Part shown: positions 1 through 45,910 of the stretch, piece by piece
How positions within the stretch are numbered: the stretch's first letter is position 1
Layout: every line of letters begins with the position of its first letter
Source of the DNA: a virus
IMG/VR virus record: IMGVR_UViG_3300047472_000051
Location: 1 to 45,910 of that record
Reading direction: 5' to 3' (one strand)
Length of the DNA: 45,910 nucleotides
The notes under the pieces: model-generated
What the model was told of the DNA's origin: nothing
The model's input: only the letters and a program-made list of their open reading frames with translations
Database searches by the model: none
Program-made: the position numbers and the translations under genes

Positions 1-125
1 GTTGCGACGGTTGCGATGGTACTAAGGGGTAAGCCCGCTAGCCCGTAGGCCGTTCCACCAATGCTAGTTACTACCTTTACGCCGGATGCAGCCGCGCTAT
101 CCGCAGCTTCAGAGAAAATGCCCAT
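1..125 (-). CDS. Holin-like gene, duplicated 5' part
   Basis: This is the N-terminal part (about 41 codons) of the gene that is complete at 45639-45908. It appears here only because the window ends overlap. This copy shows the upstream sequence that the right end lacks: read on the minus strand, AGGAG (130-134) lies 4 nt before the ATG at 125. A hairpin (GCCCT 141-145, AGGGC 152-156) lies just upstream of the ribosome binding site in the presumed leader and could affect holin translation, which is inference. Confidence 0.85.
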   Translation of the reverse strand, partial: MGIFSEAADSAAASGVKVVTSIGGTAYGLAGLPLSTIATVA

Positions 126-127
126 AG
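1..127. repeat. Terminal direct repeat, left copy
   Basis: These bases are identical to the last 127 bases of the window. An exact 127-base end overlap is what de Bruijn assemblers leave when a circular contig is cut open with k = 127, so it most likely means a circular or circularly permuted genome and not a biological terminal repeat. The repeat lies inside the holin-like gene, which would be an unlikely place for a packaging end. Confidence 0.95.
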
Positions 128-177
128 GACTCCTAAGTTAGCCCTATGAGAAGGGCAAGCCGATAAAAATTATTAAT

Positions 178-203
178 GTACGGGACTGTAAATAGTCCTG
201 GAC
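178..203. promoter_or_regulatory. Operator-like palindrome A
   Basis: Left arm GTACGGGAC (178-186), 8-nt spacer, right arm GTCCTGGAC (195-203), which reads GTCCAGGAC on the other strand. It fits the form GT(C/A)NNGGAC-N8-inverted arm shared with the sites at 22181, 22249 and 41985. The right arm supplies the GGAC of the -35 box of the plus-strand promoter, so a bound protein would block RNA polymerase. It lies between the plus-strand secreted-protein gene and the minus-strand holin-like gene. Confidence 0.7.
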
Positions 204-227
204 AGAGTGAGGAAAGATAGCTACTAT
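199..227 (+). promoter_or_regulatory. Sigma70-type promoter overlapping operator A
   Basis: The -35 is TGGACA (199-204) and the -10 is TACTAT (222-227), with a 17-bp spacer. The start point would be near 234 and the leader about 87 nt before the secreted-protein gene at 321. The layout is the same as the promoters at 22270 and 42006, including TACAT at the same offset after the -10 as in the latter. The call is by consensus match and repetition. Confidence 0.65.
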
Positions 228-320
228 GGGTACATCAGGAAGCGAACCAGGAACTAAAGGTTTATCCTGACTCCGCCGTTAAATGTATTATTGATACGAA
301 ACCACTACTGAGGATTGACC

Positions 321-593
321 ATGAAAACGAACAAACTGGTAGTTACCCTGATTCTCTCCCTTGCAGCAGCTTCCGCCTTCGCAGACGGACGCGGTACAGC
401 AGGACAAGCCCACGGCGGCGCAGAGGGCGCTAACGGTGCGGGTGCAGCGTCAGACCTGGGATTCTTTCCCGGCTGGCAGACGGCTAGCCCTGCAAAGGTC
501 GCAGAGGAGCTTGCCAAGTATCCGCAAGCACGTAGCGTACGGAGTGCTCCGGCTGAGTGGCCTAGCTGGGTCCGCGTGGCTAGCGCGAAGTAA
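321..593 (+). CDS. Small secreted protein (moron-like)
   Basis: A 90-residue protein, start chosen at ATG 321 because TGAGGA (309-314) lies 6 nt upstream. Residues 1 to about 22 form a classic signal peptide: Lys near the start, a hydrophobic core LVVTLILSLAAASA, and an AFA-like cleavage site before Asp-Gly. The mature part is Gly/Ala-rich, with no recognised domain and no cysteine. The gene stands alone, opposite in strand to the structural and lysis genes on both sides, with its own promoter and a terminator right after it. That is the build of a moron, a gene often expressed from a prophage for host benefit or superinfection exclusion. Function unknown; export to the periplasm is the only firm prediction. 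Confidence 0.75.
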   Translation: MKTNKLVVTLILSLAAASAFADGRGTAGQAHGGAEGANGAGAASDLGFFPGWQTASPAKVAEELAKYPQARSVRSAPAEWPSWVRVASAK

Positions 594-621
594 TAAGGTA
601 AGCAGGGAATCTGTTTTAGAG

Positions 622-656
622 CCTCTACCGACCTGTCACGGTAGAGGTTCCTTTTT
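622..656 (+). terminator. Rho-independent terminator after the secreted-protein gene
   Basis: The 9-bp perfect stem CCTCTACCG (622-630) and CGGTAGAGG (639-647) closes an 8-nt loop and is followed by TTCCTTTTT. It ends plus-strand transcription just where the convergent structural operon stops at 655. On the minus strand the stem is not followed by a T run, so leftward late transcription could read through towards the lysis genes. Confidence 0.85.
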
Positions 657-849
657 ATTGCTGCGTCTCAGGAGCCGTGTCCTGCACGGTTCCCGTTTCT
701 ACGTTGTAATACTGTCCCGGATTACCGGGAATCCCATACACGATATCCTGTGTATCTAATAGCGCTTGGTCCCCGATGGCGTACGTTGACCCGGTAATGA
801 CGGTTAATATAAGGCCGTCCTCTTTGTTATAAATAAAAAGTGTAATCAC
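655..849 (-). CDS. Small hypothetical protein, last gene of tail operon
   Basis: 64 residues, not recognised. Its ATG overlaps the stop of the tail-tip J gene by 4 nt (ATGA), so it is translationally coupled to it. The composition is acidic and polar, with a short hydrophobic stretch near the N-terminus (LILTVI). As the last gene after J it could be a small tail-tip or tail-fibre accessory; that is position only. Its stop codon lies inside the tail of the terminator of the convergent gene. Confidence 0.6.
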   Translation of the reverse strand: MITLFIYNKEDGLILTVITGSTYAIGDQALLDTQDIVYGIPGNPGQYYNVETGTVQDTAPETQQ

Positions 850-3800
850 CGTACAGCCTCCAGAATAGATACGTTACCGGCTTGTGTGTTGCTAACCGAT
901 GCATTACCGTTAGGCATCGCAACCAGCGCGTATGCTGTAGCGCTATTAGTAGACGATAGGGTTACACCATTAACCGTGAACTGCACGAGTCCAACCTGAC
1001 CCGGCGCACCCGCAGCCAAAACCATAGCGATACCTCCACGACCCACATAATTCTGTGTGCCCGGCGTACTGCCGAAGGAGTAACTAGCGGACGTGGTTAC
1101 GGCGTTAGCTCCAATCTTCAGAGTATCAACCTGTGCGTTGCCAATATGCGCGTTAAGAATGTTTGCATTAGCAATCTTTGCACTAGTAATGTTAGCGTCA
1201 GCGATATTAGCCGTCTGGACAGCCGCCGTACCAATCTTAGCGTTGGTGATATTAGCGTCTACGATTTTTGCAGTAGTAATTTGCGCATCCGCAATTTGCG
1301 CAGTGCCAATCTGTGCAGCCCCAATCTTTGCTGTAGTAATCGCAGCGTCAGCAATCTTGGCCGTTGTGATATACGCCGTACCAATAAACGCGGAGTTAAT
1401 GAACGCCTGGCCGCCCTGAATAACGAACGGTGCAAACGTACCACTACCCGTAGTCTCCAATACTGCAAAACGATCTGCAGTCACCAGAACCTGAGACTCA
1501 ACCGTGCCACTATTATTATCTACACCAACGCCAATACCAGCAATGAAGGTGCGTCCGCCCGTAGTTACCTGAGTCTTAATCTGATACGAGGCCGACACCC
1601 GTCCGTTAATGTCCGCAAACGATGCTGCGTTAGTTGCTACCGCAGCAGTGTTAGAATCTACAGAAGCCTGCACAGTAGTAAGCTGCGATGCCGTTGCAGC
1701 ATCCGCACTAATGCGCGCCGTGGTTTCCACTTGGACAGCAGCGAAATACGCGTTGCTATATGTATTGACTTGCGCGCTTACGTTATTAACCTGAGAAGCC
1801 AAAGCCAAATCGGCTTCAGCACGTGCTGATTGCTCCGTGTAGATACCCGCAAATACCGTAGTAGCACCCGCGAACGCCGTAGAGTCTCCGGCTTCTGGCG
1901 GGATGACTACCTGAGCGCTAACGATATCAATACGATCTGATAGGGCTGTGTCCCCGTCTATGCGCTGGGTAGTCTCTGTAGAGATTGCCGTAGCGTTGGC
2001 GGTAATCGCCGTTTGCATGCTGGGTATAGCAGCAATAGGCGTAGCTAGCTCAATGGATAACTGAGTAGCTGTAATCTGCCCGGTAAGGTAAGCCAGAATC
2101 GCGGTAGCGTCGCTAGAGGACATCCCGTGTACACCCGGCCCTGTGCTAACAGGATAGAACGCCCCAATGTTCCCGGAGGTATCCACCAGCCTAGCCCAGA
2201 AATACATATCAAACCCAGCCACCAACCCGATAAGGTTAGTCGTGCTGGTCGGATAGCTGTAGCGGCCTAGCTGTGTTGTCGTGCTGAAGTCGTCCGTATG
2301 GCTGTAGTAAATCTCCGTGTATGCAGTATCGCCAGCCGTAGGCGGAAACGTCCAATCAACCCGGATACCGAAAACTTGATCTGTACTCGCCGTAAGTGTT
2401 GCCACTGTAGGCGGCGCACCCGTCTTACCCGCTAGGGTAGTTTCAGACGAGGTAGCGTACACAGAGCTAACGTCAAGGCTATTGATTGCCCGTACGCGCG
2501 CTATGTACTTGCCCGAGTAGATATTGTGTACGTCCAGAGATGTTCCACCAGTACGCCCACCGTCTACCCAATCCCCGCTATCCTTTCGCCACTGCACAAC
2601 GTACGCCACAGCAGCCGGAGCGGCTACCCATGAAATAGTCATGTTCGTTTTAGCGATACCCTGATCTACCACCACGTACTGAGATGCAGCCACGCTAGTA
2701 GGAGGAGCCTGCGTATTGAGCGGTAGGCCAGTAATAGGGCGCACGTCCACAGCAGCACCACTATCGATAGCTGCATACTTACTTGGTTCGTACTGCAGAG
2801 CGTTAATCTCAAAAGTAATACCGTCTTTCTCTGCTACGCTATTTACACGGAATAACTGAGACTCAACCGTAGTACTCTCGATCATGTAGACCGATTGAAC
2901 AACCGGCTGTACAGCCAGCGGGGGATTTAAATTAACATCGTTACCGGAGATGCCGGAGATAGTAGACGACTCAGCAACACCAGAAGGAGACACTACCGTA
3001 AAGGTGTCGCCAATAGCCGCTTGTGACATTAGCTTGTCTACCGTAACCTTATTCGTACCGGAGACAGCATGGATACGCCCACCAAGCCTGCGGCCCGCTC
3101 TTGCCGGGTCTGCTACTGCAATAATCTGTCCAGGCTGTGCTAACGTGCCGTCAAGACCCACGCTAAACGTTACGCCGTTAGTTTCAAGGCGGGACGTGAG
3201 GATAGACCAAGTACCTACGCGTTGCGCCTGTGTGCGACTGGTACAACCAAACGCGGTAATCTCAGCCTTATTAATACCGTACCGCGCTACGCCGTCCGCG
3301 TCTTCCACATACTCTACTGCGGACTTGTAAGCGTTAGCAGGATCATTCCACGTAACCAGAGCGACTGTGTAGCGCGTCTTGAGCGAGCTACCTACGTACT
3401 TGAATTGGCCTTGGATAACGTTGGCCGCCGTGTACACGTACACAGGGTCGGTAGGCATATCAGAGGTAGCTACAACCGCACCCGCAGCCCAATAAGCCAT
3501 ACCACGGAACACACTAGCCAAATCCTGCAGCACCTTGTACGCATCCGTGCGGGACTGGATATAGCAGTTACACGTAAAGCGCGGCTCTAATCCGCCCTGT
3601 CCGTCCGACACCATTACATCGCAGTACTGCGCAATCTGATACAAGGAAAAACGATCGATCATTGTTGCATCGACTTTAGCACCTAGCCCGTACCGATTGT
3701 TAAGTACGAGGTCATAGAAAATCCACGCGGGGTTATCCGTCCACCCAGTTACAAACGTACCGTCCCACGTACCCGCGTACACACGCGTCTCCGGGTTGTA

Positions 3801-4589
3801 ATTAGAAGGGAACTTGATTAACAGCCCCTTCATGTCATACGAGCGGGTAGGGACGCTAGAGAACTGCGCAGCGTCCAAAGATACTGCAACCACCGCACTA
3901 AGAGGATACCTAAGTTTCCCGTCCGTGAGTTCCGTGTAGCTAACTACAGAGGTTGTATCCTGAATAAATGAATCAGTAGTGTCCGCTGTGGTTCTAACGA
4001 CGCGAATAGTGTAAGTTGCCGTAGCGCCGTTAAGCTCAATACGATGCGAGCGGTTGTAGGCTGAAGACGCCTTACCGTTAAACGAGGTATCTACTACGAC
4101 AGTAAATGCGCCACCATCTACTGATAGCTGAATCTGATACGCTACCAAATATCCCGTAACGTCACCAGTGCTAGGGTTAGTCTGCTGCAAACTCTGCACA
4201 CCCAGCGTAATACGAACGGCGTTAATAGTTAGATCGTCAAACGTCTGCACCCACGGAGTAACCTGCTTAAGCTCTACGCCTACGGACGTGGTATTAGCCG
4301 TGCTATCAAAGCCAGATATGTACGTCTGGTCTATGTACCCAAGACGGATATCTAGGGAACTGATATTGAAGTTGTTAGAGCCGTCCGCGTTCTGGATGGG
4401 TGTATTGTCGAAGTAGGTAGACCTGGCCGTACTAAAGCTATCGTCAGCGGGGCCGAAAATGGGACCCTCTGAAATCAAATCCATAATCTGAGCGTATGCC
4501 GTACTGCTTAGCGTGTCGTCCGCCTGTGTGGGCGTATGGGTTGATCCACTTTCCGAACCAGTGCCTGCACCCTGTACAATTTTTCTCAT
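846..4589 (-). CDS. J: Tail tip / host specificity protein J
   Basis: 1247 residues, close to lambda J (about 1130) but with a longer C-terminus. The N-terminal 600 residues resemble the J baseplate hub (a conserved DLISEGPI segment near residue 37, and YDLVLNNRYGLG near 290). Two fibronectin type III-like stretches follow (about 630-830). Next come a coiled-coil DUF1983-like segment with repeated alternation of Thr/Ala and Asp (about 850-1010), and a run of short repeats of the type ITTAKIxxAxI (about 1070-1180), which would form a beta-helix or fibre. A small beta-rich C-terminal domain ends the protein and is the likely receptor contact. It follows K and I as in lambda. In the virion it forms the tail tip and binds the host surface. 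Confidence 0.9.
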   Translation of the reverse strand: MRKIVQGAGTGSESGSTHTPTQADDTLSSTAYAQIMDLISEGPIFGPADDSFSTARSTYFDNTPIQNADGSNNFNISSLDIRLGYIDQTYISGFDSTANTTSVGVELKQVTPWVQTFDDLTINAVRITLGVQSLQQTNPSTGDVTGYLVAYQIQLSVDGGAFTVVVDTSFNGKASSAYNRSHRIELNGATATYTIRVVRTTADTTDSFIQDTTSVVSYTELTDGKLRYPLSAVVAVSLDAAQFSSVPTRSYDMKGLLIKFPSNYNPETRVYAGTWDGTFVTGWTDNPAWIFYDLVLNNRYGLGAKVDATMIDRFSLYQIAQYCDVMVSDGQGGLEPRFTCNCYIQSRTDAYKVLQDLASVFRGMAYWAAGAVVATSDMPTDPVYVYTAANVIQGQFKYVGSSLKTRYTVALVTWNDPANAYKSAVEYVEDADGVARYGINKAEITAFGCTSRTQAQRVGTWSILTSRLETNGVTFSVGLDGTLAQPGQIIAVADPARAGRRLGGRIHAVSGTNKVTVDKLMSQAAIGDTFTVVSPSGVAESSTISGISGNDVNLNPPLAVQPVVQSVYMIESTTVESQLFRVNSVAEKDGITFEINALQYEPSKYAAIDSGAAVDVRPITGLPLNTQAPPTSVAASQYVVVDQGIAKTNMTISWVAAPAAVAYVVQWRKDSGDWVDGGRTGGTSLDVHNIYSGKYIARVRAINSLDVSSVYATSSETTLAGKTGAPPTVATLTASTDQVFGIRVDWTFPPTAGDTAYTEIYYSHTDDFSTTTQLGRYSYPTSTTNLIGLVAGFDMYFWARLVDTSGNIGAFYPVSTGPGVHGMSSSDATAILAYLTGQITATQLSIELATPIAAIPSMQTAITANATAISTETTQRIDGDTALSDRIDIVSAQVVIPPEAGDSTAFAGATTVFAGIYTEQSARAEADLALASQVNNVSAQVNTYSNAYFAAVQVETTARISADAATASQLTTVQASVDSNTAAVATNAASFADINGRVSASYQIKTQVTTGGRTFIAGIGVGVDNNSGTVESQVLVTADRFAVLETTGSGTFAPFVIQGGQAFINSAFIGTAYITTAKIADAAITTAKIGAAQIGTAQIADAQITTAKIVDANITNAKIGTAAVQTANIADANITSAKIANANILNAHIGNAQVDTLKIGANAVTTSASYSFGSTPGTQNYVGRGGIAMVLAAGAPGQVGLVQFTVNGVTLSSTNSATAYALVAMPNGNASVSNTQAGNVSILEAVR

Positions 4590-4608
4590 GCTCCCTCGCT
4601 TTAATGGA

Positions 4609-5193
4609 TTAAGTATCCGTTGCGAGGATACCTTCTGAAATTACAGTACTACCTACACGCATACGACCGTACAGCAGTGGTACTGGCCCACCTTGGTACG
4701 CCGTGTTCTCTGCACCACTGAAGTAGTAGGATGTCTTTGTTGCAGCGCTATTACTGTTACCGTTGGATGCCGCAGCGTGCGCAGAGAGCATCTGTGCAAC
4801 ACCACCGAAGACCATAGAAACACCAAGGCTGATAAGGGGAGTTCCCGCGCCACCGAAGTACGAAGTAACCGCGCCAGCGATAATAAGCACAACCCCTGCG
4901 ATAACGCTAAGGATGCCGCCGTTCTTCGCCCCTACCGGAATAGGAGCAACGCGAATATCATCGTTACCGCTGGGATACTCTAGTTCGCGCTCCGTAATGT
5001 TCCGCTTGCCGACAAAGACGGCGTACTTAATTCCGCGATCCTTGCTAGTCATTAACTCACGCTCAAATCCGGGAATCATAACGGCTAGTGCGCGCATAGC
5101 CTCCCGTGGAGACCTAACCACGAACCTATGCACACGGCCAAACTTAGCGCCCAATTTTCCATAGAGGCGAATCGTCCTCACTTTTTCTGACAC
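4609..5193 (-). CDS. I: Tail assembly protein I
   Basis: 194 residues, the usual size for lambda gpI. The N-terminal half is a ubiquitin-like fold (RLYGKLGAKFGR, then an acidic beta region). The middle holds two hydrophobic segments (about 95-135: VIAGVVLIIAGAV and LISLGVSMVFGGVA). The C-terminus has the GGPVPLLYGRMRVGS signature of the family. The start overlaps the end of K by 16 nt. GpI acts with K during assembly of the tail tip and is not a major virion part in lambda. Confidence 0.9.
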   Translation of the reverse strand: MSEKVRTIRLYGKLGAKFGRVHRFVVRSPREAMRALAVMIPGFERELMTSKDRGIKYAVFVGKRNITERELEYPSGNDDIRVAPIPVGAKNGGILSVIAGVVLIIAGAVTSYFGGAGTPLISLGVSMVFGGVAQMLSAHAAASNGNSNSAATKTSYYFSGAENTAYQGGPVPLLYGRMRVGSTVISEGILATDT

Positions 5194-5924
5194 ACTGCCT
5201 CCTTATAACGGATGATATGGGTTACATAGTCGCGGTATCGCGGTAGGCTATCCTTTCTAGATAGCTGGCCCCACACGTGATGGATAATTGAATCGCTACC
5301 GACATAGACCGCAGCATGATTAGGAGTATTGTTCCGGCTGCGAATCTTCATAAGCAACACGTCTCCTTCCTGCAGTTCCGTACCTAGTGGCATAGATACG
5401 CCCCCGCACGCGGCATAGTTATCCGTGTACAGGCTGGAGTGTCCATCGTTCCACCACTCGCCAGCCCTATGAAAGTCCGGGAGCACTACACCGTACGTTT
5501 GCCAGTAGTACCGACGTACGAGGCCGAAGCAATCGTTAGTACCGTGTGAGAATTGACAGCCGATTAGAGGAGCCTCAAAGCCGCTAGGGCTAAACTCGCA
5601 CCAATCCTCAATTCCTATAGAGCCGTCAAGTTGTGCCCCAAGGGATACAATTACCCACAGGGGTACGCCTAACTCCTCGCATACCGTTAGGTCCGCTTGG
5701 CTAGGCTTTGCGAGTCCTCCGGGATGGGAATGAACTACCGCCTCAATCGTCCCTGTGTCCTCCGCGTCCGCGTAGTCCTCTGGATCAATCGAGAATGCCG
5801 TGTGTGGGGCGGGATTGATGTTCCTGCATGGGAGGTACACCCCACCAACCACAACCCCACAGGACTCGCTTGGATAGCACTGCAAAGCATGTGAAGCGAT
5901 AGCAGCCTTTAGCGTGATGTCCAT
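5178..5924 (-). CDS. K: Tail tip assembly protein K: JAMM peptidase plus NlpC/P60 domain
   Basis: 248 residues in two domains. Residues 1-100 are an MPN/JAMM-type metalloprotease: a Glu near residue 20 (PSESCGVV) and the zinc motif HSHPGG followed by Ser and Asp (SQAD). Residues 110-240 are an NlpC/P60 peptidase: catalytic Cys in NDCFGLVRRYYW, with His in NHAAVYVG. The NlpC/P60 part is expected to cut peptidoglycan stem peptides during DNA entry, and the JAMM part may process a tail protein. It lies between L and I as in lambda. Both active sites appear intact. Confidence 0.92.
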   Translation of the reverse strand: MDITLKAAIASHALQCYPSESCGVVVGGVYLPCRNINPAPHTAFSIDPEDYADAEDTGTIEAVVHSHPGGLAKPSQADLTVCEELGVPLWVIVSLGAQLDGSIGIEDWCEFSPSGFEAPLIGCQFSHGTNDCFGLVRRYYWQTYGVVLPDFHRAGEWWNDGHSSLYTDNYAACGGVSMPLGTELQEGDVLLMKIRSRNNTPNHAAVYVGSDSIIHHVWGQLSRKDSLPRYRDYVTHIIRYKEAVCQKK

Positions 5925-5933
5925 AAGTTTCCT

Positions 5934-6608
5934 TTAGAGTGTGCCAGCGGTTCCCGCACTGGGGAAGCCGCCGAAGGGCAGGGGATTAGTCGCACCAAAG
6001 CGCACCTTACAGCTAGAGAGACGCTTACCGCATGCGTCTAGTGCAGGATCGCTGGTAGGATTGTTATTCTTGTCAAAGAACGTGATACCAGACCATCCGC
6101 ACTCCAATCCTTTGTACGCCCACTGGCAAAGCCCCGCGACTACCTGGCGGGAGGGTAACTGTGTTCCTGAGAAGTCCAGAGCAGAGGAAAGGGTAAACTC
6201 AACATTAAGGTTGGTCTCGCTTGTCTTCTGCTCCACGTACCAAAGCTCTACGGGCATCTCCTCTGCAGGGTCCGCGCCGGGTTGCCCGTCTAGATACTTC
6301 GCTAGCGTTCTATGACGCTTTACCTTAGCTCCGCACAAGTCACCTAGTGCAATACACAACGCGGAGATACTTCCATCTACGTTAGCTACAGTGACAGTAG
6401 GAGCGGGCTGGCTAGCATCCCCTGTACGCTCAAACCCTGCAGCCTGAATAGGCCACGGGGAATACTCCACACCCTGCCATAGAATATCCCCAGACTGCAA
6501 ATGCGCGTGGAACCGGAGAACGTCTCCGCCCATTGCCGTACAGTCTAGTTCGTACAACTCAATAAGCGCGCCGGGTTCTAGCGTCTGGATATCTGCTGTT
6601 ATAGTCAT
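5934..6608 (-). CDS. L: Minor tail protein L
   Basis: 224 residues, matching lambda gpL in size and place. The N-terminal segment (ALIELYELD, then YSPWPIQAAGFERTGD) is typical of the family. Four C-terminal cysteines (161, 170, 193, 200; contexts GLCQW, LECGW, DACGK, SSCKV) match the four that ligate an iron-sulfur cluster in lambda gpL. It sits at the distal end of the tail tube, between the tube and the J hub. It starts just after a fibre-like gene that lambda does not have at this place. Confidence 0.9.
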   Translation of the reverse strand: MTITADIQTLEPGALIELYELDCTAMGGDVLRFHAHLQSGDILWQGVEYSPWPIQAAGFERTGDASQPAPTVTVANVDGSISALCIALGDLCGAKVKRHRTLAKYLDGQPGADPAEEMPVELWYVEQKTSETNLNVEFTLSSALDFSGTQLPSRQVVAGLCQWAYKGLECGWSGITFFDKNNNPTSDPALDACGKRLSSCKVRFGATNPLPFGGFPSAGTAGTL

Positions 6609-6609
6609 G

Positions 6610-7572
6610 TTACGCTACCCGCAAGGCATTAATAATACCTATTGCGGTAATACCACCAGCGGTAAATGTAGCGGCAACCACCAGATTAAACGTAGTTGTT
6701 ACTGTTAGAGGGACTACACCGGGAGGCGCTTGAATTTGATTAACGGACGCTGTGGTAAACGCGGCTGTTAGGTTAAACGTACTAAAACTTGTAAACGCTA
6801 CACTAGGGCTTACACAGCACCGTAGATTAGTAGGCGCGCATGAGGGAGAGCCAGTCAGAGTAGCTAAACCCCATATAAGATAGATTCCAGGGGGTAACGA
6901 TAGCGTGGCTATACTAGTTGCCACCCCGCTAGTGCCTACTGTCTGAGGAGTACTCTGCACTACCTGTATTAGTTCACCTATAGCGCCGGTAGGGACCGTA
7001 GTCCCTAACTTACCAGTAGCGTTAAGGCCACCTAGTGTAGCAACGCCCGTAACGCCTAATGTCCCGCCTAGGGTAGTGTTACCTACAACTCCTAGGGTTC
7101 CGCCCACAGACTCGTTACCGACTACGGTAGAGTTACCATTTACCGTTTCGTTATCCGAGTTAGTACGGCTACGCATTAGACAAGTCCACGCGTGCAGACC
7201 GTCCGTGTCCATCAAAGCGGACTCACCCGGATTTAACTTGGAGATAGAAACAGTATCGCCGGAGCCTGTAGTAATAGCCAAGGTAACTACTGTAGTTCCC
7301 AGATTACGTAGCAGGGTTACTTGATCTGCAGCACACGTAGACGCGGAGGGTAGGTTAATAGTACCGGTAGACCCAAGATTGATATTTACCCGCTTACCGA
7401 TATGCGCCGTAGTCAGCGCTTGCGCCGAAGTAATCAGAGTTGCACTGGTTAGGAAGGTCTGAGAATTCAACACGTCTACGTTAGCGTTATCTTTAATGAA
7501 CGCTGTACGTACTGCATCCCCGTCAACGCCAGCAGGAGCAGTACCTAGATTTACTTTTTGTAGTGCACTCAT
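6610..7572 (-). CDS. Fibre-like structural protein inserted between M and L
   Basis: 320 residues, not assigned to a family. Residues 1-120 look like the start of many phage fibres (short beta stretches with NLGSTGTINLP and LNPGESALMDTDG, as in proteins with a small beta-sandwich). Residues 135-195 carry repeats of the type VGNxTLGGTLGV, suggesting a triple beta-helix. The rest is a Thr/Val-rich beta domain with cysteines near 243 to 252. The gene overlaps M by 4 nt and ends 1 nt from L. It is probably a side fibre or tail decoration; the protein has no enzyme motif. Confidence 0.7.
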   Translation of the reverse strand: MSALQKVNLGTAPAGVDGDAVRTAFIKDNANVDVLNSQTFLTSATLITSAQALTTAHIGKRVNINLGSTGTINLPSASTCAADQVTLLRNLGTTVVTLAITTGSGDTVSISKLNPGESALMDTDGLHAWTCLMRSRTNSDNETVNGNSTVVGNESVGGTLGVVGNTTLGGTLGVTGVATLGGLNATGKLGTTVPTGAIGELIQVVQSTPQTVGTSGVATSIATLSLPPGIYLIWGLATLTGSPSCAPTNLRCCVSPSVAFTSFSTFNLTAAFTTASVNQIQAPPGVVPLTVTTTFNLVVAATFTAGGITAIGIINALRVA

Positions 7573-7907
7573 GCGGAGAAAACCTCTGTAAAGTTAACGG
7601 TAAGCGTGTAGGAGTCTCCGCCGTGCGGCTGAATGGTCGGAGTGTCACAACGGAACAAACCTACCGACCTAAGCGGAGGCGTCCAGTTAAAGGACTGGAA
7701 ACCTTTGGTAGAATCTAGAAACGCTTTGATAGCGCTAATCTTTGCGCCGGAACCGGAGAAGGTAAGCGGGAAGGTGTCCATCTGGTTGTTAATTCCATCA
7801 GGGACACTTTGGGAGTAGCCGTCCCCGAATTGCGCTGTGCGTACTACATATTTCGTAGTGCCAACTATCTCCAAAGAGGGTTGCCACGTAAAAACGGGAG
7901 TGCTCAT
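7569..7907 (-). CDS. M: Minor tail protein M
   Basis: 112 residues, as in lambda gpM. The central pattern FGDGYSQSVPDGINNQ, with the C-terminal PxxxxxHGGDSYTLTVNFTEVF, is characteristic of the phage minor tail family. It joins the tape measure to the tail tip. Its ATG overlaps the stop of the upstream HNH gene (ATGA), so the homing gene was inserted without breaking translation coupling. Confidence 0.9.
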   Translation of the reverse strand: MSTPVFTWQPSLEIVGTTKYVVRTAQFGDGYSQSVPDGINNQMDTFPLTFSGSGAKISAIKAFLDSTKGFQSFNWTPPLRSVGLFRCDTPTIQPHGGDSYTLTVNFTEVFSA

Positions 7908-8392
7908 TCCGCGCCCCTATAGAATTCACCATGCAGTTCTTTACGCGCGGCGTCCGCTACTGCGAATGCTGCCTCTGGTGTGGAAAAGTACCCAAGTGAT
8001 TTTTCTTTCTTGTTTGGCGTCTGAATGCGCGCGTTCCATCGTCCACTACTCTTATGCAAGTACACACCCTTATACCCAGATGCACTACGAGCTACTGTGT
8101 TGTACCTATTCTGTACGCGCGTTGCGTTGCGTAGGTTTTCCCAGCGGTTATCCGAACGCTTTCGGTTCTCATGCTCACCGTCTGCCTCTGGAAAGGAACC
8201 CGTCATATAAAGAAAAGCTAGTCTATGTGCAGGGTAGCGCTCACCGTCTATTCCTATCTCTACATAGCCACATGAGATAGTACAACCCGCAACATCTCCT
8301 TTCTTTGCGCGGCCCTTATTTACGTTACGCACAAACAGACCTGTTAGCGGGTCATACGTCAATAATGCCTTAAGTCTGTCCTGCGTAAGCAT
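7904..8392 (-). CDS. HNH homing endonuclease with AP2-type DNA-binding domain
   Basis: 162 residues. The N-terminal part holds an HNH core (YPAHRLAFLYMTG, then GEHENRKRSDNRWENLR), where Glu-His replaces the commoner Asp-His. Residues 105-155 are an AP2 domain (GYKGVYLHKSSGRWNARI, then LGYFSTPEAAFAVADAARK). This is a free-standing homing endonuclease, a common selfish gene of phages. It lies between the tape measure and M, which are usually adjacent, so it is a clear insertion. Its target is expected to be the joined tape-measure/M sequence of related phages lacking it. Confidence 0.9.
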   Translation of the reverse strand: MLTQDRLKALLTYDPLTGLFVRNVNKGRAKKGDVAGCTISCGYVEIGIDGERYPAHRLAFLYMTGSFPEADGEHENRKRSDNRWENLRNATRVQNRYNTVARSASGYKGVYLHKSSGRWNARIQTPNKKEKSLGYFSTPEAAFAVADAARKELHGEFYRGAE

Positions 8393-8401
8393 AACTACTC
8401 C

Positions 8402-11230
8402 TTAAATCTGTCCATGTTTTAGCTGATACCCATAACCACCCTGCCCGCGCATCTTCTGGCTGAGACGCTTGTCTACGAACGCTTGAACCATAGCGTGCAA
8501 ATCAGCAGCGTCCTTATCATCCATGCCCCCGCCATTACCGTTGTTATTCACGGTTACGCTAACAGGGGTGTTCCCGCTAGTTGCAGACGTGCTAGAGCTA
8601 GCTACGGAACCGACAGCACCGCCACTAGCGAAGTGGGCCATCTTGCCACTATTGATAGCGTGGAGTAGACCGCTGTATTTTTTGGTAGCGGCTGCGGTTA
8701 CAACGTACTCGCCATTCGAGAGCATGGCCGGGATGCTATCGCTAGTGCCCGTACCAGCGCCGCTGATAAAGCCACCAGTAGCAAAGCTGCGCGTACCACC
8801 ACCGACACCTGACACGGGACCACCCGTACTAAACGAGCTAGCCACCATGTTAAAAATTTGCGTCTCCGCTGCCTTAAGTGCAATCTTTGCGAGGTCGGAC
8901 AGGATGCTAGATGCGAGGGAACTAAAGCTAAACTTACCCGTAGTAACGAAGGTTTCGAGAGCATTAGACATATCGCTAAACGTTGCGTCCATACCGGAAC
9001 GCATAAGCTCCGCGTTAGTCAAGGTCTGCCCAGTCTGGTCCAGTAGAGCTAACTTAAACTGCGCGTTAAAACTCTCCCTAACTCCCTGCTGCAATGCTAG
9101 GTTAGCTTCAAGCTGTCCCTGTGCTTTGCTGTAATAGTCTTGCAAGGCGGTCAGCTTAAGCGCGTACTCCGCTTTGTCCGCTGTAGGTGATTCATACTGT
9201 GACTTAAGGGACGCTTGCTGTTGCTCAAAGGACGCTAGCAGGCTACTCCGTGCAGCGTAGTTAGCCTTCTCTTGCTGCGTCATAAACTGCTGTGCGTTAG
9301 TGGCGTCATAGCCGCTTTGTTGCTTGGCTAGTAATGCGTTCTCTTGGTCGGAGAACTTCTGTACGTTAGCTGCACGCTGTGCGCCGTACTTCGTAACCGA
9401 ATCCGTAAAGTTTGTCTCTACGGCCACGCGCTGCGCTACCAGACTTTGATAGTCCTTAAGCGCGGTTTCCTCCGCAGACTTCTGCTTCTTGGCGGCTGCT
9501 ACATCCACACGCTTAGATGCGTTAGCTATCTCTTGATCTAGTGCGTTAGCCTGTAGGTCGTGTAGCTTCTGGAAATACGTAGTGGTATCGATAAGGCCAG
9601 CGTCCCGCTGACTCTTAAGCACAGTCTCAGAGCGCTTTTCTTCCTGTTCGATAAGCTGATTCTGCCCAGCAATGCGCGTAAGCTCCGCATTTATTCCGCC
9701 CTCGTTAGATTTCGCCGCGTGTGTCTTAGTCTTTGTAGCGTACTGCTTATTGATCGTGTCAATAGTCTCGTAGTGGTCTTTAAGGGCTTGCTGATACTCC
9801 TTACTGCCCTTGTCTACCACGTCCGCTAACTTTGCCCACTTTGCATTTTCAGCCGCTAACTCTGCATCTCTTTGCTTACCCGGACCAGCGTGTGAAGTGT
9901 CCGTTAGGTAGTTAGACAACGCTACCTGTGCATCCCCGCCCTTAGCGCGGGCTTTATTATCGTTTGCCGCTTTCTGCTGAGCAGCTTGTACTTTCTGCAG
10001 CGCCGCTACCTGTGCGTTAGCCGCGTCCATCTCCGCCTGAGCAGACCCAACGTTACCGAAGGGCATAGCCTTAGCCTGTGCCAGATTACGCACTGCAGCC
10101 GCCTGCCTGGTAGTAGCGTCTGTTAGCTTCTGTGTGTTGGAAGCTGCAACGCCCATACGGTCAAAGTTATCACCAGCCTGTTTAGCTGCATCTGAGAAAC
10201 TTTGCCAGATACGAGCAAGTATACCTACCTCTTGCGTACCCTGTGCCGCCATACGGTGCTGTGAGTCCGCTACAGCGTCAATAAACGCCTTGGTAGCTTG
10301 TGCCGTATCTCCGGTCTTAATGTAACCTTCGATAACTTCGATTTGTGCAGCGCTAAACGTGTGATACTTAGCCTGCAACTCGTCAATACCCTTCTTAGGG
10401 TCTTCAAGCATCTTAACGAATGCTTCAGCAGCCTTATCCGCAGTAAGGCCAGTGTCTTTACCGAACTGCGTAACAACGCCTGTAAGCGTGGACAGTGTTT
10501 CTGCGGACGCTTGCCCAGAACCTACCAGAGCCGCCAGAGTGCTACTTACTTCCACCAGCCCGCCATTAGTAGGCGCAAGCTGCGTAGCGAGTGCGGTTAG
10601 TTGATCTTTCGTGAGACCAAGATAACCGTTAGTGGCTACAGACGACTTTTGTAAAGCATCGATAGCGTTAGCAGTCTTGTAAAGCTCGACACCAGCGAAT
10701 GTGATTGCTGCGGCAAACAAGCCAACACCCAGGCCCGCTGCAGACAGGATAGCGCTAAGCGCGTCCGTACGTTCCGCCAACACACCAAGCGAGCCGCCGA
10801 ACTTAGTCCAGTTACCTTGGGACGCCTCGTGCGCCAGCACCAGCAATTCACGGCGAGCGGACATGGTGTTAAGGTTAAAGCCGTGTGTGTGCTCGGATGC
10901 CTGCGCGATCTGCTCACCCATGCTGGCGAACGTACTAGTAACGCCGTTAGCAGCAGCGCGCTGTGCAAGTATTTGCGCTTGCGTCTTACCCGCTGTGTCG
11001 CTAAGTCGGATGTACTCTGAGGCGAGTCTATTAGCCGCGCGTGCGTTTAGGTCAAACCCGTTAGCAGCAGCTTCCTTCATAGCAGCGTCTACGAGTGCTG
11101 CCTTTTTAGCCATTGCATCTTGCGCGGCGTTGACAGTGGAAGCACCCGCCTTAATCTTATTTACGCCCGCTTCAAACCCGGTAGCGTCTACGGAGTAAAC
11201 GATCGTACTGTTGTTATTACTTGTTCCCAT
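8402..11230 (-). CDS. H: Tail tape measure protein
   Basis: 942 residues. The N-terminal third has a tape-measure domain, with a hydrophobic segment at about 158-182 (SAILSAAGLGVGLFAAAITFAG). Long alpha-helical, Ala/Gln/Lys-rich regions follow (370-640). The C-terminal Gly/Ser-rich region contains the GEYVVTAAA motif seen at the end of lambda-type tape measures. Length sets tail length: about 1.5 angstrom per residue would give a tail of about 140 nm. It lies next to the G/T chaperones as usual, except for one tail-completion-like gene between. Confidence 0.95.
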   Translation of the reverse strand: MGTSNNNSTIVYSVDATGFEAGVNKIKAGASTVNAAQDAMAKKAALVDAAMKEAAANGFDLNARAANRLASEYIRLSDTAGKTQAQILAQRAAANGVTSTFASMGEQIAQASEHTHGFNLNTMSARRELLVLAHEASQGNWTKFGGSLGVLAERTDALSAILSAAGLGVGLFAAAITFAGVELYKTANAIDALQKSSVATNGYLGLTKDQLTALATQLAPTNGGLVEVSSTLAALVGSGQASAETLSTLTGVVTQFGKDTGLTADKAAEAFVKMLEDPKKGIDELQAKYHTFSAAQIEVIEGYIKTGDTAQATKAFIDAVADSQHRMAAQGTQEVGILARIWQSFSDAAKQAGDNFDRMGVAASNTQKLTDATTRQAAAVRNLAQAKAMPFGNVGSAQAEMDAANAQVAALQKVQAAQQKAANDNKARAKGGDAQVALSNYLTDTSHAGPGKQRDAELAAENAKWAKLADVVDKGSKEYQQALKDHYETIDTINKQYATKTKTHAAKSNEGGINAELTRIAGQNQLIEQEEKRSETVLKSQRDAGLIDTTTYFQKLHDLQANALDQEIANASKRVDVAAAKKQKSAEETALKDYQSLVAQRVAVETNFTDSVTKYGAQRAANVQKFSDQENALLAKQQSGYDATNAQQFMTQQEKANYAARSSLLASFEQQQASLKSQYESPTADKAEYALKLTALQDYYSKAQGQLEANLALQQGVRESFNAQFKLALLDQTGQTLTNAELMRSGMDATFSDMSNALETFVTTGKFSFSSLASSILSDLAKIALKAAETQIFNMVASSFSTGGPVSGVGGGTRSFATGGFISGAGTGTSDSIPAMLSNGEYVVTAAATKKYSGLLHAINSGKMAHFASGGAVGSVASSSTSATSGNTPVSVTVNNNGNGGGMDDKDAADLHAMVQAFVDKRLSQKMRGQGGYGYQLKHGQI

Positions 11231-11687
11231 TGCCGTTCCCCTTAAGCGCTTCCGCTATGACTGCGTTACTAGCCTCTGCGGCTTTATCTTTCATTGCCTC
11301 AAAAGAGGGACGTACAAACGGGTGTGCCGGGCGCTTTGATGCGCCGTTCTCTAGCCATCCCGCCAGGGCTTGCCGCGTAACGTTGCGGTAACTACCTTTG
11401 CCCTTCTTAGGCTTGTAGTAGGAGTTATTAGTAGTGGTGTCGCCAACAAAGAGAACCTTGTACGTAGCAATCTTGCCCTTAACGCTATCCTCCGGGATGT
11501 AGGCCACAGACAGACCTTTTGCGAGGTCCCCCGTATCCCGTGGTACGCGCAAAGCTACCTCATCCTTAAACACAGTGACACCCGCTGCAGCAGCTTTACG
11601 TAAGGTAGACTCAGACCCAGCGTTGTCTAGCCCAGCAATCGCATTCTTAAAGACATCCGGGTTAGTAACGCTAAAGGTCTTAGCCAT
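11217..11687 (-). CDS. HK97 gp10-like tail completion protein, displaced
   Basis: 156 residues with the HK97 gp10 pattern: an early stretch of small residues with Ala-rich helix, VPRDTGDLAKGLSV (about 47-60), and a GWLENGASKRPAHPFVRPSFE segment near the C-terminus. Such proteins normally lie in the head-tail connector block before the major tail protein. Here the gene lies after the G/T chaperones and overlaps the tape measure start by 14 nt. It probably still joins tail to head. Family call is from pattern memory. Confidence 0.75.
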   Translation of the reverse strand: MAKTFSVTNPDVFKNAIAGLDNAGSESTLRKAAAAGVTVFKDEVALRVPRDTGDLAKGLSVAYIPEDSVKGKIATYKVLFVGDTTTNNSYYKPKKGKGSYRNVTRQALAGWLENGASKRPAHPFVRPSFEAMKDKAAEASNAVIAEALKGNGNGNK

Positions 11688-12404
11688 ATGATTCCTCGTT
11701 GGGTCGTTTAATAGTTACGGTCTTAGCGCCACTCTTTTTTATTTCAGCAAGGTTTATACCGAACACGGATACCGCGATCGCCTCTGCGGACGGTGCTTTG
11801 TCCTCTATCGCTATTTCATGCTCTTGTGCCCACGGGATGAAATCGTTAGGCTTATATGGCGGCGTATCTTTACCTCGATTAACGTTAGCTACTACACTAG
11901 CGACAGTACCCATACGGATATCATCGATACGATCCCCGAATGGCTCTAGGGAGTAGTATGCTTTCCACTCCCCGAACTCAGCGCTGGACATGCGCAATTG
12001 CAAATCAGCTACCGTGCTGTGTAACTCTTTAGCGAGCCGGAACCAGAATAAGCGCTCTGGACTCGCTGTTAGTTTTTTGCAGCCGCTTCCTCAGCATCAG
12101 CACCAATCTTATTCACTTCTAGTGCCTTAGCAGCAATCTCCGACACAGCAGCAGCGGACTTAGTACGCAACACGGCTACATCGTCTGACGTGAAGGTAGG
12201 AGTACCATCTTCAGCAACCACGGTAGCGGCTACGATAGCAGCCTCAAAGTGACTAGCGGACTTATCGCCAGCACTAATAAGCGCCTGGAATTCGTCCCGT
12301 GCTTTACCCGTAAGAACCTTGAAGTACAAGACCGCGTTAACGGCCTTGACTTCCACAGCCTTAACTTCAGCTTCGAGTGCTGCGAAAAGTTGTTCTTTAT
12401 TCAT
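11680..12404 (-). CDS. Tail assembly chaperone G-T fusion made by -1 frameshift
   Basis: The T part has no good start of its own. Its open frame runs back to 12072, exactly where the G frame ends with the codons GCA AAA AAC before TAA. A slip of -1 on A AAA AAC joins G to CTA ACA and on into the T frame, giving about 241 residues. The T half has the typical LGEWKAYY-like segment (FGEWKAYYSLEPFGDR). As in lambda, the G-GT pair coats the tape measure while the tail tube grows and is not in the virion. Confidence 0.85.
12069..12404 (-). CDS. G: Tail assembly chaperone G
   Basis: 111 residues, Ala/Glu/Lys-rich and helical, in the place of lambda gpG between the major tail protein and the T frame. 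Only G is made when the ribosome does not slip at 12078-12072. There is no family motif strong enough on its own; the call rests on position, size and the slippery sequence at its end. RBS-side spacing to the major tail gene is 3 nt. Confidence 0.8.
   Translation of the reverse strand: MNKEQLFAALEAEVKAVEVKAVNAVLYFKVLTGKARDEFQALISAGDKSASHFEAAIVAATVVAEDGTPTFTSDDVAVLRTKSAAAVSEIAAKALEVNKIGADAEEAAAKN
12072..12078 (-). other. Programmed -1 frameshift site A AAA AAC
   Basis: The heptamer fits X XXY YYZ and is in the correct phase to the G frame, with the G stop codon TAA directly behind it. About 10 nt upstream on the mRNA is GAGGA, a Shine-Dalgarno-like sequence of the kind that stimulates -1 slippage in dnaX. 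The -1 frame is open from here through the whole T region. Confidence 0.85.
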
Positions 12405-12407
12405 GGA

Positions 12408-12833
12408 TTAGCCTGCAGGCGTGATCGTAATATCACCCGTGATCGTGAGGCCGATAGCGCCGGTATAAACAGCGTCAACCTTAGCCGCGATAGGGAACGA
12501 TGCAACGAATGCGCTAAACGCAATGACAGTGCCGTCAGACAGCGTAACCTTAAACGACTTCTCAACACCAGCTTTCTTGGCTGCGAGCAGCGCGGCGTGG
12601 CTGGCTTCACCAAGGTTAATGTTGGCGGTAAGCGTAAGTTGGCCCCAATCTTGGAGACCAAGACGGCGTTCTTTAGCGGTAGAGCTAAGGTCCGTAACGT
12701 CAATCTCCGCTGCCTTGCCATCAAAGCCGCTAATGTCGGAGATGTTAACGATAGTCGTGAAAACAGGAGTGCCCGAAGTACCAGTATCGATAGCTACGAT
12801 TGTACCTTGTGCGGTTTGTGCGGTAGAACTCAT
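12408..12833 (-). CDS. Major tail tube protein
   Basis: 141 residues, beta-rich, with the tube-protein pattern: FDGKAAEIDVTDLSSTAKERRLG (first half) and GVEKSFKVTLSDGTVIAF (second half), ending in a short GDITITPAG strand. It polymerises as hexamer rings to form the non-contractile tail tube. It lies between the tail terminator and the G chaperone, the standard order. Its start codon overlaps the stop of the upstream gene by 1 nt. Confidence 0.88.
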   Translation of the reverse strand: MSSTAQTAQGTIVAIDTGTSGTPVFTTIVNISDISGFDGKAAEIDVTDLSSTAKERRLGLQDWGQLTLTANINLGEASHAALLAAKKAGVEKSFKVTLSDGTVIAFSAFVASFPIAAKVDAVYTGAIGLTITGDITITPAG

Positions 12834-13189
12834 TATGTATTCCTAAATGTTATGCTGAAATCTAAAGAGGAGCCGTACAGCAGTGTGTCCGGTTCAAAGG
12901 TACTAACAGGCGCACCGATAGGCACAGCCTTTACTACGGGGTTTACTAAAGCTTGGAACGCTTGCTCCATGATGCTCGCAGCCTGTGAGCGAGTCTTAGC
13001 CCACACGGTTACTTGCATACGGGAGTTACGCGTTACAGGCGTTACGCTGTCAATGGTGGAGAAAGATTGCCCGCCTACCGATTGATACGTACACCAAGGT
13101 GCTACTGTTGCAGCGGGGGCTATATCTGGAAAGACATTCCCACCCGCTAGTGTGGACAGCGCGCCGTAGACAATAGACTCAGCCGTCAT
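12833..13189 (-). CDS. Tail terminator-like protein (DUF3168)
   Basis: 118 residues. The pattern PWCTYQSVGGQSFSTIDS, then MQVTVWAKTRSQAASIMEQAFQAL, fits DUF3168 proteins, the lambda gpU / HK97 gp10-block tail terminators. It would cap the tail tube and make the head-tail joint. It overlaps the head-tail adaptor by 11 nt upstream and the tube protein by 1 nt downstream, so translation is coupled. Confidence 0.85.
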   Translation of the reverse strand: MTAESIVYGALSTLAGGNVFPDIAPAATVAPWCTYQSVGGQSFSTIDSVTPVTRNSRMQVTVWAKTRSQAASIMEQAFQALVNPVVKAVPIGAPVSTFEPDTLLYGSSLDFSITFRNT

Positions 13190-13541
13190 TAGCGTTCTCC
13201 GTGCAAGCCATGTCTACGAACTCGCGTGTGTCCACGTTAGGCAGGACAGAAGCAATGTTGTAGATAACGTTCTGAGCGATAGCCCGGTCCCCGTTATTAA
13301 CGTCAGTGCGCCAACGAATGCGGATACTTGCGTTACCCTTGTCGATCTGCGCTCCGCCTGCTACTTTCTCAATACCCTTAAGCGTGAGGACTTTGCCCCA
13401 CACGGCGGCGTACTCCGTCCAGACTTCTAAGGGCTGGCCTAATTCGTCTTTACCGGAGGATTTGCGCTGCAGGGAAATCTTAAGGTTAAGGTCTCCCGCA
13501 AGGATGCCGGAACCTTGGCGTTTCTTCTGGCCTGGAGTCAT
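13179..13541 (-). CDS. Head-tail adaptor (stopper) protein
   Basis: 120 residues, of the SPP1 gp16-like head-tail joining family: an N-terminal AGDLNLKISLQRKSSGKDELGQ strand pair, VWTEYAAVWGKV in the middle, then IRIRWRTDVNNGDRA near residue 75. It would close the portal channel after DNA packaging. It overlaps its neighbour on each side by a few nt. Confidence 0.88.
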   Translation of the reverse strand: MTPGQKKRQGSGILAGDLNLKISLQRKSSGKDELGQPLEVWTEYAAVWGKVLTLKGIEKVAGGAQIDKGNASIRIRWRTDVNNGDRAIAQNVIYNIASVLPNVDTREFVDMACTENANDG

Positions 13542-13843
13542 GCGAACACAACCGGACGCAGCCTAGCGAGCAGGCAGACCGCACCCACACTAAGAGGGTC
13601 ATCAAAGCCCTCTCTACTAGCGTAGATCGTAGCCAGTACTAAGAGGGTTGCGAGCTTAGCGCGGGGCGGTACTGTGGTTTCATCCCAGTCAGCGGGCGTA
13701 CTACCATCTGCAGCAGTAGTGCCCACGTAATCCGTAACAATGTCCGAAGCCTGTGTAATCTTCTCAGCTAGGTCTACATCCGAAAACGTGTCATCAATGC
13801 GAAGGTGAAACTTAGCCTCGTCAAGGGTTACTAAATCAGCCAT
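13538..13843 (-). CDS. Head-tail connector, gp6-like
   Basis: 101 residues from the ATG at 13843, chosen because GGAGGG lies about 9 nt upstream; a GTG three codons earlier has no such site. The start LVTLDEAKFHLRIDDTFSDVDLAEKITQASDIVTDYVG is the hallmark of HK97 gp6-type connectors. It would form the ring under the portal. It overlaps the portal stop. Confidence 0.88.
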   Translation of the reverse strand: MADLVTLDEAKFHLRIDDTFSDVDLAEKITQASDIVTDYVGTTAADGSTPADWDETTVPPRAKLATLLVLATIYASREGFDDPLSVGAVCLLARLRPVVFA

Positions 13844-15206
13844 TAGAATCACCCTCCGTAGCGTTAGCCGTAGGTTTCTTTGCGGGCTTATCTGCAGGCT
13901 TCATAGTTTCTCCTGCAGGCGTAGTAGTGCCGCCGGAAGCATCCGTAATAGCTTGCCGTTCCTTAAGCATAGACAGCGGAATCCATTGGGCTTGGAGGTA
14001 AGGAGTCTCGCCACCCTCAACCGGAGGAAGACCAACGGTAGCGCGCGCTTCGTTAGGCGACATAACGCCAGAGCTAACAGCTTGTGCATTGGCTGCGTGC
14101 TGTGCAGCGGCATCCATACGCATAAGCCCGTTCGTATCAATCTCCGTTCCTTGACCATCGGGAACGCCTAGACCATCGTCTAACAGTAGCTCCAAGCCCT
14201 CAATGTGAGCTTGCAAGCAATCGCTGTAGTACATGCCCTCGTAGATAGAGGCACTGGCAGCCGGACGGGAACCCGTCTCCGCCCCCAGCTTATGCAAGGG
14301 CACGTGATAGCATCGCGCTACGTCTTCCACTGTCCATTTAAGCTGTTCGATAAGCTGAGCATCCGTGCTAGTCATAGTAAGTGGCGAATACGCCAACCCA
14401 CCAGCCAACACAGCAACGCTGCCCGTACCTACGCCTGAGTGCGCATCAGACCACGCCTGTTTAGCTGCCGCAGCTTGCTCCTTAGAGATAGCAGCAGGGG
14501 CGGTAAGCACGCCGGATGGGCGCGCGGCGTTGCCAAAGAACGCAGCCGAATTAACCGCAATGTTGCTACCCATAGTTGCGCTAGTTGCACATGCCACAAG
14601 CGGAGACACGCCAATAAGCGGATGCCAGGACGTAATGCCGCGATCATGAATAATGTCGCGTGCCGGGATAACCACCGACTCTAGCGGGGATACCTGCAGC
14701 GGGGACATTGTGACTTGGTAGAACACCGAATCATCCGGCGCAACCATCGGGATAACGTAGCGCGGGTTAAGAACCTCTAGCGAAATGACGTTACCCAGAG
14801 CGTCCCTATTCTTAAGGATGTACGCGTTACCCCAGAGGAGTTTACTGGAGAGCCACGCCTTAATAAATTGCTGGCGTGTCTGGTAATGGTTAGGCTTGTT
14901 GATTACTTTCGTGTAGCGCGGTGCGGGCGACTCTTGCCAAACAGAATCAATTTGCTTAACGTACTTGATGCGCAGTTTCGAAATGTCGGAGGAGATAAGG
15001 TCTACGCACGCGTACACGGCGGAGGATGCAAGCATCCCGTTCTGTCCGATAAGACTCTTGTTCTCTTGCCATGCCCCTGTGTAGGGTTCGCGTACGAACA
15101 AGCCATCCCCACCAGGAAACATTGTTGCTGAGAGACCTACGCCTAGTGGCGTTTTACCAGGCTTACGCTTAAAGTAGCCCTTGGTGATACTTTGCAGAAA
15201 GCCCAT
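13836..15206 (-). CDS. Portal protein, HK97 type
   Basis: 456 residues, normal for HK97-family portals. Visible family segments: SAVYACVDLISSDISKLRIK (about 60-80), WLSSKLLWGNAYILKNRD (about 118-136), ITSWHPLIGVSPLVA (about 200) and DVARCYHVPLHKLG (about 300). The C-terminal tail is Lys/Pro/Ala-rich. It is the dodecameric DNA gate of the capsid vertex. It stands after the capsid gene here, whereas in HK97 the portal comes before the protease and capsid. Confidence 0.95.
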   Translation of the reverse strand: MGFLQSITKGYFKRKPGKTPLGVGLSATMFPGGDGLFVREPYTGAWQENKSLIGQNGMLASSAVYACVDLISSDISKLRIKYVKQIDSVWQESPAPRYTKVINKPNHYQTRQQFIKAWLSSKLLWGNAYILKNRDALGNVISLEVLNPRYVIPMVAPDDSVFYQVTMSPLQVSPLESVVIPARDIIHDRGITSWHPLIGVSPLVACATSATMGSNIAVNSAAFFGNAARPSGVLTAPAAISKEQAAAAKQAWSDAHSGVGTGSVAVLAGGLAYSPLTMTSTDAQLIEQLKWTVEDVARCYHVPLHKLGAETGSRPAASASIYEGMYYSDCLQAHIEGLELLLDDGLGVPDGQGTEIDTNGLMRMDAAAQHAANAQAVSSGVMSPNEARATVGLPPVEGGETPYLQAQWIPLSMLKERQAITDASGGTTTPAGETMKPADKPAKKPTANATEGDSNG

Positions 15207-15221
15207 AGGTCTCCTTGTTAG

Positions 15222-15410
15222 TTATACGGTCTTCTTCGGACGACCTGGACCACGCTTAGGTTCATCCTCCGTAAGTGCTATTTCTTTTACCCAGCCTAGC
15301 GCGACAAGCGCGCGTGCATCTGTGGGGCTGTACTCTCTAAACTCTCCCGCTTTGAACACGGGGATAAACTGAATGTCTTGCAGGGCTTGCACCCGAACTC
15401 TTTCGAACAT
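15222..15410 (-). CDS. Small basic protein between capsid and portal
   Basis: 62 residues, starting at ATG 15410, where GGAGGG lies 4 nt upstream. Upstream in-frame starts would overlap the neighbour and lack such a site. The C-terminus KRGPGRPKKTV resembles an AT-hook (GRP core between basic residues). The rest has a small beta/alpha pattern with SPTDARALVALGWVKE, reminiscent of small head-completion or DNA-interacting virion proteins. Function is not known. Confidence 0.65.
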   Translation of the reverse strand: MFERVRVQALQDIQFIPVFKAGEFREYSPTDARALVALGWVKEIALTEDEPKRGPGRPKKTV

Positions 15411-15430
15411 AAGCCCTCCGGGCCAGTCAG

Positions 15431-15616
15431 TTAAACAGACGCCAACGTCCATGCGCCAGCGGTACGGACGTAGCGCTTACCGTCCATAGAATCAAGTGCA
15501 ATGCTTCCGTCAACACCAACGTTGCTAGCGGGAGCGCTACCCTTGAACTGCAAAATAATTAGGCCAACTTTTTGCGCGTTGTAGATCGGCAAAATATCAC
15601 GTGGTTTGAATGCCAT
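15431..15616 (-). CDS. Small hypothetical head protein
   Basis: 61 residues directly after the major capsid gene, beta-rich, with GSIALDSMDGKRYVRTAGAWT near the end. This end resembles short domains found in phage decoration and fibre proteins. It could be a capsid decoration or head fibre protein; this is position and pattern only. Confidence 0.6.
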   Translation of the reverse strand: MAFKPRDILPIYNAQKVGLIILQFKGSAPASNVGVDGSIALDSMDGKRYVRTAGAWTLASV

Positions 15617-15658
15617 AGGATTCCTAAAGAATTAGCCCGCAGTTACGCGGGCATTTGA

Positions 15659-16981
15659 TTACGAACCGTAGGCCGCACCCGTAATTTGGGCAGTTGCCAA
15701 AGCGCGACGCTTGGCCCAGTTAATGAACATGCCAATCTTGATAGCAACCAAGCCATTCTGGAACATCGAGACCGGCTGCGCCGTCAGAGCACCACCAGTA
15801 CCCGGCGCGCTATCCATAATGATGGAAGCTTCACGCGAGATATCGATCTGCGGACCCGCATCTTCCGAAAGGAACACTTCATCTTGAATGACCAGTTGAA
15901 TAACCGTACCTGCAACGTTATTAGAGGTCACAACCTTAATGCCCATCAGGTAGCCGCCATCCATCGTGAGGTTCGGGAAGGCCAGAACGCCAAGAGGAGT
16001 GAGCATCGAACCGATAGCCAGAGCACGTGCCGGGGACATAAGCAGAACTGCGGCGCTAAGGTTATAGTTAGCAGCGATTGCAGGTGCGATCAACGCTTGC
16101 ACATCTTTACGCAGCGACTCGTAATCCGTACCTGTAGCGGCAACAGCAGCAGCACCGTTAAAGATACCAGCAGGCGAGACGTTAGCGACAGCAGCAGCAG
16201 CGCCGAGGAACGTCGAATCAATACCTTGTGCCGTAGCCTTCAGCAAGTCAGCTTGCACGAGTGCTTCTGCAGCCGGATTCGAGAAACGAATAATTTCATC
16301 CGACAGAATCGACAGCGCGTAGACCTTGCTCCACGTCAGGAAGACCGCGTTGAACGCAGCTTGCGTAACCGGAGCGGGTGCAGCTTCACCAACCCAACCC
16401 ACCGAGGCACCGCCAGTCTGGCCAGCGATACGGACGTTAAACGGAACCTTCTTCAGCGACAGGCGACCGAGTACGGTCTGCGGGTACAGAAGTTCGATGA
16501 AATCACCACCGAAAGTTTCCGGGTACACCAAGTTACCAGCCCACGCTGCGACTTGCGTCGAACCAGCGGCAACAGCAGCCTTCATAACGCCATTAACAAC
16601 CGCGTCGTCTTTGTAGTGCGTCTCTGCGAGCGACTTAGCGAGCGTAAGATCACCCTTAGCCTTAGCCAGCACCATAGCGGTACGCGTGAAGCTAGCGCCC
16701 TTAGGAGCATTCGACTTAACGGTAATAACTGGCTCAACAGCCGTAGCCGTAACCGTAGCAACCGCGACAGCTTGAGCAGCCATCGACTTTTCCACCGTCT
16801 TAAGGCGTGCGAGTTCGGCAGCGCCGTCCGTCAGTTCCTTTTCGAAACCGTTAAACGCGGTAACTTCTTCATCCGTAAGCGCAACATCACCATTAACCGA
16901 CTTGATAACGAGTTCGTTACGTGCGGTTTCAGCTTGTGCCAGACGTGCCGTAAGGGCTTTGATTTTTTCAGCGATAGACAA
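15659..16981 (-). CDS. Major capsid protein, HK97 fold, with scaffold (delta) domain
   Basis: 440 residues from TTG 16981, chosen because AAGGA lies 7 nt upstream. A longer reading from another TTG (17017) would overlap the protease and has no clear site. Residues 1-90 form a charged coiled coil (delta domain), which the protease removes after assembly. The rest has HK97 fold features: FTRTAMVLAKAKGDL, VSPAGIFNG in the region of the A-loop/P-domain, and DEVFLSEDAGPQIDISREASI near the C-terminus. A long antisense frame on the plus strand is only a shadow. Confidence 0.93.
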   Translation of the reverse strand: MSIAEKIKALTARLAQAETARNELVIKSVNGDVALTDEEVTAFNGFEKELTDGAAELARLKTVEKSMAAQAVAVATVTATAVEPVITVKSNAPKGASFTRTAMVLAKAKGDLTLAKSLAETHYKDDAVVNGVMKAAVAAGSTQVAAWAGNLVYPETFGGDFIELLYPQTVLGRLSLKKVPFNVRIAGQTGGASVGWVGEAAPAPVTQAAFNAVFLTWSKVYALSILSDEIIRFSNPAAEALVQADLLKATAQGIDSTFLGAAAAVANVSPAGIFNGAAAVAATGTDYESLRKDVQALIAPAIAANYNLSAAVLLMSPARALAIGSMLTPLGVLAFPNLTMDGGYLMGIKVVTSNNVAGTVIQLVIQDEVFLSEDAGPQIDISREASIIMDSAPGTGGALTAQPVSMFQNGLVAIKIGMFINWAKRRALATAQITGAAYGS

Positions 16982-16991
16982 TTTGTAGTCC

Positions 16992-17600
16992 TTAATATTT
17001 ACGATACGAAAGGTCAAGCTTGACCAGACGCGGGGTTTTTACAACGGTGGTTTCGACAGGGGTGTCCACCGCTGCCGCTTCTACTACGGGGTTTTCGCCC
17101 GTTACTTCGACCGCTTCCGCAGTCTCAGCTAATGAAAGACTCTTGAACGCGGTAATTACTGCTTCCGGGTTGCACGGAATAGCCACAAGGGACAACTCAT
17201 GCACGTCTGCTTTTGTAAAGCGAACGCCCATATCCTTCCCTAGCGCTTCGTATTCGCTGGGAATGAACCCGATAGAGACGCCTTTGATAAGGCCGCTCTT
17301 TACGCTATGCCATGCTTCATCGGTACGTTGCTTAACTACGCCTTCCTCGTCTACCTTGGCAATCTTCGCCACGAACGGGAGACCCTTGGCAGTAGGTGCG
17401 CCGAATTGCACAGTGCCCACGGGTTGCGAATGGTCGTGATTTAGGAGGAGAGGTGCATCTGACGCAAAGGACAGGCCCATAGGCTCTACTACGTCCTTAA
17501 CGCGGTCCAATGCTGGCGTACTGGCAATGCCGATAATCTCTCGCGCGTCTTCGGACACGCTTTTGATTGTGATTGCGCTAAATGCGCGGTTAGTTTTCAT
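16992..17600 (-). CDS. Prohead protease (HK97 family)
   Basis: 202 residues. Catalytic residues of the U35-type serine protease can be seen: His55 in LLLNHDH, Ser109 in KGVSIGF and Glu135 in VHELSLVAIP. A Pro/Val/Thr-rich tail (about 160-202) is usual and is often cut off. It matures the capsid by removing the delta domain and then itself. Its stop lies only 10 nt before the TTG start of the capsid gene, so the two are probably coupled. Confidence 0.95.
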   Translation of the reverse strand: MKTNRAFSAITIKSVSEDAREIIGIASTPALDRVKDVVEPMGLSFASDAPLLLNHDHSQPVGTVQFGAPTAKGLPFVAKIAKVDEEGVVKQRTDEAWHSVKSGLIKGVSIGFIPSEYEALGKDMGVRFTKADVHELSLVAIPCNPEAVITAFKSLSLAETAEAVEVTGENPVVEAAAVDTPVETTVVKTPRLVKLDLSYRKY

Positions 17601-17609
17601 TCGTTATCC

Positions 17610-19208
17610 TTAGTAGACCATAGGCGCGCCCATGTCCTCATTTCCTGCTGCCAATACGACAGCACCAGCCGCCATGACCATAGCCACGAGCGGGTCAATA
17701 CGCCCGGTAGCCTTCTGCTTGTCTAACTTGCGGTTACCTGCAGGGTCTTTAATGACGACACCGTTAGCAGCCGCCATAGTCAGTACCGGGTGCATACCGT
17801 GGGCAACCTGAGAGTTAAGTAGCCACTCCTCCAGAACGTCCATTGCGGGGCTAATGCTCATGTACCCTTGTCCGAACTCCACGAGAGGCAGCAAGCCACC
17901 TTCTGACGCGGGCAATTCGGTATCAATGCCTATATCAGCGAACTCTTTCTTTAGAAGATCGATTCGCCAACGGTCAAACGCTATAGAGTGGATGCTAAGG
18001 CCGTAGCAAATTTCGGCAATGTCGCGGGCCACGTACTCATAGTCAACGGTCTTACCCGGAGTAGTCCGCATGTAGCCTTGCTTAGCCCATACGTCATAGG
18101 GTGAGCGGTCTTTATGTGCGCGGTCTTTAAGGCCGTCTTCAGGCGTCCAGACGTATGTGTGTACTTGCCAGACGCCTGCTACCTTGCCCACCAGCACCAA
18201 CGCGGTTAAGTCGGTACGGGCTGATAGGTCAAGGCCCCCGTAGACGGGCGTATGTCGGTCAAACGGGAGTGGTTGTGCGGCGTTAGCCTTCCAAACGTCG
18301 CGGGAGATAAACGGGGAATTGACGGATACGCGCTGATTGAGCAGCAAGTTCCGTACAGTGTTCTCCATAGACGGCATACGAGCCGCCTGCTTCATCTGCT
18401 CCTCTAGGTCGGGGAGAGACCGGAACAAACCTAGGGCGGGGTTAGCATCAGCCCACGCCTGCTTATCGTCTAACTCCGCGTTTTCGTCCGCACAGTACAG
18501 GTGAGACACAATGCGCGGGTCTCCGCTCGCTTCAGCGTCGTCTAGCCAGATAGAGAGCAAGTCTGCATCTGACGCAGCTTGCGTGCTAAGGGCGATTAGG
18601 AGCGGGTTAGCGTGTGCGCCCTGTGACGTGGTGATAGCATCAATAAAATCTGACTGCGGACCTACTATCTGCCCAATCTCGTCTAGGATTGCAAGGGCAG
18701 GAGAGAGGCCGTGGGCGGTCTTAGCCTCTGCGGATAGTGCGCGGTACTCCACGTTGAATCTACGGCCCACCAGACGCTTACCGGACGGCATGATACTCAC
18801 CAGCGGCTGTAGCGTAGGGGATAGAGACACCATCTTTGCTGCCAGGTTAAACACTAGCGCGGCCTGGTCCCGTGACATTGCCCCGGATACGATCTGGCTA
18901 TTAAGCACAGCCTCTGGGCCGGTTAGGTGTACGAGCAGGATAAATGCGATGGTTGCGCTTTTCGCGTTCTTTCTGGCAATGCTAAATAGTGCCTTGCGCG
19001 TAATTGCAGCGTTATCGTAGACAGAGTAGAAAAACGCTTCCTGGAAATCGGCTAGCTTTACCTTCTGCCCTACTAGCGCACCCTCCGGGATAACGCAATT
19101 ACGCTCAATGAAATACATAGCGCGCTCAGCGCGTGATAATTCGTCATACGGGAGGCCACGCCAAGCCCGTAGTACGGGGATGGGGCCGCACTTATACGGG
19201 TTAGCCAA
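17610..19208 (-). CDS. terL: Terminase large subunit
   Basis: 532 residues. The N-terminal ATPase has a Walker A-like loop (SIARKNAKSA, about 77-86) and Walker B LAILDEIG (about 172-179). The C-terminal RNase H-like nuclease starts with YGGLDLSARTDLTAL and contains further Asp residues near the end (GRIDPLVAMVMA). It drives DNA into the prohead and cuts it. The HK97-like type, together with the HNH gene upstream, fits a cos-type packaging strategy, which is inference. Confidence 0.95.
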   Translation of the reverse strand: MANPYKCGPIPVLRAWRGLPYDELSRAERAMYFIERNCVIPEGALVGQKVKLADFQEAFFYSVYDNAAITRKALFSIARKNAKSATIAFILLVHLTGPEAVLNSQIVSGAMSRDQAALVFNLAAKMVSLSPTLQPLVSIMPSGKRLVGRRFNVEYRALSAEAKTAHGLSPALAILDEIGQIVGPQSDFIDAITTSQGAHANPLLIALSTQAASDADLLSIWLDDAEASGDPRIVSHLYCADENAELDDKQAWADANPALGLFRSLPDLEEQMKQAARMPSMENTVRNLLLNQRVSVNSPFISRDVWKANAAQPLPFDRHTPVYGGLDLSARTDLTALVLVGKVAGVWQVHTYVWTPEDGLKDRAHKDRSPYDVWAKQGYMRTTPGKTVDYEYVARDIAEICYGLSIHSIAFDRWRIDLLKKEFADIGIDTELPASEGGLLPLVEFGQGYMSISPAMDVLEEWLLNSQVAHGMHPVLTMAAANGVVIKDPAGNRKLDKQKATGRIDPLVAMVMAAGAVVLAAGNEDMGAPMVY

Positions 19209-19224
19209 TAGGTATCCTTATTAA

Positions 19225-19686
19225 TCAGACCGCACGAAGTCTAGGGATGCTTGGATCGTCTTCCACTTCACGGGCTTCCTTCTCTACGGCCAGCTTCTTA
19301 CCAGCATCAGCACTGCGACCAACCGTAGCCGCTGCATGTACGTGCAACTTAGCCGATAGAGCCATAGACCTAACGCTAAGGGTGTTAAGTAGTGCGTGCT
19401 TAGGATTAACAACCTGCGTACCCTTAGCGTTAGTGATAATGTCTTTCTCGTCCTCTAGTTCCTCTTGGATACGATTAATATCCGCCTGGCAGTGGGCAAG
19501 GTTGGCCGCGTGGGCAAGGTCAATATCAGTCCACGTATCAGCCGCCCTGGCTAGCACAATGGAATTCCAGTACGGAATATCGATATCTCTAAGCCTGATA
19601 TGGGCCGGTGGTGCGATAGGACCAAGGGAAGCAGCCTGAGCGGCCTTAACAGCAGCAGTAACGCTGTCAGAACGGGTCTTAGCCAT
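19225..19686 (-). CDS. terS: Terminase small subunit
   Basis: 153 residues in the expected place before terL, with GGAGG about 6 nt upstream of the ATG. The segment WNSIVLARAADTWTDIDLAHAANLA and the following helical Glu-rich stretch fit P27-type small subunits of HK97-like phages. It binds the packaging site next to or within the non-coding region just upstream and guides the large subunit. It is the first gene of the leftward structural operon. Confidence 0.85.
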   Translation of the reverse strand: MAKTRSDSVTAAVKAAQAASLGPIAPPAHIRLRDIDIPYWNSIVLARAADTWTDIDLAHAANLAHCQADINRIQEELEDEKDIITNAKGTQVVNPKHALLNTLSVRSMALSAKLHVHAAATVGRSADAGKKLAVEKEAREVEDDPSIPRLRAV

Positions 19687-20439
19687 AAGGCCTCCTAAGT
19701 GTTCTTACTAATATTGGGCTACGTGCGCGCGTGATCGCGCGAAGTGCTAGGTATATCCCCTATGCATGACGTATGCTCCGCAGCAGCCGTAGCTCATTGG
19801 AACGGTTCTCACAAGGGATATGCGTAGGACTGCTTAGAATGCTCTGTGATCGGTTTGGGCCGGAGTTGGTACTCAGGTAGCGGAAAGGGCTTATACGCCC
19901 GTCTGGGACGATTCTGGTGCGAATCAGAGGGATTCTAGAAAGAACGAGAGATTGTCGAGACGGATTAATTGCAGTTAGCAATCACGGGACTAGATCTGTC
20001 GATGTCCAAGGCTAAATGCGATCTATTCGCGTACACCCCCCGACTATTAGCCTTCATAGCCCATAGAAGCGACCTATCGGCACCACATTAGTGCATGCCT
20101 ATGCTATCGATCTATCAACACGTTAGGTTTTGGCTATTGGCAAAGAACATGCCAGAAATGGACTATCCTAGAACCCTGTACGTATAAATTTTCTTAGATT
20201 TATAATTCTTAAATTCAGGATTACTTGTGTCTAAGCGAGATACTTGTACAGGGCATAGCATACAGACCACCGTATGTATAACTACTGACAGACCGCATGT
20301 AGCTATCGCTAGTGGGCCGGATTGGCATGTGTGTTGGTGTGTTGTGCAGTAGAGGTACACCAAGCCTTAGTACTACCTGCATGTAGAACTACTGTATATA
20401 CAATCTTTGATTGATAACTACTAGATAACTACACTGTGT
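19687..20439. other. Non-coding region upstream of terminase; packaging-site candidate
   Basis: About 750 bp without a convincing gene. It has many short dyads: GATTC/GAATC hairpins around 19910-19935, GGGC/GCCC at 19887-19900, and the nested inverted repeats at 20174-20253. The CAACT/AACTACT-like words recur at about 20280-20430. By position between terS and an HNH gene it should contain cos or the terminase binding sites and the late promoter of the structural operon. I could not point to the cut site or to a T7-type promoter in it. Confidence 0.4.
20174..20253. repeat. Nested inverted repeats
   Basis: An outer 8-bp inverted pair, CCCTGTAC (20174-20181) and GTACAGGG (20246-20253), encloses an inner AT-rich hairpin TATAAAT (20183-20189) and ATTTATA (20198-20204) with an 8-nt loop. 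This could be a protein-binding site for packaging or replication, or a transcript hairpin. Nothing decides between these. Confidence 0.5.
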
Positions 20440-20532
20440 TTAATCTTTAGTGTTACCGTATTCACTCTTCCAGTGTCTATTAACTATAACCATACAGACT
20501 AAACCTATTACACTAAGTATCATATCTACCAT
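20440..20532 (-). CDS. Mini membrane protein downstream of HNH
   Basis: 30 residues: one hydrophobic helix MILSVIGLVCMVIV, then a short polar tail NRHWKSEYGNTKD. The ATG comes one nt after the HNH stop codon, so it would be translated by re-initiation. It is AT-rich like the HNH gene and so probably came with it. Small size means chance cannot be excluded, but the helix-plus-polar-tail build is that of a real single-span peptide. Confidence 0.4.
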   Translation of the reverse strand: MVDMILSVIGLVCMVIVNRHWKSEYGNTKD

Positions 20533-20533
20533 A

Positions 20534-20839
20534 TTAACTATTCCAATGATGTAGTTTGTTAGTAGGCAATCCATCTACTGTACTACCAGTCTTTATAGTG
20601 TACTGTCTATCTGTAGCAGTCTTTAGCTTATGACACTCTATACATAGGTACTGTAGATTATCATCATCATTAGTACCATTATCGTCTAATGCTATAATGT
20701 GGTCTACTTCACCAGTAGGAGTTATTCTCTTACACTTACAGCAAGTATAGTTATCTCTAAGTCTTATTCTTAGGCGTTGAGCTACACCAGCATTACCTGT
20801 TAATCTGGTATGTTTAGGATTATATTTATTCTTGGTCAT
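20534..20839 (-). CDS. HNH endonuclease next to the terminase
   Basis: 101 residues with the full HNH core: CCKCKR (zinc pair), GEVDHIIALDDNGTNDDDNLQYLC and CIECHKLKTA (second zinc pair). HNH proteins beside the terminase are known in cos-type phages with HK97-like large subunits, where they help the terminase cut (HK97 gp74). This supports a packaging role. The gene and the DNA around it (about 20380-20850) are much more AT-rich than the neighbours, a sign of recent transfer, so a purely selfish homing role is also possible. Confidence 0.88.
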   Translation of the reverse strand: MTKNKYNPKHTRLTGNAGVAQRLRIRLRDNYTCCKCKRITPTGEVDHIIALDDNGTNDDDNLQYLCIECHKLKTATDRQYTIKTGSTVDGLPTNKLHHWNS

Positions 20840-21072
20840 AGATTAATCCTAACGGAAGGTGAGTCCAGCGCAGCGGCACTTAAATGCAATAGACTACAGG
20901 TTACTCATCTTGATGTAGGTTTGAATTAATGGGCTAGCCTCGCACTTGCCTGGGAGTTCGACGGGCAACTCTACCGCACGGGAAAGGGTGTTCCTCTCCA
21001 ATGCGCAGTAGCTTTTTCGTGTTTTCGTCTGTATCGTATGCTGGGCGCGTGATCGGTGGGGACAGAACACGC
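20840..21072. other. Intergenic stretch between HNH and the recombinase-like gene
   Basis: It holds no convincing gene. Two competing hairpins are visible: GAGTT (20954-20958) with AACTC (20967-20971), and TTGCC (20946-20950) with GGCAA (20964-20968). The promoter of the HNH gene should be here on the minus strand, but no good match to sigma70 was found. I see no tRNA or clear terminator. Confidence 0.3.
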
Positions 21073-21990
21073 TTATTCAGAAGTGCCCAGAATCCTCGCT
21101 AGCGGGTGCAAAGTCTTGCTTCCAATGATGCTCCAAAGTTGCTGCATAGATAATCCCTGAGCAAGCATCCGACATAATGCTTCGTATCTAAGATCGTTGA
21201 AATGTAAATCAGCAATCTTGGCGCGTTCCACAGTACGGATAAATGCTCGCTGTAATGCCATGGACGATACGCCGTCAAATACGAGACCATTAGCTTTAAT
21301 TCCTCTGTTCTTAAGGACTTCTAATAGTCGGTCTGAAATCGGGATTACACGAACGCCAGCCTTACCATTAACTCTGATTACCTTGTTATCTAGGTCCACA
21401 TCAGACCAGTCTAGTTTGATAATCTCATGCTGCATTAATGCTGTGTCTAACGCAATGATTATGGAGTCTCTAAGATAACCACCACGCGTATTAGCTGCTT
21501 CCGCTAACAGAGCTTGTTCCTCGTAATCAGGAATTCTACGTTCTCTAGTTTGGGTCTGCTTGGCGTAAGCTGCAACTACTGGATTACGGGTTAGGCGAAT
21601 ATCGAACTCCCTACGTGCGTACTCGATAGCAGCCTGTAGCGTTGCGGTGACTTCGTTAGGTTCTGCTGAGAACGCGGTAACATCCTCCGGCTGTATGTCC
21701 GTGATTATCATATTCCACAGGTTAGACTTAGCCATATCAGCTACAGGAAGTTGCACCTTATCCGGCATGCTCATTTTGTACATGGCTAGCAAGTCACCTA
21801 CGGACAGTAGCTCCGCAGCGTCCGTTAGTTGGTCCTGTCCTGCATCTAGGGAATTCTCCTTATCCTCGGCCCAAAGCTCCGCGTCTTCCTTAGTGTCGAA
21901 TGTGCGCGAGTACGTCGGGTGTCCCAATCGTCTAACCTTTGCCTGCCATTTTGAGCCGTGCTGGCTCTTGCGTTCGCTGATAGTCGCCAT
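21073..21990 (-). CDS. Catalytically dead tyrosine-recombinase-like protein, candidate immunity repressor
   Basis: 305 residues with the domain order of a tyrosine integrase: an arm-binding-type N-terminus (KWQAKVRRLGHPTYSRTFDT, about 14-33), a shortened core-binding region (about 60-145) and a recombinase fold (about 152-305). The active site is gone. The catalytic Arg in the usual TGLRxxE is Met186 (TALMQHE), the first His of HxxR is Asn265 (NDLR, with Arg268 kept), the His of GHKT is Ser291 (GSKT), and the Tyr is replaced by Ile300 (RILG). Lys210 remains. The rest of the fold is well kept, which speaks for selection on DNA binding. It is transcribed leftward, away from the early promoter at 22270, from its own promoter at 22015-22043, with AGGGAG before the ATG. 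No CI-like gene was seen elsewhere. I infer that it is the repressor; a decayed spare integrase is the alternative. Confidence 0.8.
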   Translation of the reverse strand: MATISERKSQHGSKWQAKVRRLGHPTYSRTFDTKEDAELWAEDKENSLDAGQDQLTDAAELLSVGDLLAMYKMSMPDKVQLPVADMAKSNLWNMIITDIQPEDVTAFSAEPNEVTATLQAAIEYARREFDIRLTRNPVVAAYAKQTQTRERRIPDYEEQALLAEAANTRGGYLRDSIIIALDTALMQHEIIKLDWSDVDLDNKVIRVNGKAGVRVIPISDRLLEVLKNRGIKANGLVFDGVSSMALQRAFIRTVERAKIADLHFNDLRYEALCRMLAQGLSMQQLWSIIGSKTLHPLARILGTSE

Positions 21991-22014
21991 AGTATTGTTC
22001 TCCCTGTTTGCAGC

Positions 22015-22043
22015 AGTCTAAACGGGTGCTTTATATGTGTCAA
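22015..22043 (-). promoter_or_regulatory. Promoter of the dead-recombinase gene
   Basis: Read on the minus strand: TTGACA (22043-22038), 17-bp spacer, TAGACT (22020-22015). The start point would be near 22008, giving a leader of about 18 nt with the AGGGAG ribosome binding site. No full operator palindrome overlaps it, only GGAC half-site words nearby (about 22056), so if the protein represses, it may not shut this promoter off strongly. Confidence 0.7.
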
Positions 22044-22155
22044 CAATAATTTGGGGACAGTGACAGAATTAGGCGGGTTTACGGCTTCTGATCGGGGGTT
22101 AGCTATCCGTAATGAGGCATACAGTAAGGACTTCCCTACAGTGCTGTCAGGTAAT

Positions 22156-22176
22156 CCCTACGCGTCTTACGTAGGG
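22156..22176. repeat. Hairpin/dyad in the control region
   Basis: Perfect 7-bp inverted repeat CCCTACG (22156-22162) and CGTAGGG (22170-22176) around a 7-nt loop. It lies 4 bp left of the perfect operator D. No T run follows on either strand, so it is not a standard terminator. It may be a binding site for a second regulator or for an accessory protein. Confidence 0.5.
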
Positions 22177-22180
22177 TTGT

Positions 22181-22206
22181 GTCCTGGACTCTACACTGTC
22201 CAGGAC
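22181..22206. promoter_or_regulatory. Operator-like palindrome D (perfect)
   Basis: GTCCTGGAC (22181-22189), 8-nt spacer, GTCCAGGAC (22198-22206): a perfect 9-bp inverted repeat with the same form as sites A, B and C. Its centre is 68 bp left of the centre of site B. Unlike the other three it does not overlap a good promoter, so it could serve co-operative binding or DNA looping with B. Confidence 0.75.
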
Positions 22207-22248
22207 GCTAACAGTCTGATGGTTCTAGGCGGGTTGCGCCACCGATTA

Positions 22249-22274
22249 GTCAGGGACAACACAAAGTCCTTGAC
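22249..22274. promoter_or_regulatory. Operator-like palindrome B at the early promoter
   Basis: Left arm GTCAGGGAC (22249-22257), 8-nt spacer, right arm GTCCTTGAC (22266-22274). The right arm overlaps TTGACA of the early rightward promoter, so binding would directly shut the early/replication operon. This is where a lambda-type operator would be expected to lie. Confidence 0.75.
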
Positions 22275-22298
22275 ACAACACAGCAAGACGCGTACATT
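22270..22298 (+). promoter_or_regulatory. Early rightward promoter overlapping operator B
   Basis: -35 TTGACA (22270-22275), 17-bp spacer, -10 TACATT (22293-22298). It points into the early operon, which starts with coding sequence at 22627. Host RNA polymerase should use it, as no phage factor exists at that time. The promoter is divergent to that of the dead-recombinase gene, the standard arrangement of a lysis-lysogeny switch. Confidence 0.75.
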
Positions 22299-22304
22299 TC
22301 GATC

Positions 22305-22626
22305 CATGCCAACGAATCACGAGAACGCCCGGTAAGCCAAGGCTGAAAGCGCGGTAAGGGTTCCAAAGGTAAGACGAAGTAGAAGCAAGAATTTTGAAGT
22401 ACCGCAGTAGCGACACGGTGACGGCATACCAGCCAGGCGCGTAAGTCCTAGTGATAGGCGAGAACTGGATAAATGATCGGAGACGCGGAGAGCAGTCCAA
22501 GGGGTAAGTTGCCTGCGGAAATCGATGCGTTGTTAGGGATAAAGAAAAACACACCCTAGCACGGACACTGTTCGTTAAGGAGACTGGGGCCAGCCTTCTT
22601 ACTCAACGGGACCGAGACTAAACAAA
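22305..22626 (+). other. Long untranslated early leader
   Basis: About 320 nt between the early promoter and the first gene, with stop codons in all frames. GGTAAG occurs four times (22331, 22353, 22368, 22503), and CGTAAG once (22440). It is purine-rich. It could be an antitermination (put/nut-like) or regulatory RNA leader; I recognised no boxA and no known RNA family. Confidence 0.45.
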
Positions 22627-22881
22627 ATGAGTAATGGAATTAAATTCAGGCTTGCACATACGGACGGAACTCAAGTCCAACCACTGTGGTTTGTGCTGGC
22701 CGTAATTCGGAAGCATGGCTTTAGGACGATTTGCCCTGTAGTTAGGAGCGGCCTAGCGGGTTCGTTCCTGCTTGCTACGCTGGTGTACATCGGAGGCGCT
22801 GCTGTGCGCCCGCTGTCCTTTATTAACCTCTGTGATGAGCTTGGGGAGGAGTGTACCAACACTGAACTTGTTCCCGCATGA
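22627..22881 (+). CDS. Small hypothetical protein, first early gene
   Basis: 84 residues, not recognised. The middle (about 43-64: GLAGSFLLATLVYIGGAAV) could be a membrane helix. The start has no clear ribosome binding site, and an antisense frame of similar length exists. It is kept because codon use looks like the neighbours and because it lies first behind the early promoter. Early phage genes at this place often attack host functions, but nothing here shows it. Confidence 0.45.
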   Translation: MSNGIKFRLAHTDGTQVQPLWFVLAVIRKHGFRTICPVVRSGLAGSFLLATLVYIGGAAVRPLSFINLCDELGEECTNTELVPA

Positions 22882-22971
22882 CTCGTTAGCACACCTGATA
22901 CATCCCCATTTACTAAGCCTGCTCACTACCTGACGCGGGCTTAATCGATCCCTAGATACTTAGGATAACCA

Positions 22972-23346
22972 ATGATTATTTACCGTGTTGAGACTGAGAG
23001 CGGCAAGGGTCCGTACGCTGGTGTTGAGATAGGCTATAGGTGTGGTTCGGTTCACTCCGCGCCTAGCCCTTACGAAGACTGCGAGCTTAGGCCGGAATGG
23101 TCGCACCTTGAGCGCAGCATGGAGCAAGAGAAGTTCTACTTTGGCTTCGCTACGGCACAGCTACTCCTAGACTGGTTCCACTCCAGTGAATTCCACAACG
23201 AAGCGCATGAGGCTGGATACCGCGTTAGCGTTGTAGAGGTTCTAGGCCGCGTCTTCCACGGTACGTATCAATCAATCTTCGAGCGCAGTAAATCGGTAGT
23301 AACGAAGCGCCTCACATTCAACGAAATTAAACAACTCGCCGTTTAG
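22972..23346 (+). CDS. Phage hypothetical protein
   Basis: 124 residues, with TTAGGA upstream of the ATG. It starts MIIYRVETESGKGPYAG and contains FGFATAQLLLDWFHSSEF, a pattern found in small phage proteins that act early and are unknown in function. No enzyme motif or membrane helix. The C-terminus is basic (RSKSVVTKRLTF). Confidence 0.75.
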   Translation: MIIYRVETESGKGPYAGVEIGYRCGSVHSAPSPYEDCELRPEWSHLERSMEQEKFYFGFATAQLLLDWFHSSEFHNEAHEAGYRVSVVEVLGRVFHGTYQSIFERSKSVVTKRLTFNEIKQLAV

Positions 23347-23354
23347 GACTACAC

Positions 23355-23567
23355 ATGAAAGCAACTAACTCCGCAGCAAACCTGTATGACGCTATCGGCG
23401 GCCTCGCAGCACACCAGGCGTTGCGTATCCGTCTTGGCTGGGAACCTGACCGCAAGCCTACGCCTAAGAACAACCCTGCAGGCTCTAAGCTCGCTCGCCA
23501 GATTAAGCGTGGTAACAAGGGTCTCACTTGCCGCAACGGTTCCCCGATCAATCAGAAGGCTGCCTAA
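23355..23567 (+). CDS. Small basic hypothetical protein
   Basis: 70 residues, strongly basic in the second half (KPTPKNN, KLARQIKRGNKG), which suggests nucleic-acid or ribosome binding. Start ATG with GGA upstream in the spacer after the previous stop. No family recognised. Confidence 0.65.
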   Translation: MKATNSAANLYDAIGGLAAHQALRIRLGWEPDRKPTPKNNPAGSKLARQIKRGNKGLTCRNGSPINQKAA

Positions 23568-23569
23568 CT

Positions 23570-23749
23570 ATGACCACGAACAACACCACAACCGCTACCA
23601 CCCCGAAGGTTCAACATGTCTTCGATGAGCTTCGCAAGCACGGCGTAGGCCAGTTCCTCCGCGCACACCCGGAAGCAGCCCGCGTAATGGCGCGTATGCG
23701 CAGCGACTCCAAGAGCTTCTTTAGCATTGCGGCACGGTTCCACGCATGA
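23570..23749 (+). CDS. Small hypothetical protein
   Basis: 59 residues from ATG 23570, two nt after the previous stop; an earlier in-frame start would overlap that gene. A Thr/Asn-rich start is followed by a helical segment VFDELRKHGVGQFLRAHPEAARVMARM. Function unknown. Its end overlaps the next ATG (ATGA). Confidence 0.6.
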   Translation: MTTNNTTTATTPKVQHVFDELRKHGVGQFLRAHPEAARVMARMRSDSKSFFSIAARFHA

Positions 23750-23931
23750 CACAGACGCAAGCATTTACATTGGCCCGCTCGCTGGGCCTTGAGCCTACGC
23801 TCCATGAAGCCTCCGGTACGTGGCAGGTAGACGGACACAGGATTGACCGTTGGCTAGTGCTGCGAAACTACCCGGACTCTAACTGCGTGCCTAACAGCAG
23901 CAACACATACATTCGTGGTTTTTACGCATGA
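23746..23931 (+). CDS. Small hypothetical protein
   Basis: 61 residues, linked to both neighbours by ATGA overlaps. Contains the segment GTWQVDGHRIDRWLVLRNY. No recognised motif. It belongs to the cluster of tiny early genes. Confidence 0.6.
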   Translation: MTQTQAFTLARSLGLEPTLHEASGTWQVDGHRIDRWLVLRNYPDSNCVPNSSNTYIRGFYA

Positions 23932-24098
23932 AGCAAAGCGCACAGTTCACGCCGCGCAAGATTAAGCGTGGTGGCAGGGAGTACAAGCGGCGCTATCAAT
24001 CCATAGTCGAATTGTATAGACCCACAATCGTAGATTGCTCTAACTGTGGTAGCCCAAGACACGGACACTATATATGCATCTACTGTGGCAAGGAGTAG
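23928..24098 (+). CDS. Ribosomal protein bL32-like zinc ribbon mini-protein
   Basis: 56 residues. A basic N-terminus (PRKIKRGGREYKRRYQS) is followed by CxxC-x9-CxxC (Cys37, 40, 50, 53; CSNCGSPRHGHYICIYCG). This is the build of zinc-type bacterial bL32: a basic Arg/Lys tail, CPxCG, a His three residues before the third Cys, then CxxCG, with the same spacing of 2, 9 and 2. The cellular protein has the same size (about 55-60). It might be built into host ribosomes or act as a mimic; a generic zinc ribbon remains possible. It overlaps the previous gene by 4 nt. It is below the usual length cut of gene finders. Confidence 0.7.
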   Translation: MKQSAQFTPRKIKRGGREYKRRYQSIVELYRPTIVDCSNCGSPRHGHYICIYCGKE

Positions 24099-24104
24099 CG
24101 CGGC

Positions 24105-24242
24105 ATGACCGGCGATAACGGAATCTACATCGGTGTACGCCATTGGACGCACGAGGCAGCATTGATTCGTGAGTTTCAGCGGTACTGGAATAAACAGCAG
24201 ATTGAGCGACTAAATAAGCGGAGAGAACATGGGCAAGTTTAA
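24105..24242 (+). CDS. Mini-protein of unknown function
   Basis: 45 residues, helical and charged (EAALIREFQRYWNKQQIERLNKRRE). It begins 6 nt after the previous stop and overlaps the next gene by 14 nt, so coupling is likely. The end of the gene supplies the GGAGAG ribosome binding site for the following gene. Not recognised. Confidence 0.5.
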   Translation: MTGDNGIYIGVRHWTHEAALIREFQRYWNKQQIERLNKRREHGQV

Positions 24243-24570
24243 GAAGGGCGATAAGGTACGCTGCGTAGTTGGTTTCGGCAAGTGCATCTCAGAGGGAACA
24301 GTGTACGAAGTACTTGAGGATACAGGCGAGTGGGTGCGCGTTGTGTCCGATGAAGGTATCCTAGGCGGCTACAAGCCATACCGATTCGAGCTTTTTTCTT
24401 CTTCCACCTACATCATCAACGGCGCACCCTACGAATACCCCACGCTAGCGGGTGCTGAAGCTGGCGTTAAGGCTATCGGGAACAACGGCGTTACATACGA
24501 GATTGCGCAGATTGTTAAGCGCGTTACCGTGAAGCGAGAGACTGTGGTTACGCTGGAGGAGACGGTATGA
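24229..24570 (+). CDS. KFKxGD-type small protein, paralogue 1
   Basis: 113 residues. Residues 1-60 form a small beta-barrel-like domain starting MGKFKKGDKVRCV, with EGTVYEVLED and KPYRFELF. Residues 61-113 are a second part, STYIINGAPYEYPTLAGAEA, that is also found in the next gene. Proteins starting KFKVGDxVR are SH3/KOW-like in appearance, but no function is known. This is the first of four tandem copies. Confidence 0.7.
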   Translation: MGKFKKGDKVRCVVGFGKCISEGTVYEVLEDTGEWVRVVSDEGILGGYKPYRFELFSSSTYIINGAPYEYPTLAGAEAGVKAIGNNGVTYEIAQIVKRVTVKRETVVTLEETV

Positions 24571-24959
24571 GCAAGTTTAAGGTAGGCGATAAGGTGCGTG
24601 CGATTGATGATGGTCCTGAGAATTGGGCAGGGCGTACTCATGCTATTAACGGGGCTGTCTACACCGTTGCACACGTTACCGAGAGTACGGGTAGCATTAA
24701 GCTTGCGGAGCTTCTTACAGGTAGTCCGGGGCATTGCCGCTTAGAATGGCGGTACGAGCTTGTAGCGCCCACCAACTCCTACACCGTCCATGACGAGACC
24801 TTTGGCGGTATCTACGAGTCGTTCTTCACCATCAACGAAGCCACGGAATACATTATGCAGCACGGTATCGCGGGCCACACGTACACCGTCCAGGAATACA
24901 TTGAACGCCGCCGTTTCGAAGTAGTCGAGAAGGTACAACGGGAATTGAAGGCTATCTAA
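24567..24959 (+). CDS. KFKxGD-type small protein, paralogue 2
   Basis: 130 residues. Same order as the preceding gene: MSKFKVGDKVRAID, then VYTVAHVTE and the second part NSYTVHDETFGGIYESFFTINEATEYIMQHG. Overlaps its upstream neighbour by ATGA and the downstream one by 1 nt (TAATG). It is the longest member of the array. Confidence 0.7.
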   Translation: MSKFKVGDKVRAIDDGPENWAGRTHAINGAVYTVAHVTESTGSIKLAELLTGSPGHCRLEWRYELVAPTNSYTVHDETFGGIYESFFTINEATEYIMQHGIAGHTYTVQEYIERRRFEVVEKVQRELKAI

Positions 24960-25186
24960 TGACCAAATTTAAAGTAGGCGATAGAGTGCGTGTGCGTGCG
25001 GATAAGAGTGCTCACGTAGCCACTGACCATGATTTCGGATGGGTTGAACGTATGGACCGCGTGCTAGGTACTGTGGGAGTAGTGGTTGCTACGTTCAGTC
25101 ATGGAGTAGAGGTAGAGTTCCCTGCTGGTTACATGTGGACGTATAACGAACTGTCTTTGGAGGCAACGTGCCCAAATTTAAAGTAG
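24959..25186 (+). CDS. KFKxGD-type small protein, paralogue 3
   Basis: 75 residues. Only the first domain is present: MTKFKVGDRVRVRAD, then GTVGVVVATFSHGVEVEF. The second part seen in paralogues 1 and 2 is missing, so it is a shortened copy. The end overlaps the next start by 19 nt. Confidence 0.7.
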   Translation: MTKFKVGDRVRVRADKSAHVATDHDFGWVERMDRVLGTVGVVVATFSHGVEVEFPAGYMWTYNELSLEATCPNLK

Positions 25187-25365
25187 GCGATTCGATTCGT
25201 TGCATGAAGCCCGCAACGTTCCTTGCTATCAAATCAGGGCAGCGCTATACGGTGTCAAAGCTGGGTGCTATCAGCAATGACGAAGACATGGAATACGTTC
25301 AGCTTGCGGAGCTTCCCGGCCGCGCGTTCAAGGCCGACAGATTCATGCTGTGTACGAACAAATAG
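25168..25365 (+). CDS. KFKxGD-type small protein, paralogue 4
   Basis: 65 residues with GTG start at 25168; TTTGGAGG lies about 7 nt upstream, which decides the start. MPKFKVGDSIRCMK followed by GQRYTVSKLG and FKADRFMLC shows the same one-domain build. The last of the array. Confidence 0.7.
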   Translation: MPKFKVGDSIRCMKPATFLAIKSGQRYTVSKLGAISNDEDMEYVQLAELPGRAFKADRFMLCTNK

Positions 25366-25604
25366 CCGTAAGCGTACTGGGTGTTCTCTGCGTATATCTA
25401 AGCCAGCACAGCAAGGACAGCGTTAGACGCTACGCGTGCGTCCTAGGTGTCCTGAGTCAACCCCTGTGGTTGCATATCTCCTGGCAGTCTGCACAGTACG
25501 GAGTGTTCACGCTGTGCGTTGTGTATATGGCTGTATGGCTGCAGGCATTCTATAAACATTGGATTAAACCTCTCAATCTATTTAGGAGTACAAAGCATGG
25601 CTAA
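25350..25604 (+). CDS. Small membrane protein
   Basis: 84 residues with GTG start, overlapping paralogue 4 by 16 nt. Two hydrophobic segments (about 5-20 AVSVLGVLCVYL and 45-66 WQSAQYGVFTLCVVYMAVWLQ) suggest two membrane spans. There is no own ribosome binding site of note, so coupling is likely. Function unknown. Confidence 0.6.
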   Translation: MYEQIAVSVLGVLCVYLSQHSKDSVRRYACVLGVLSQPLWLHISWQSAQYGVFTLCVVYMAVWLQAFYKHWIKPLNLFRSTKHG

Positions 25605-25953
25605 AATTACTATCGCTTCCCTTAAGGCGCGCATCGCAGCCGATACCGCCAAGCTTGCAGAGTTGGAAGCCGTAGCCGCAGCAGGTAACGCTATGGCTAA
25701 TCTTGCAAGTGGTGACGTGATCGAATTCATGTTTGGTCGTGGCGAGACGCGTAAGCAGCGGGCAGGCGTTGTGCTTGGTATCGCGGAGACGGATAAAGGT
25801 AAGCGTATCAAGCTGCAGGTAGGCGAGGGATTCGATGCTGAGATTCTGGTTATCACGTCGGATGCAATCGTTGCGGTTGCGGAGGATGCTACACAAGCCG
25901 GTGCGGTAGACTCTACGGCGGCCTCTGCGGACCCGCTGGCTAGCCTGTCATGA
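25597..25953 (+). CDS. Hypothetical protein with helical N-terminus
   Basis: 118 residues from ATG 25597 with TTTAGGAG upstream; a longer in-frame reading would overlap the preceding gene. The start MAKITIASLKARIAADTAKLAELEAVAAA is a short coiled coil. A beta domain (about 38-95) with SGDVIEFMFGRGETRKQRAG and AGVVLGI follows, and then an Ala/Asp/Ser-rich tail. Frequently seen in T7-like relatives as an unknown protein, to my recollection. Not assigned. Confidence 0.7.
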   Translation: MAKITIASLKARIAADTAKLAELEAVAAAGNAMANLASGDVIEFMFGRGETRKQRAGVVLGIAETDKGKRIKLQVGEGFDAEILVITSDAIVAVAEDATQAGAVDSTAASADPLASLS

Positions 25954-26117
25954 ACGTATGCCTGCACAAAGCTGACTTCTCTACTGAAACTTTCCTAGAC
26001 GTTAGAGAGGTCAAACACTGCATGAGCCGGTTTAGTGAGGATGAGGTAGTACTAGTTAATGACGAGTATGACGAGGAGCGCTACACGGGCGTTATAAGTA
26101 TCACTATCAACGTCTAG
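25950..26117 (+). CDS. Small acidic mini-protein
   Basis: 55 residues, strongly acidic (SEDEVVLVNDEYDEERY), with ATGA overlap to the gene before. An acidic mini-protein in the early region could be a DNA mimic inhibitor, but this is speculation from composition. The stop overlaps the ribosome binding site AGGAG of the primase. Confidence 0.55.
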   Translation: MNVCLHKADFSTETFLDVREVKHCMSRFSEDEVVLVNDEYDEERYTGVISITINV

Positions 26118-26125
26118 GAGAATTC

Positions 26126-26947
26126 GTGAGCGATAAAGCATGGCTAGTATCTGCACAATCGCTCCCGGAAGGCAGTACGCGCAAAATAGGCCATGACTGC
26201 GGGGCGGGAGACTGCCTCCAGATTAACCACAAGCGCGACGGCTGGGGCGCGTACTGCCATCGGTGTTCATACAAGGGATTCGTACCGCGCCCTGCGGAGA
26301 CACTGACAGAGAAGCTAGAACGATTGAAGCGGATACAGACCGCTGAGCGGGACGCTTGCTTTAGTCCTAGCCTGCCTATGCCCGCAGAATACCAGCCCTC
26401 CCTGTGGCCGCTGGCGGCGCGTGTGTGGCTTTACAAGGCGGGGATGTCCAACGTTGAGATACAGCATCTTGGGTATTACTGGAATGCGCGGATACAGCGC
26501 GTGGTTATGCCTATCCGGGATGCTGCAGGAACGCTGCTGTATTGGCAAGCTCGGACGCTGGATAAGACCAACCCGACCAAGTATATTAATCAGAAGGGAG
26601 TGGACAAGCACAGCTTCATAGCGAGGTACGGCGCGGGGCCAATAGTAGTACTAACGGAGGATATTCTCAGCGCCTATAAGGTATCGCGCGCGGGTGTTGA
26701 GGCTATGCCCCTAATGGGAACCAAGCTAAGCACAACGGTAGCCGCTGAGATTGTGCGGGACGGTAGGCCGGTAGCGTGCTGGTTAGACCCAGACGTAGCG
26801 GGTAGAACTGCAGCCGCGAAAGTATGCAAGACCTTACGCGCTTACGGCGTGAAGGTTACGAATGTTATCTCTGACAGAGACCCTAAGTTACTCTCACGTG
26901 AGGAAATCATATGCGCCCTACGCGCCCAAGTATCTCCGAATTGGTAG
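26126..26947 (+). CDS. DNA primase, T7-type with zinc-binding and TOPRIM domains
   Basis: 273 residues, GTG start with AGGAG 7 nt upstream. The N-terminal zinc-binding motif has Cys25, Cys30, Cys44 and Cys47 (HDCGAGDC, YCHRCSYKG). The TOPRIM fold follows, with the Glu in VVLTEDILSAYKV and the DxD in CWLDPDVAG. In T7 the primase is fused to the helicase (gp4); here the helicase is a separate gene at 28032, so the two must associate in trans. It makes primers for lagging-strand synthesis. Confidence 0.92.
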   Translation: MSDKAWLVSAQSLPEGSTRKIGHDCGAGDCLQINHKRDGWGAYCHRCSYKGFVPRPAETLTEKLERLKRIQTAERDACFSPSLPMPAEYQPSLWPLAARVWLYKAGMSNVEIQHLGYYWNARIQRVVMPIRDAAGTLLYWQARTLDKTNPTKYINQKGVDKHSFIARYGAGPIVVLTEDILSAYKVSRAGVEAMPLMGTKLSTTVAAEIVRDGRPVACWLDPDVAGRTAAAKVCKTLRAYGVKVTNVISDRDPKLLSREEIICALRAQVSPNW

Positions 26948-27267
26948 GACAGACGTTTGTAAAGGTTGCGTCTGACGATTACGAAATGACCTTAGACACA
27001 GCCGAAGGTGTCCGGTATCGCTTCTATCACGATCAAGACTGCTGCGAGAGCGTTTACATTGAATCAATCGTAGGCGAATTGTCGGACCTAGTAGGCGAGC
27101 CATTGCTGATTGCTGAGCAGGTAGACGGAGGTACGCCGGAGTCGCTAGGCGGGGAGTGGACGTTCTACAAGTTCGCCACGCGTAAGGGTTACGTGGATGT
27201 TCGTTGGTACGGTGATTCTAACGGCTACTACAGTACTAGCGTTGACCTTATTAAAGAGGACTGCTGA
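26911..27267 (+). CDS. DUF7448-type protein
   Basis: 118 residues. Pattern ISELVGQTFVKVASDD, then YRFYHDQDCCESVYIES and WTFYKFATRKGYVDVRWYG, is the DUF7448 family found across phages. Function unknown. It overlaps the end of the primase by 37 nt, in another frame. Confidence 0.85.
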   Translation: MRPTRPSISELVGQTFVKVASDDYEMTLDTAEGVRYRFYHDQDCCESVYIESIVGELSDLVGEPLLIAEQVDGGTPESLGGEWTFYKFATRKGYVDVRWYGDSNGYYSTSVDLIKEDC

Positions 27268-27269
27268 TT

Positions 27270-27536
27270 ATGGACGCTATCGAAGCACTGCGGATTGCCC
27301 GCTTAGCCCTAGCCATGCACTTTGACATTGAGCCGGATGTAGTAGCCGGTAGGTACGTAGGTGCTTACGTTGCGATTGGTGCTAAGAAATGCGATATCGA
27401 TGCAGCGGAGGCTTATAACAAGTTGGCGGAGATGCAGCAGTTATTGATGGGACTTAATACCGATCCTGATGATGCTTGCTCCTGCTGCGGTCTCACTATG
27501 GGAGAGTCAAACCTACTGTATGGGCTTAAGCCATGA
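27270..27536 (+). CDS. Hypothetical protein
   Basis: 88 residues, mostly helical, with a cysteine-rich spot near the C-terminus (DACSCCGLTMG) that might bind a metal. Starts 2 nt after the previous stop and ends in an ATGA overlap with the next gene. Not recognised. Confidence 0.6.
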   Translation: MDAIEALRIARLALAMHFDIEPDVVAGRYVGAYVAIGAKKCDIDAAEAYNKLAEMQQLLMGLNTDPDDACSCCGLTMGESNLLYGLKP

Positions 27537-27763
27537 GCAAGACATTCGTGTATGACCGATTCGACTGTACTAACGGTGGCTCGCAGCATTGTTACGGATG
27601 CTACGGGATGGACCCGTGCTCAGATGGAGACTACGTTAAGGCTGAAGACGCCATTAACCGCGAGGCCGTATTACAAGCGCAGATTCGCACGCTGGAGACT
27701 CAGCTTAAGGACGCACGCGCGCTATACGGGAGCGCTAGTAAATACGAGCCGTCATACAAGTAA
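27533..27763 (+). CDS. Hypothetical protein with Cys cluster and coiled coil
   Basis: 76 residues. The N-terminal half has cysteines in QHCYGCYGMDPC, and the second half is a coiled coil (EAVLQAQIRTLETQLKDARAL). This resembles small phage proteins with a metal knuckle and dimer helix, but no function is known. Confidence 0.6.
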   Translation: MSKTFVYDRFDCTNGGSQHCYGCYGMDPCSDGDYVKAEDAINREAVLQAQIRTLETQLKDARALYGSASKYEPSYK

Positions 27764-27776
27764 CTAAGGAGGTTAA

Positions 27777-28031
27777 ATGAGCCTGTCAGATTTGGAAGCA
27801 CTGGCGGAAGCCTTAAGTATGTCAACGGGCACACCAGCTAAGTGCAAAGCATGTAACGCCAGCGGTTACGACACACCGTGCGCTTATCCCACTGAGATTA
27901 ACCGACAGCAAGCGCGGCGTATCGCGCAACTTTTGGAACAGCTAGAAGACGTGAAGGCGCAGCTAGCCGCAGCAAACGAAAGGATTACGGAATACGGTTG
28001 GAAGCTAGACCGCACTAACTGGGGAGCATAG
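27777..28031 (+). CDS. Hypothetical protein with zinc-knuckle-like motif and coiled coil
   Basis: 84 residues. CKACNASGYDTPC is a DnaJ-like CxxC...C knuckle, followed by a long coiled coil (RRIAQLLEQLEDVKAQLAAANERI). Good ribosome binding site AAGGAGG upstream. It lies right before the helicase. Not assigned. Confidence 0.65.
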   Translation: MSLSDLEALAEALSMSTGTPAKCKACNASGYDTPCAYPTEINRQQARRIAQLLEQLEDVKAQLAAANERITEYGWKLDRTNWGA

Positions 28032-29315
28032 TTGCTTGAGATCACACTTTTAAAACTGCTCCGCAGCCGGGAGCGAATGGAGCGGCTAGGGCGGTTTGTT
28101 CCTAAGGCTGCTCTAGACGTAAGAACGCAGACCATCATTGCGGATATGCAGGCGTATCTATCGGAGTCGGGCGTACCTGAGGTAACAATCGACCCGTTCT
28201 ACGTGTGGTTCTGCCTCCGGCACCCTACGCTTAACACTGAGCAGCAGGAGCTATACAAAGCGCTCCTAACGCGCGCTCTCACTGAGCCAGTAGACCCGGA
28301 GACGGAGCGGGGGATTCTGGGTAGGCTGGTGCAGGCGGAAGCGGCTAGTTCTATCACAGACGTTATCACCCGCTGGAATGAAGGCGCAGAGATTAACCTT
28401 TACAGCGCGCTTAGACAGCAAGTTGAATCACTAGAGGAAGGGCTTAACACTAAGGCCGATATCCCGGAAGTTACGGACAGCATGGACGATATTCTTTTAG
28501 AGGATATCAACGACGCTGGGCTTAAGTGGAGATTGAAGGGGCTTAACGATGTGCTCTGGCCTCTGCGTGGTGGTGACTTCCTTATTTACGCGGGGCGGGT
28601 AGGCAAGGGTAAGACTACGGGCGTTATGTCTGAAGTCTCCTTTATGGCTAAGCAGTTCGAAGCGTACTACGGACCTAACCACGGGCGTTACGTTGTGTGG
28701 CTCTGCAACGAAGGACCGGGAAAGCGGATTGTTAATCGTGCGTATCAAAGCGTACTTAACGCAACGCAAGAGGAGCTTATACAGCTAACCTCAGCCGGTA
28801 CGCGGGATGCTCTATACGCTGCTGAGTTAGAAGGAGACCTTAAGCGCATCCGTGTAATGAACGTTCACCAGCTAACTAGCTACCAGATTGAAGCGATTCT
28901 ACGAAAGGTTAAGCCTGGTCTGATCGTAATCGATATGCTAGACAATGTGAAGTTCTCCGCTGGGGCTATCAATGGTGGGGAGCGCTCAGACGAGACGCTA
29001 GAAGGTGGTTATCAGTGGGCGCGTATGTTGGCGGTTCAGTATGACTGTCCCATTATCGCTACCTCACAGACTACCGGACCCGCTGCAGGGTTGCAGTATC
29101 CACCAGATACGATGCTTAAGGGCAGCACCACGGGTAAGCAGGGCGCTGCGGAGCAAATCATTATGATGGGTGCTGTAGACGAGTATCCACATTCCCGCTT
29201 CATTAGTATCCCCAAGATGAAAGTACATAGGCCGGGTGCTCCGGTATATCCACGCTTTGAAGTGCTCTTTGACGGGGAGCGCGGACGGCTTCTCATGCCA
29301 CAAGAGGAAAAGTAA
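28032..29315 (+). CDS. Replicative DNA helicase, DnaB/T7 gp4 type
   Basis: 427 residues with TTG start directly after the upstream stop, GGGGAG in front. Walker A GRVGKGKTTG is near residue 195, Walker B LIVIDMLDN near 300, with an arginine- and glycine-rich C-terminal part. The N-terminal 140 residues are helical and lack a primase domain. A hexameric RecA-fold helicase that would unwind the fork with the separate primase. Strongly supported. Confidence 0.93.
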   Translation: MLEITLLKLLRSRERMERLGRFVPKAALDVRTQTIIADMQAYLSESGVPEVTIDPFYVWFCLRHPTLNTEQQELYKALLTRALTEPVDPETERGILGRLVQAEAASSITDVITRWNEGAEINLYSALRQQVESLEEGLNTKADIPEVTDSMDDILLEDINDAGLKWRLKGLNDVLWPLRGGDFLIYAGRVGKGKTTGVMSEVSFMAKQFEAYYGPNHGRYVVWLCNEGPGKRIVNRAYQSVLNATQEELIQLTSAGTRDALYAAELEGDLKRIRVMNVHQLTSYQIEAILRKVKPGLIVIDMLDNVKFSAGAINGGERSDETLEGGYQWARMLAVQYDCPIIATSQTTGPAAGLQYPPDTMLKGSTTGKQGAAEQIIMMGAVDEYPHSRFISIPKMKVHRPGAPVYPRFEVLFDGERGRLLMPQEEK

Positions 29316-29609
29316 ATGCGCTACGGAATTGTAAAAACCCAGTGTGACGATTTAACAGCCACAGAGCAGCCACTCCACGTACTCAGCAAAGGAACGCTAG
29401 TGCGTATCCTTGGGGTATCCGCGTTACCCGTAGGTCTCATTGTCGAAACTATGTACCCGGTATTCGGTACGTGGGACATGCGTTATATGCAGCGTACACA
29501 GGTGCTAGACCCTTCGGACCTTTACGAGTTCCCCGCGTACTCCGGTAAGTTTATCGAACGCTTGGCAAAGGTGATGCAGAGTTCCCGCGAGTTCTTTGGC
29601 GTAGCGTGA
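29316..29609 (+). CDS. Hypothetical protein
   Basis: 97 residues, not recognised, beta-rich in the middle (GTLVRILGVSALPVGLIVETM). Begins directly after the helicase stop, and its own stop overlaps the next ATG. No motif. Confidence 0.65.
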   Translation: MRYGIVKTQCDDLTATEQPLHVLSKGTLVRILGVSALPVGLIVETMYPVFGTWDMRYMQRTQVLDPSDLYEFPAYSGKFIERLAKVMQSSREFFGVA

Positions 29610-29731
29610 TGGGTAGCCTTATGGAGGCTGTCTACACAGCATGCCTGCTAATTCAATTGCCGTGGATGGTTAGTGGTACTGCATACCTTGCTTACGAGGT
29701 ATGGGCGTCTCTCTACAAGGATGAAAAATGA
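29609..29731 (+). CDS. Mini membrane protein
   Basis: 40 residues, a single hydrophobic helix (TACLLIQLPWMVSGTAYLAY) flanked by short charged ends. Coupled with the gene before (TGATG) and after (ATGA). Function unknown. It is under the usual gene-finder limit, but the uninterrupted chain of overlaps supports it. Confidence 0.5.
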   Translation: MGSLMEAVYTACLLIQLPWMVSGTAYLAYEVWASLYKDEK

Positions 29732-29895
29732 AAGAAGTTAAGGTAACTATTCCGGGTATTGAACCTGGACAGGTGTACGAAATCACAGTAGCACTTAAGG
29801 ACGACCAGACGGGCCGTACAGTAGGTTACGGTACGCGGACACTGAGAGGTAAGTCCTCGTCGCCCTACACAACCACGGTAAAGGTCGGGGAATGA
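29728..29895 (+). CDS. Mini-protein, beta-rich
   Basis: 55 residues with alternating hydrophobic pattern (KEVKVTIPGIEPGQVYEITVAL), like one half of an Ig/fibronectin-type sandwich. ATGA overlaps on both sides. Function not known. Confidence 0.5.
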   Translation: MKEVKVTIPGIEPGQVYEITVALKDDQTGRTVGYGTRTLRGKSSSPYTTTVKVGE

Positions 29896-30017
29896 TTATT
29901 TTCTGTGCTGTCGTGCGCGGGGTTGTGTGGTGTACCGCTGTAGCGGGAGCGGTGCTAGTGGTGTACGGATGCTATGACCTTGCGTGTATGGCGTTTGATG
30001 GGCGGAAGTGGAAATGA
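29892..30017 (+). CDS. Mini membrane protein
   Basis: 41 residues with a hydrophobic helix containing several cysteines (FCAVVRGVVWCTAVAGAVLV), and a short basic end (DGRKWK). Coupled by ATGA overlaps. Not recognised. Confidence 0.5.
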   Translation: MIIFCAVVRGVVWCTAVAGAVLVVYGCYDLACMAFDGRKWK

Positions 30018-30115
30018 GTGATAAATGCGTTAGGGGCTTCGCGTCCCTCGTGATCGTATTAGCGATAGCTACACCCGTTCTCCTAGTTATGCACGCAATG
30101 GGGCTATTAAAATGA
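30014..30115 (+). CDS. Mini membrane protein
   Basis: 33 residues: charged start MSDKCVRG, then one hydrophobic helix (FASLVIVLAIATPVLLVM). It ends in an ATGA overlap with the ligase start. It may be a short membrane peptide or serve mainly to couple translation. Confidence 0.45.
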   Translation: MSDKCVRGFASLVIVLAIATPVLLVMHAMGLLK

Positions 30116-31014
30116 TCCCAGCTAATTTCAAACCGAACCTGGCAGCTACGCTCACAAAGCCGGAGCTTATCAAGTTCCCTGTGTATTGCTCGCCAAAGAT
30201 TGACGGTATCCGCTGCGTGGTGTTTGACGGGGTTGCGTATAGCCGTAGCCTTAAGCCTATCCCGAATATACATGTGCAGGCATTCGTTAAGTCTAACGCG
30301 GAGTGGTTGGATAGCTTAGACGGGGAGTTAGTGGTTGGCAGTCCGACAGACCCTAACTGCATGCAAAACAGCATGGCCGTTATGCGCATACAGGGAGAGC
30401 CTGAGTTTACGTTCCATGTTTTCGATCGAATCGTCGCGTATTTCCACGGTAACACGTCTTTCATAGCACGCAGGAGCATGATTCAAGCCTTGCTAGATTA
30501 CCGGAATCATCCCCGCGTAGTTATGGTCCCGCAACACCTGTCGTACGACCTAGGAGCACTCGATACGCATGAGTTGTTATTCCTTAACATGGGATACGAA
30601 GGCATGATGATTCGTGATCCAGATGCGTCATACAAGTTCGGACGCAGCACGGAACGCGAGGGCGGATTAGTCAAGGTGAAGCGCTTCACGGATGCAGAGG
30701 CGGTAATCGTTGGATTCGAGGAGGAGCAACACAATGCGAATGAGGCGACTAAGAACGCTACAGGCAATACGGAACGCAGCACGGCTAAAGCGGGCCTCGT
30801 TGGGAAGGGGACATTGGGGGCGCTTGCCGTGGAACGGGACGGAGTTAGGTTCAATATCGGAACTGGCTTTTCCGCGTCTCAACGTAAGGAGTTCTGGGAA
30901 GCGCGAGATTCTATTATGGGGCGAATCGTTACGTTTAAGTTTTTCGACCACGGAACGGTAGACGCACCCCGCCATCCAGTTTTTAAATCGTTTCGCCACG
31001 TTGAGGATACCTAA
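30112..31014 (+). CDS. ATP-dependent DNA ligase, T7-type
   Basis: 300 residues. The nucleotide-binding Lys is Lys29 in SPKIDGIRC (KxDG motif I). Further motifs: SLKPIPN (near residue 45), EGMMIRDP (near 163) and GGLVKVKRF near 185. The size matches small phage ligases. It seals Okazaki fragments left by the phage polymerase. Confidence 0.93.
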   Translation: MIPANFKPNLAATLTKPELIKFPVYCSPKIDGIRCVVFDGVAYSRSLKPIPNIHVQAFVKSNAEWLDSLDGELVVGSPTDPNCMQNSMAVMRIQGEPEFTFHVFDRIVAYFHGNTSFIARRSMIQALLDYRNHPRVVMVPQHLSYDLGALDTHELLFLNMGYEGMMIRDPDASYKFGRSTEREGGLVKVKRFTDAEAVIVGFEEEQHNANEATKNATGNTERSTAKAGLVGKGTLGALAVERDGVRFNIGTGFSASQRKEFWEARDSIMGRIVTFKFFDHGTVDAPRHPVFKSFRHVEDT

Positions 31015-31583
31015 TGAACGCGAGACCACAGCTAAAGGTAACGCCCAATATCCTCACGTACCAAGGGCGATATTTCGATTTCCTTGACCCGCAAGTTAAG
31101 GACGTGTCCATTATCGACATTGCTACCGCGCTATCCCGTATCTGCCGCTTCACGGGGCATACATCCTGCTTCTACAGCGTCGCACAGCATAGCGTTAGCG
31201 TGTCTCGTATCGTCCCGCCAGAGTTCGCGCTTCAAGGATTGCTGCACGATGCAGCGGAGGCTTATCTAGGTGACGTATCAACGCCGCTTAAGCAGCTTAT
31301 CCCTGAGTACAAAGTGATAGAGCATAGGGTAGAGCGGGTTATCTGCCGGGCGTTCGATTTGCCATTCCCGTTAGACCCTAGTATCAAGCAAGCGGACTTA
31401 CGTATGTTGGTAACGGAGAAACGGGATTTGATGCCGCGCGTCTTGATGCGCTCTAGCGAGACTGACGAGGTAGCGTGGTTTCCGTTCGCAGGAGTTGAGC
31501 CGCTGGAGGAGAGCGTATATCCGGTATGCCCGTCTAAGGCTAAGCGTATGTTTCTGGATCGGTACGCGGAACTGACTAACTAA
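31014..31583 (+). CDS. HD-domain phosphohydrolase (YfbR-like 5'-nucleotidase)
   Basis: 189 residues. Metal ligands: His in GHTSCFYSVAQHS, HD in LLHDAAEAYLGD, and a later Asp in IKQADLRMLVTEKRDL. This is the HD family of YfbR-like 5'-deoxyribonucleotidases, common in phages that adjust nucleotide pools. Start overlaps the ligase stop by 1 nt (TAATG). Confidence 0.88.
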   Translation: MNARPQLKVTPNILTYQGRYFDFLDPQVKDVSIIDIATALSRICRFTGHTSCFYSVAQHSVSVSRIVPPEFALQGLLHDAAEAYLGDVSTPLKQLIPEYKVIEHRVERVICRAFDLPFPLDPSIKQADLRMLVTEKRDLMPRVLMRSSETDEVAWFPFAGVEPLEESVYPVCPSKAKRMFLDRYAELTN

Positions 31584-31592
31584 GGAGATTTA

Positions 31593-34019
31593 TTGTCATA
31601 TTGCGTTTGGGACGTGGAGAGTACGACCAAAGCCTACATGAAGCGTAAGGCGTCTCCTTTTCATCCCGATAACTTTGTAGTCGCTTCAGGTTGGAAACGT
31701 AAAGACGGCAAGGTAGAAGGTTTGTACTTCGGTCGCGGACCTAGACCCTTTGACTGGTTTACTCGCCTGCTTAAAGGAACAACTATCCTTGTCGGACAGA
31801 ATATCAAGTTCGATTTGCTGTATGCGCTGCGTGAGCCACAAAACCTTGAAATGTGGATGGAGTGGGTTGCTGCGGGTGGCAACTTGTGGGATGTACAGTT
31901 AGCGGAATACTTGTTGCAGGGCATGGCCCCTACTTCTCATATGCTTAGTATGGATGAGATGGTCCCCGCCTACGGTGGCAACGTAAAGATAGACGAGGTT
32001 AAGGCTTTATGGGAAGCGGGAATAGATACCTGTGATATTGATAAAGACTTGCTCATGCGGTATCTGTGCGGGGATGAGTCCGGGCTAGGCGACATTGGCA
32101 ACACGGAGAAAATATTTCTTGGGCAGTTAGCTAAGGCACGTAAGACGGGACAGGTTAAAAGTATTTGCCTCAACAACGGGTCTTTGCTTGCTACTATCGA
32201 GATGGAACGCAACGGTATGTTTGCCGACAAGCCTCTAGGCTTAAAGCTCGCAGCCGAACTAAAGATCAAGCTAGACGAAATCACCGCAGAGCTACGCCAG
32301 TATCTACCTGCAGACCTACCCTTTGACTTCAATTGGTCGAATCGCTATCACCTTAGTCCGCTGATCTTTGGCGGTAAGGTCAAGTACGCTTTGCGCACCC
32401 CTATCCTAAACGAAGACGGAACGCAAGCCTACACGCAGAAAGAGGAGAAGCACGTAGTACTTAAGGAAGTTGCTAGCGTTAACGTAGTAGACGGCAAGCG
32501 AGAAGTTACCTACAAGACTATGGCGGTAGAGGACTATAACCGCTTGGCCCACCAACCGGAAGCACACCGTTTCCTATCCGGTAAGAACGCGGGTGAGTAC
32601 AAGACTAAGACCATCAAGTGTGACGACTTGACTAAGCCTAAGTCCGCTATGCGTGACTACTTCTACGAGTTCAAGGGACACACGGAACCTAAAGAGGAGT
32701 GGGCCAGTAGTACGGAAGGCCTGTACTCCGTGGCGGAGGAAGTTATCACGCTGCTAGGTGTGCGTAACATCCCGTTCCTTAAGACTCTGGCTAGCGTTGC
32801 TAAGTTGTCCAAAGATTTGACCACCTATTATATTTCACTGGACGAAAAGACTGGTGAGTATAAAGGGATGCTTACGCTAGTCGGTATCGATAGCATTATT
32901 CACCACAGCATTAATCACACCAGCACCGTAACCGCTCGTTTCTCCTCGTCTAACCCTAACCTGCAGAACGTACCAAAGGGCGCAATGGACGAAGTTACCG
33001 GAGAGCTTCTGTCCGGGAGCCAGGTTAAGACCGTGTTTATCTCCCGCTTCGGTGACGATGGACAGATTGTACAGTCTGACTTTACCGCGCTAGAGGTGTA
33101 CGTACAGGCTATCTTGACAGGCTGTAAGCAGCTTATCGAAGACTTGAAAGCTGGGCTTGATATGCACTGTGTGCGCGTCTCGCAGAAGGAAGGGATTAGC
33201 TACGAGGAAGCTGTACTTAAGTGTAAGGGCGATAAGTCTAAGGGCATCGCTCCTATACAGGAATGGGTTAAGAAACGTCAGGGCGCTAAGGAATTCAGTT
33301 TTCAACGTGCCTACGGTGCTGGTGCGCAGAAGATCGCGGATAGCACTGGTATGGACATTGAAGATGTTAAGGCGTTGATTCGTGCGGAGGAGATTCGCTA
33401 CCCGGAACTGGCTGCGTATAACAAGGCTAAAGAGGAGCGCATTAAGAAGTCCCGTAGACCTACGCAGAACATCCAACCGCACCCGGAAGTAAAGGGGCTA
33501 ATGTGCCAGCTTGGTAAGGGGTACAGCAAGACGCCGGATAACAAGGTGTACAGCTACCGTGAGTCTCCCGCTCCTGGCTGGCTGATTCGTCAAGGCGGTA
33601 TGCCGCAGTCATTCAGCCCTACGGAAATTGCTAACTACGAGGTTCAAGGGGCTGGCGGTGAGTGGGCTAAGGCTGCTATGTGGTTGGCTATCCGCGCATT
33701 CTATGCGTGTAAGAACTTTGGCGGTAAGGCGTTGCTGGTTAATCAGGTTCACGACGCTTTGTATATGGATGCTAGTAAGGACGTTCTTAACGAGGCTTCC
33801 GCGCTACTCCATGCTTGCATGCTTGCGGCTAGCGACTTCACAGAATGGTACTTCGGATGGAAGGTAACAGTACCCGTGCCTAGCGTAACGGTACACGGTA
33901 ACTCAATGATGGAGGAGAACGGTTTCACTGACGAGTTCGACACACTAGCGGACGCGTTCCGCATTGATCTACGTAAGCAGTATATGAACGGCTATACGCC
34001 CTCTTTTCTCACACACTAA
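31593..34019 (+). CDS. DNA polymerase, family A, with 3'-5' exonuclease
   Basis: 808 residues, TTG start with AAGGAG 5 nt upstream. Exonuclease motifs: WDVEST (residues 6-11) and NIKFDLLYA near 70. Polymerase motif A: Asp496 in QSDFTALEV. Motif B: KEFSFQRAYGAGA near 565. Motif C: His720-Asp721 in QVHDALY, where the usual HDE is HDA. The catalytic Asp is present in each. It is longer than T7 gp5 (704) by about 100 residues. It is the replicative polymerase; whether it needs a host thioredoxin-like partner cannot be read from the sequence. Confidence 0.95.
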   Translation: MSYCVWDVESTTKAYMKRKASPFHPDNFVVASGWKRKDGKVEGLYFGRGPRPFDWFTRLLKGTTILVGQNIKFDLLYALREPQNLEMWMEWVAAGGNLWDVQLAEYLLQGMAPTSHMLSMDEMVPAYGGNVKIDEVKALWEAGIDTCDIDKDLLMRYLCGDESGLGDIGNTEKIFLGQLAKARKTGQVKSICLNNGSLLATIEMERNGMFADKPLGLKLAAELKIKLDEITAELRQYLPADLPFDFNWSNRYHLSPLIFGGKVKYALRTPILNEDGTQAYTQKEEKHVVLKEVASVNVVDGKREVTYKTMAVEDYNRLAHQPEAHRFLSGKNAGEYKTKTIKCDDLTKPKSAMRDYFYEFKGHTEPKEEWASSTEGLYSVAEEVITLLGVRNIPFLKTLASVAKLSKDLTTYYISLDEKTGEYKGMLTLVGIDSIIHHSINHTSTVTARFSSSNPNLQNVPKGAMDEVTGELLSGSQVKTVFISRFGDDGQIVQSDFTALEVYVQAILTGCKQLIEDLKAGLDMHCVRVSQKEGISYEEAVLKCKGDKSKGIAPIQEWVKKRQGAKEFSFQRAYGAGAQKIADSTGMDIEDVKALIRAEEIRYPELAAYNKAKEERIKKSRRPTQNIQPHPEVKGLMCQLGKGYSKTPDNKVYSYRESPAPGWLIRQGGMPQSFSPTEIANYEVQGAGGEWAKAAMWLAIRAFYACKNFGGKALLVNQVHDALYMDASKDVLNEASALLHACMLAASDFTEWYFGWKVTVPVPSVTVHGNSMMEENGFTDEFDTLADAFRIDLRKQYMNGYTPSFLTH

Positions 34020-34037
34020 TATTTAGGAATACGATAC

Positions 34038-34877
34038 ATGGCGCTTGACCTTAAGGCAAAGATTGCAGAAGCAAAGAAGACTGGCCCGAACATGACGGAA
34101 GCACAGGCAGGCGGTGGAGACTATACGCCTCCTGCCGTTGGCTTGGCCCGTGCGCGACTTGTTGGTTACTTCGAGATGGGTACGCATGAGGAGGAGTACG
34201 ACGGGCAGAAGCGGGACCGCGCTAAGGTTGATTTGGTATTCGAACTGAGCGGGCCTAACCATGAACCGCGTAAGCTTGATGACGGTACGTTGGTTCCTAT
34301 CCGAGTCACCGTGCAGGAGACCCTTAGCTTTAACGAGAAAGCTAACTTCTTTAAGCTGTTCGCTGCAATGAATTACGCGGGTAAAGCTACGCACATGGCG
34401 GAGTTGCTTGGAGAGGCGTTCATTGTGGAAGTCTTCCATAAGAAAAGCACGGACGGTAAGAAACTGTACGCAAATCTTAAGGGTACTACTCATACTATCC
34501 CCAAGGGTAACGGCTATAACGTTAAGGGCACCACGGTACAAGACCCGCTTACGGGTAAAGCTGTGTTGCTAGAAGTCGCCCCCGCTATCACGGAGCTTAA
34601 GGCTTTCATCTGGGATATCGCGGATAAGGAAATGTGGGACAGTATTCATATTCCTGGCGAGTGGGAAGCCCGTAAGGAAGGGGACAAGGTAATCGCCCCT
34701 GCACGCAGTAAGAATGTGATCCAGCAGAAGATCATGAAGGCGCGTAACTGGGCAGCACACCCGCTGGCTGCTGTAGTGGCCTCTGGTGGCGTTGAGGCTG
34801 ATCTCCCTGATGCTGAGACGCCGGAGAGTGACGGGGCCGCTGGAGAGGCTGGTAGCGATCCTTTGTCGGGAATCTGA
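34038..34877 (+). CDS. Single-stranded DNA-binding protein candidate
   Basis: 279 residues, placed between the DNA polymerase and 5' exonuclease. Middle part beta-rich (ARARLVGYFEMGTHEEEYDG, RVTVQETLSFNEKANFFKLFAA), followed by an acidic tail (ADLPDAETPESDGAAGEAGSD), the usual build of phage SSB proteins. Related proteins of T7-like phages with this start (LDLKAKIAEAKK) are annotated as SSB to my recollection. No catalytic motif. Confidence 0.7.
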   Translation: MALDLKAKIAEAKKTGPNMTEAQAGGGDYTPPAVGLARARLVGYFEMGTHEEEYDGQKRDRAKVDLVFELSGPNHEPRKLDDGTLVPIRVTVQETLSFNEKANFFKLFAAMNYAGKATHMAELLGEAFIVEVFHKKSTDGKKLYANLKGTTHTIPKGNGYNVKGTTVQDPLTGKAVLLEVAPAITELKAFIWDIADKEMWDSIHIPGEWEARKEGDKVIAPARSKNVIQQKIMKARNWAAHPLAAVVASGGVEADLPDAETPESDGAAGEAGSDPLSGI

Positions 34878-35026
34878 TGAACACGCACCTTAAGGTAGTT
34901 GCTACGCTGGCTGGCGTGATCTCGCTATTTACTCTGGGAGTACTTGCACCTAAGGTATTCGTAGCGCTACTGATGGTCGCGTTCGCAGTGTGGCTGTATG
35001 GGTTTCTATACGTAATCTTTGACTAA
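34877..35026 (+). CDS. Small membrane protein
   Basis: 49 residues with two close hydrophobic segments (VVATLAGVISLFTLGVLA and VFVALLMVAFAVWLYGFLYVIF), almost the whole length. Overlaps its neighbours by 3 nt and 1 nt. Function unknown; the place in the middle of the replication genes might mean membrane anchoring of something, but nothing shows that. Confidence 0.55.
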   Translation: MNTHLKVVATLAGVISLFTLGVLAPKVFVALLMVAFAVWLYGFLYVIFD

Positions 35027-35967
35027 TGCTAGAAGCACTAAGAGCAAAGATAGCCGCAGCCGCTGCAGAGTCTCCGCAATTTGGGCCGGGTACATTCCCG
35101 GCTGTCGAGCCTGGTCTAGTCCTGCATATGGACGGCGATTACATGGCGTACTACTGCGCCGGTAACGATGACTGCGAGCCGGGTAAGGCTAGGCGCAACG
35201 CTATGGACCGGATAGAGCAGACGAAGCGGCTAACCGGTAGCGAATCAGTAATTGTCCACCTGTCCGCAGCGGCATGCACTAAAGCTAATCGATATCTTAT
35301 CGCCACGGTTAAGGCGTACCAAGGGCAGCGTACCGGACGCAAGCCCAAGAACTGGGCGTATCTGCGGGACGTGCTGGAGCATTATGAGGGGCCTAACTTT
35401 AAGCCTAAGCTGTGGATGACTCGTGAAGCTGACGATGGTATGGCGTACTGCGCTAATCAGGCACGTGGAGCTATCTCAACGCGGGATAAAGATATGCGCA
35501 TGCTTCCGGGTTTGCATATTAACTGGATGACTTACGAGCTAACGGAAGTACAACGCGGAGAATACGATGTCATTGGTTCTGATGGCCTGCAGTACGGACG
35601 AAAATGGTTCTACCTGCAGCTACTACAGGGAGACACCGCAGATAACATTCCGGGTTTGCCGAAGCTATTCGGGAAGCAATGCGGAGAGACTACCGCTGGG
35701 AAGTATCTCTCAGCGGCCACAGGAATTCCAGACGCCTACGATCTCATACAAACGGCCTACGCGGACTTTTACGGTTCCCTCTGGCCTGACGCACTAGTCG
35801 AACAAGCAGCCCTCCTGTGGCTTCGTACTGACGCGCAAGCATCTATTGCCAACGTAGCGGAAGCCTTCCCGGATTGTCCACATATCAAACGCGCATTAGA
35901 GCGGCTGGAGCAGCGCGTAACTAAGGAACTTAATGAACTGGATTGTATGCTTACCGGAGAGGCCTAA
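35026..35967 (+). CDS. 5'-3' exonuclease (T7 gp6 / FEN type)
   Basis: 313 residues. Acidic motifs: MDGDYMAYYC (near 31), TREADDGMAYCANQ (near 126), STRDKDMRML (near 150), and LLQGDTADNIPGLP (near 202), which is a hallmark of the FEN family. It removes RNA primers and makes ends for recombination; in T7 it also breaks down host DNA. Confidence 0.92.
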   Translation: MLEALRAKIAAAAAESPQFGPGTFPAVEPGLVLHMDGDYMAYYCAGNDDCEPGKARRNAMDRIEQTKRLTGSESVIVHLSAAACTKANRYLIATVKAYQGQRTGRKPKNWAYLRDVLEHYEGPNFKPKLWMTREADDGMAYCANQARGAISTRDKDMRMLPGLHINWMTYELTEVQRGEYDVIGSDGLQYGRKWFYLQLLQGDTADNIPGLPKLFGKQCGETTAGKYLSAATGIPDAYDLIQTAYADFYGSLWPDALVEQAALLWLRTDAQASIANVAEAFPDCPHIKRALERLEQRVTKELNELDCMLTGEA

Positions 35968-35970
35968 GCA

Positions 35971-36366
35971 TTGGGCCTCGTAAAGATTAAACAGTCTGAG
36001 CTTCCCGAACTTAGAGAGATTCAGGCTGAACAGCAGGGCGGTAAATGTCCGATTACAGGGTACTTCCTCGGAGACGACAAAGTAGCCGACCACTGCCACA
36101 AGACGGGTATGCATCGCGGTACGCTCCCTAGCTGGGTCAATTCGAGACTTGGCAAGATCGAGAATGCAGCGCGGGCAATGGGGAAGCATCTTAGCGTACC
36201 TGCAACACTGCGAGCGTGCGCCGCGTACGTAGAGAAGTATGAGCGGGAACCAACGTACCTCCTGCACCACACGTACAAGACTCCTGAAGAAAAGAAAGAG
36301 GCCGCACGGCTTAAACGTAACAAGGCCGCGCGTGCGAAGCGAGCCGCTACTAAGGCCGCACAATGA
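35971..36366 (+). CDS. Recombination endonuclease VII
   Basis: 131 residues with TTG start. The motif GKCPITGYFLGDDKVADHCH followed by TGMHRGTLPSWVN is that of the endonuclease VII (T4 gp49) family: zinc-type CP..G, then DHCHxTGxxRGxL and Asn. A basic Lys/Arg/Ala-rich tail follows (about 95-131). It cuts branched DNA before packaging, the same job as T7 gp3. Confidence 0.9.
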   Translation: MGLVKIKQSELPELREIQAEQQGGKCPITGYFLGDDKVADHCHKTGMHRGTLPSWVNSRLGKIENAARAMGKHLSVPATLRACAAYVEKYEREPTYLLHHTYKTPEEKKEAARLKRNKAARAKRAATKAAQ

Positions 36367-37160
36367 AGAAAACCTATCCCCGTATCCTAAGCATCGATTG
36401 CGAAACGGCCCCTATCTCTGGCTACGTGTGGAGTCTCTGGCAGCAGAACGTATCACTTAACCAGATTAACGGTGAATGGTCTTTGCTGTCGTTCTGCGCC
36501 AAGTGGCTGGGTGACGATAACTCCAAGATCATTTACGAGGATAACTCGAAGCGTCGCAATAAGCTTGACGATAGTCGCCTTATCAAAAGCTTGTGGAAGC
36601 TGCTAGACGAGGCAGACATTATCATTGCCCACAATGGTAAGCGGTTTGACTCTAAGAAGATTCAAGCACGTATGTTCCTGCTTGGCTTCCCTCCGCCGTC
36701 CCCGTACAAGATCATTGATACGCTGATTGAGACTCGCAAAAACTTTGCTATGACTAGTGCGAAGCTTGAGTATCTGACAGACAAAATGTGTACGACTAAG
36801 AAGTCTAAGCACAAGCAATTCCCCGGCTTCGAACTGTGGAAGGAATGTCTTGCAGGTAATCAGGAAGCTTGGGACGAAATGAAGGCGTATAACATCGATG
36901 ATGTTATTTCTATGGAGGAGTACTACCTGCTTCTCCGTCCGTGGATTACGGGACACCCTAACGTTGCGAACTACACAAGCGTAGCCGCAGAGGGTCCGGT
37001 ATGCCCTAACTGTGGTAGCGAGCACGTTATCCGCAAGGGGCTTCGTAGTACGCAAGTCGGACAGTATCCGCGTTACCACTGCCAAGGTTGCGGAGCATGG
37101 AGTCGCGGGCGTTTGCTGGCTAACTCTAAAGACCAACGTAAGAACCTTCTGGTTAACTGA
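36363..37160 (+). CDS. DnaQ/RNase H-like 3'-5' exonuclease with C-terminal zinc ribbon
   Basis: 265 residues. Exonuclease motifs: ILSIDCETAPISG (near 7-19), DIIIAHNGKRFDSKKI (near 83-98) and YNIDDVISMEEYY near 177. Residues 210-245 are a zinc ribbon: CPNCGS and CQGCGAWSRG. The combination is known from phage exonucleases of unclear task; it could support recombination or degrade host DNA. ATGA-type overlap with the endonuclease VII gene. Confidence 0.85.
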   Translation: MKKTYPRILSIDCETAPISGYVWSLWQQNVSLNQINGEWSLLSFCAKWLGDDNSKIIYEDNSKRRNKLDDSRLIKSLWKLLDEADIIIAHNGKRFDSKKIQARMFLLGFPPPSPYKIIDTLIETRKNFAMTSAKLEYLTDKMCTTKKSKHKQFPGFELWKECLAGNQEAWDEMKAYNIDDVISMEEYYLLLRPWITGHPNVANYTSVAAEGPVCPNCGSEHVIRKGLRSTQVGQYPRYHCQGCGAWSRGRLLANSKDQRKNLLVN

Positions 37161-37162
37161 CT

Positions 37163-37333
37163 ATGAAGATAACAGAAGCCCGCAGCGAGGGTGAGAAAGA
37201 GGGCGCGAGCGCTAAGGATTGGATGCAGCGTGTGTGCAATCCTTACCACCCGGAGAGCGACCAGTACGCAGAGTGGGATTACGGTTTCCGGTACGCGTAC
37301 GCGCGTGCGTACTGCTATAGGAATGTTAGCTAA
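37163..37333 (+). CDS. Small hypothetical protein
   Basis: 56 residues, start 2 nt after the previous stop. Charged first part (ARSEGEKEGASAKDWMQ), aromatic second part (YAEWDYGFRYAYARAYC). Not recognised. It is directly followed by the MazG-like gene. Confidence 0.55.
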   Translation: MKITEARSEGEKEGASAKDWMQRVCNPYHPESDQYAEWDYGFRYAYARAYCYRNVS

Positions 37334-37558
37334 ATGATAAAGCTCCTGATCCACGCTGCAGAGGAGGCCGCCGAATTTACGCAAGCAGCCATGAAAAAGG
37401 CGCGCGGAGATTGGGGCTTAAAGAACCTGACAGACGAGGCCGCAGATGTTGCGGCTTTTCTTATTGTGCTGCAGGAAAACGGATTGATTGACGCGGAGCG
37501 GTTTGCTGCTAGACGCGCTATGAAGATTGCGAAAATGAGGAGGAAGTATGGCAGGTAA
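37334..37558 (+). CDS. MazG-like nucleotide pyrophosphohydrolase
   Basis: 74 residues. HAAEEAAEFTQAAMKKAR holds the EExxE motif, and LTDEAADVAAFL the ExxD motif of MazG-type all-alpha NTP pyrophosphohydrolases. It is short but complete for a one-domain phage version. It would hydrolyse nucleotide triphosphates (dNTPs or alarmone-related) during infection. Together with the HD protein and DUF3310 protein it forms a nucleotide-metabolism group. Confidence 0.8.
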   Translation: MIKLLIHAAEEAAEFTQAAMKKARGDWGLKNLTDEAADVAAFLIVLQENGLIDAERFAARRAMKIAKMRRKYGR

Positions 37559-37838
37559 AGTTAATGTGGTTATTAAGAACGACCCTAGCAAGTACGTAAA
37601 GAACCCAGCATTCGAGATTAAGACTGTGGAAGATGTAGTTAATAATCCTAAGCATTACACTAACCACCCGTCCGGTATTGAGTGTATCCAAATCACGGAA
37701 CACATGGGATTTAACCTTGGTAACGCTCTAAAGTATATCTGGCGTTGCGACCTGAAGAAAGATGCTATTGAGGATCTTAAAAAGTCCGCGTGGTATCTGC
37801 AACGGGAGATTGAAAAACGAGAGAAAGAGGCCGCGTGA
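37548..37838 (+). CDS. DUF3310 protein
   Basis: 96 residues. VVNNPKHYTNHPSGIECIQI followed by GNALKYIWRCDLKKDAIEDLKKSAWYL is the DUF3310 (SaV-like) family, which to my knowledge includes part of the T7 gp1.7 nucleotide kinase. The N-terminal 35 residues are basic and poorly conserved. ATG with GAGGAAG upstream; overlaps the MazG-like gene by 11 nt. Confidence 0.85.
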   Translation: MAGKVNVVIKNDPSKYVKNPAFEIKTVEDVVNNPKHYTNHPSGIECIQITEHMGFNLGNALKYIWRCDLKKDAIEDLKKSAWYLQREIEKREKEAA

Positions 37839-38032
37839 GCGCCGTCTCTAACGTTCTGACCATCGGCGCATACCGAGCATTCTATGACCTTATCGCTATC
37901 GCGCTGATGACAGGCAACACACGCCGCGCACGGGAACGGGTCTACGAGGCTAGGGAATATCTGCCGCAGATTGAGCTACATAAGTTGGTGCGGGAGTTAG
38001 AGCGGGATTACTTTGAGTTCGCTTACGTATGA
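37835..38032 (+). CDS. Small hypothetical protein
   Basis: 65 residues, helical, with an Arg-rich segment (GNTRRARERVYEAREYLP). ATGA overlaps to both neighbours. Not recognised. Confidence 0.6.
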   Translation: MSAVSNVLTIGAYRAFYDLIAIALMTGNTRRARERVYEAREYLPQIELHKLVRELERDYFEFAYV

Positions 38033-38649
38033 GTCGCATATTGGTGGCTTGCGAATATTCCGGGAGAGTCCGGGAGGCGTTCGCTAAACGCGGTCATGAT
38101 GTTATGTCGTGCGACCTACGCCCTACTGAGCAGCCGGGAAACCACTACCAAGGGGACGTAAGAGACGTGCTTTACGGTGGCTGGGATTTGATGATTGGGC
38201 ACCCGTACTGTACGTTTAACACGCTGGCCGGTATCCGTTGGATGTATCACCCGGAAGACACCCACCTTCCCGCAGAGCAGCGCCGTAGACACCCGCAGTA
38301 CCCCAACCGCATGCGAGACTTTGAGGAAGGCGCGGAGTTCTTTAACCTTCTAATGAACGCACCGATTGAGCGTATTTGCCTTGAGAACTCACAGCCGCAC
38401 GGCTTAGCTATGTCCCGCATTGGGCGGTATACGCAAGTAGTACAGCCGTGGATGTTCGGAGAGCCTTACACAAAGGGTGCTTGTCTGTGGCTAAAGAACC
38501 TGCCGAAGTTGGTAGCTAAAACTAAGAAGTCTGATTTTCCACGCATCGAAGCAGCATGCCATAACGCCTCACCCGGACCAGACAGAGAACGGGAACGCTC
38601 ACGCACGTATCAGGGCATAGCTGACGCATTCTCGGAGCAATGGGGCTAA
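38029..38649 (+). CDS. DNA cytosine methyltransferase-like protein
   Basis: 206 residues. The start ILVACEYSGRVREAFAKRGHDVMSCDLRP is a Rossmann-type motif I as in C5-methyltransferases. HPYCTF replaces the usual PPC motif IV, keeping the Cys, and ICLENSQ stands for the ENV motif VI. It is much shorter than standard enzymes and lacks a clear target-recognition domain. This family is widespread in phages. It may protect phage DNA or have lost activity. Confidence 0.75.
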   Translation: MSRILVACEYSGRVREAFAKRGHDVMSCDLRPTEQPGNHYQGDVRDVLYGGWDLMIGHPYCTFNTLAGIRWMYHPEDTHLPAEQRRRHPQYPNRMRDFEEGAEFFNLLMNAPIERICLENSQPHGLAMSRIGRYTQVVQPWMFGEPYTKGACLWLKNLPKLVAKTKKSDFPRIEAACHNASPGPDRERERSRTYQGIADAFSEQWG

Positions 38650-38664
38650 TTTAACAAGGGACTA

Positions 38665-41046
38665 ATGCAGACAATTCAATCTTACGCAGCACAGCGGGAA
38701 GCAGCAACTAAAGTAGAGATTGATAGTATCCCTGCAGTTAGACCTTTTGCCCGTAAGCATGTGGAACGGCTGCAGGAAAACGGATACAGCACGTTAGTAC
38801 TTAAACAGCTATGCCGGGAGGCGGAGTCTAGCCGCAGAGTGGACAGCGAGCATAGCCTATACGAGCACGCGGCTAACTTGAACATTGATGCTCTGCAGGC
38901 CGGGTTAGATGCATTCAGGTTAGCGCTGGAGACGGGTAAGCGTACTAAACTCAAGGTCTCCAAGATCGCGCACTACGGAGGCAGCAGTAACCCGGTTAAT
39001 ACTCTGTCCGTAGAGGACCAGGCTAACGCTACGTGGGATGCTATGGTGTCTGTTATTGGCCGTATGGCTGATCCAGATAGGCCGCTTAGCGTACAGACGT
39101 TAGCAGGCGTGCTAGGTGGCAGGCTGCGTAATCTGACTGGTGGTAAGTCGGAGTACAAGGAGTTAGGCTACGAGCGGGCCGCATTATTACTGCTTGATCA
39201 TTTCATGGTGTCTACGGGATGGCTGGAGGAGCGCTCCGGCGAGTCTCGCATGTGCAGCCACGTACGCAAACCTAACACGTACTCACTGGCGGAAAAGTTC
39301 ATTGAGGAAGTTCTAGGCGGCAGTATGGCTGCTGACTTCTCAGAGCGTAGGCCTATGCTTGTCCCGCCTGTACCTTGGACGACTACGGCAACACACGGCG
39401 GCTACCTGCACTCCGGTATCCCCGCAGTACGCGGTAACTCCCGCCCTATTGGGTCCGCTGCAATCGTCTCCGCATTGAACGCCGTACAGTCTACACCGTT
39501 CCGGGTAAATCAGCGCGTGCTAGATATCGCTGGGAAGCTGCAGGCTAACGCGGAGGAGCTTTCTGGAAGGCTGGTGCTGGGTAGGTATCTAGAAACCCGA
39601 CATGACGAGGTAGAGGCCGTACGCAAGGCTAAGACGATTCGTAGTGCTTTGACTATTTCCGCCTTTAACTCACTGCAGAATGTTGAGGAGTTCTACTTTC
39701 CGTGGAATCTGGATTGGCGGGGCCGTATGTATCCCGCCACCAGTCTAATCAGCCCGCAAGGTGCGGACCTATGTAAAGGCTGTTTAGAGTTTGCGGACGG
39801 GACGCCGCTGGGGAAGGAAGGAGCTGAATGGCTGGCTATCCACCTGTGTAACCTGGCGGGAGCAGATAGGGAGATTGTAGACGGGGAGTACCGGACGCGC
39901 ACACCGGAGGAGCGGGCAGCGTGGACAAGAAGCATGACCCCGGATATTTTAGAGATAGCCGCAGACCCAGAGGCTAACCGTGCGTGGCACTTGATAGGCG
40001 GATTCGGGCTGCAGAAGATTAAGCGGGGTAAGGTGGTTCCTGTAGCCGTGGATAAGCCTTGGCAGTTTCTAGCCGCTTGCTTTGAATGGGCAGCATGGGT
40101 TGAGGAGGGGGACGGGTTCCGTAGCCGCCTCGCTGGTGCGCTAGACGGTAGCTGCAGCGGCGTGCAGATGCTGGCCGGTATGACGCGTGACCATTCAGCC
40201 GGAACGATGGTTAATCTAGTCCCCGCTCCCCGTGGGGATGACTACTACGGGCGTATGGCTGCAGCACTATCCCGTAGGCTCTACAACCGCGTAGACGTTG
40301 CGGACGAGAGCGAGCTAGCCCACTTGGAATACTGGTCGGAGCAGACCTTAGACCGCGATCTACTCAAAGCTCCTAGTATGACTAAGGTCTACAGTGCAGG
40401 GGCGTACACATTTGCGGAGCAGGTACAGGCTAAGACGGGTGCGCCTGAATCTGAGTGCATGTGGTTAGCAGCACGTATTAACGAGTGCTTCGCAGAGGTA
40501 GCGCCCGGTATGTTACTGGCTATGAGTTATCTACAGGCTGTGTCCGACGTACTGACGGAGGAAGGTATTCCGCTACGCTGGGTAACTCCTGCAGGCTTGC
40601 AAGTCGAGCAGGATAGACGGGAGACTAGAACCGTAGTTATTGAAACTCGTCTGTCAGTAGACGCACAACGCAAGCAGAGGGACTTTATTATTAATGGGGA
40701 CAGACTGAGCAAAAAAGGACAGCGAGCAGGCGTAGCACCTAACTTCGTGCATGGCGTGGACGCTTCACATATGGCTATGGTCGTTAATGATTTGCATGCT
40801 AAGGGCGTACGCAATCTGTTTATGGTGCATGACTCGTTTGGCGCACCCTTCGCACAATGTGGGGAAGTATTTAGGAGTACGCGCGAGCAGTTCATTAGCC
40901 TAATGTCGGACGACTTGCTAGCTAAGTGGACTGCTGACGTAACAGTGGCGCTGTCTCCAGAGGCTAAAGCCAAGCTACCACCCTTACCAGAATACGGAGA
41001 TTTAGATTTGAGCGGAGTAACAGAATCGCTTTACGCATGGGCATGA
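38665..41046 (+). CDS. Single-subunit T7-like RNA polymerase
   Basis: 793 residues (T7: 883). Catalytic residues align with T7: Asp494 in LDGSCSGVQ (T7 D537), Arg564 and Lys568 in RDLLKAPSMTK (R627, K631), Tyr576 (Y639; the Lys-to-Tyr spacing of 8 is exact) and Asp723 in MVHDSF (D812). The C-terminal YAWA matches the FAFA foot of T7. RBS AAGGGA in front of ATG. It is the last big gene of the early operon, as in phiKMV-like phages and unlike T7, so it would act after replication starts, probably on the structural and lysis genes. Its promoters were not recognised. Confidence 0.95.
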   Translation: MQTIQSYAAQREAATKVEIDSIPAVRPFARKHVERLQENGYSTLVLKQLCREAESSRRVDSEHSLYEHAANLNIDALQAGLDAFRLALETGKRTKLKVSKIAHYGGSSNPVNTLSVEDQANATWDAMVSVIGRMADPDRPLSVQTLAGVLGGRLRNLTGGKSEYKELGYERAALLLLDHFMVSTGWLEERSGESRMCSHVRKPNTYSLAEKFIEEVLGGSMAADFSERRPMLVPPVPWTTTATHGGYLHSGIPAVRGNSRPIGSAAIVSALNAVQSTPFRVNQRVLDIAGKLQANAEELSGRLVLGRYLETRHDEVEAVRKAKTIRSALTISAFNSLQNVEEFYFPWNLDWRGRMYPATSLISPQGADLCKGCLEFADGTPLGKEGAEWLAIHLCNLAGADREIVDGEYRTRTPEERAAWTRSMTPDILEIAADPEANRAWHLIGGFGLQKIKRGKVVPVAVDKPWQFLAACFEWAAWVEEGDGFRSRLAGALDGSCSGVQMLAGMTRDHSAGTMVNLVPAPRGDDYYGRMAAALSRRLYNRVDVADESELAHLEYWSEQTLDRDLLKAPSMTKVYSAGAYTFAEQVQAKTGAPESECMWLAARINECFAEVAPGMLLAMSYLQAVSDVLTEEGIPLRWVTPAGLQVEQDRRETRTVVIETRLSVDAQRKQRDFIINGDRLSKKGQRAGVAPNFVHGVDASHMAMVVNDLHAKGVRNLFMVHDSFGAPFAQCGEVFRSTREQFISLMSDDLLAKWTADVTVALSPEAKAKLPPLPEYGDLDLSGVTESLYAWA

Positions 41047-41477
41047 TGATTACGCCGTGCATAGAGTTCCAAGGTTATCTAGATAAGAACGGCTACGGCC
41101 AGGTAACCCGCAACGCGAAGCAATACTACGCACATCGCTTAGCATACTGTGAGTACAACGGCGTAACGCATGAGAGCATATTAGGTATCGTCATTCGCCA
41201 CAAGTGCGACAATCCTGCGTGTATTAACGGAGAGCACTTGGAGCCAGGTACGCAAGCGCAGAATATGGAAGATATGCGCAAGCGAGGTAGACAGTCTAGA
41301 GGCTCCACTAGACCAATGGCTAAACTCACTGAAGACGCAGTAAGGGAGCTTCGTAGACGCTACATGCCTAGATGCAAGACTAACGGTATCCGCCCACTAG
41401 CCAGAGAGTACGGTATTAGCGAGTCCGTAATACACGGTGTTGTACAAGGCAAGACGTGGAAGCACGTTCTAACCTAA
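41037..41477 (+). CDS. HNH homing endonuclease
   Basis: 146 residues. YYAHRLAYCEYNG, then IRHKCDNPACINGEHLEPGTQAQNMEDM is the HNH_3 pattern common in homing enzymes. The C-terminal part is a helix-turn-helix (PLAREYGISESVIHGVVQGKTW) for target binding. It overlaps the end of the RNA polymerase gene by 10 nt, probably inserted there as a free-standing homing gene. It converges with the endolysin gene, overlapping by 9 nt, with no terminator seen between. Confidence 0.9.
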   Translation: MGMMITPCIEFQGYLDKNGYGQVTRNAKQYYAHRLAYCEYNGVTHESILGIVIRHKCDNPACINGEHLEPGTQAQNMEDMRKRGRQSRGSTRPMAKLTEDAVRELRRRYMPRCKTNGIRPLAREYGISESVIHGVVQGKTWKHVLT

Positions 41478-41963
41478 GCACGCCTTACTCTCAGCCTTGC
41501 GCCTAGTAACCAATCCGGGAAGCGTTACTAGCTTCCCTTTAACTGTACCCTTTACGTACAGAAGCAACGCAGCACAAGCTCCCTTGCGATCACCCTTATT
41601 CAACTTACGCAGTATCGAGCTTCTGGCGAACGCACCCGAACCCATATTAAATATAAAGTCGGTGTACGCCAGTCTCTCCCCGTCTGATAGCGGAACCTTA
41701 ACCCTAGTCGCTAGGGCTTTCTGAGCTTCCGCAATATCCTTCCCCAGCAAGTAGCTGCACACGTCGTCTGAGTACGCATCCCCGACTCTCAGGGGCTTTC
41801 CATCTGGTCCCGTGTAGGCATGCCCTACGCACACCGTCTTAACCCCGCCGGGGTCGCTATAGACCTTGCTGGAGTTCCCTTCGAATCCTGCTGTGAATAA
41901 CGCTGCGGCTAGTCCTACCGTGCCGACGAGGCGGACCAGGATAGCTTTGTTGATTGTTGGCAT
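41469..41963 (-). CDS. Endolysin, GH24 lysozyme with SAR-type N-terminus
   Basis: 164 residues. Catalytic triad Glu28, Asp37, Thr43, with the same spacing as T4 lysozyme (E11, D20, T26). The first 25 residues are a weakly hydrophobic, Gly/Ala-rich segment (AILVRLVGTVGLAAALFTAG), typical of signal-anchor-release endolysins, which go through Sec and are freed when the membrane is depolarised. It lies far from the holin and spanins, cut off by the accessory genes and integrase. RBS AAGGG before the ATG. Confidence 0.92.
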   Translation of the reverse strand: MPTINKAILVRLVGTVGLAAALFTAGFEGNSSKVYSDPGGVKTVCVGHAYTGPDGKPLRVGDAYSDDVCSYLLGKDIAEAQKALATRVKVPLSDGERLAYTDFIFNMGSGAFARSSILRKLNKGDRKGACAALLLYVKGTVKGKLVTLPGLVTRRKAESKACLG

Positions 41964-41984
41964 TGCTGGCCCTTAATTTAATTT

Positions 41985-42010
41985 GTACGGGACATGAGAT
42001 AGTCCTTGAC
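41985..42010. promoter_or_regulatory. Operator-like palindrome C
   Basis: Left arm GTACGGGAC (41985-41993, identical to that of site A), 8-nt spacer, right arm GTCCTTGAC (42002-42010, identical to that of site B). The right arm supplies TTGAC of the plus-strand -35 box. It lies between the minus-strand endolysin (start 41963) and the plus-strand accessory operon (start 42041), so it could control both. Confidence 0.75.
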
Positions 42011-42034
42011 ACAGTGCAGCGTGGCGAATAATCT
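42006..42034 (+). promoter_or_regulatory. Sigma70-type promoter overlapping operator C
   Basis: TTGACA (42006-42011), 17-bp spacer, TAATCT (42029-42034). This is the best consensus match of the three. The predicted start point, 6-7 nt after the -10, falls on the A of the ATG at 42041, so the first gene would have a leaderless mRNA, like lambda cI from PRM. Confidence 0.75.
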
Positions 42035-42040
42035 ACGTAC

Positions 42041-42253
42041 ATGGAAGCGAACAACACGCGGGAGAACGGAGTGGACGAAGACCTTATCCAGATATTCAAG
42101 CGTAATGAACGGATTGCCCGAACTGTGGGTTACGCAATTGCTTGGTACAGAGGCATTGAGATTACATGCCGCAAAGATTCACGGGGACGCTTGCTCTGGC
42201 GACTAAACAACCGCCCTACAAGCCGTTTTGATGCACTCGCGTATTTCGCCTAA
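42041..42253 (+). CDS. Small basic protein, probably from leaderless mRNA
   Basis: 70 residues. No ribosome binding site precedes the ATG, and the promoter places the transcript start on it. The second half (YAIAWYRGIEITCRKDSRGRLLWRLN) is basic and aromatic. No HTH could be recognised. As the first gene under operator C it may be a regulator (Cro- or Xis-like by position only), but that is a guess. Confidence 0.6.
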   Translation: MEANNTRENGVDEDLIQIFKRNERIARTVGYAIAWYRGIEITCRKDSRGRLLWRLNNRPTSRFDALAYFA

Positions 42254-42274
42254 GTCGATAACAAGGAGTACGAA

Positions 42275-42409
42275 ATGTCTAACAAGTTCCACGTCACCTA
42301 CTGGGTAGGCTACGAAGCTCGCGTATGCAAGGCTTCCCGTGAATCCTGCCCGTATCAATCCAAGGCTATGCGCGAGGAGTGGTTGCGCGGCTGGGATGCA
42401 GCAGAATGA
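42275..42409 (+). CDS. Ribosome modulation factor (RMF)-like mini-protein
   Basis: 44 residues, AAGGAG 9 nt upstream of the ATG. The stretch GYEARVCKASRESCPYQ, then EWLRGWDAA follows the RMF pattern of E. coli (GYQAG..GRSKEMCPYQ, QWLGGWREA) residue by residue, including CPYQ and the W..GW core. RMF binds the 30S-50S ribosome to form resting 100S dimers. RMF/CrpP-like proteins occur in phages and mobile elements. The phage protein lacks the basic N- and C-terminal tails of cellular RMF. It may silence host translation or may have a different role. Confidence 0.75.
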   Translation: MSNKFHVTYWVGYEARVCKASRESCPYQSKAMREEWLRGWDAAE

Positions 42410-42600
42410 ATCTCGATCAATTCAGAGCACGCCCGCTAGTGGTTACGGTTAAGGAACTTTGCTGTAACTGCCAGAAGTTGACAGAGGGAGTTAGGCTGCG
42501 GTACGTGCAGGGCGCACCGTTCAAGTCGTGCGAGCCCTGCTTCGATGCTGAGACGCGTAACAAGGCTGCTACGTCAGACGAGGATTACTATGCTTGGTAA
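42406..42600 (+). CDS. Small zinc-ribbon-like protein
   Basis: 64 residues from ATG 42406, in ATGA overlap with the RMF-like gene; an earlier in-frame start would lie inside that gene. Two cysteine pairs, CCNCQK and SCEPC, suggest a zinc ribbon. An acidic end follows (SDEDYYAW). Function unknown. Confidence 0.6.
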   Translation: MNLDQFRARPLVVTVKELCCNCQKLTEGVRLRYVQGAPFKSCEPCFDAETRNKAATSDEDYYAW

Positions 42601-42727
42601 CTTGCTCCTACTAGCCGCTATGATCGTACTAGCGTGCCTGACTACCGCAGTAGTGTTCATCCTGGATAAAGCTACGCCTAGAGAGACGCACCCGGATACT
42701 GATAAGATAGACTGGCCGCCTCAATAA
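42590..42727 (+). CDS. Small single-span membrane protein
   Basis: 45 residues from ATG 42590, overlapping the previous gene by 11 nt. One membrane helix (GNLLLLAAMIVLACLTTAVVFIL), then a short polar tail with Pro and Asp. Might be a superinfection-exclusion or small membrane regulator, but only the helix is visible. Confidence 0.55.
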   Translation: MLGNLLLLAAMIVLACLTTAVVFILDKATPRETHPDTDKIDWPPQ

Positions 42728-42739
42728 CTGGAGCCTGAA

Positions 42740-43123
42740 ATGTCCAAGCTACTCGCAACGTTGGTGTTACTTGCTGTGAGCACCGCTGCACACGCACAGG
42801 CGTTACCTGCAGACGTAGCCGCGACATATCAGCAGCAGGCAGACGCCTCGTACACCATCGCAATGCGCGGATGCTCAATGATGGGCATGTTTCCGTCTCG
42901 CCAGGCTAGCTGTGAAGCAGCAGCGCTCCGGGACAGAGATACGTATATGTTGAGAGCGGCTAGCCTATATTGGTCGGTGGTCGTGCGGGATGACGCTAGG
43001 AAGCAGTTTAATACAGCCGCAGCGAACTGCAGGAAGACCAACGGAGACACTTGCTTAGACAGCCTGCAAAGCGCCTCCGAGGATTATTACCGTGCGGACG
43101 TAGACGTTAGGCGGGCACAATAA
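42740..43123 (+). CDS. Secreted periplasmic protein
   Basis: 127 residues with a clear signal peptide (LLATLVLLAVSTAAHA, cut before QA). The mature part is helical with several cysteines that could form disulfides (GCSMMG, ASCEAAA, NCRKTNGDTCL). GGAG upstream. No known family. Like the gene at 321 it is a secreted protein under a promoter of the same type. The end overlaps the convergent integrase gene by 17 nt. Confidence 0.7.
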   Translation: MSKLLATLVLLAVSTAAHAQALPADVAATYQQQADASYTIAMRGCSMMGMFPSRQASCEAAALRDRDTYMLRAASLYWSVVVRDDARKQFNTAAANCRKTNGDTCLDSLQSASEDYYRADVDVRRAQ

Positions 43124-44486
43124 CACCGTGTATCTCGTATTTATCCATGGCTTCCACTAGCGGCCTAAGCGGATAAAATCCCGCTCCATAATTACGAGAT
43201 ACGCTCCCGCTAGAGTGCCCGGATAGCGCGTCTGATACTTCCTCAGCTACTCCTACCTCGCGCATATAATCCTTAAAGCAATGGCGGAAACTGTGGAACG
43301 CCTTCCGGCTATCCGTTACACCAGCCTTGCGCTTAAGCGTAGAGAATCTAGAACTAAACGAAGCTGTCTTACGCCCGTTCTTACCCGGCTTTAACTCCGG
43401 GAATAACTGAGCACCTTTCTGTGTGCGTACGTAATCTATAAACCCTATCTCTATCAGAGTCTTGTGTACAGGGACACGCCTACGGCTAGATGCAGTCTTC
43501 AGGCTCTTTCCTTCACCCTCCTCTGTGGCATAGATAACGTGTACCTTGTGCTCCTTACCAGCAACATCCCGGTAACTCTCCTGCACAACATCACTAGGCG
43601 CTAACTGCCCAATCTCCTCTAGCCTTAATCCGGTATATAGCCCGATTACAGGCAGCCAGTATTTAGCCCCAGTCTTGGGCAAACTCCCAAATATCTTGTT
43701 TATCTCGTCAACCGTAAAAGGTAAGCGAGCAGTCTTAGCGCTTTTCTGTCCCGAAGTCTTAACGCCAGTAACCGGGTTAGACTTAATCCAGCCCTCATTT
43801 ACCGTTACGCCTAGAACAGCGCTCATGATGGCTAGATAATTCTTAATCGTACCGGGCTGCTTTCCGTCGGCTTTAAGTGCGGTCTGAAACTGTACGATAT
43901 GCTCACGCTGTATTTTCCGAAGGGGTAGCTTGCCGCACACTTCCCAGAATCGATGCACCACGTTATGCGCGGTAGCAATGATCGAACCACCTGGGCTACG
44001 CTCTGTTTCCCACTTACGCAAGGCCTCTGCCAGCCCTACAGCGTCCCGCACGGATACGGCTGGTGCATGGGTAGCCACTTCAGTAACGAAGGGCACCACG
44101 GGGCTATACGCGACTCCGCCTAACACGTCCCGGATAGTCTTGTCAAGACCCACCATGAAATGAGATAAAGCAGCCTCATTACGAACTGCTTCTATGTCGT
44201 CCCGTAGCTCATTGTCGTCTGGGTCGCCGTGTTCATCCTCATGCATCCCCGTCCAATCCTGTCTAGACCCAGCGGAGACCTTCACCACCTCTCTAGCGCG
44301 AGTCACGGCAAACAGTTCATCTATCTGTACAGCCACCTTGCGGGCCAGCACAGCAGCCTCTTTAGGGTCGCTGGTATTTAGTGCCCTCTGGATTTCCTTC
44401 TTACCTTCAAGGAACGGTACTAAGTCAGTAGGAACCCTACGCCTGTAGTAATACCGTGCACCGCGTCTTACGAGATGTTCGCTCAT
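43107..44486 (-). CDS. int: Tyrosine integrase, active type
   Basis: 459 residues. N-terminal DUF6538-like part (LVRRGARYYYRRRVPTDL), core-binding domain at about 145-240, catalytic domain at 250-445. All key residues are there: Arg288 (TGLRLEE), Lys near 330, His398 and Arg401 (FHSFR), His424 (SGHS) and Tyr433 (RNYG). It would integrate and excise the prophage. The non-coding DNA upstream (44487-44675) is the likely attP place. No excisionase was recognised. In contrast to the protein at 21073 it is intact. Confidence 0.95.
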   Translation of the reverse strand: MSEHLVRRGARYYYRRRVPTDLVPFLEGKKEIQRALNTSDPKEAAVLARKVAVQIDELFAVTRAREVVKVSAGSRQDWTGMHEDEHGDPDDNELRDDIEAVRNEAALSHFMVGLDKTIRDVLGGVAYSPVVPFVTEVATHAPAVSVRDAVGLAEALRKWETERSPGGSIIATAHNVVHRFWEVCGKLPLRKIQREHIVQFQTALKADGKQPGTIKNYLAIMSAVLGVTVNEGWIKSNPVTGVKTSGQKSAKTARLPFTVDEINKIFGSLPKTGAKYWLPVIGLYTGLRLEEIGQLAPSDVVQESYRDVAGKEHKVHVIYATEEGEGKSLKTASSRRRVPVHKTLIEIGFIDYVRTQKGAQLFPELKPGKNGRKTASFSSRFSTLKRKAGVTDSRKAFHSFRHCFKDYMREVGVAEEVSDALSGHSSGSVSRNYGAGFYPLRPLVEAMDKYEIHGVIVPA

Positions 44487-44675
44487 AAAGCACCTGTACC
44501 CTGTGTGACAGACGCAGGATGTATTTCCTGTCTGTAGGCCTTATCTGGCTTGGGTTCTATGATACAGGCGCTTTCCGCTGTGTACAATCTCTATTCGTAG
44601 TAGAGTTAATACTGTGTTAAATCAAGCACTTAGGTCAGACAAAGTACGCCTTGTGGGAAGCCTTTGTGTGACAGT
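44487..44675. other. Integrase-adjacent region, attP candidate
   Basis: Non-coding, rich in repeats of the integrase-site kind. A 10-bp direct repeat TGTGTGACAG lies at 44502-44511 and 44665-44674. Dyads are CAGGA/TCCTG (44515-44519 and 44526-44530) and CTCTA/TAGAG near 44590-44606, and TTAA boxes flank TACTGTG. The direct repeats could be arm sites. The core sequence shared with the host cannot be known from the phage alone. Confidence 0.45.
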
Positions 44676-44993
44676 TTAGCGGAGGTTAAGCCGCTTCCTA
44701 CCGACAGCTACAAGGTGATCCACCAGATAGGCCAAAGGTTCCGCCTCGTTAGACTGAGGATCAATCCCGCACGTCTTCAGGATGTACGAACCCGCGTGTA
44801 CCGCCTCGTGCACCAAGGATAAGATACTCCCGTCAAACACACCGATAACGCCATCTACCCGCTTGCCCGCGTCAAACCCGCCTGCCGTGTTCCTGAAGTC
44901 TACCTTTGAGTGTCGTAGTGCGTGAAACTCCTTTACGGTGTTGGTGAAGACTACACGCATACCGTAAGGCTGGACTACATACGTGGACCGCAT
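44676..44993 (-). CDS. Zincin-like metalloprotease in the lysis operon
   Basis: 105 residues. SLVHEAVHAGSYIL is a full HExxH zinc motif, followed after about 15 residues by NEAEPLAYLVDHL, where a Glu would be the third ligand. The start overlaps the Rz1 stop by 1 nt (TAATG), so it belongs to the lysis operon. No signal peptide, so it should act in the cytoplasm or be released at lysis. Similar HEAVH...EPLAYL proteins exist in other phages as unknown proteins, to my memory. Substrate unknown. Confidence 0.75.
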   Translation of the reverse strand: MRSTYVVQPYGMRVVFTNTVKEFHALRHSKVDFRNTAGGFDAGKRVDGVIGVFDGSILSLVHEAVHAGSYILKTCGIDPQSNEAEPLAYLVDHLVAVGRKRLNLR

Positions 44994-45277
44994 TACTTAG
45001 CAGGAACGCTTACGCCAGCTTTCCACGCACGCAGCGCCGCCTTGTCGCCCCAATCGCAACCTTCCAATTGTGCCCGCTCGTTAATCAGGGCTTGGGCTAG
45101 GTCCGCTACCTTGGTTCCTGCAGGGCGCGGCGCGTGTGCGCAAGGCTGGAGCAGGGAATCCGCCGGGGTTAGCGTAATGGTCTGGACAACGGTGTTAGTT
45201 CGCGTGAAACCCGCACAGCCTGACATACACGCCAGAGCTACCAGCAAAGAGACGATTGTTAGATTATTTCGTAGCAT
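44993..45277 (-). CDS. Outer-membrane spanin subunit, Rz1-like lipoprotein
   Basis: 94 residues from ATG 45277. A signal sequence with lipobox, LVALACMSGC, puts the lipid-bearing Cys at about residue 21. Only one or two prolines of the usual run are present (ADSLLQPCAHAPRPAG). It overlaps the end of the Rz-like gene by 14 nt. Outer-membrane half of the spanin complex, which fuses the membranes in the last lysis step. Starts further upstream would place the signal sequence inside the protein. Confidence 0.85.
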   Translation of the reverse strand: MLRNNLTIVSLLVALACMSGCAGFTRTNTVVQTITLTPADSLLQPCAHAPRPAGTKVADLAQALINERAQLEGCDWGDKAALRAWKAGVSVPAK

Positions 45278-45635
45278 TAGGCGTAGTCCCGTAAATTGCA
45301 TCCCAGATGTCTTTAGAGACTTCCGTAGACGCTGCGCTAGGGTTAGCAGACACAGCCTTAGCCAGGTTTGCGGTAGATGCTGCGTGGTTCTGCTGTGCCG
45401 TGGCAAGCTGTACCGCCTGTGCTGCGAATGCGGCTTTAGTGGCGGCTGCTTCGGATGCAGCTACGGCGGCGTTAGCTTCTGCCTGTGCGGTCTGGAGCTT
45501 GTACGTTTCAACCTGTGCGACTGCTGCAGTTACCTTGCTGTGTTCAAGTACGGCGTAAATGCTCGTACCAATACCGATGGCCATACACAGCCCAAGGGCG
45601 CACAGCAGGACGCGTTCAAAGATAGTTGACAACAT
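45264..45635 (-). CDS. Inner-membrane spanin subunit, Rz-like
   Basis: 123 residues: one N-terminal membrane helix (LLCALGLCMAIGIGTSIYAVL) and a long Ala/Gln-rich periplasmic coiled coil (about 35-100). This is the build of i-spanins. It lies between holin and Rz1, the usual place, and 4 nt from the holin stop. Confidence 0.85.
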   Translation of the reverse strand: MLSTIFERVLLCALGLCMAIGIGTSIYAVLEHSKVTAAVAQVETYKLQTAQAEANAAVAASEAAATKAAFAAQAVQLATAQQNHAASTANLAKAVSANPSAASTEVSKDIWDAIYGTTPNATK

Positions 45636-45638
45636 AAT

Positions 45639-45908
45639 TTAGTCGTCCTTAGTAGGTGTAGGCTGATCGCCCAACTTCTGCCACAGTGACCAGTCTTTGT
45701 TAAACAGACCGCGCTTGAGTGCTACTGCGGTACGGTAGACACGGGGCAGAGCACCCCAGATGTAGAACAGGGTAAGCAGTATGGTTGCGACGGTTGCGAT
45801 GGTACTAAGGGGTAAGCCCGCTAGCCCGTAGGCCGTTCCACCAATGCTAGTTACTACCTTTACGCCGGATGCAGCCGCGCTATCCGCAGCTTCAGAGAAA
45901 ATGCCCAT
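45639..45908 (-). CDS. Holin-like protein
   Basis: 89 residues. One strong membrane helix (LPLSTIATVATILLTLFYIWG, about 32-52), possibly a weaker one before (GVKVVTSIGGTAYGLAG), and a basic C-terminal tail ending with acidic residues. The size and place before the spanins fit a holin or pinholin; with a SAR endolysin a pinholin would be enough. The start and ribosome binding site are seen in the left copy of the terminal repeat. Confidence 0.75.
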   Translation of the reverse strand: MGIFSEAADSAAASGVKVVTSIGGTAYGLAGLPLSTIATVATILLTLFYIWGALPRVYRTAVALKRGLFNKDWSLWQKLGDQPTPTKDD

Positions 45909-45910
45909 AG
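45784..45910. repeat. Terminal direct repeat, right copy
   Basis: Identical to bases 1-127. It contains the 5' part of the holin-like gene. See the left copy for interpretation. Confidence 0.95.

Follow-up and report, generated by a model that had tools for sequence, protein, structure and literature searches.

A small phage zinc-ribbon protein family that resembles ribosomal protein bL32

A gene for a 56-residue zinc-ribbon protein was characterised in a 45.9-kb viral contig (IMG/VR record IMGVR_UViG_3300047472_000051, analysed over its whole 45,910 nucleotides and referred to here as the window). Two curated models would name the product ribosomal protein L32 by score alone, and this annotation is corrected here: the gene belongs to a small family of mobile phage genes that has a clear signature of its own and is absent from PHROGs. 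With a probability of roughly 55%, the product is read as a small mobile accessory protein of phages that would bind zinc and nucleic acid and modulate gene expression, and whose likeness to bL32 comes from its fold together with distant descent or convergence.

The zinc-ribbon gene, its phage and its relatives

The ORF (P0001) runs from ATG to TAG at positions 23928–24098 (+) and encodes the product MKQSAQFTPRKIKRGGREYKRRYQSIVELYRPTIVDCSNCGSPRHGHYICIYCGKE; its assignment draws on Pfam and NCBIfam scores, a codon-position test and a family alignment. The sequence-only reading had called a 56-residue ORF with exactly these boundaries, which proved real, and the features singled out there were all found, namely C37-x2-C40-x9-C50-x2-C53, Gly41, Gly54, His47 three residues before C50 and a basic N terminus. 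The basic segment covers residues 8–31 (23949–24020, +), with an N-terminal net charge of +7, and is followed by Pro32 (24021–24023, +), five residues ahead of the first cysteine, and by the ribbon C37-S-N-C-G-S-P-R-H-G-H-Y-I-C-I-Y-C-G54 (24036–24089, +), as read from the translation and the alignment. AlphaFold models built from two and from four sequences were of low confidence (mean pLDDT 57 and 61); they show a helix from residue 17, spanning residues 17–29, without a resolved ribbon, and a Foldseek search with such a model returned a single match at E 9.

The start codon overlaps the stop of an upstream 61-aa ORF (23746–23931, +; matched to PHROG 31385) in the sequence ATGA (23928–23931, +), which points to a tight operon, and the zinc-ribbon ORF is likely to be translationally coupled to its neighbour through this overlap. 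It is one of a series of small ORFs on this strand, the next of which encodes 45 residues (24105–24242, +) without a family match in Pfam or PHROGs. Four tandem ORFs at 24229–25365 (+) share the opening xKFKxGDxxR and have the appearance of paralogues; one of them matches an SH3-like Pfam family. A 25-nt direct repeat (84%) was also seen between 23496–23520 and 23955–23979; the first copy encodes QIKRG in an upstream ORF, the second KIKRG within the zinc-ribbon ORF, and chance or recombination could account for it.

The left half of the contig carries, on the minus strand, an HK97/HK022-like structural module with a large terminase 60% identical to that of HK022 and with portal, capsid, tape measure and tail fibre J. 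The right half, on the plus strand, holds a T7-like replication set of single-subunit RNA polymerase, primase, helicase, DNA polymerase, ligase and exonuclease. With two integrases in addition (21073–21990 and 43107–44486, both −), the phage looks like a temperate hybrid of HK97-type structural genes and a T7-like RNA polymerase and replisome. No DNA similarity to public phages was found for positions 22000–45910 (near mode) or 22500–26200 (distant mode), and no tRNA genes were found in the window. The window RNA polymerase was only 30–44% identical to the matches used for host assignment.

Five relatives of the window protein were found. Searches by tblastn gave homologues in Burkholderia phage vB_BpP_HN02 (Schitoviridae; HN02 below) and on plasmid pBVIE05 of Burkholderia vietnamiensis G4. 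This plasmid bears RepB, lysis-type genes and a phage repressor gene, and most likely represents a phage-plasmid. Three metagenomic contigs (L010, L260 and L262) yielded homologues in pattern scans of IMG/VR. A single-protein search of viral contigs gave no relatives, and looser cysteine patterns run against genomes and viral contigs matched PriA and other zinc ribbons, which were rejected. Further weak tblastn matches in Streptomyces, Lactococcus and Vibrio phages, among others, were not counted as family. The sequence-only reading had suggested that the gene could be widely overlooked; across all collections searched, the family came to six members of 48–88 aa, so this part of the sequence-only reading was not borne out.

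A chance ORF without function was weighed, given the shortness of the frame and the many spurious entries in mechanical ORF lists. Against this stand the five homologues, which are 38–57% identical and carry gene annotations in two public records, and the pattern of their differences. Differences at the three codon positions numbered 14/15/31 between the window and its L010 homologue (46 codons), 5/4/19 between pBVIE05 and L260, and 5/4/11 between L262 and L260; comparisons with HN02 were near saturation and gave no clear third-position excess. The excess among the other members argues that the ORF is a real gene under purifying selection, and the chance reading, of negligible probability, is ruled out by this conservation pattern.

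Resemblance to bL32 and its limits

A profile search against bL32 placed the window protein where the sequence-only reading had expected it, with Ribosomal_L32p (PF01783) as its best Pfam family at 30.3 bits, above the cut-off of 21.3 (E 4.8e-7). NCBIfam rpmF (TIGR01031) was likewise passed, at 27.5 bits with a cut-off of 22.6, and the best match among PDB sequences was Listeria bL32 (E 5e-6); a PHROGs search gave no match below E 5. Taken with a stretch in common, P-x-[IL]-V-[DE]-C-x-N-C-G, and with the virus-encoded ribosomal proteins described in a survey (PMC6375957), these scores favour a phage homologue that would replace host bL32 in 50S subunits and so alter translation. We consider such a replacement very unlikely, since genuine bL32 scores in another range, the relatives fall below the bL32 cut-offs and the N-terminal motif and C-terminal tail of bL32 are absent, as set out below.

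Cellular bL32 proteins in the sampled genomes scored 56.9–107 bits on the Pfam model, the one exception being the second bL32 of a Streptomyces genome, which is partial and zinc-free (42.8 bits). On a profile of our own, built from 68 zinc-type sequences, genuine zinc-type bL32 reached at least 84.8 bits (median 101.8), whereas the window protein reached 30.7 and its relatives on L010, pBVIE05 and HN02 reached 16.0, 12.4 and 12.0. The 30.7 bits exceeded the score of every viral zinc ribbon of the same spacing that is not bL32 (maximum 26.2 bits), and 26 of 95 same-spacing segments scored at least 20 bits, one of these being a real bL32 that was set aside (83.9 bits). The ribbon alone contributed 17.0 bits and the N terminus alone 0.6; when the N terminus was shuffled the mean score was 20.2 bits and none of 1000 shuffles reached 30.7, so the N-terminal half does add to the bL32 score. 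The window protein is above the decoys yet far from genuine bL32.

The spacing CxxC-x9-CxxC, which had been read as that of zinc-type bL32, is present in the protein but is common to many unrelated zinc ribbons. PF01783 also attracts such ribbons: 7 of 50 unrelated ones with the same spacing matched it at E ≤ 0.0035, the best at E 4.6e-5 (compared with 4.8e-7 for the window protein). When viral contigs were scanned for the exact signature CxxCG-x5-H-xx-CxxCG, at least 120 stretches were found, and among the matches listed one real bL32 was recognised, within flanking bacterial DNA. This genuine bL32, at positions 5024–5076 of viral contig IMGVR_UViG_3300033817_000045, is encoded in a bacterial typA-DUF177-rpmF-fabH stretch next to an integrase-like ORF and is therefore flanking host DNA. 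Records MT837278, MT835512 and MT835759 were rejected as phage homologues because they carry bacterial DUF177-rpmF DNA; being filed as phage, they give false matches to a 'phage bL32'.

The six members align without gaps from a K-I motif to the stop codon. In window numbering, I12, Y19, P32, C37, C40, G41, R44, H45, C50, C53 and E56 are invariant and position 48 is Tyr or Phe throughout, which gives the family signature I......Y...P..C..CG..RH..[YF].C..C..E-stop, with C..CG..RH..[YF].C..C as its ribbon part. At the histidine position of bL32 the members have H, N, Q, Q, Q and N, so that this residue, found in 68 of 68 zinc-type bL32s, is kept in the window protein only. Conversely, the Arg-His pair of all six members was found in none of the 68 bL32s, and an aromatic residue at the position of Tyr48 in two. 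Gly54 is replaced by Glu in three members. The chain extends for at least nine residues past the last cysteine in the 68 zinc-type bL32s, compared with three in the phage proteins, so the C-terminal bL32 tail with its Tyr is missing from the family. The N-terminal bL32 motif (A-V-P-K-R-K... R-R-[ST]-H), loose forms of which occur in 64 and 62 of the 68 bL32s, is absent from the six-member alignment. The N terminus is basic in five of the six (L260, L262 and pBVIE05 by direct reading), at +8 for L010 (+3 in its aligned 28 residues) and −1 for HN02.

The relatives also fell below the cut-off of 21.3 on the Pfam bL32 model (L260 18.7, L010 18.4, pBVIE05 18.0, L262 13.8 and HN02 without a score), and all five were below that of NCBIfam rpmF. 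As an identification of bL32, the sequence-only reading is favoured for the window protein by both cut-offs but not for the five relatives, in which the bL32 histidine is lost; its support is partial and confined to sequence resemblance.

Whether the family might nonetheless descend from bL32 was considered through the recurrence of bL32 as the best or near-best family. In Pfam, bL32 ranks first for four of the six members, the proline at −5 is kept in 6/6 members and in 45 of 68 bL32s, and an earlier three-member profile searched against 398 Pseudomonadota genomes gave three matches at E ≤ 0.001, all of them bL32, with bL32s recurring among the weaker matches. As the best matches were all bL32, a real distant link is possible, and a common distant origin of the family and bL32 is possible from these comparisons. 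In the reverse direction, the family profile failed to tell bL32 apart from decoys (median scores of 8.7 and 6.2; p = 0.07 by Mann-Whitney test), and its top matches were decoys. Profile-profile comparison with bL32 gave 50.2 for the window protein alone and 37.7 for the family, lower than eight single-decoy scores of at least 40. Against PDB sequences, the eIF2-beta zinc ribbon (E 0.017) was level with bL32 (E 0.026). These results, the unrelated ribbons drawn by PF01783 and a sequence too short for a reliable tree weigh against an ancient derivative of cellular zinc-type bL32 repurposed for a non-ribosomal job, which is regarded as a possible but rather unlikely origin.

Host proteins bear on the same question. 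All 29 parsed Burkholderiales bL32s (30 loci fetched) were without cysteines, and Burkholderia is the host for two of the six family members; a zinc-type protein would therefore be neither a copy of the host bL32 nor a like-for-like replacement there. This argument is drawn from Burkholderiales and is indirect for the window. A zinc-type bL32 derivative could in principle enter the 50S subunits of hosts with zinc-free bL32 and produce a chemically different ribosome, an idea to which we give even less credence than to replacement. The likeness to bL32 is no evidence for replacement of bL32 in ribosomes, and a change of host ribosomes by the window protein, as the sequence-only reading had envisaged, is not favoured. 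If true, the ribosomal reading would add bL32 to the ribosomal proteins carried by phages.

Mobility, expression and probable role

An all-against-all protein comparison showed that L260, L262 and pBVIE05 form one syntenic lineage. The zinc-ribbon gene is the sole convincing gene that the window has in common with L260, L262, pBVIE05 and the L010/L011 contig, as judged from the stretches fetched; with HN02 the window shares only the zinc-ribbon gene, a gene for an HNH endonuclease and a weak match to a polymerase. The family is rare, yet it is carried by at least four phage or phage-plasmid backbones that are otherwise unrelated, and 'mobile accessory gene' is the best name for it. The HNH gene of HN02 (ORF28) is found two genes upstream of its zinc-ribbon gene; the window HNH endonuclease (7904–8392, −) is 35% identical to ORF28.

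A candidate early promoter, TTGACA-17-TACATT (22270–22298, +), lies about 1.6 kb upstream of the zinc-ribbon ORF on the same strand; it is a consensus match only, and promoter-type matches in the whole region were no more numerous than in shuffles. It is overlapped by one copy of an operator-like repeat, GGGACA-N6-AGTCC (combined span 22253–22298). Together with TTGACA, this repeat occurs four times in the window (22253–22275, +; 41989–42011, +; 182–204, +; 22180–22202, −), compared with 0.06 expected by chance at up to 3 mismatches, and two of the four copies are exact and overlap −35 boxes. The repeats are likely to be repressor operators at two promoters. The candidate promoter and its overlapping repeat make early transcription of the zinc-ribbon gene, and with it early expression in the window phage, plausible. 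A 300-nt leader ahead of the early genes matched no Rfam family and folded no better than shuffles. In the pBVIE05 lineage the zinc-ribbon gene lies upstream of an adjoining portal-like gene (judged by eye, not by profile), from which it follows that expression timing probably differs between lineages; early expression is probably not a trait of the whole family.

The preferred reading, a nucleic-acid-binding accessory protein, takes the basic and probably helical N terminus to lead into a single zinc ribbon of four cysteines, with which the protein ends. The four cysteines would bind one zinc ion, and ribbon and basic helix would together hold RNA or another nucleic-acid-containing target of host or phage; both kinds of binding are suggested by the four cysteines and the basic N terminus only. 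Gene expression during infection would then be modulated in much the way that Mu Com acts on mom mRNA. The ribbon could instead bind a protein, for example a defence factor or the host RNA polymerase, making the product a host-takeover protein. The gene is small and mobile and lies in a run of small uncharacterised ORFs in both the window and HN02, and small phage zinc-ribbon families do exist in Pfam, namely Lar restriction alleviation and Ogr/Delta, each of which was matched by one decoy. The window protein matches neither family, however, and its basic charge suits nucleic acid better, so that a protein target is held to be possible but doubtful. For the accessory protein preferred here, the likeness to bL32 would reflect a common zinc-ribbon fold together with either very distant descent or convergence.

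Comparison with known systems

Zinc-type bL32 (PF01783, TIGR01031) is like the window protein in size, basic N terminus, CxxC-x9-CxxC spacing and the proline five residues before the first cysteine. It differs in that the phage family has R-H in 6/6 members (0/68 in bL32), keeps the bL32 histidine in 1/6, has lost the second glycine in three, stops three residues past the last cysteine and is without the N-terminal motif. Phage-encoded bS21, bL12, bL31, bL33 and others are known, some of them shown to enter ribosomes, as described in a survey of virus ribosomal proteins (PMC6375957) and of a jumbo cyanophage paper (PMC13157829), neither of which mentions L32 in its main text. Those proteins are copies of small ribosomal proteins, whereas the window protein appears only to resemble one.

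PhiKZ014, an early jumbo-phage protein that binds 5S rRNA and the large ribosomal subunit (PMC10914614), offers an earlier example of a phage protein made early that has the large subunit as its target; unlike the window protein, it comes from a jumbo phage. Com of bacteriophage Mu is a 62-aa phage protein with one four-cysteine zinc finger and a non-globular remainder, which binds mRNA and controls translation (PMC6483171). Its zinc finger is N-terminal, whereas the ribbon of the window protein is C-terminal, and no sequence relation is claimed; both are small phage proteins with a single four-cysteine zinc element, and by analogy Com may provide a model for the action of the window protein.
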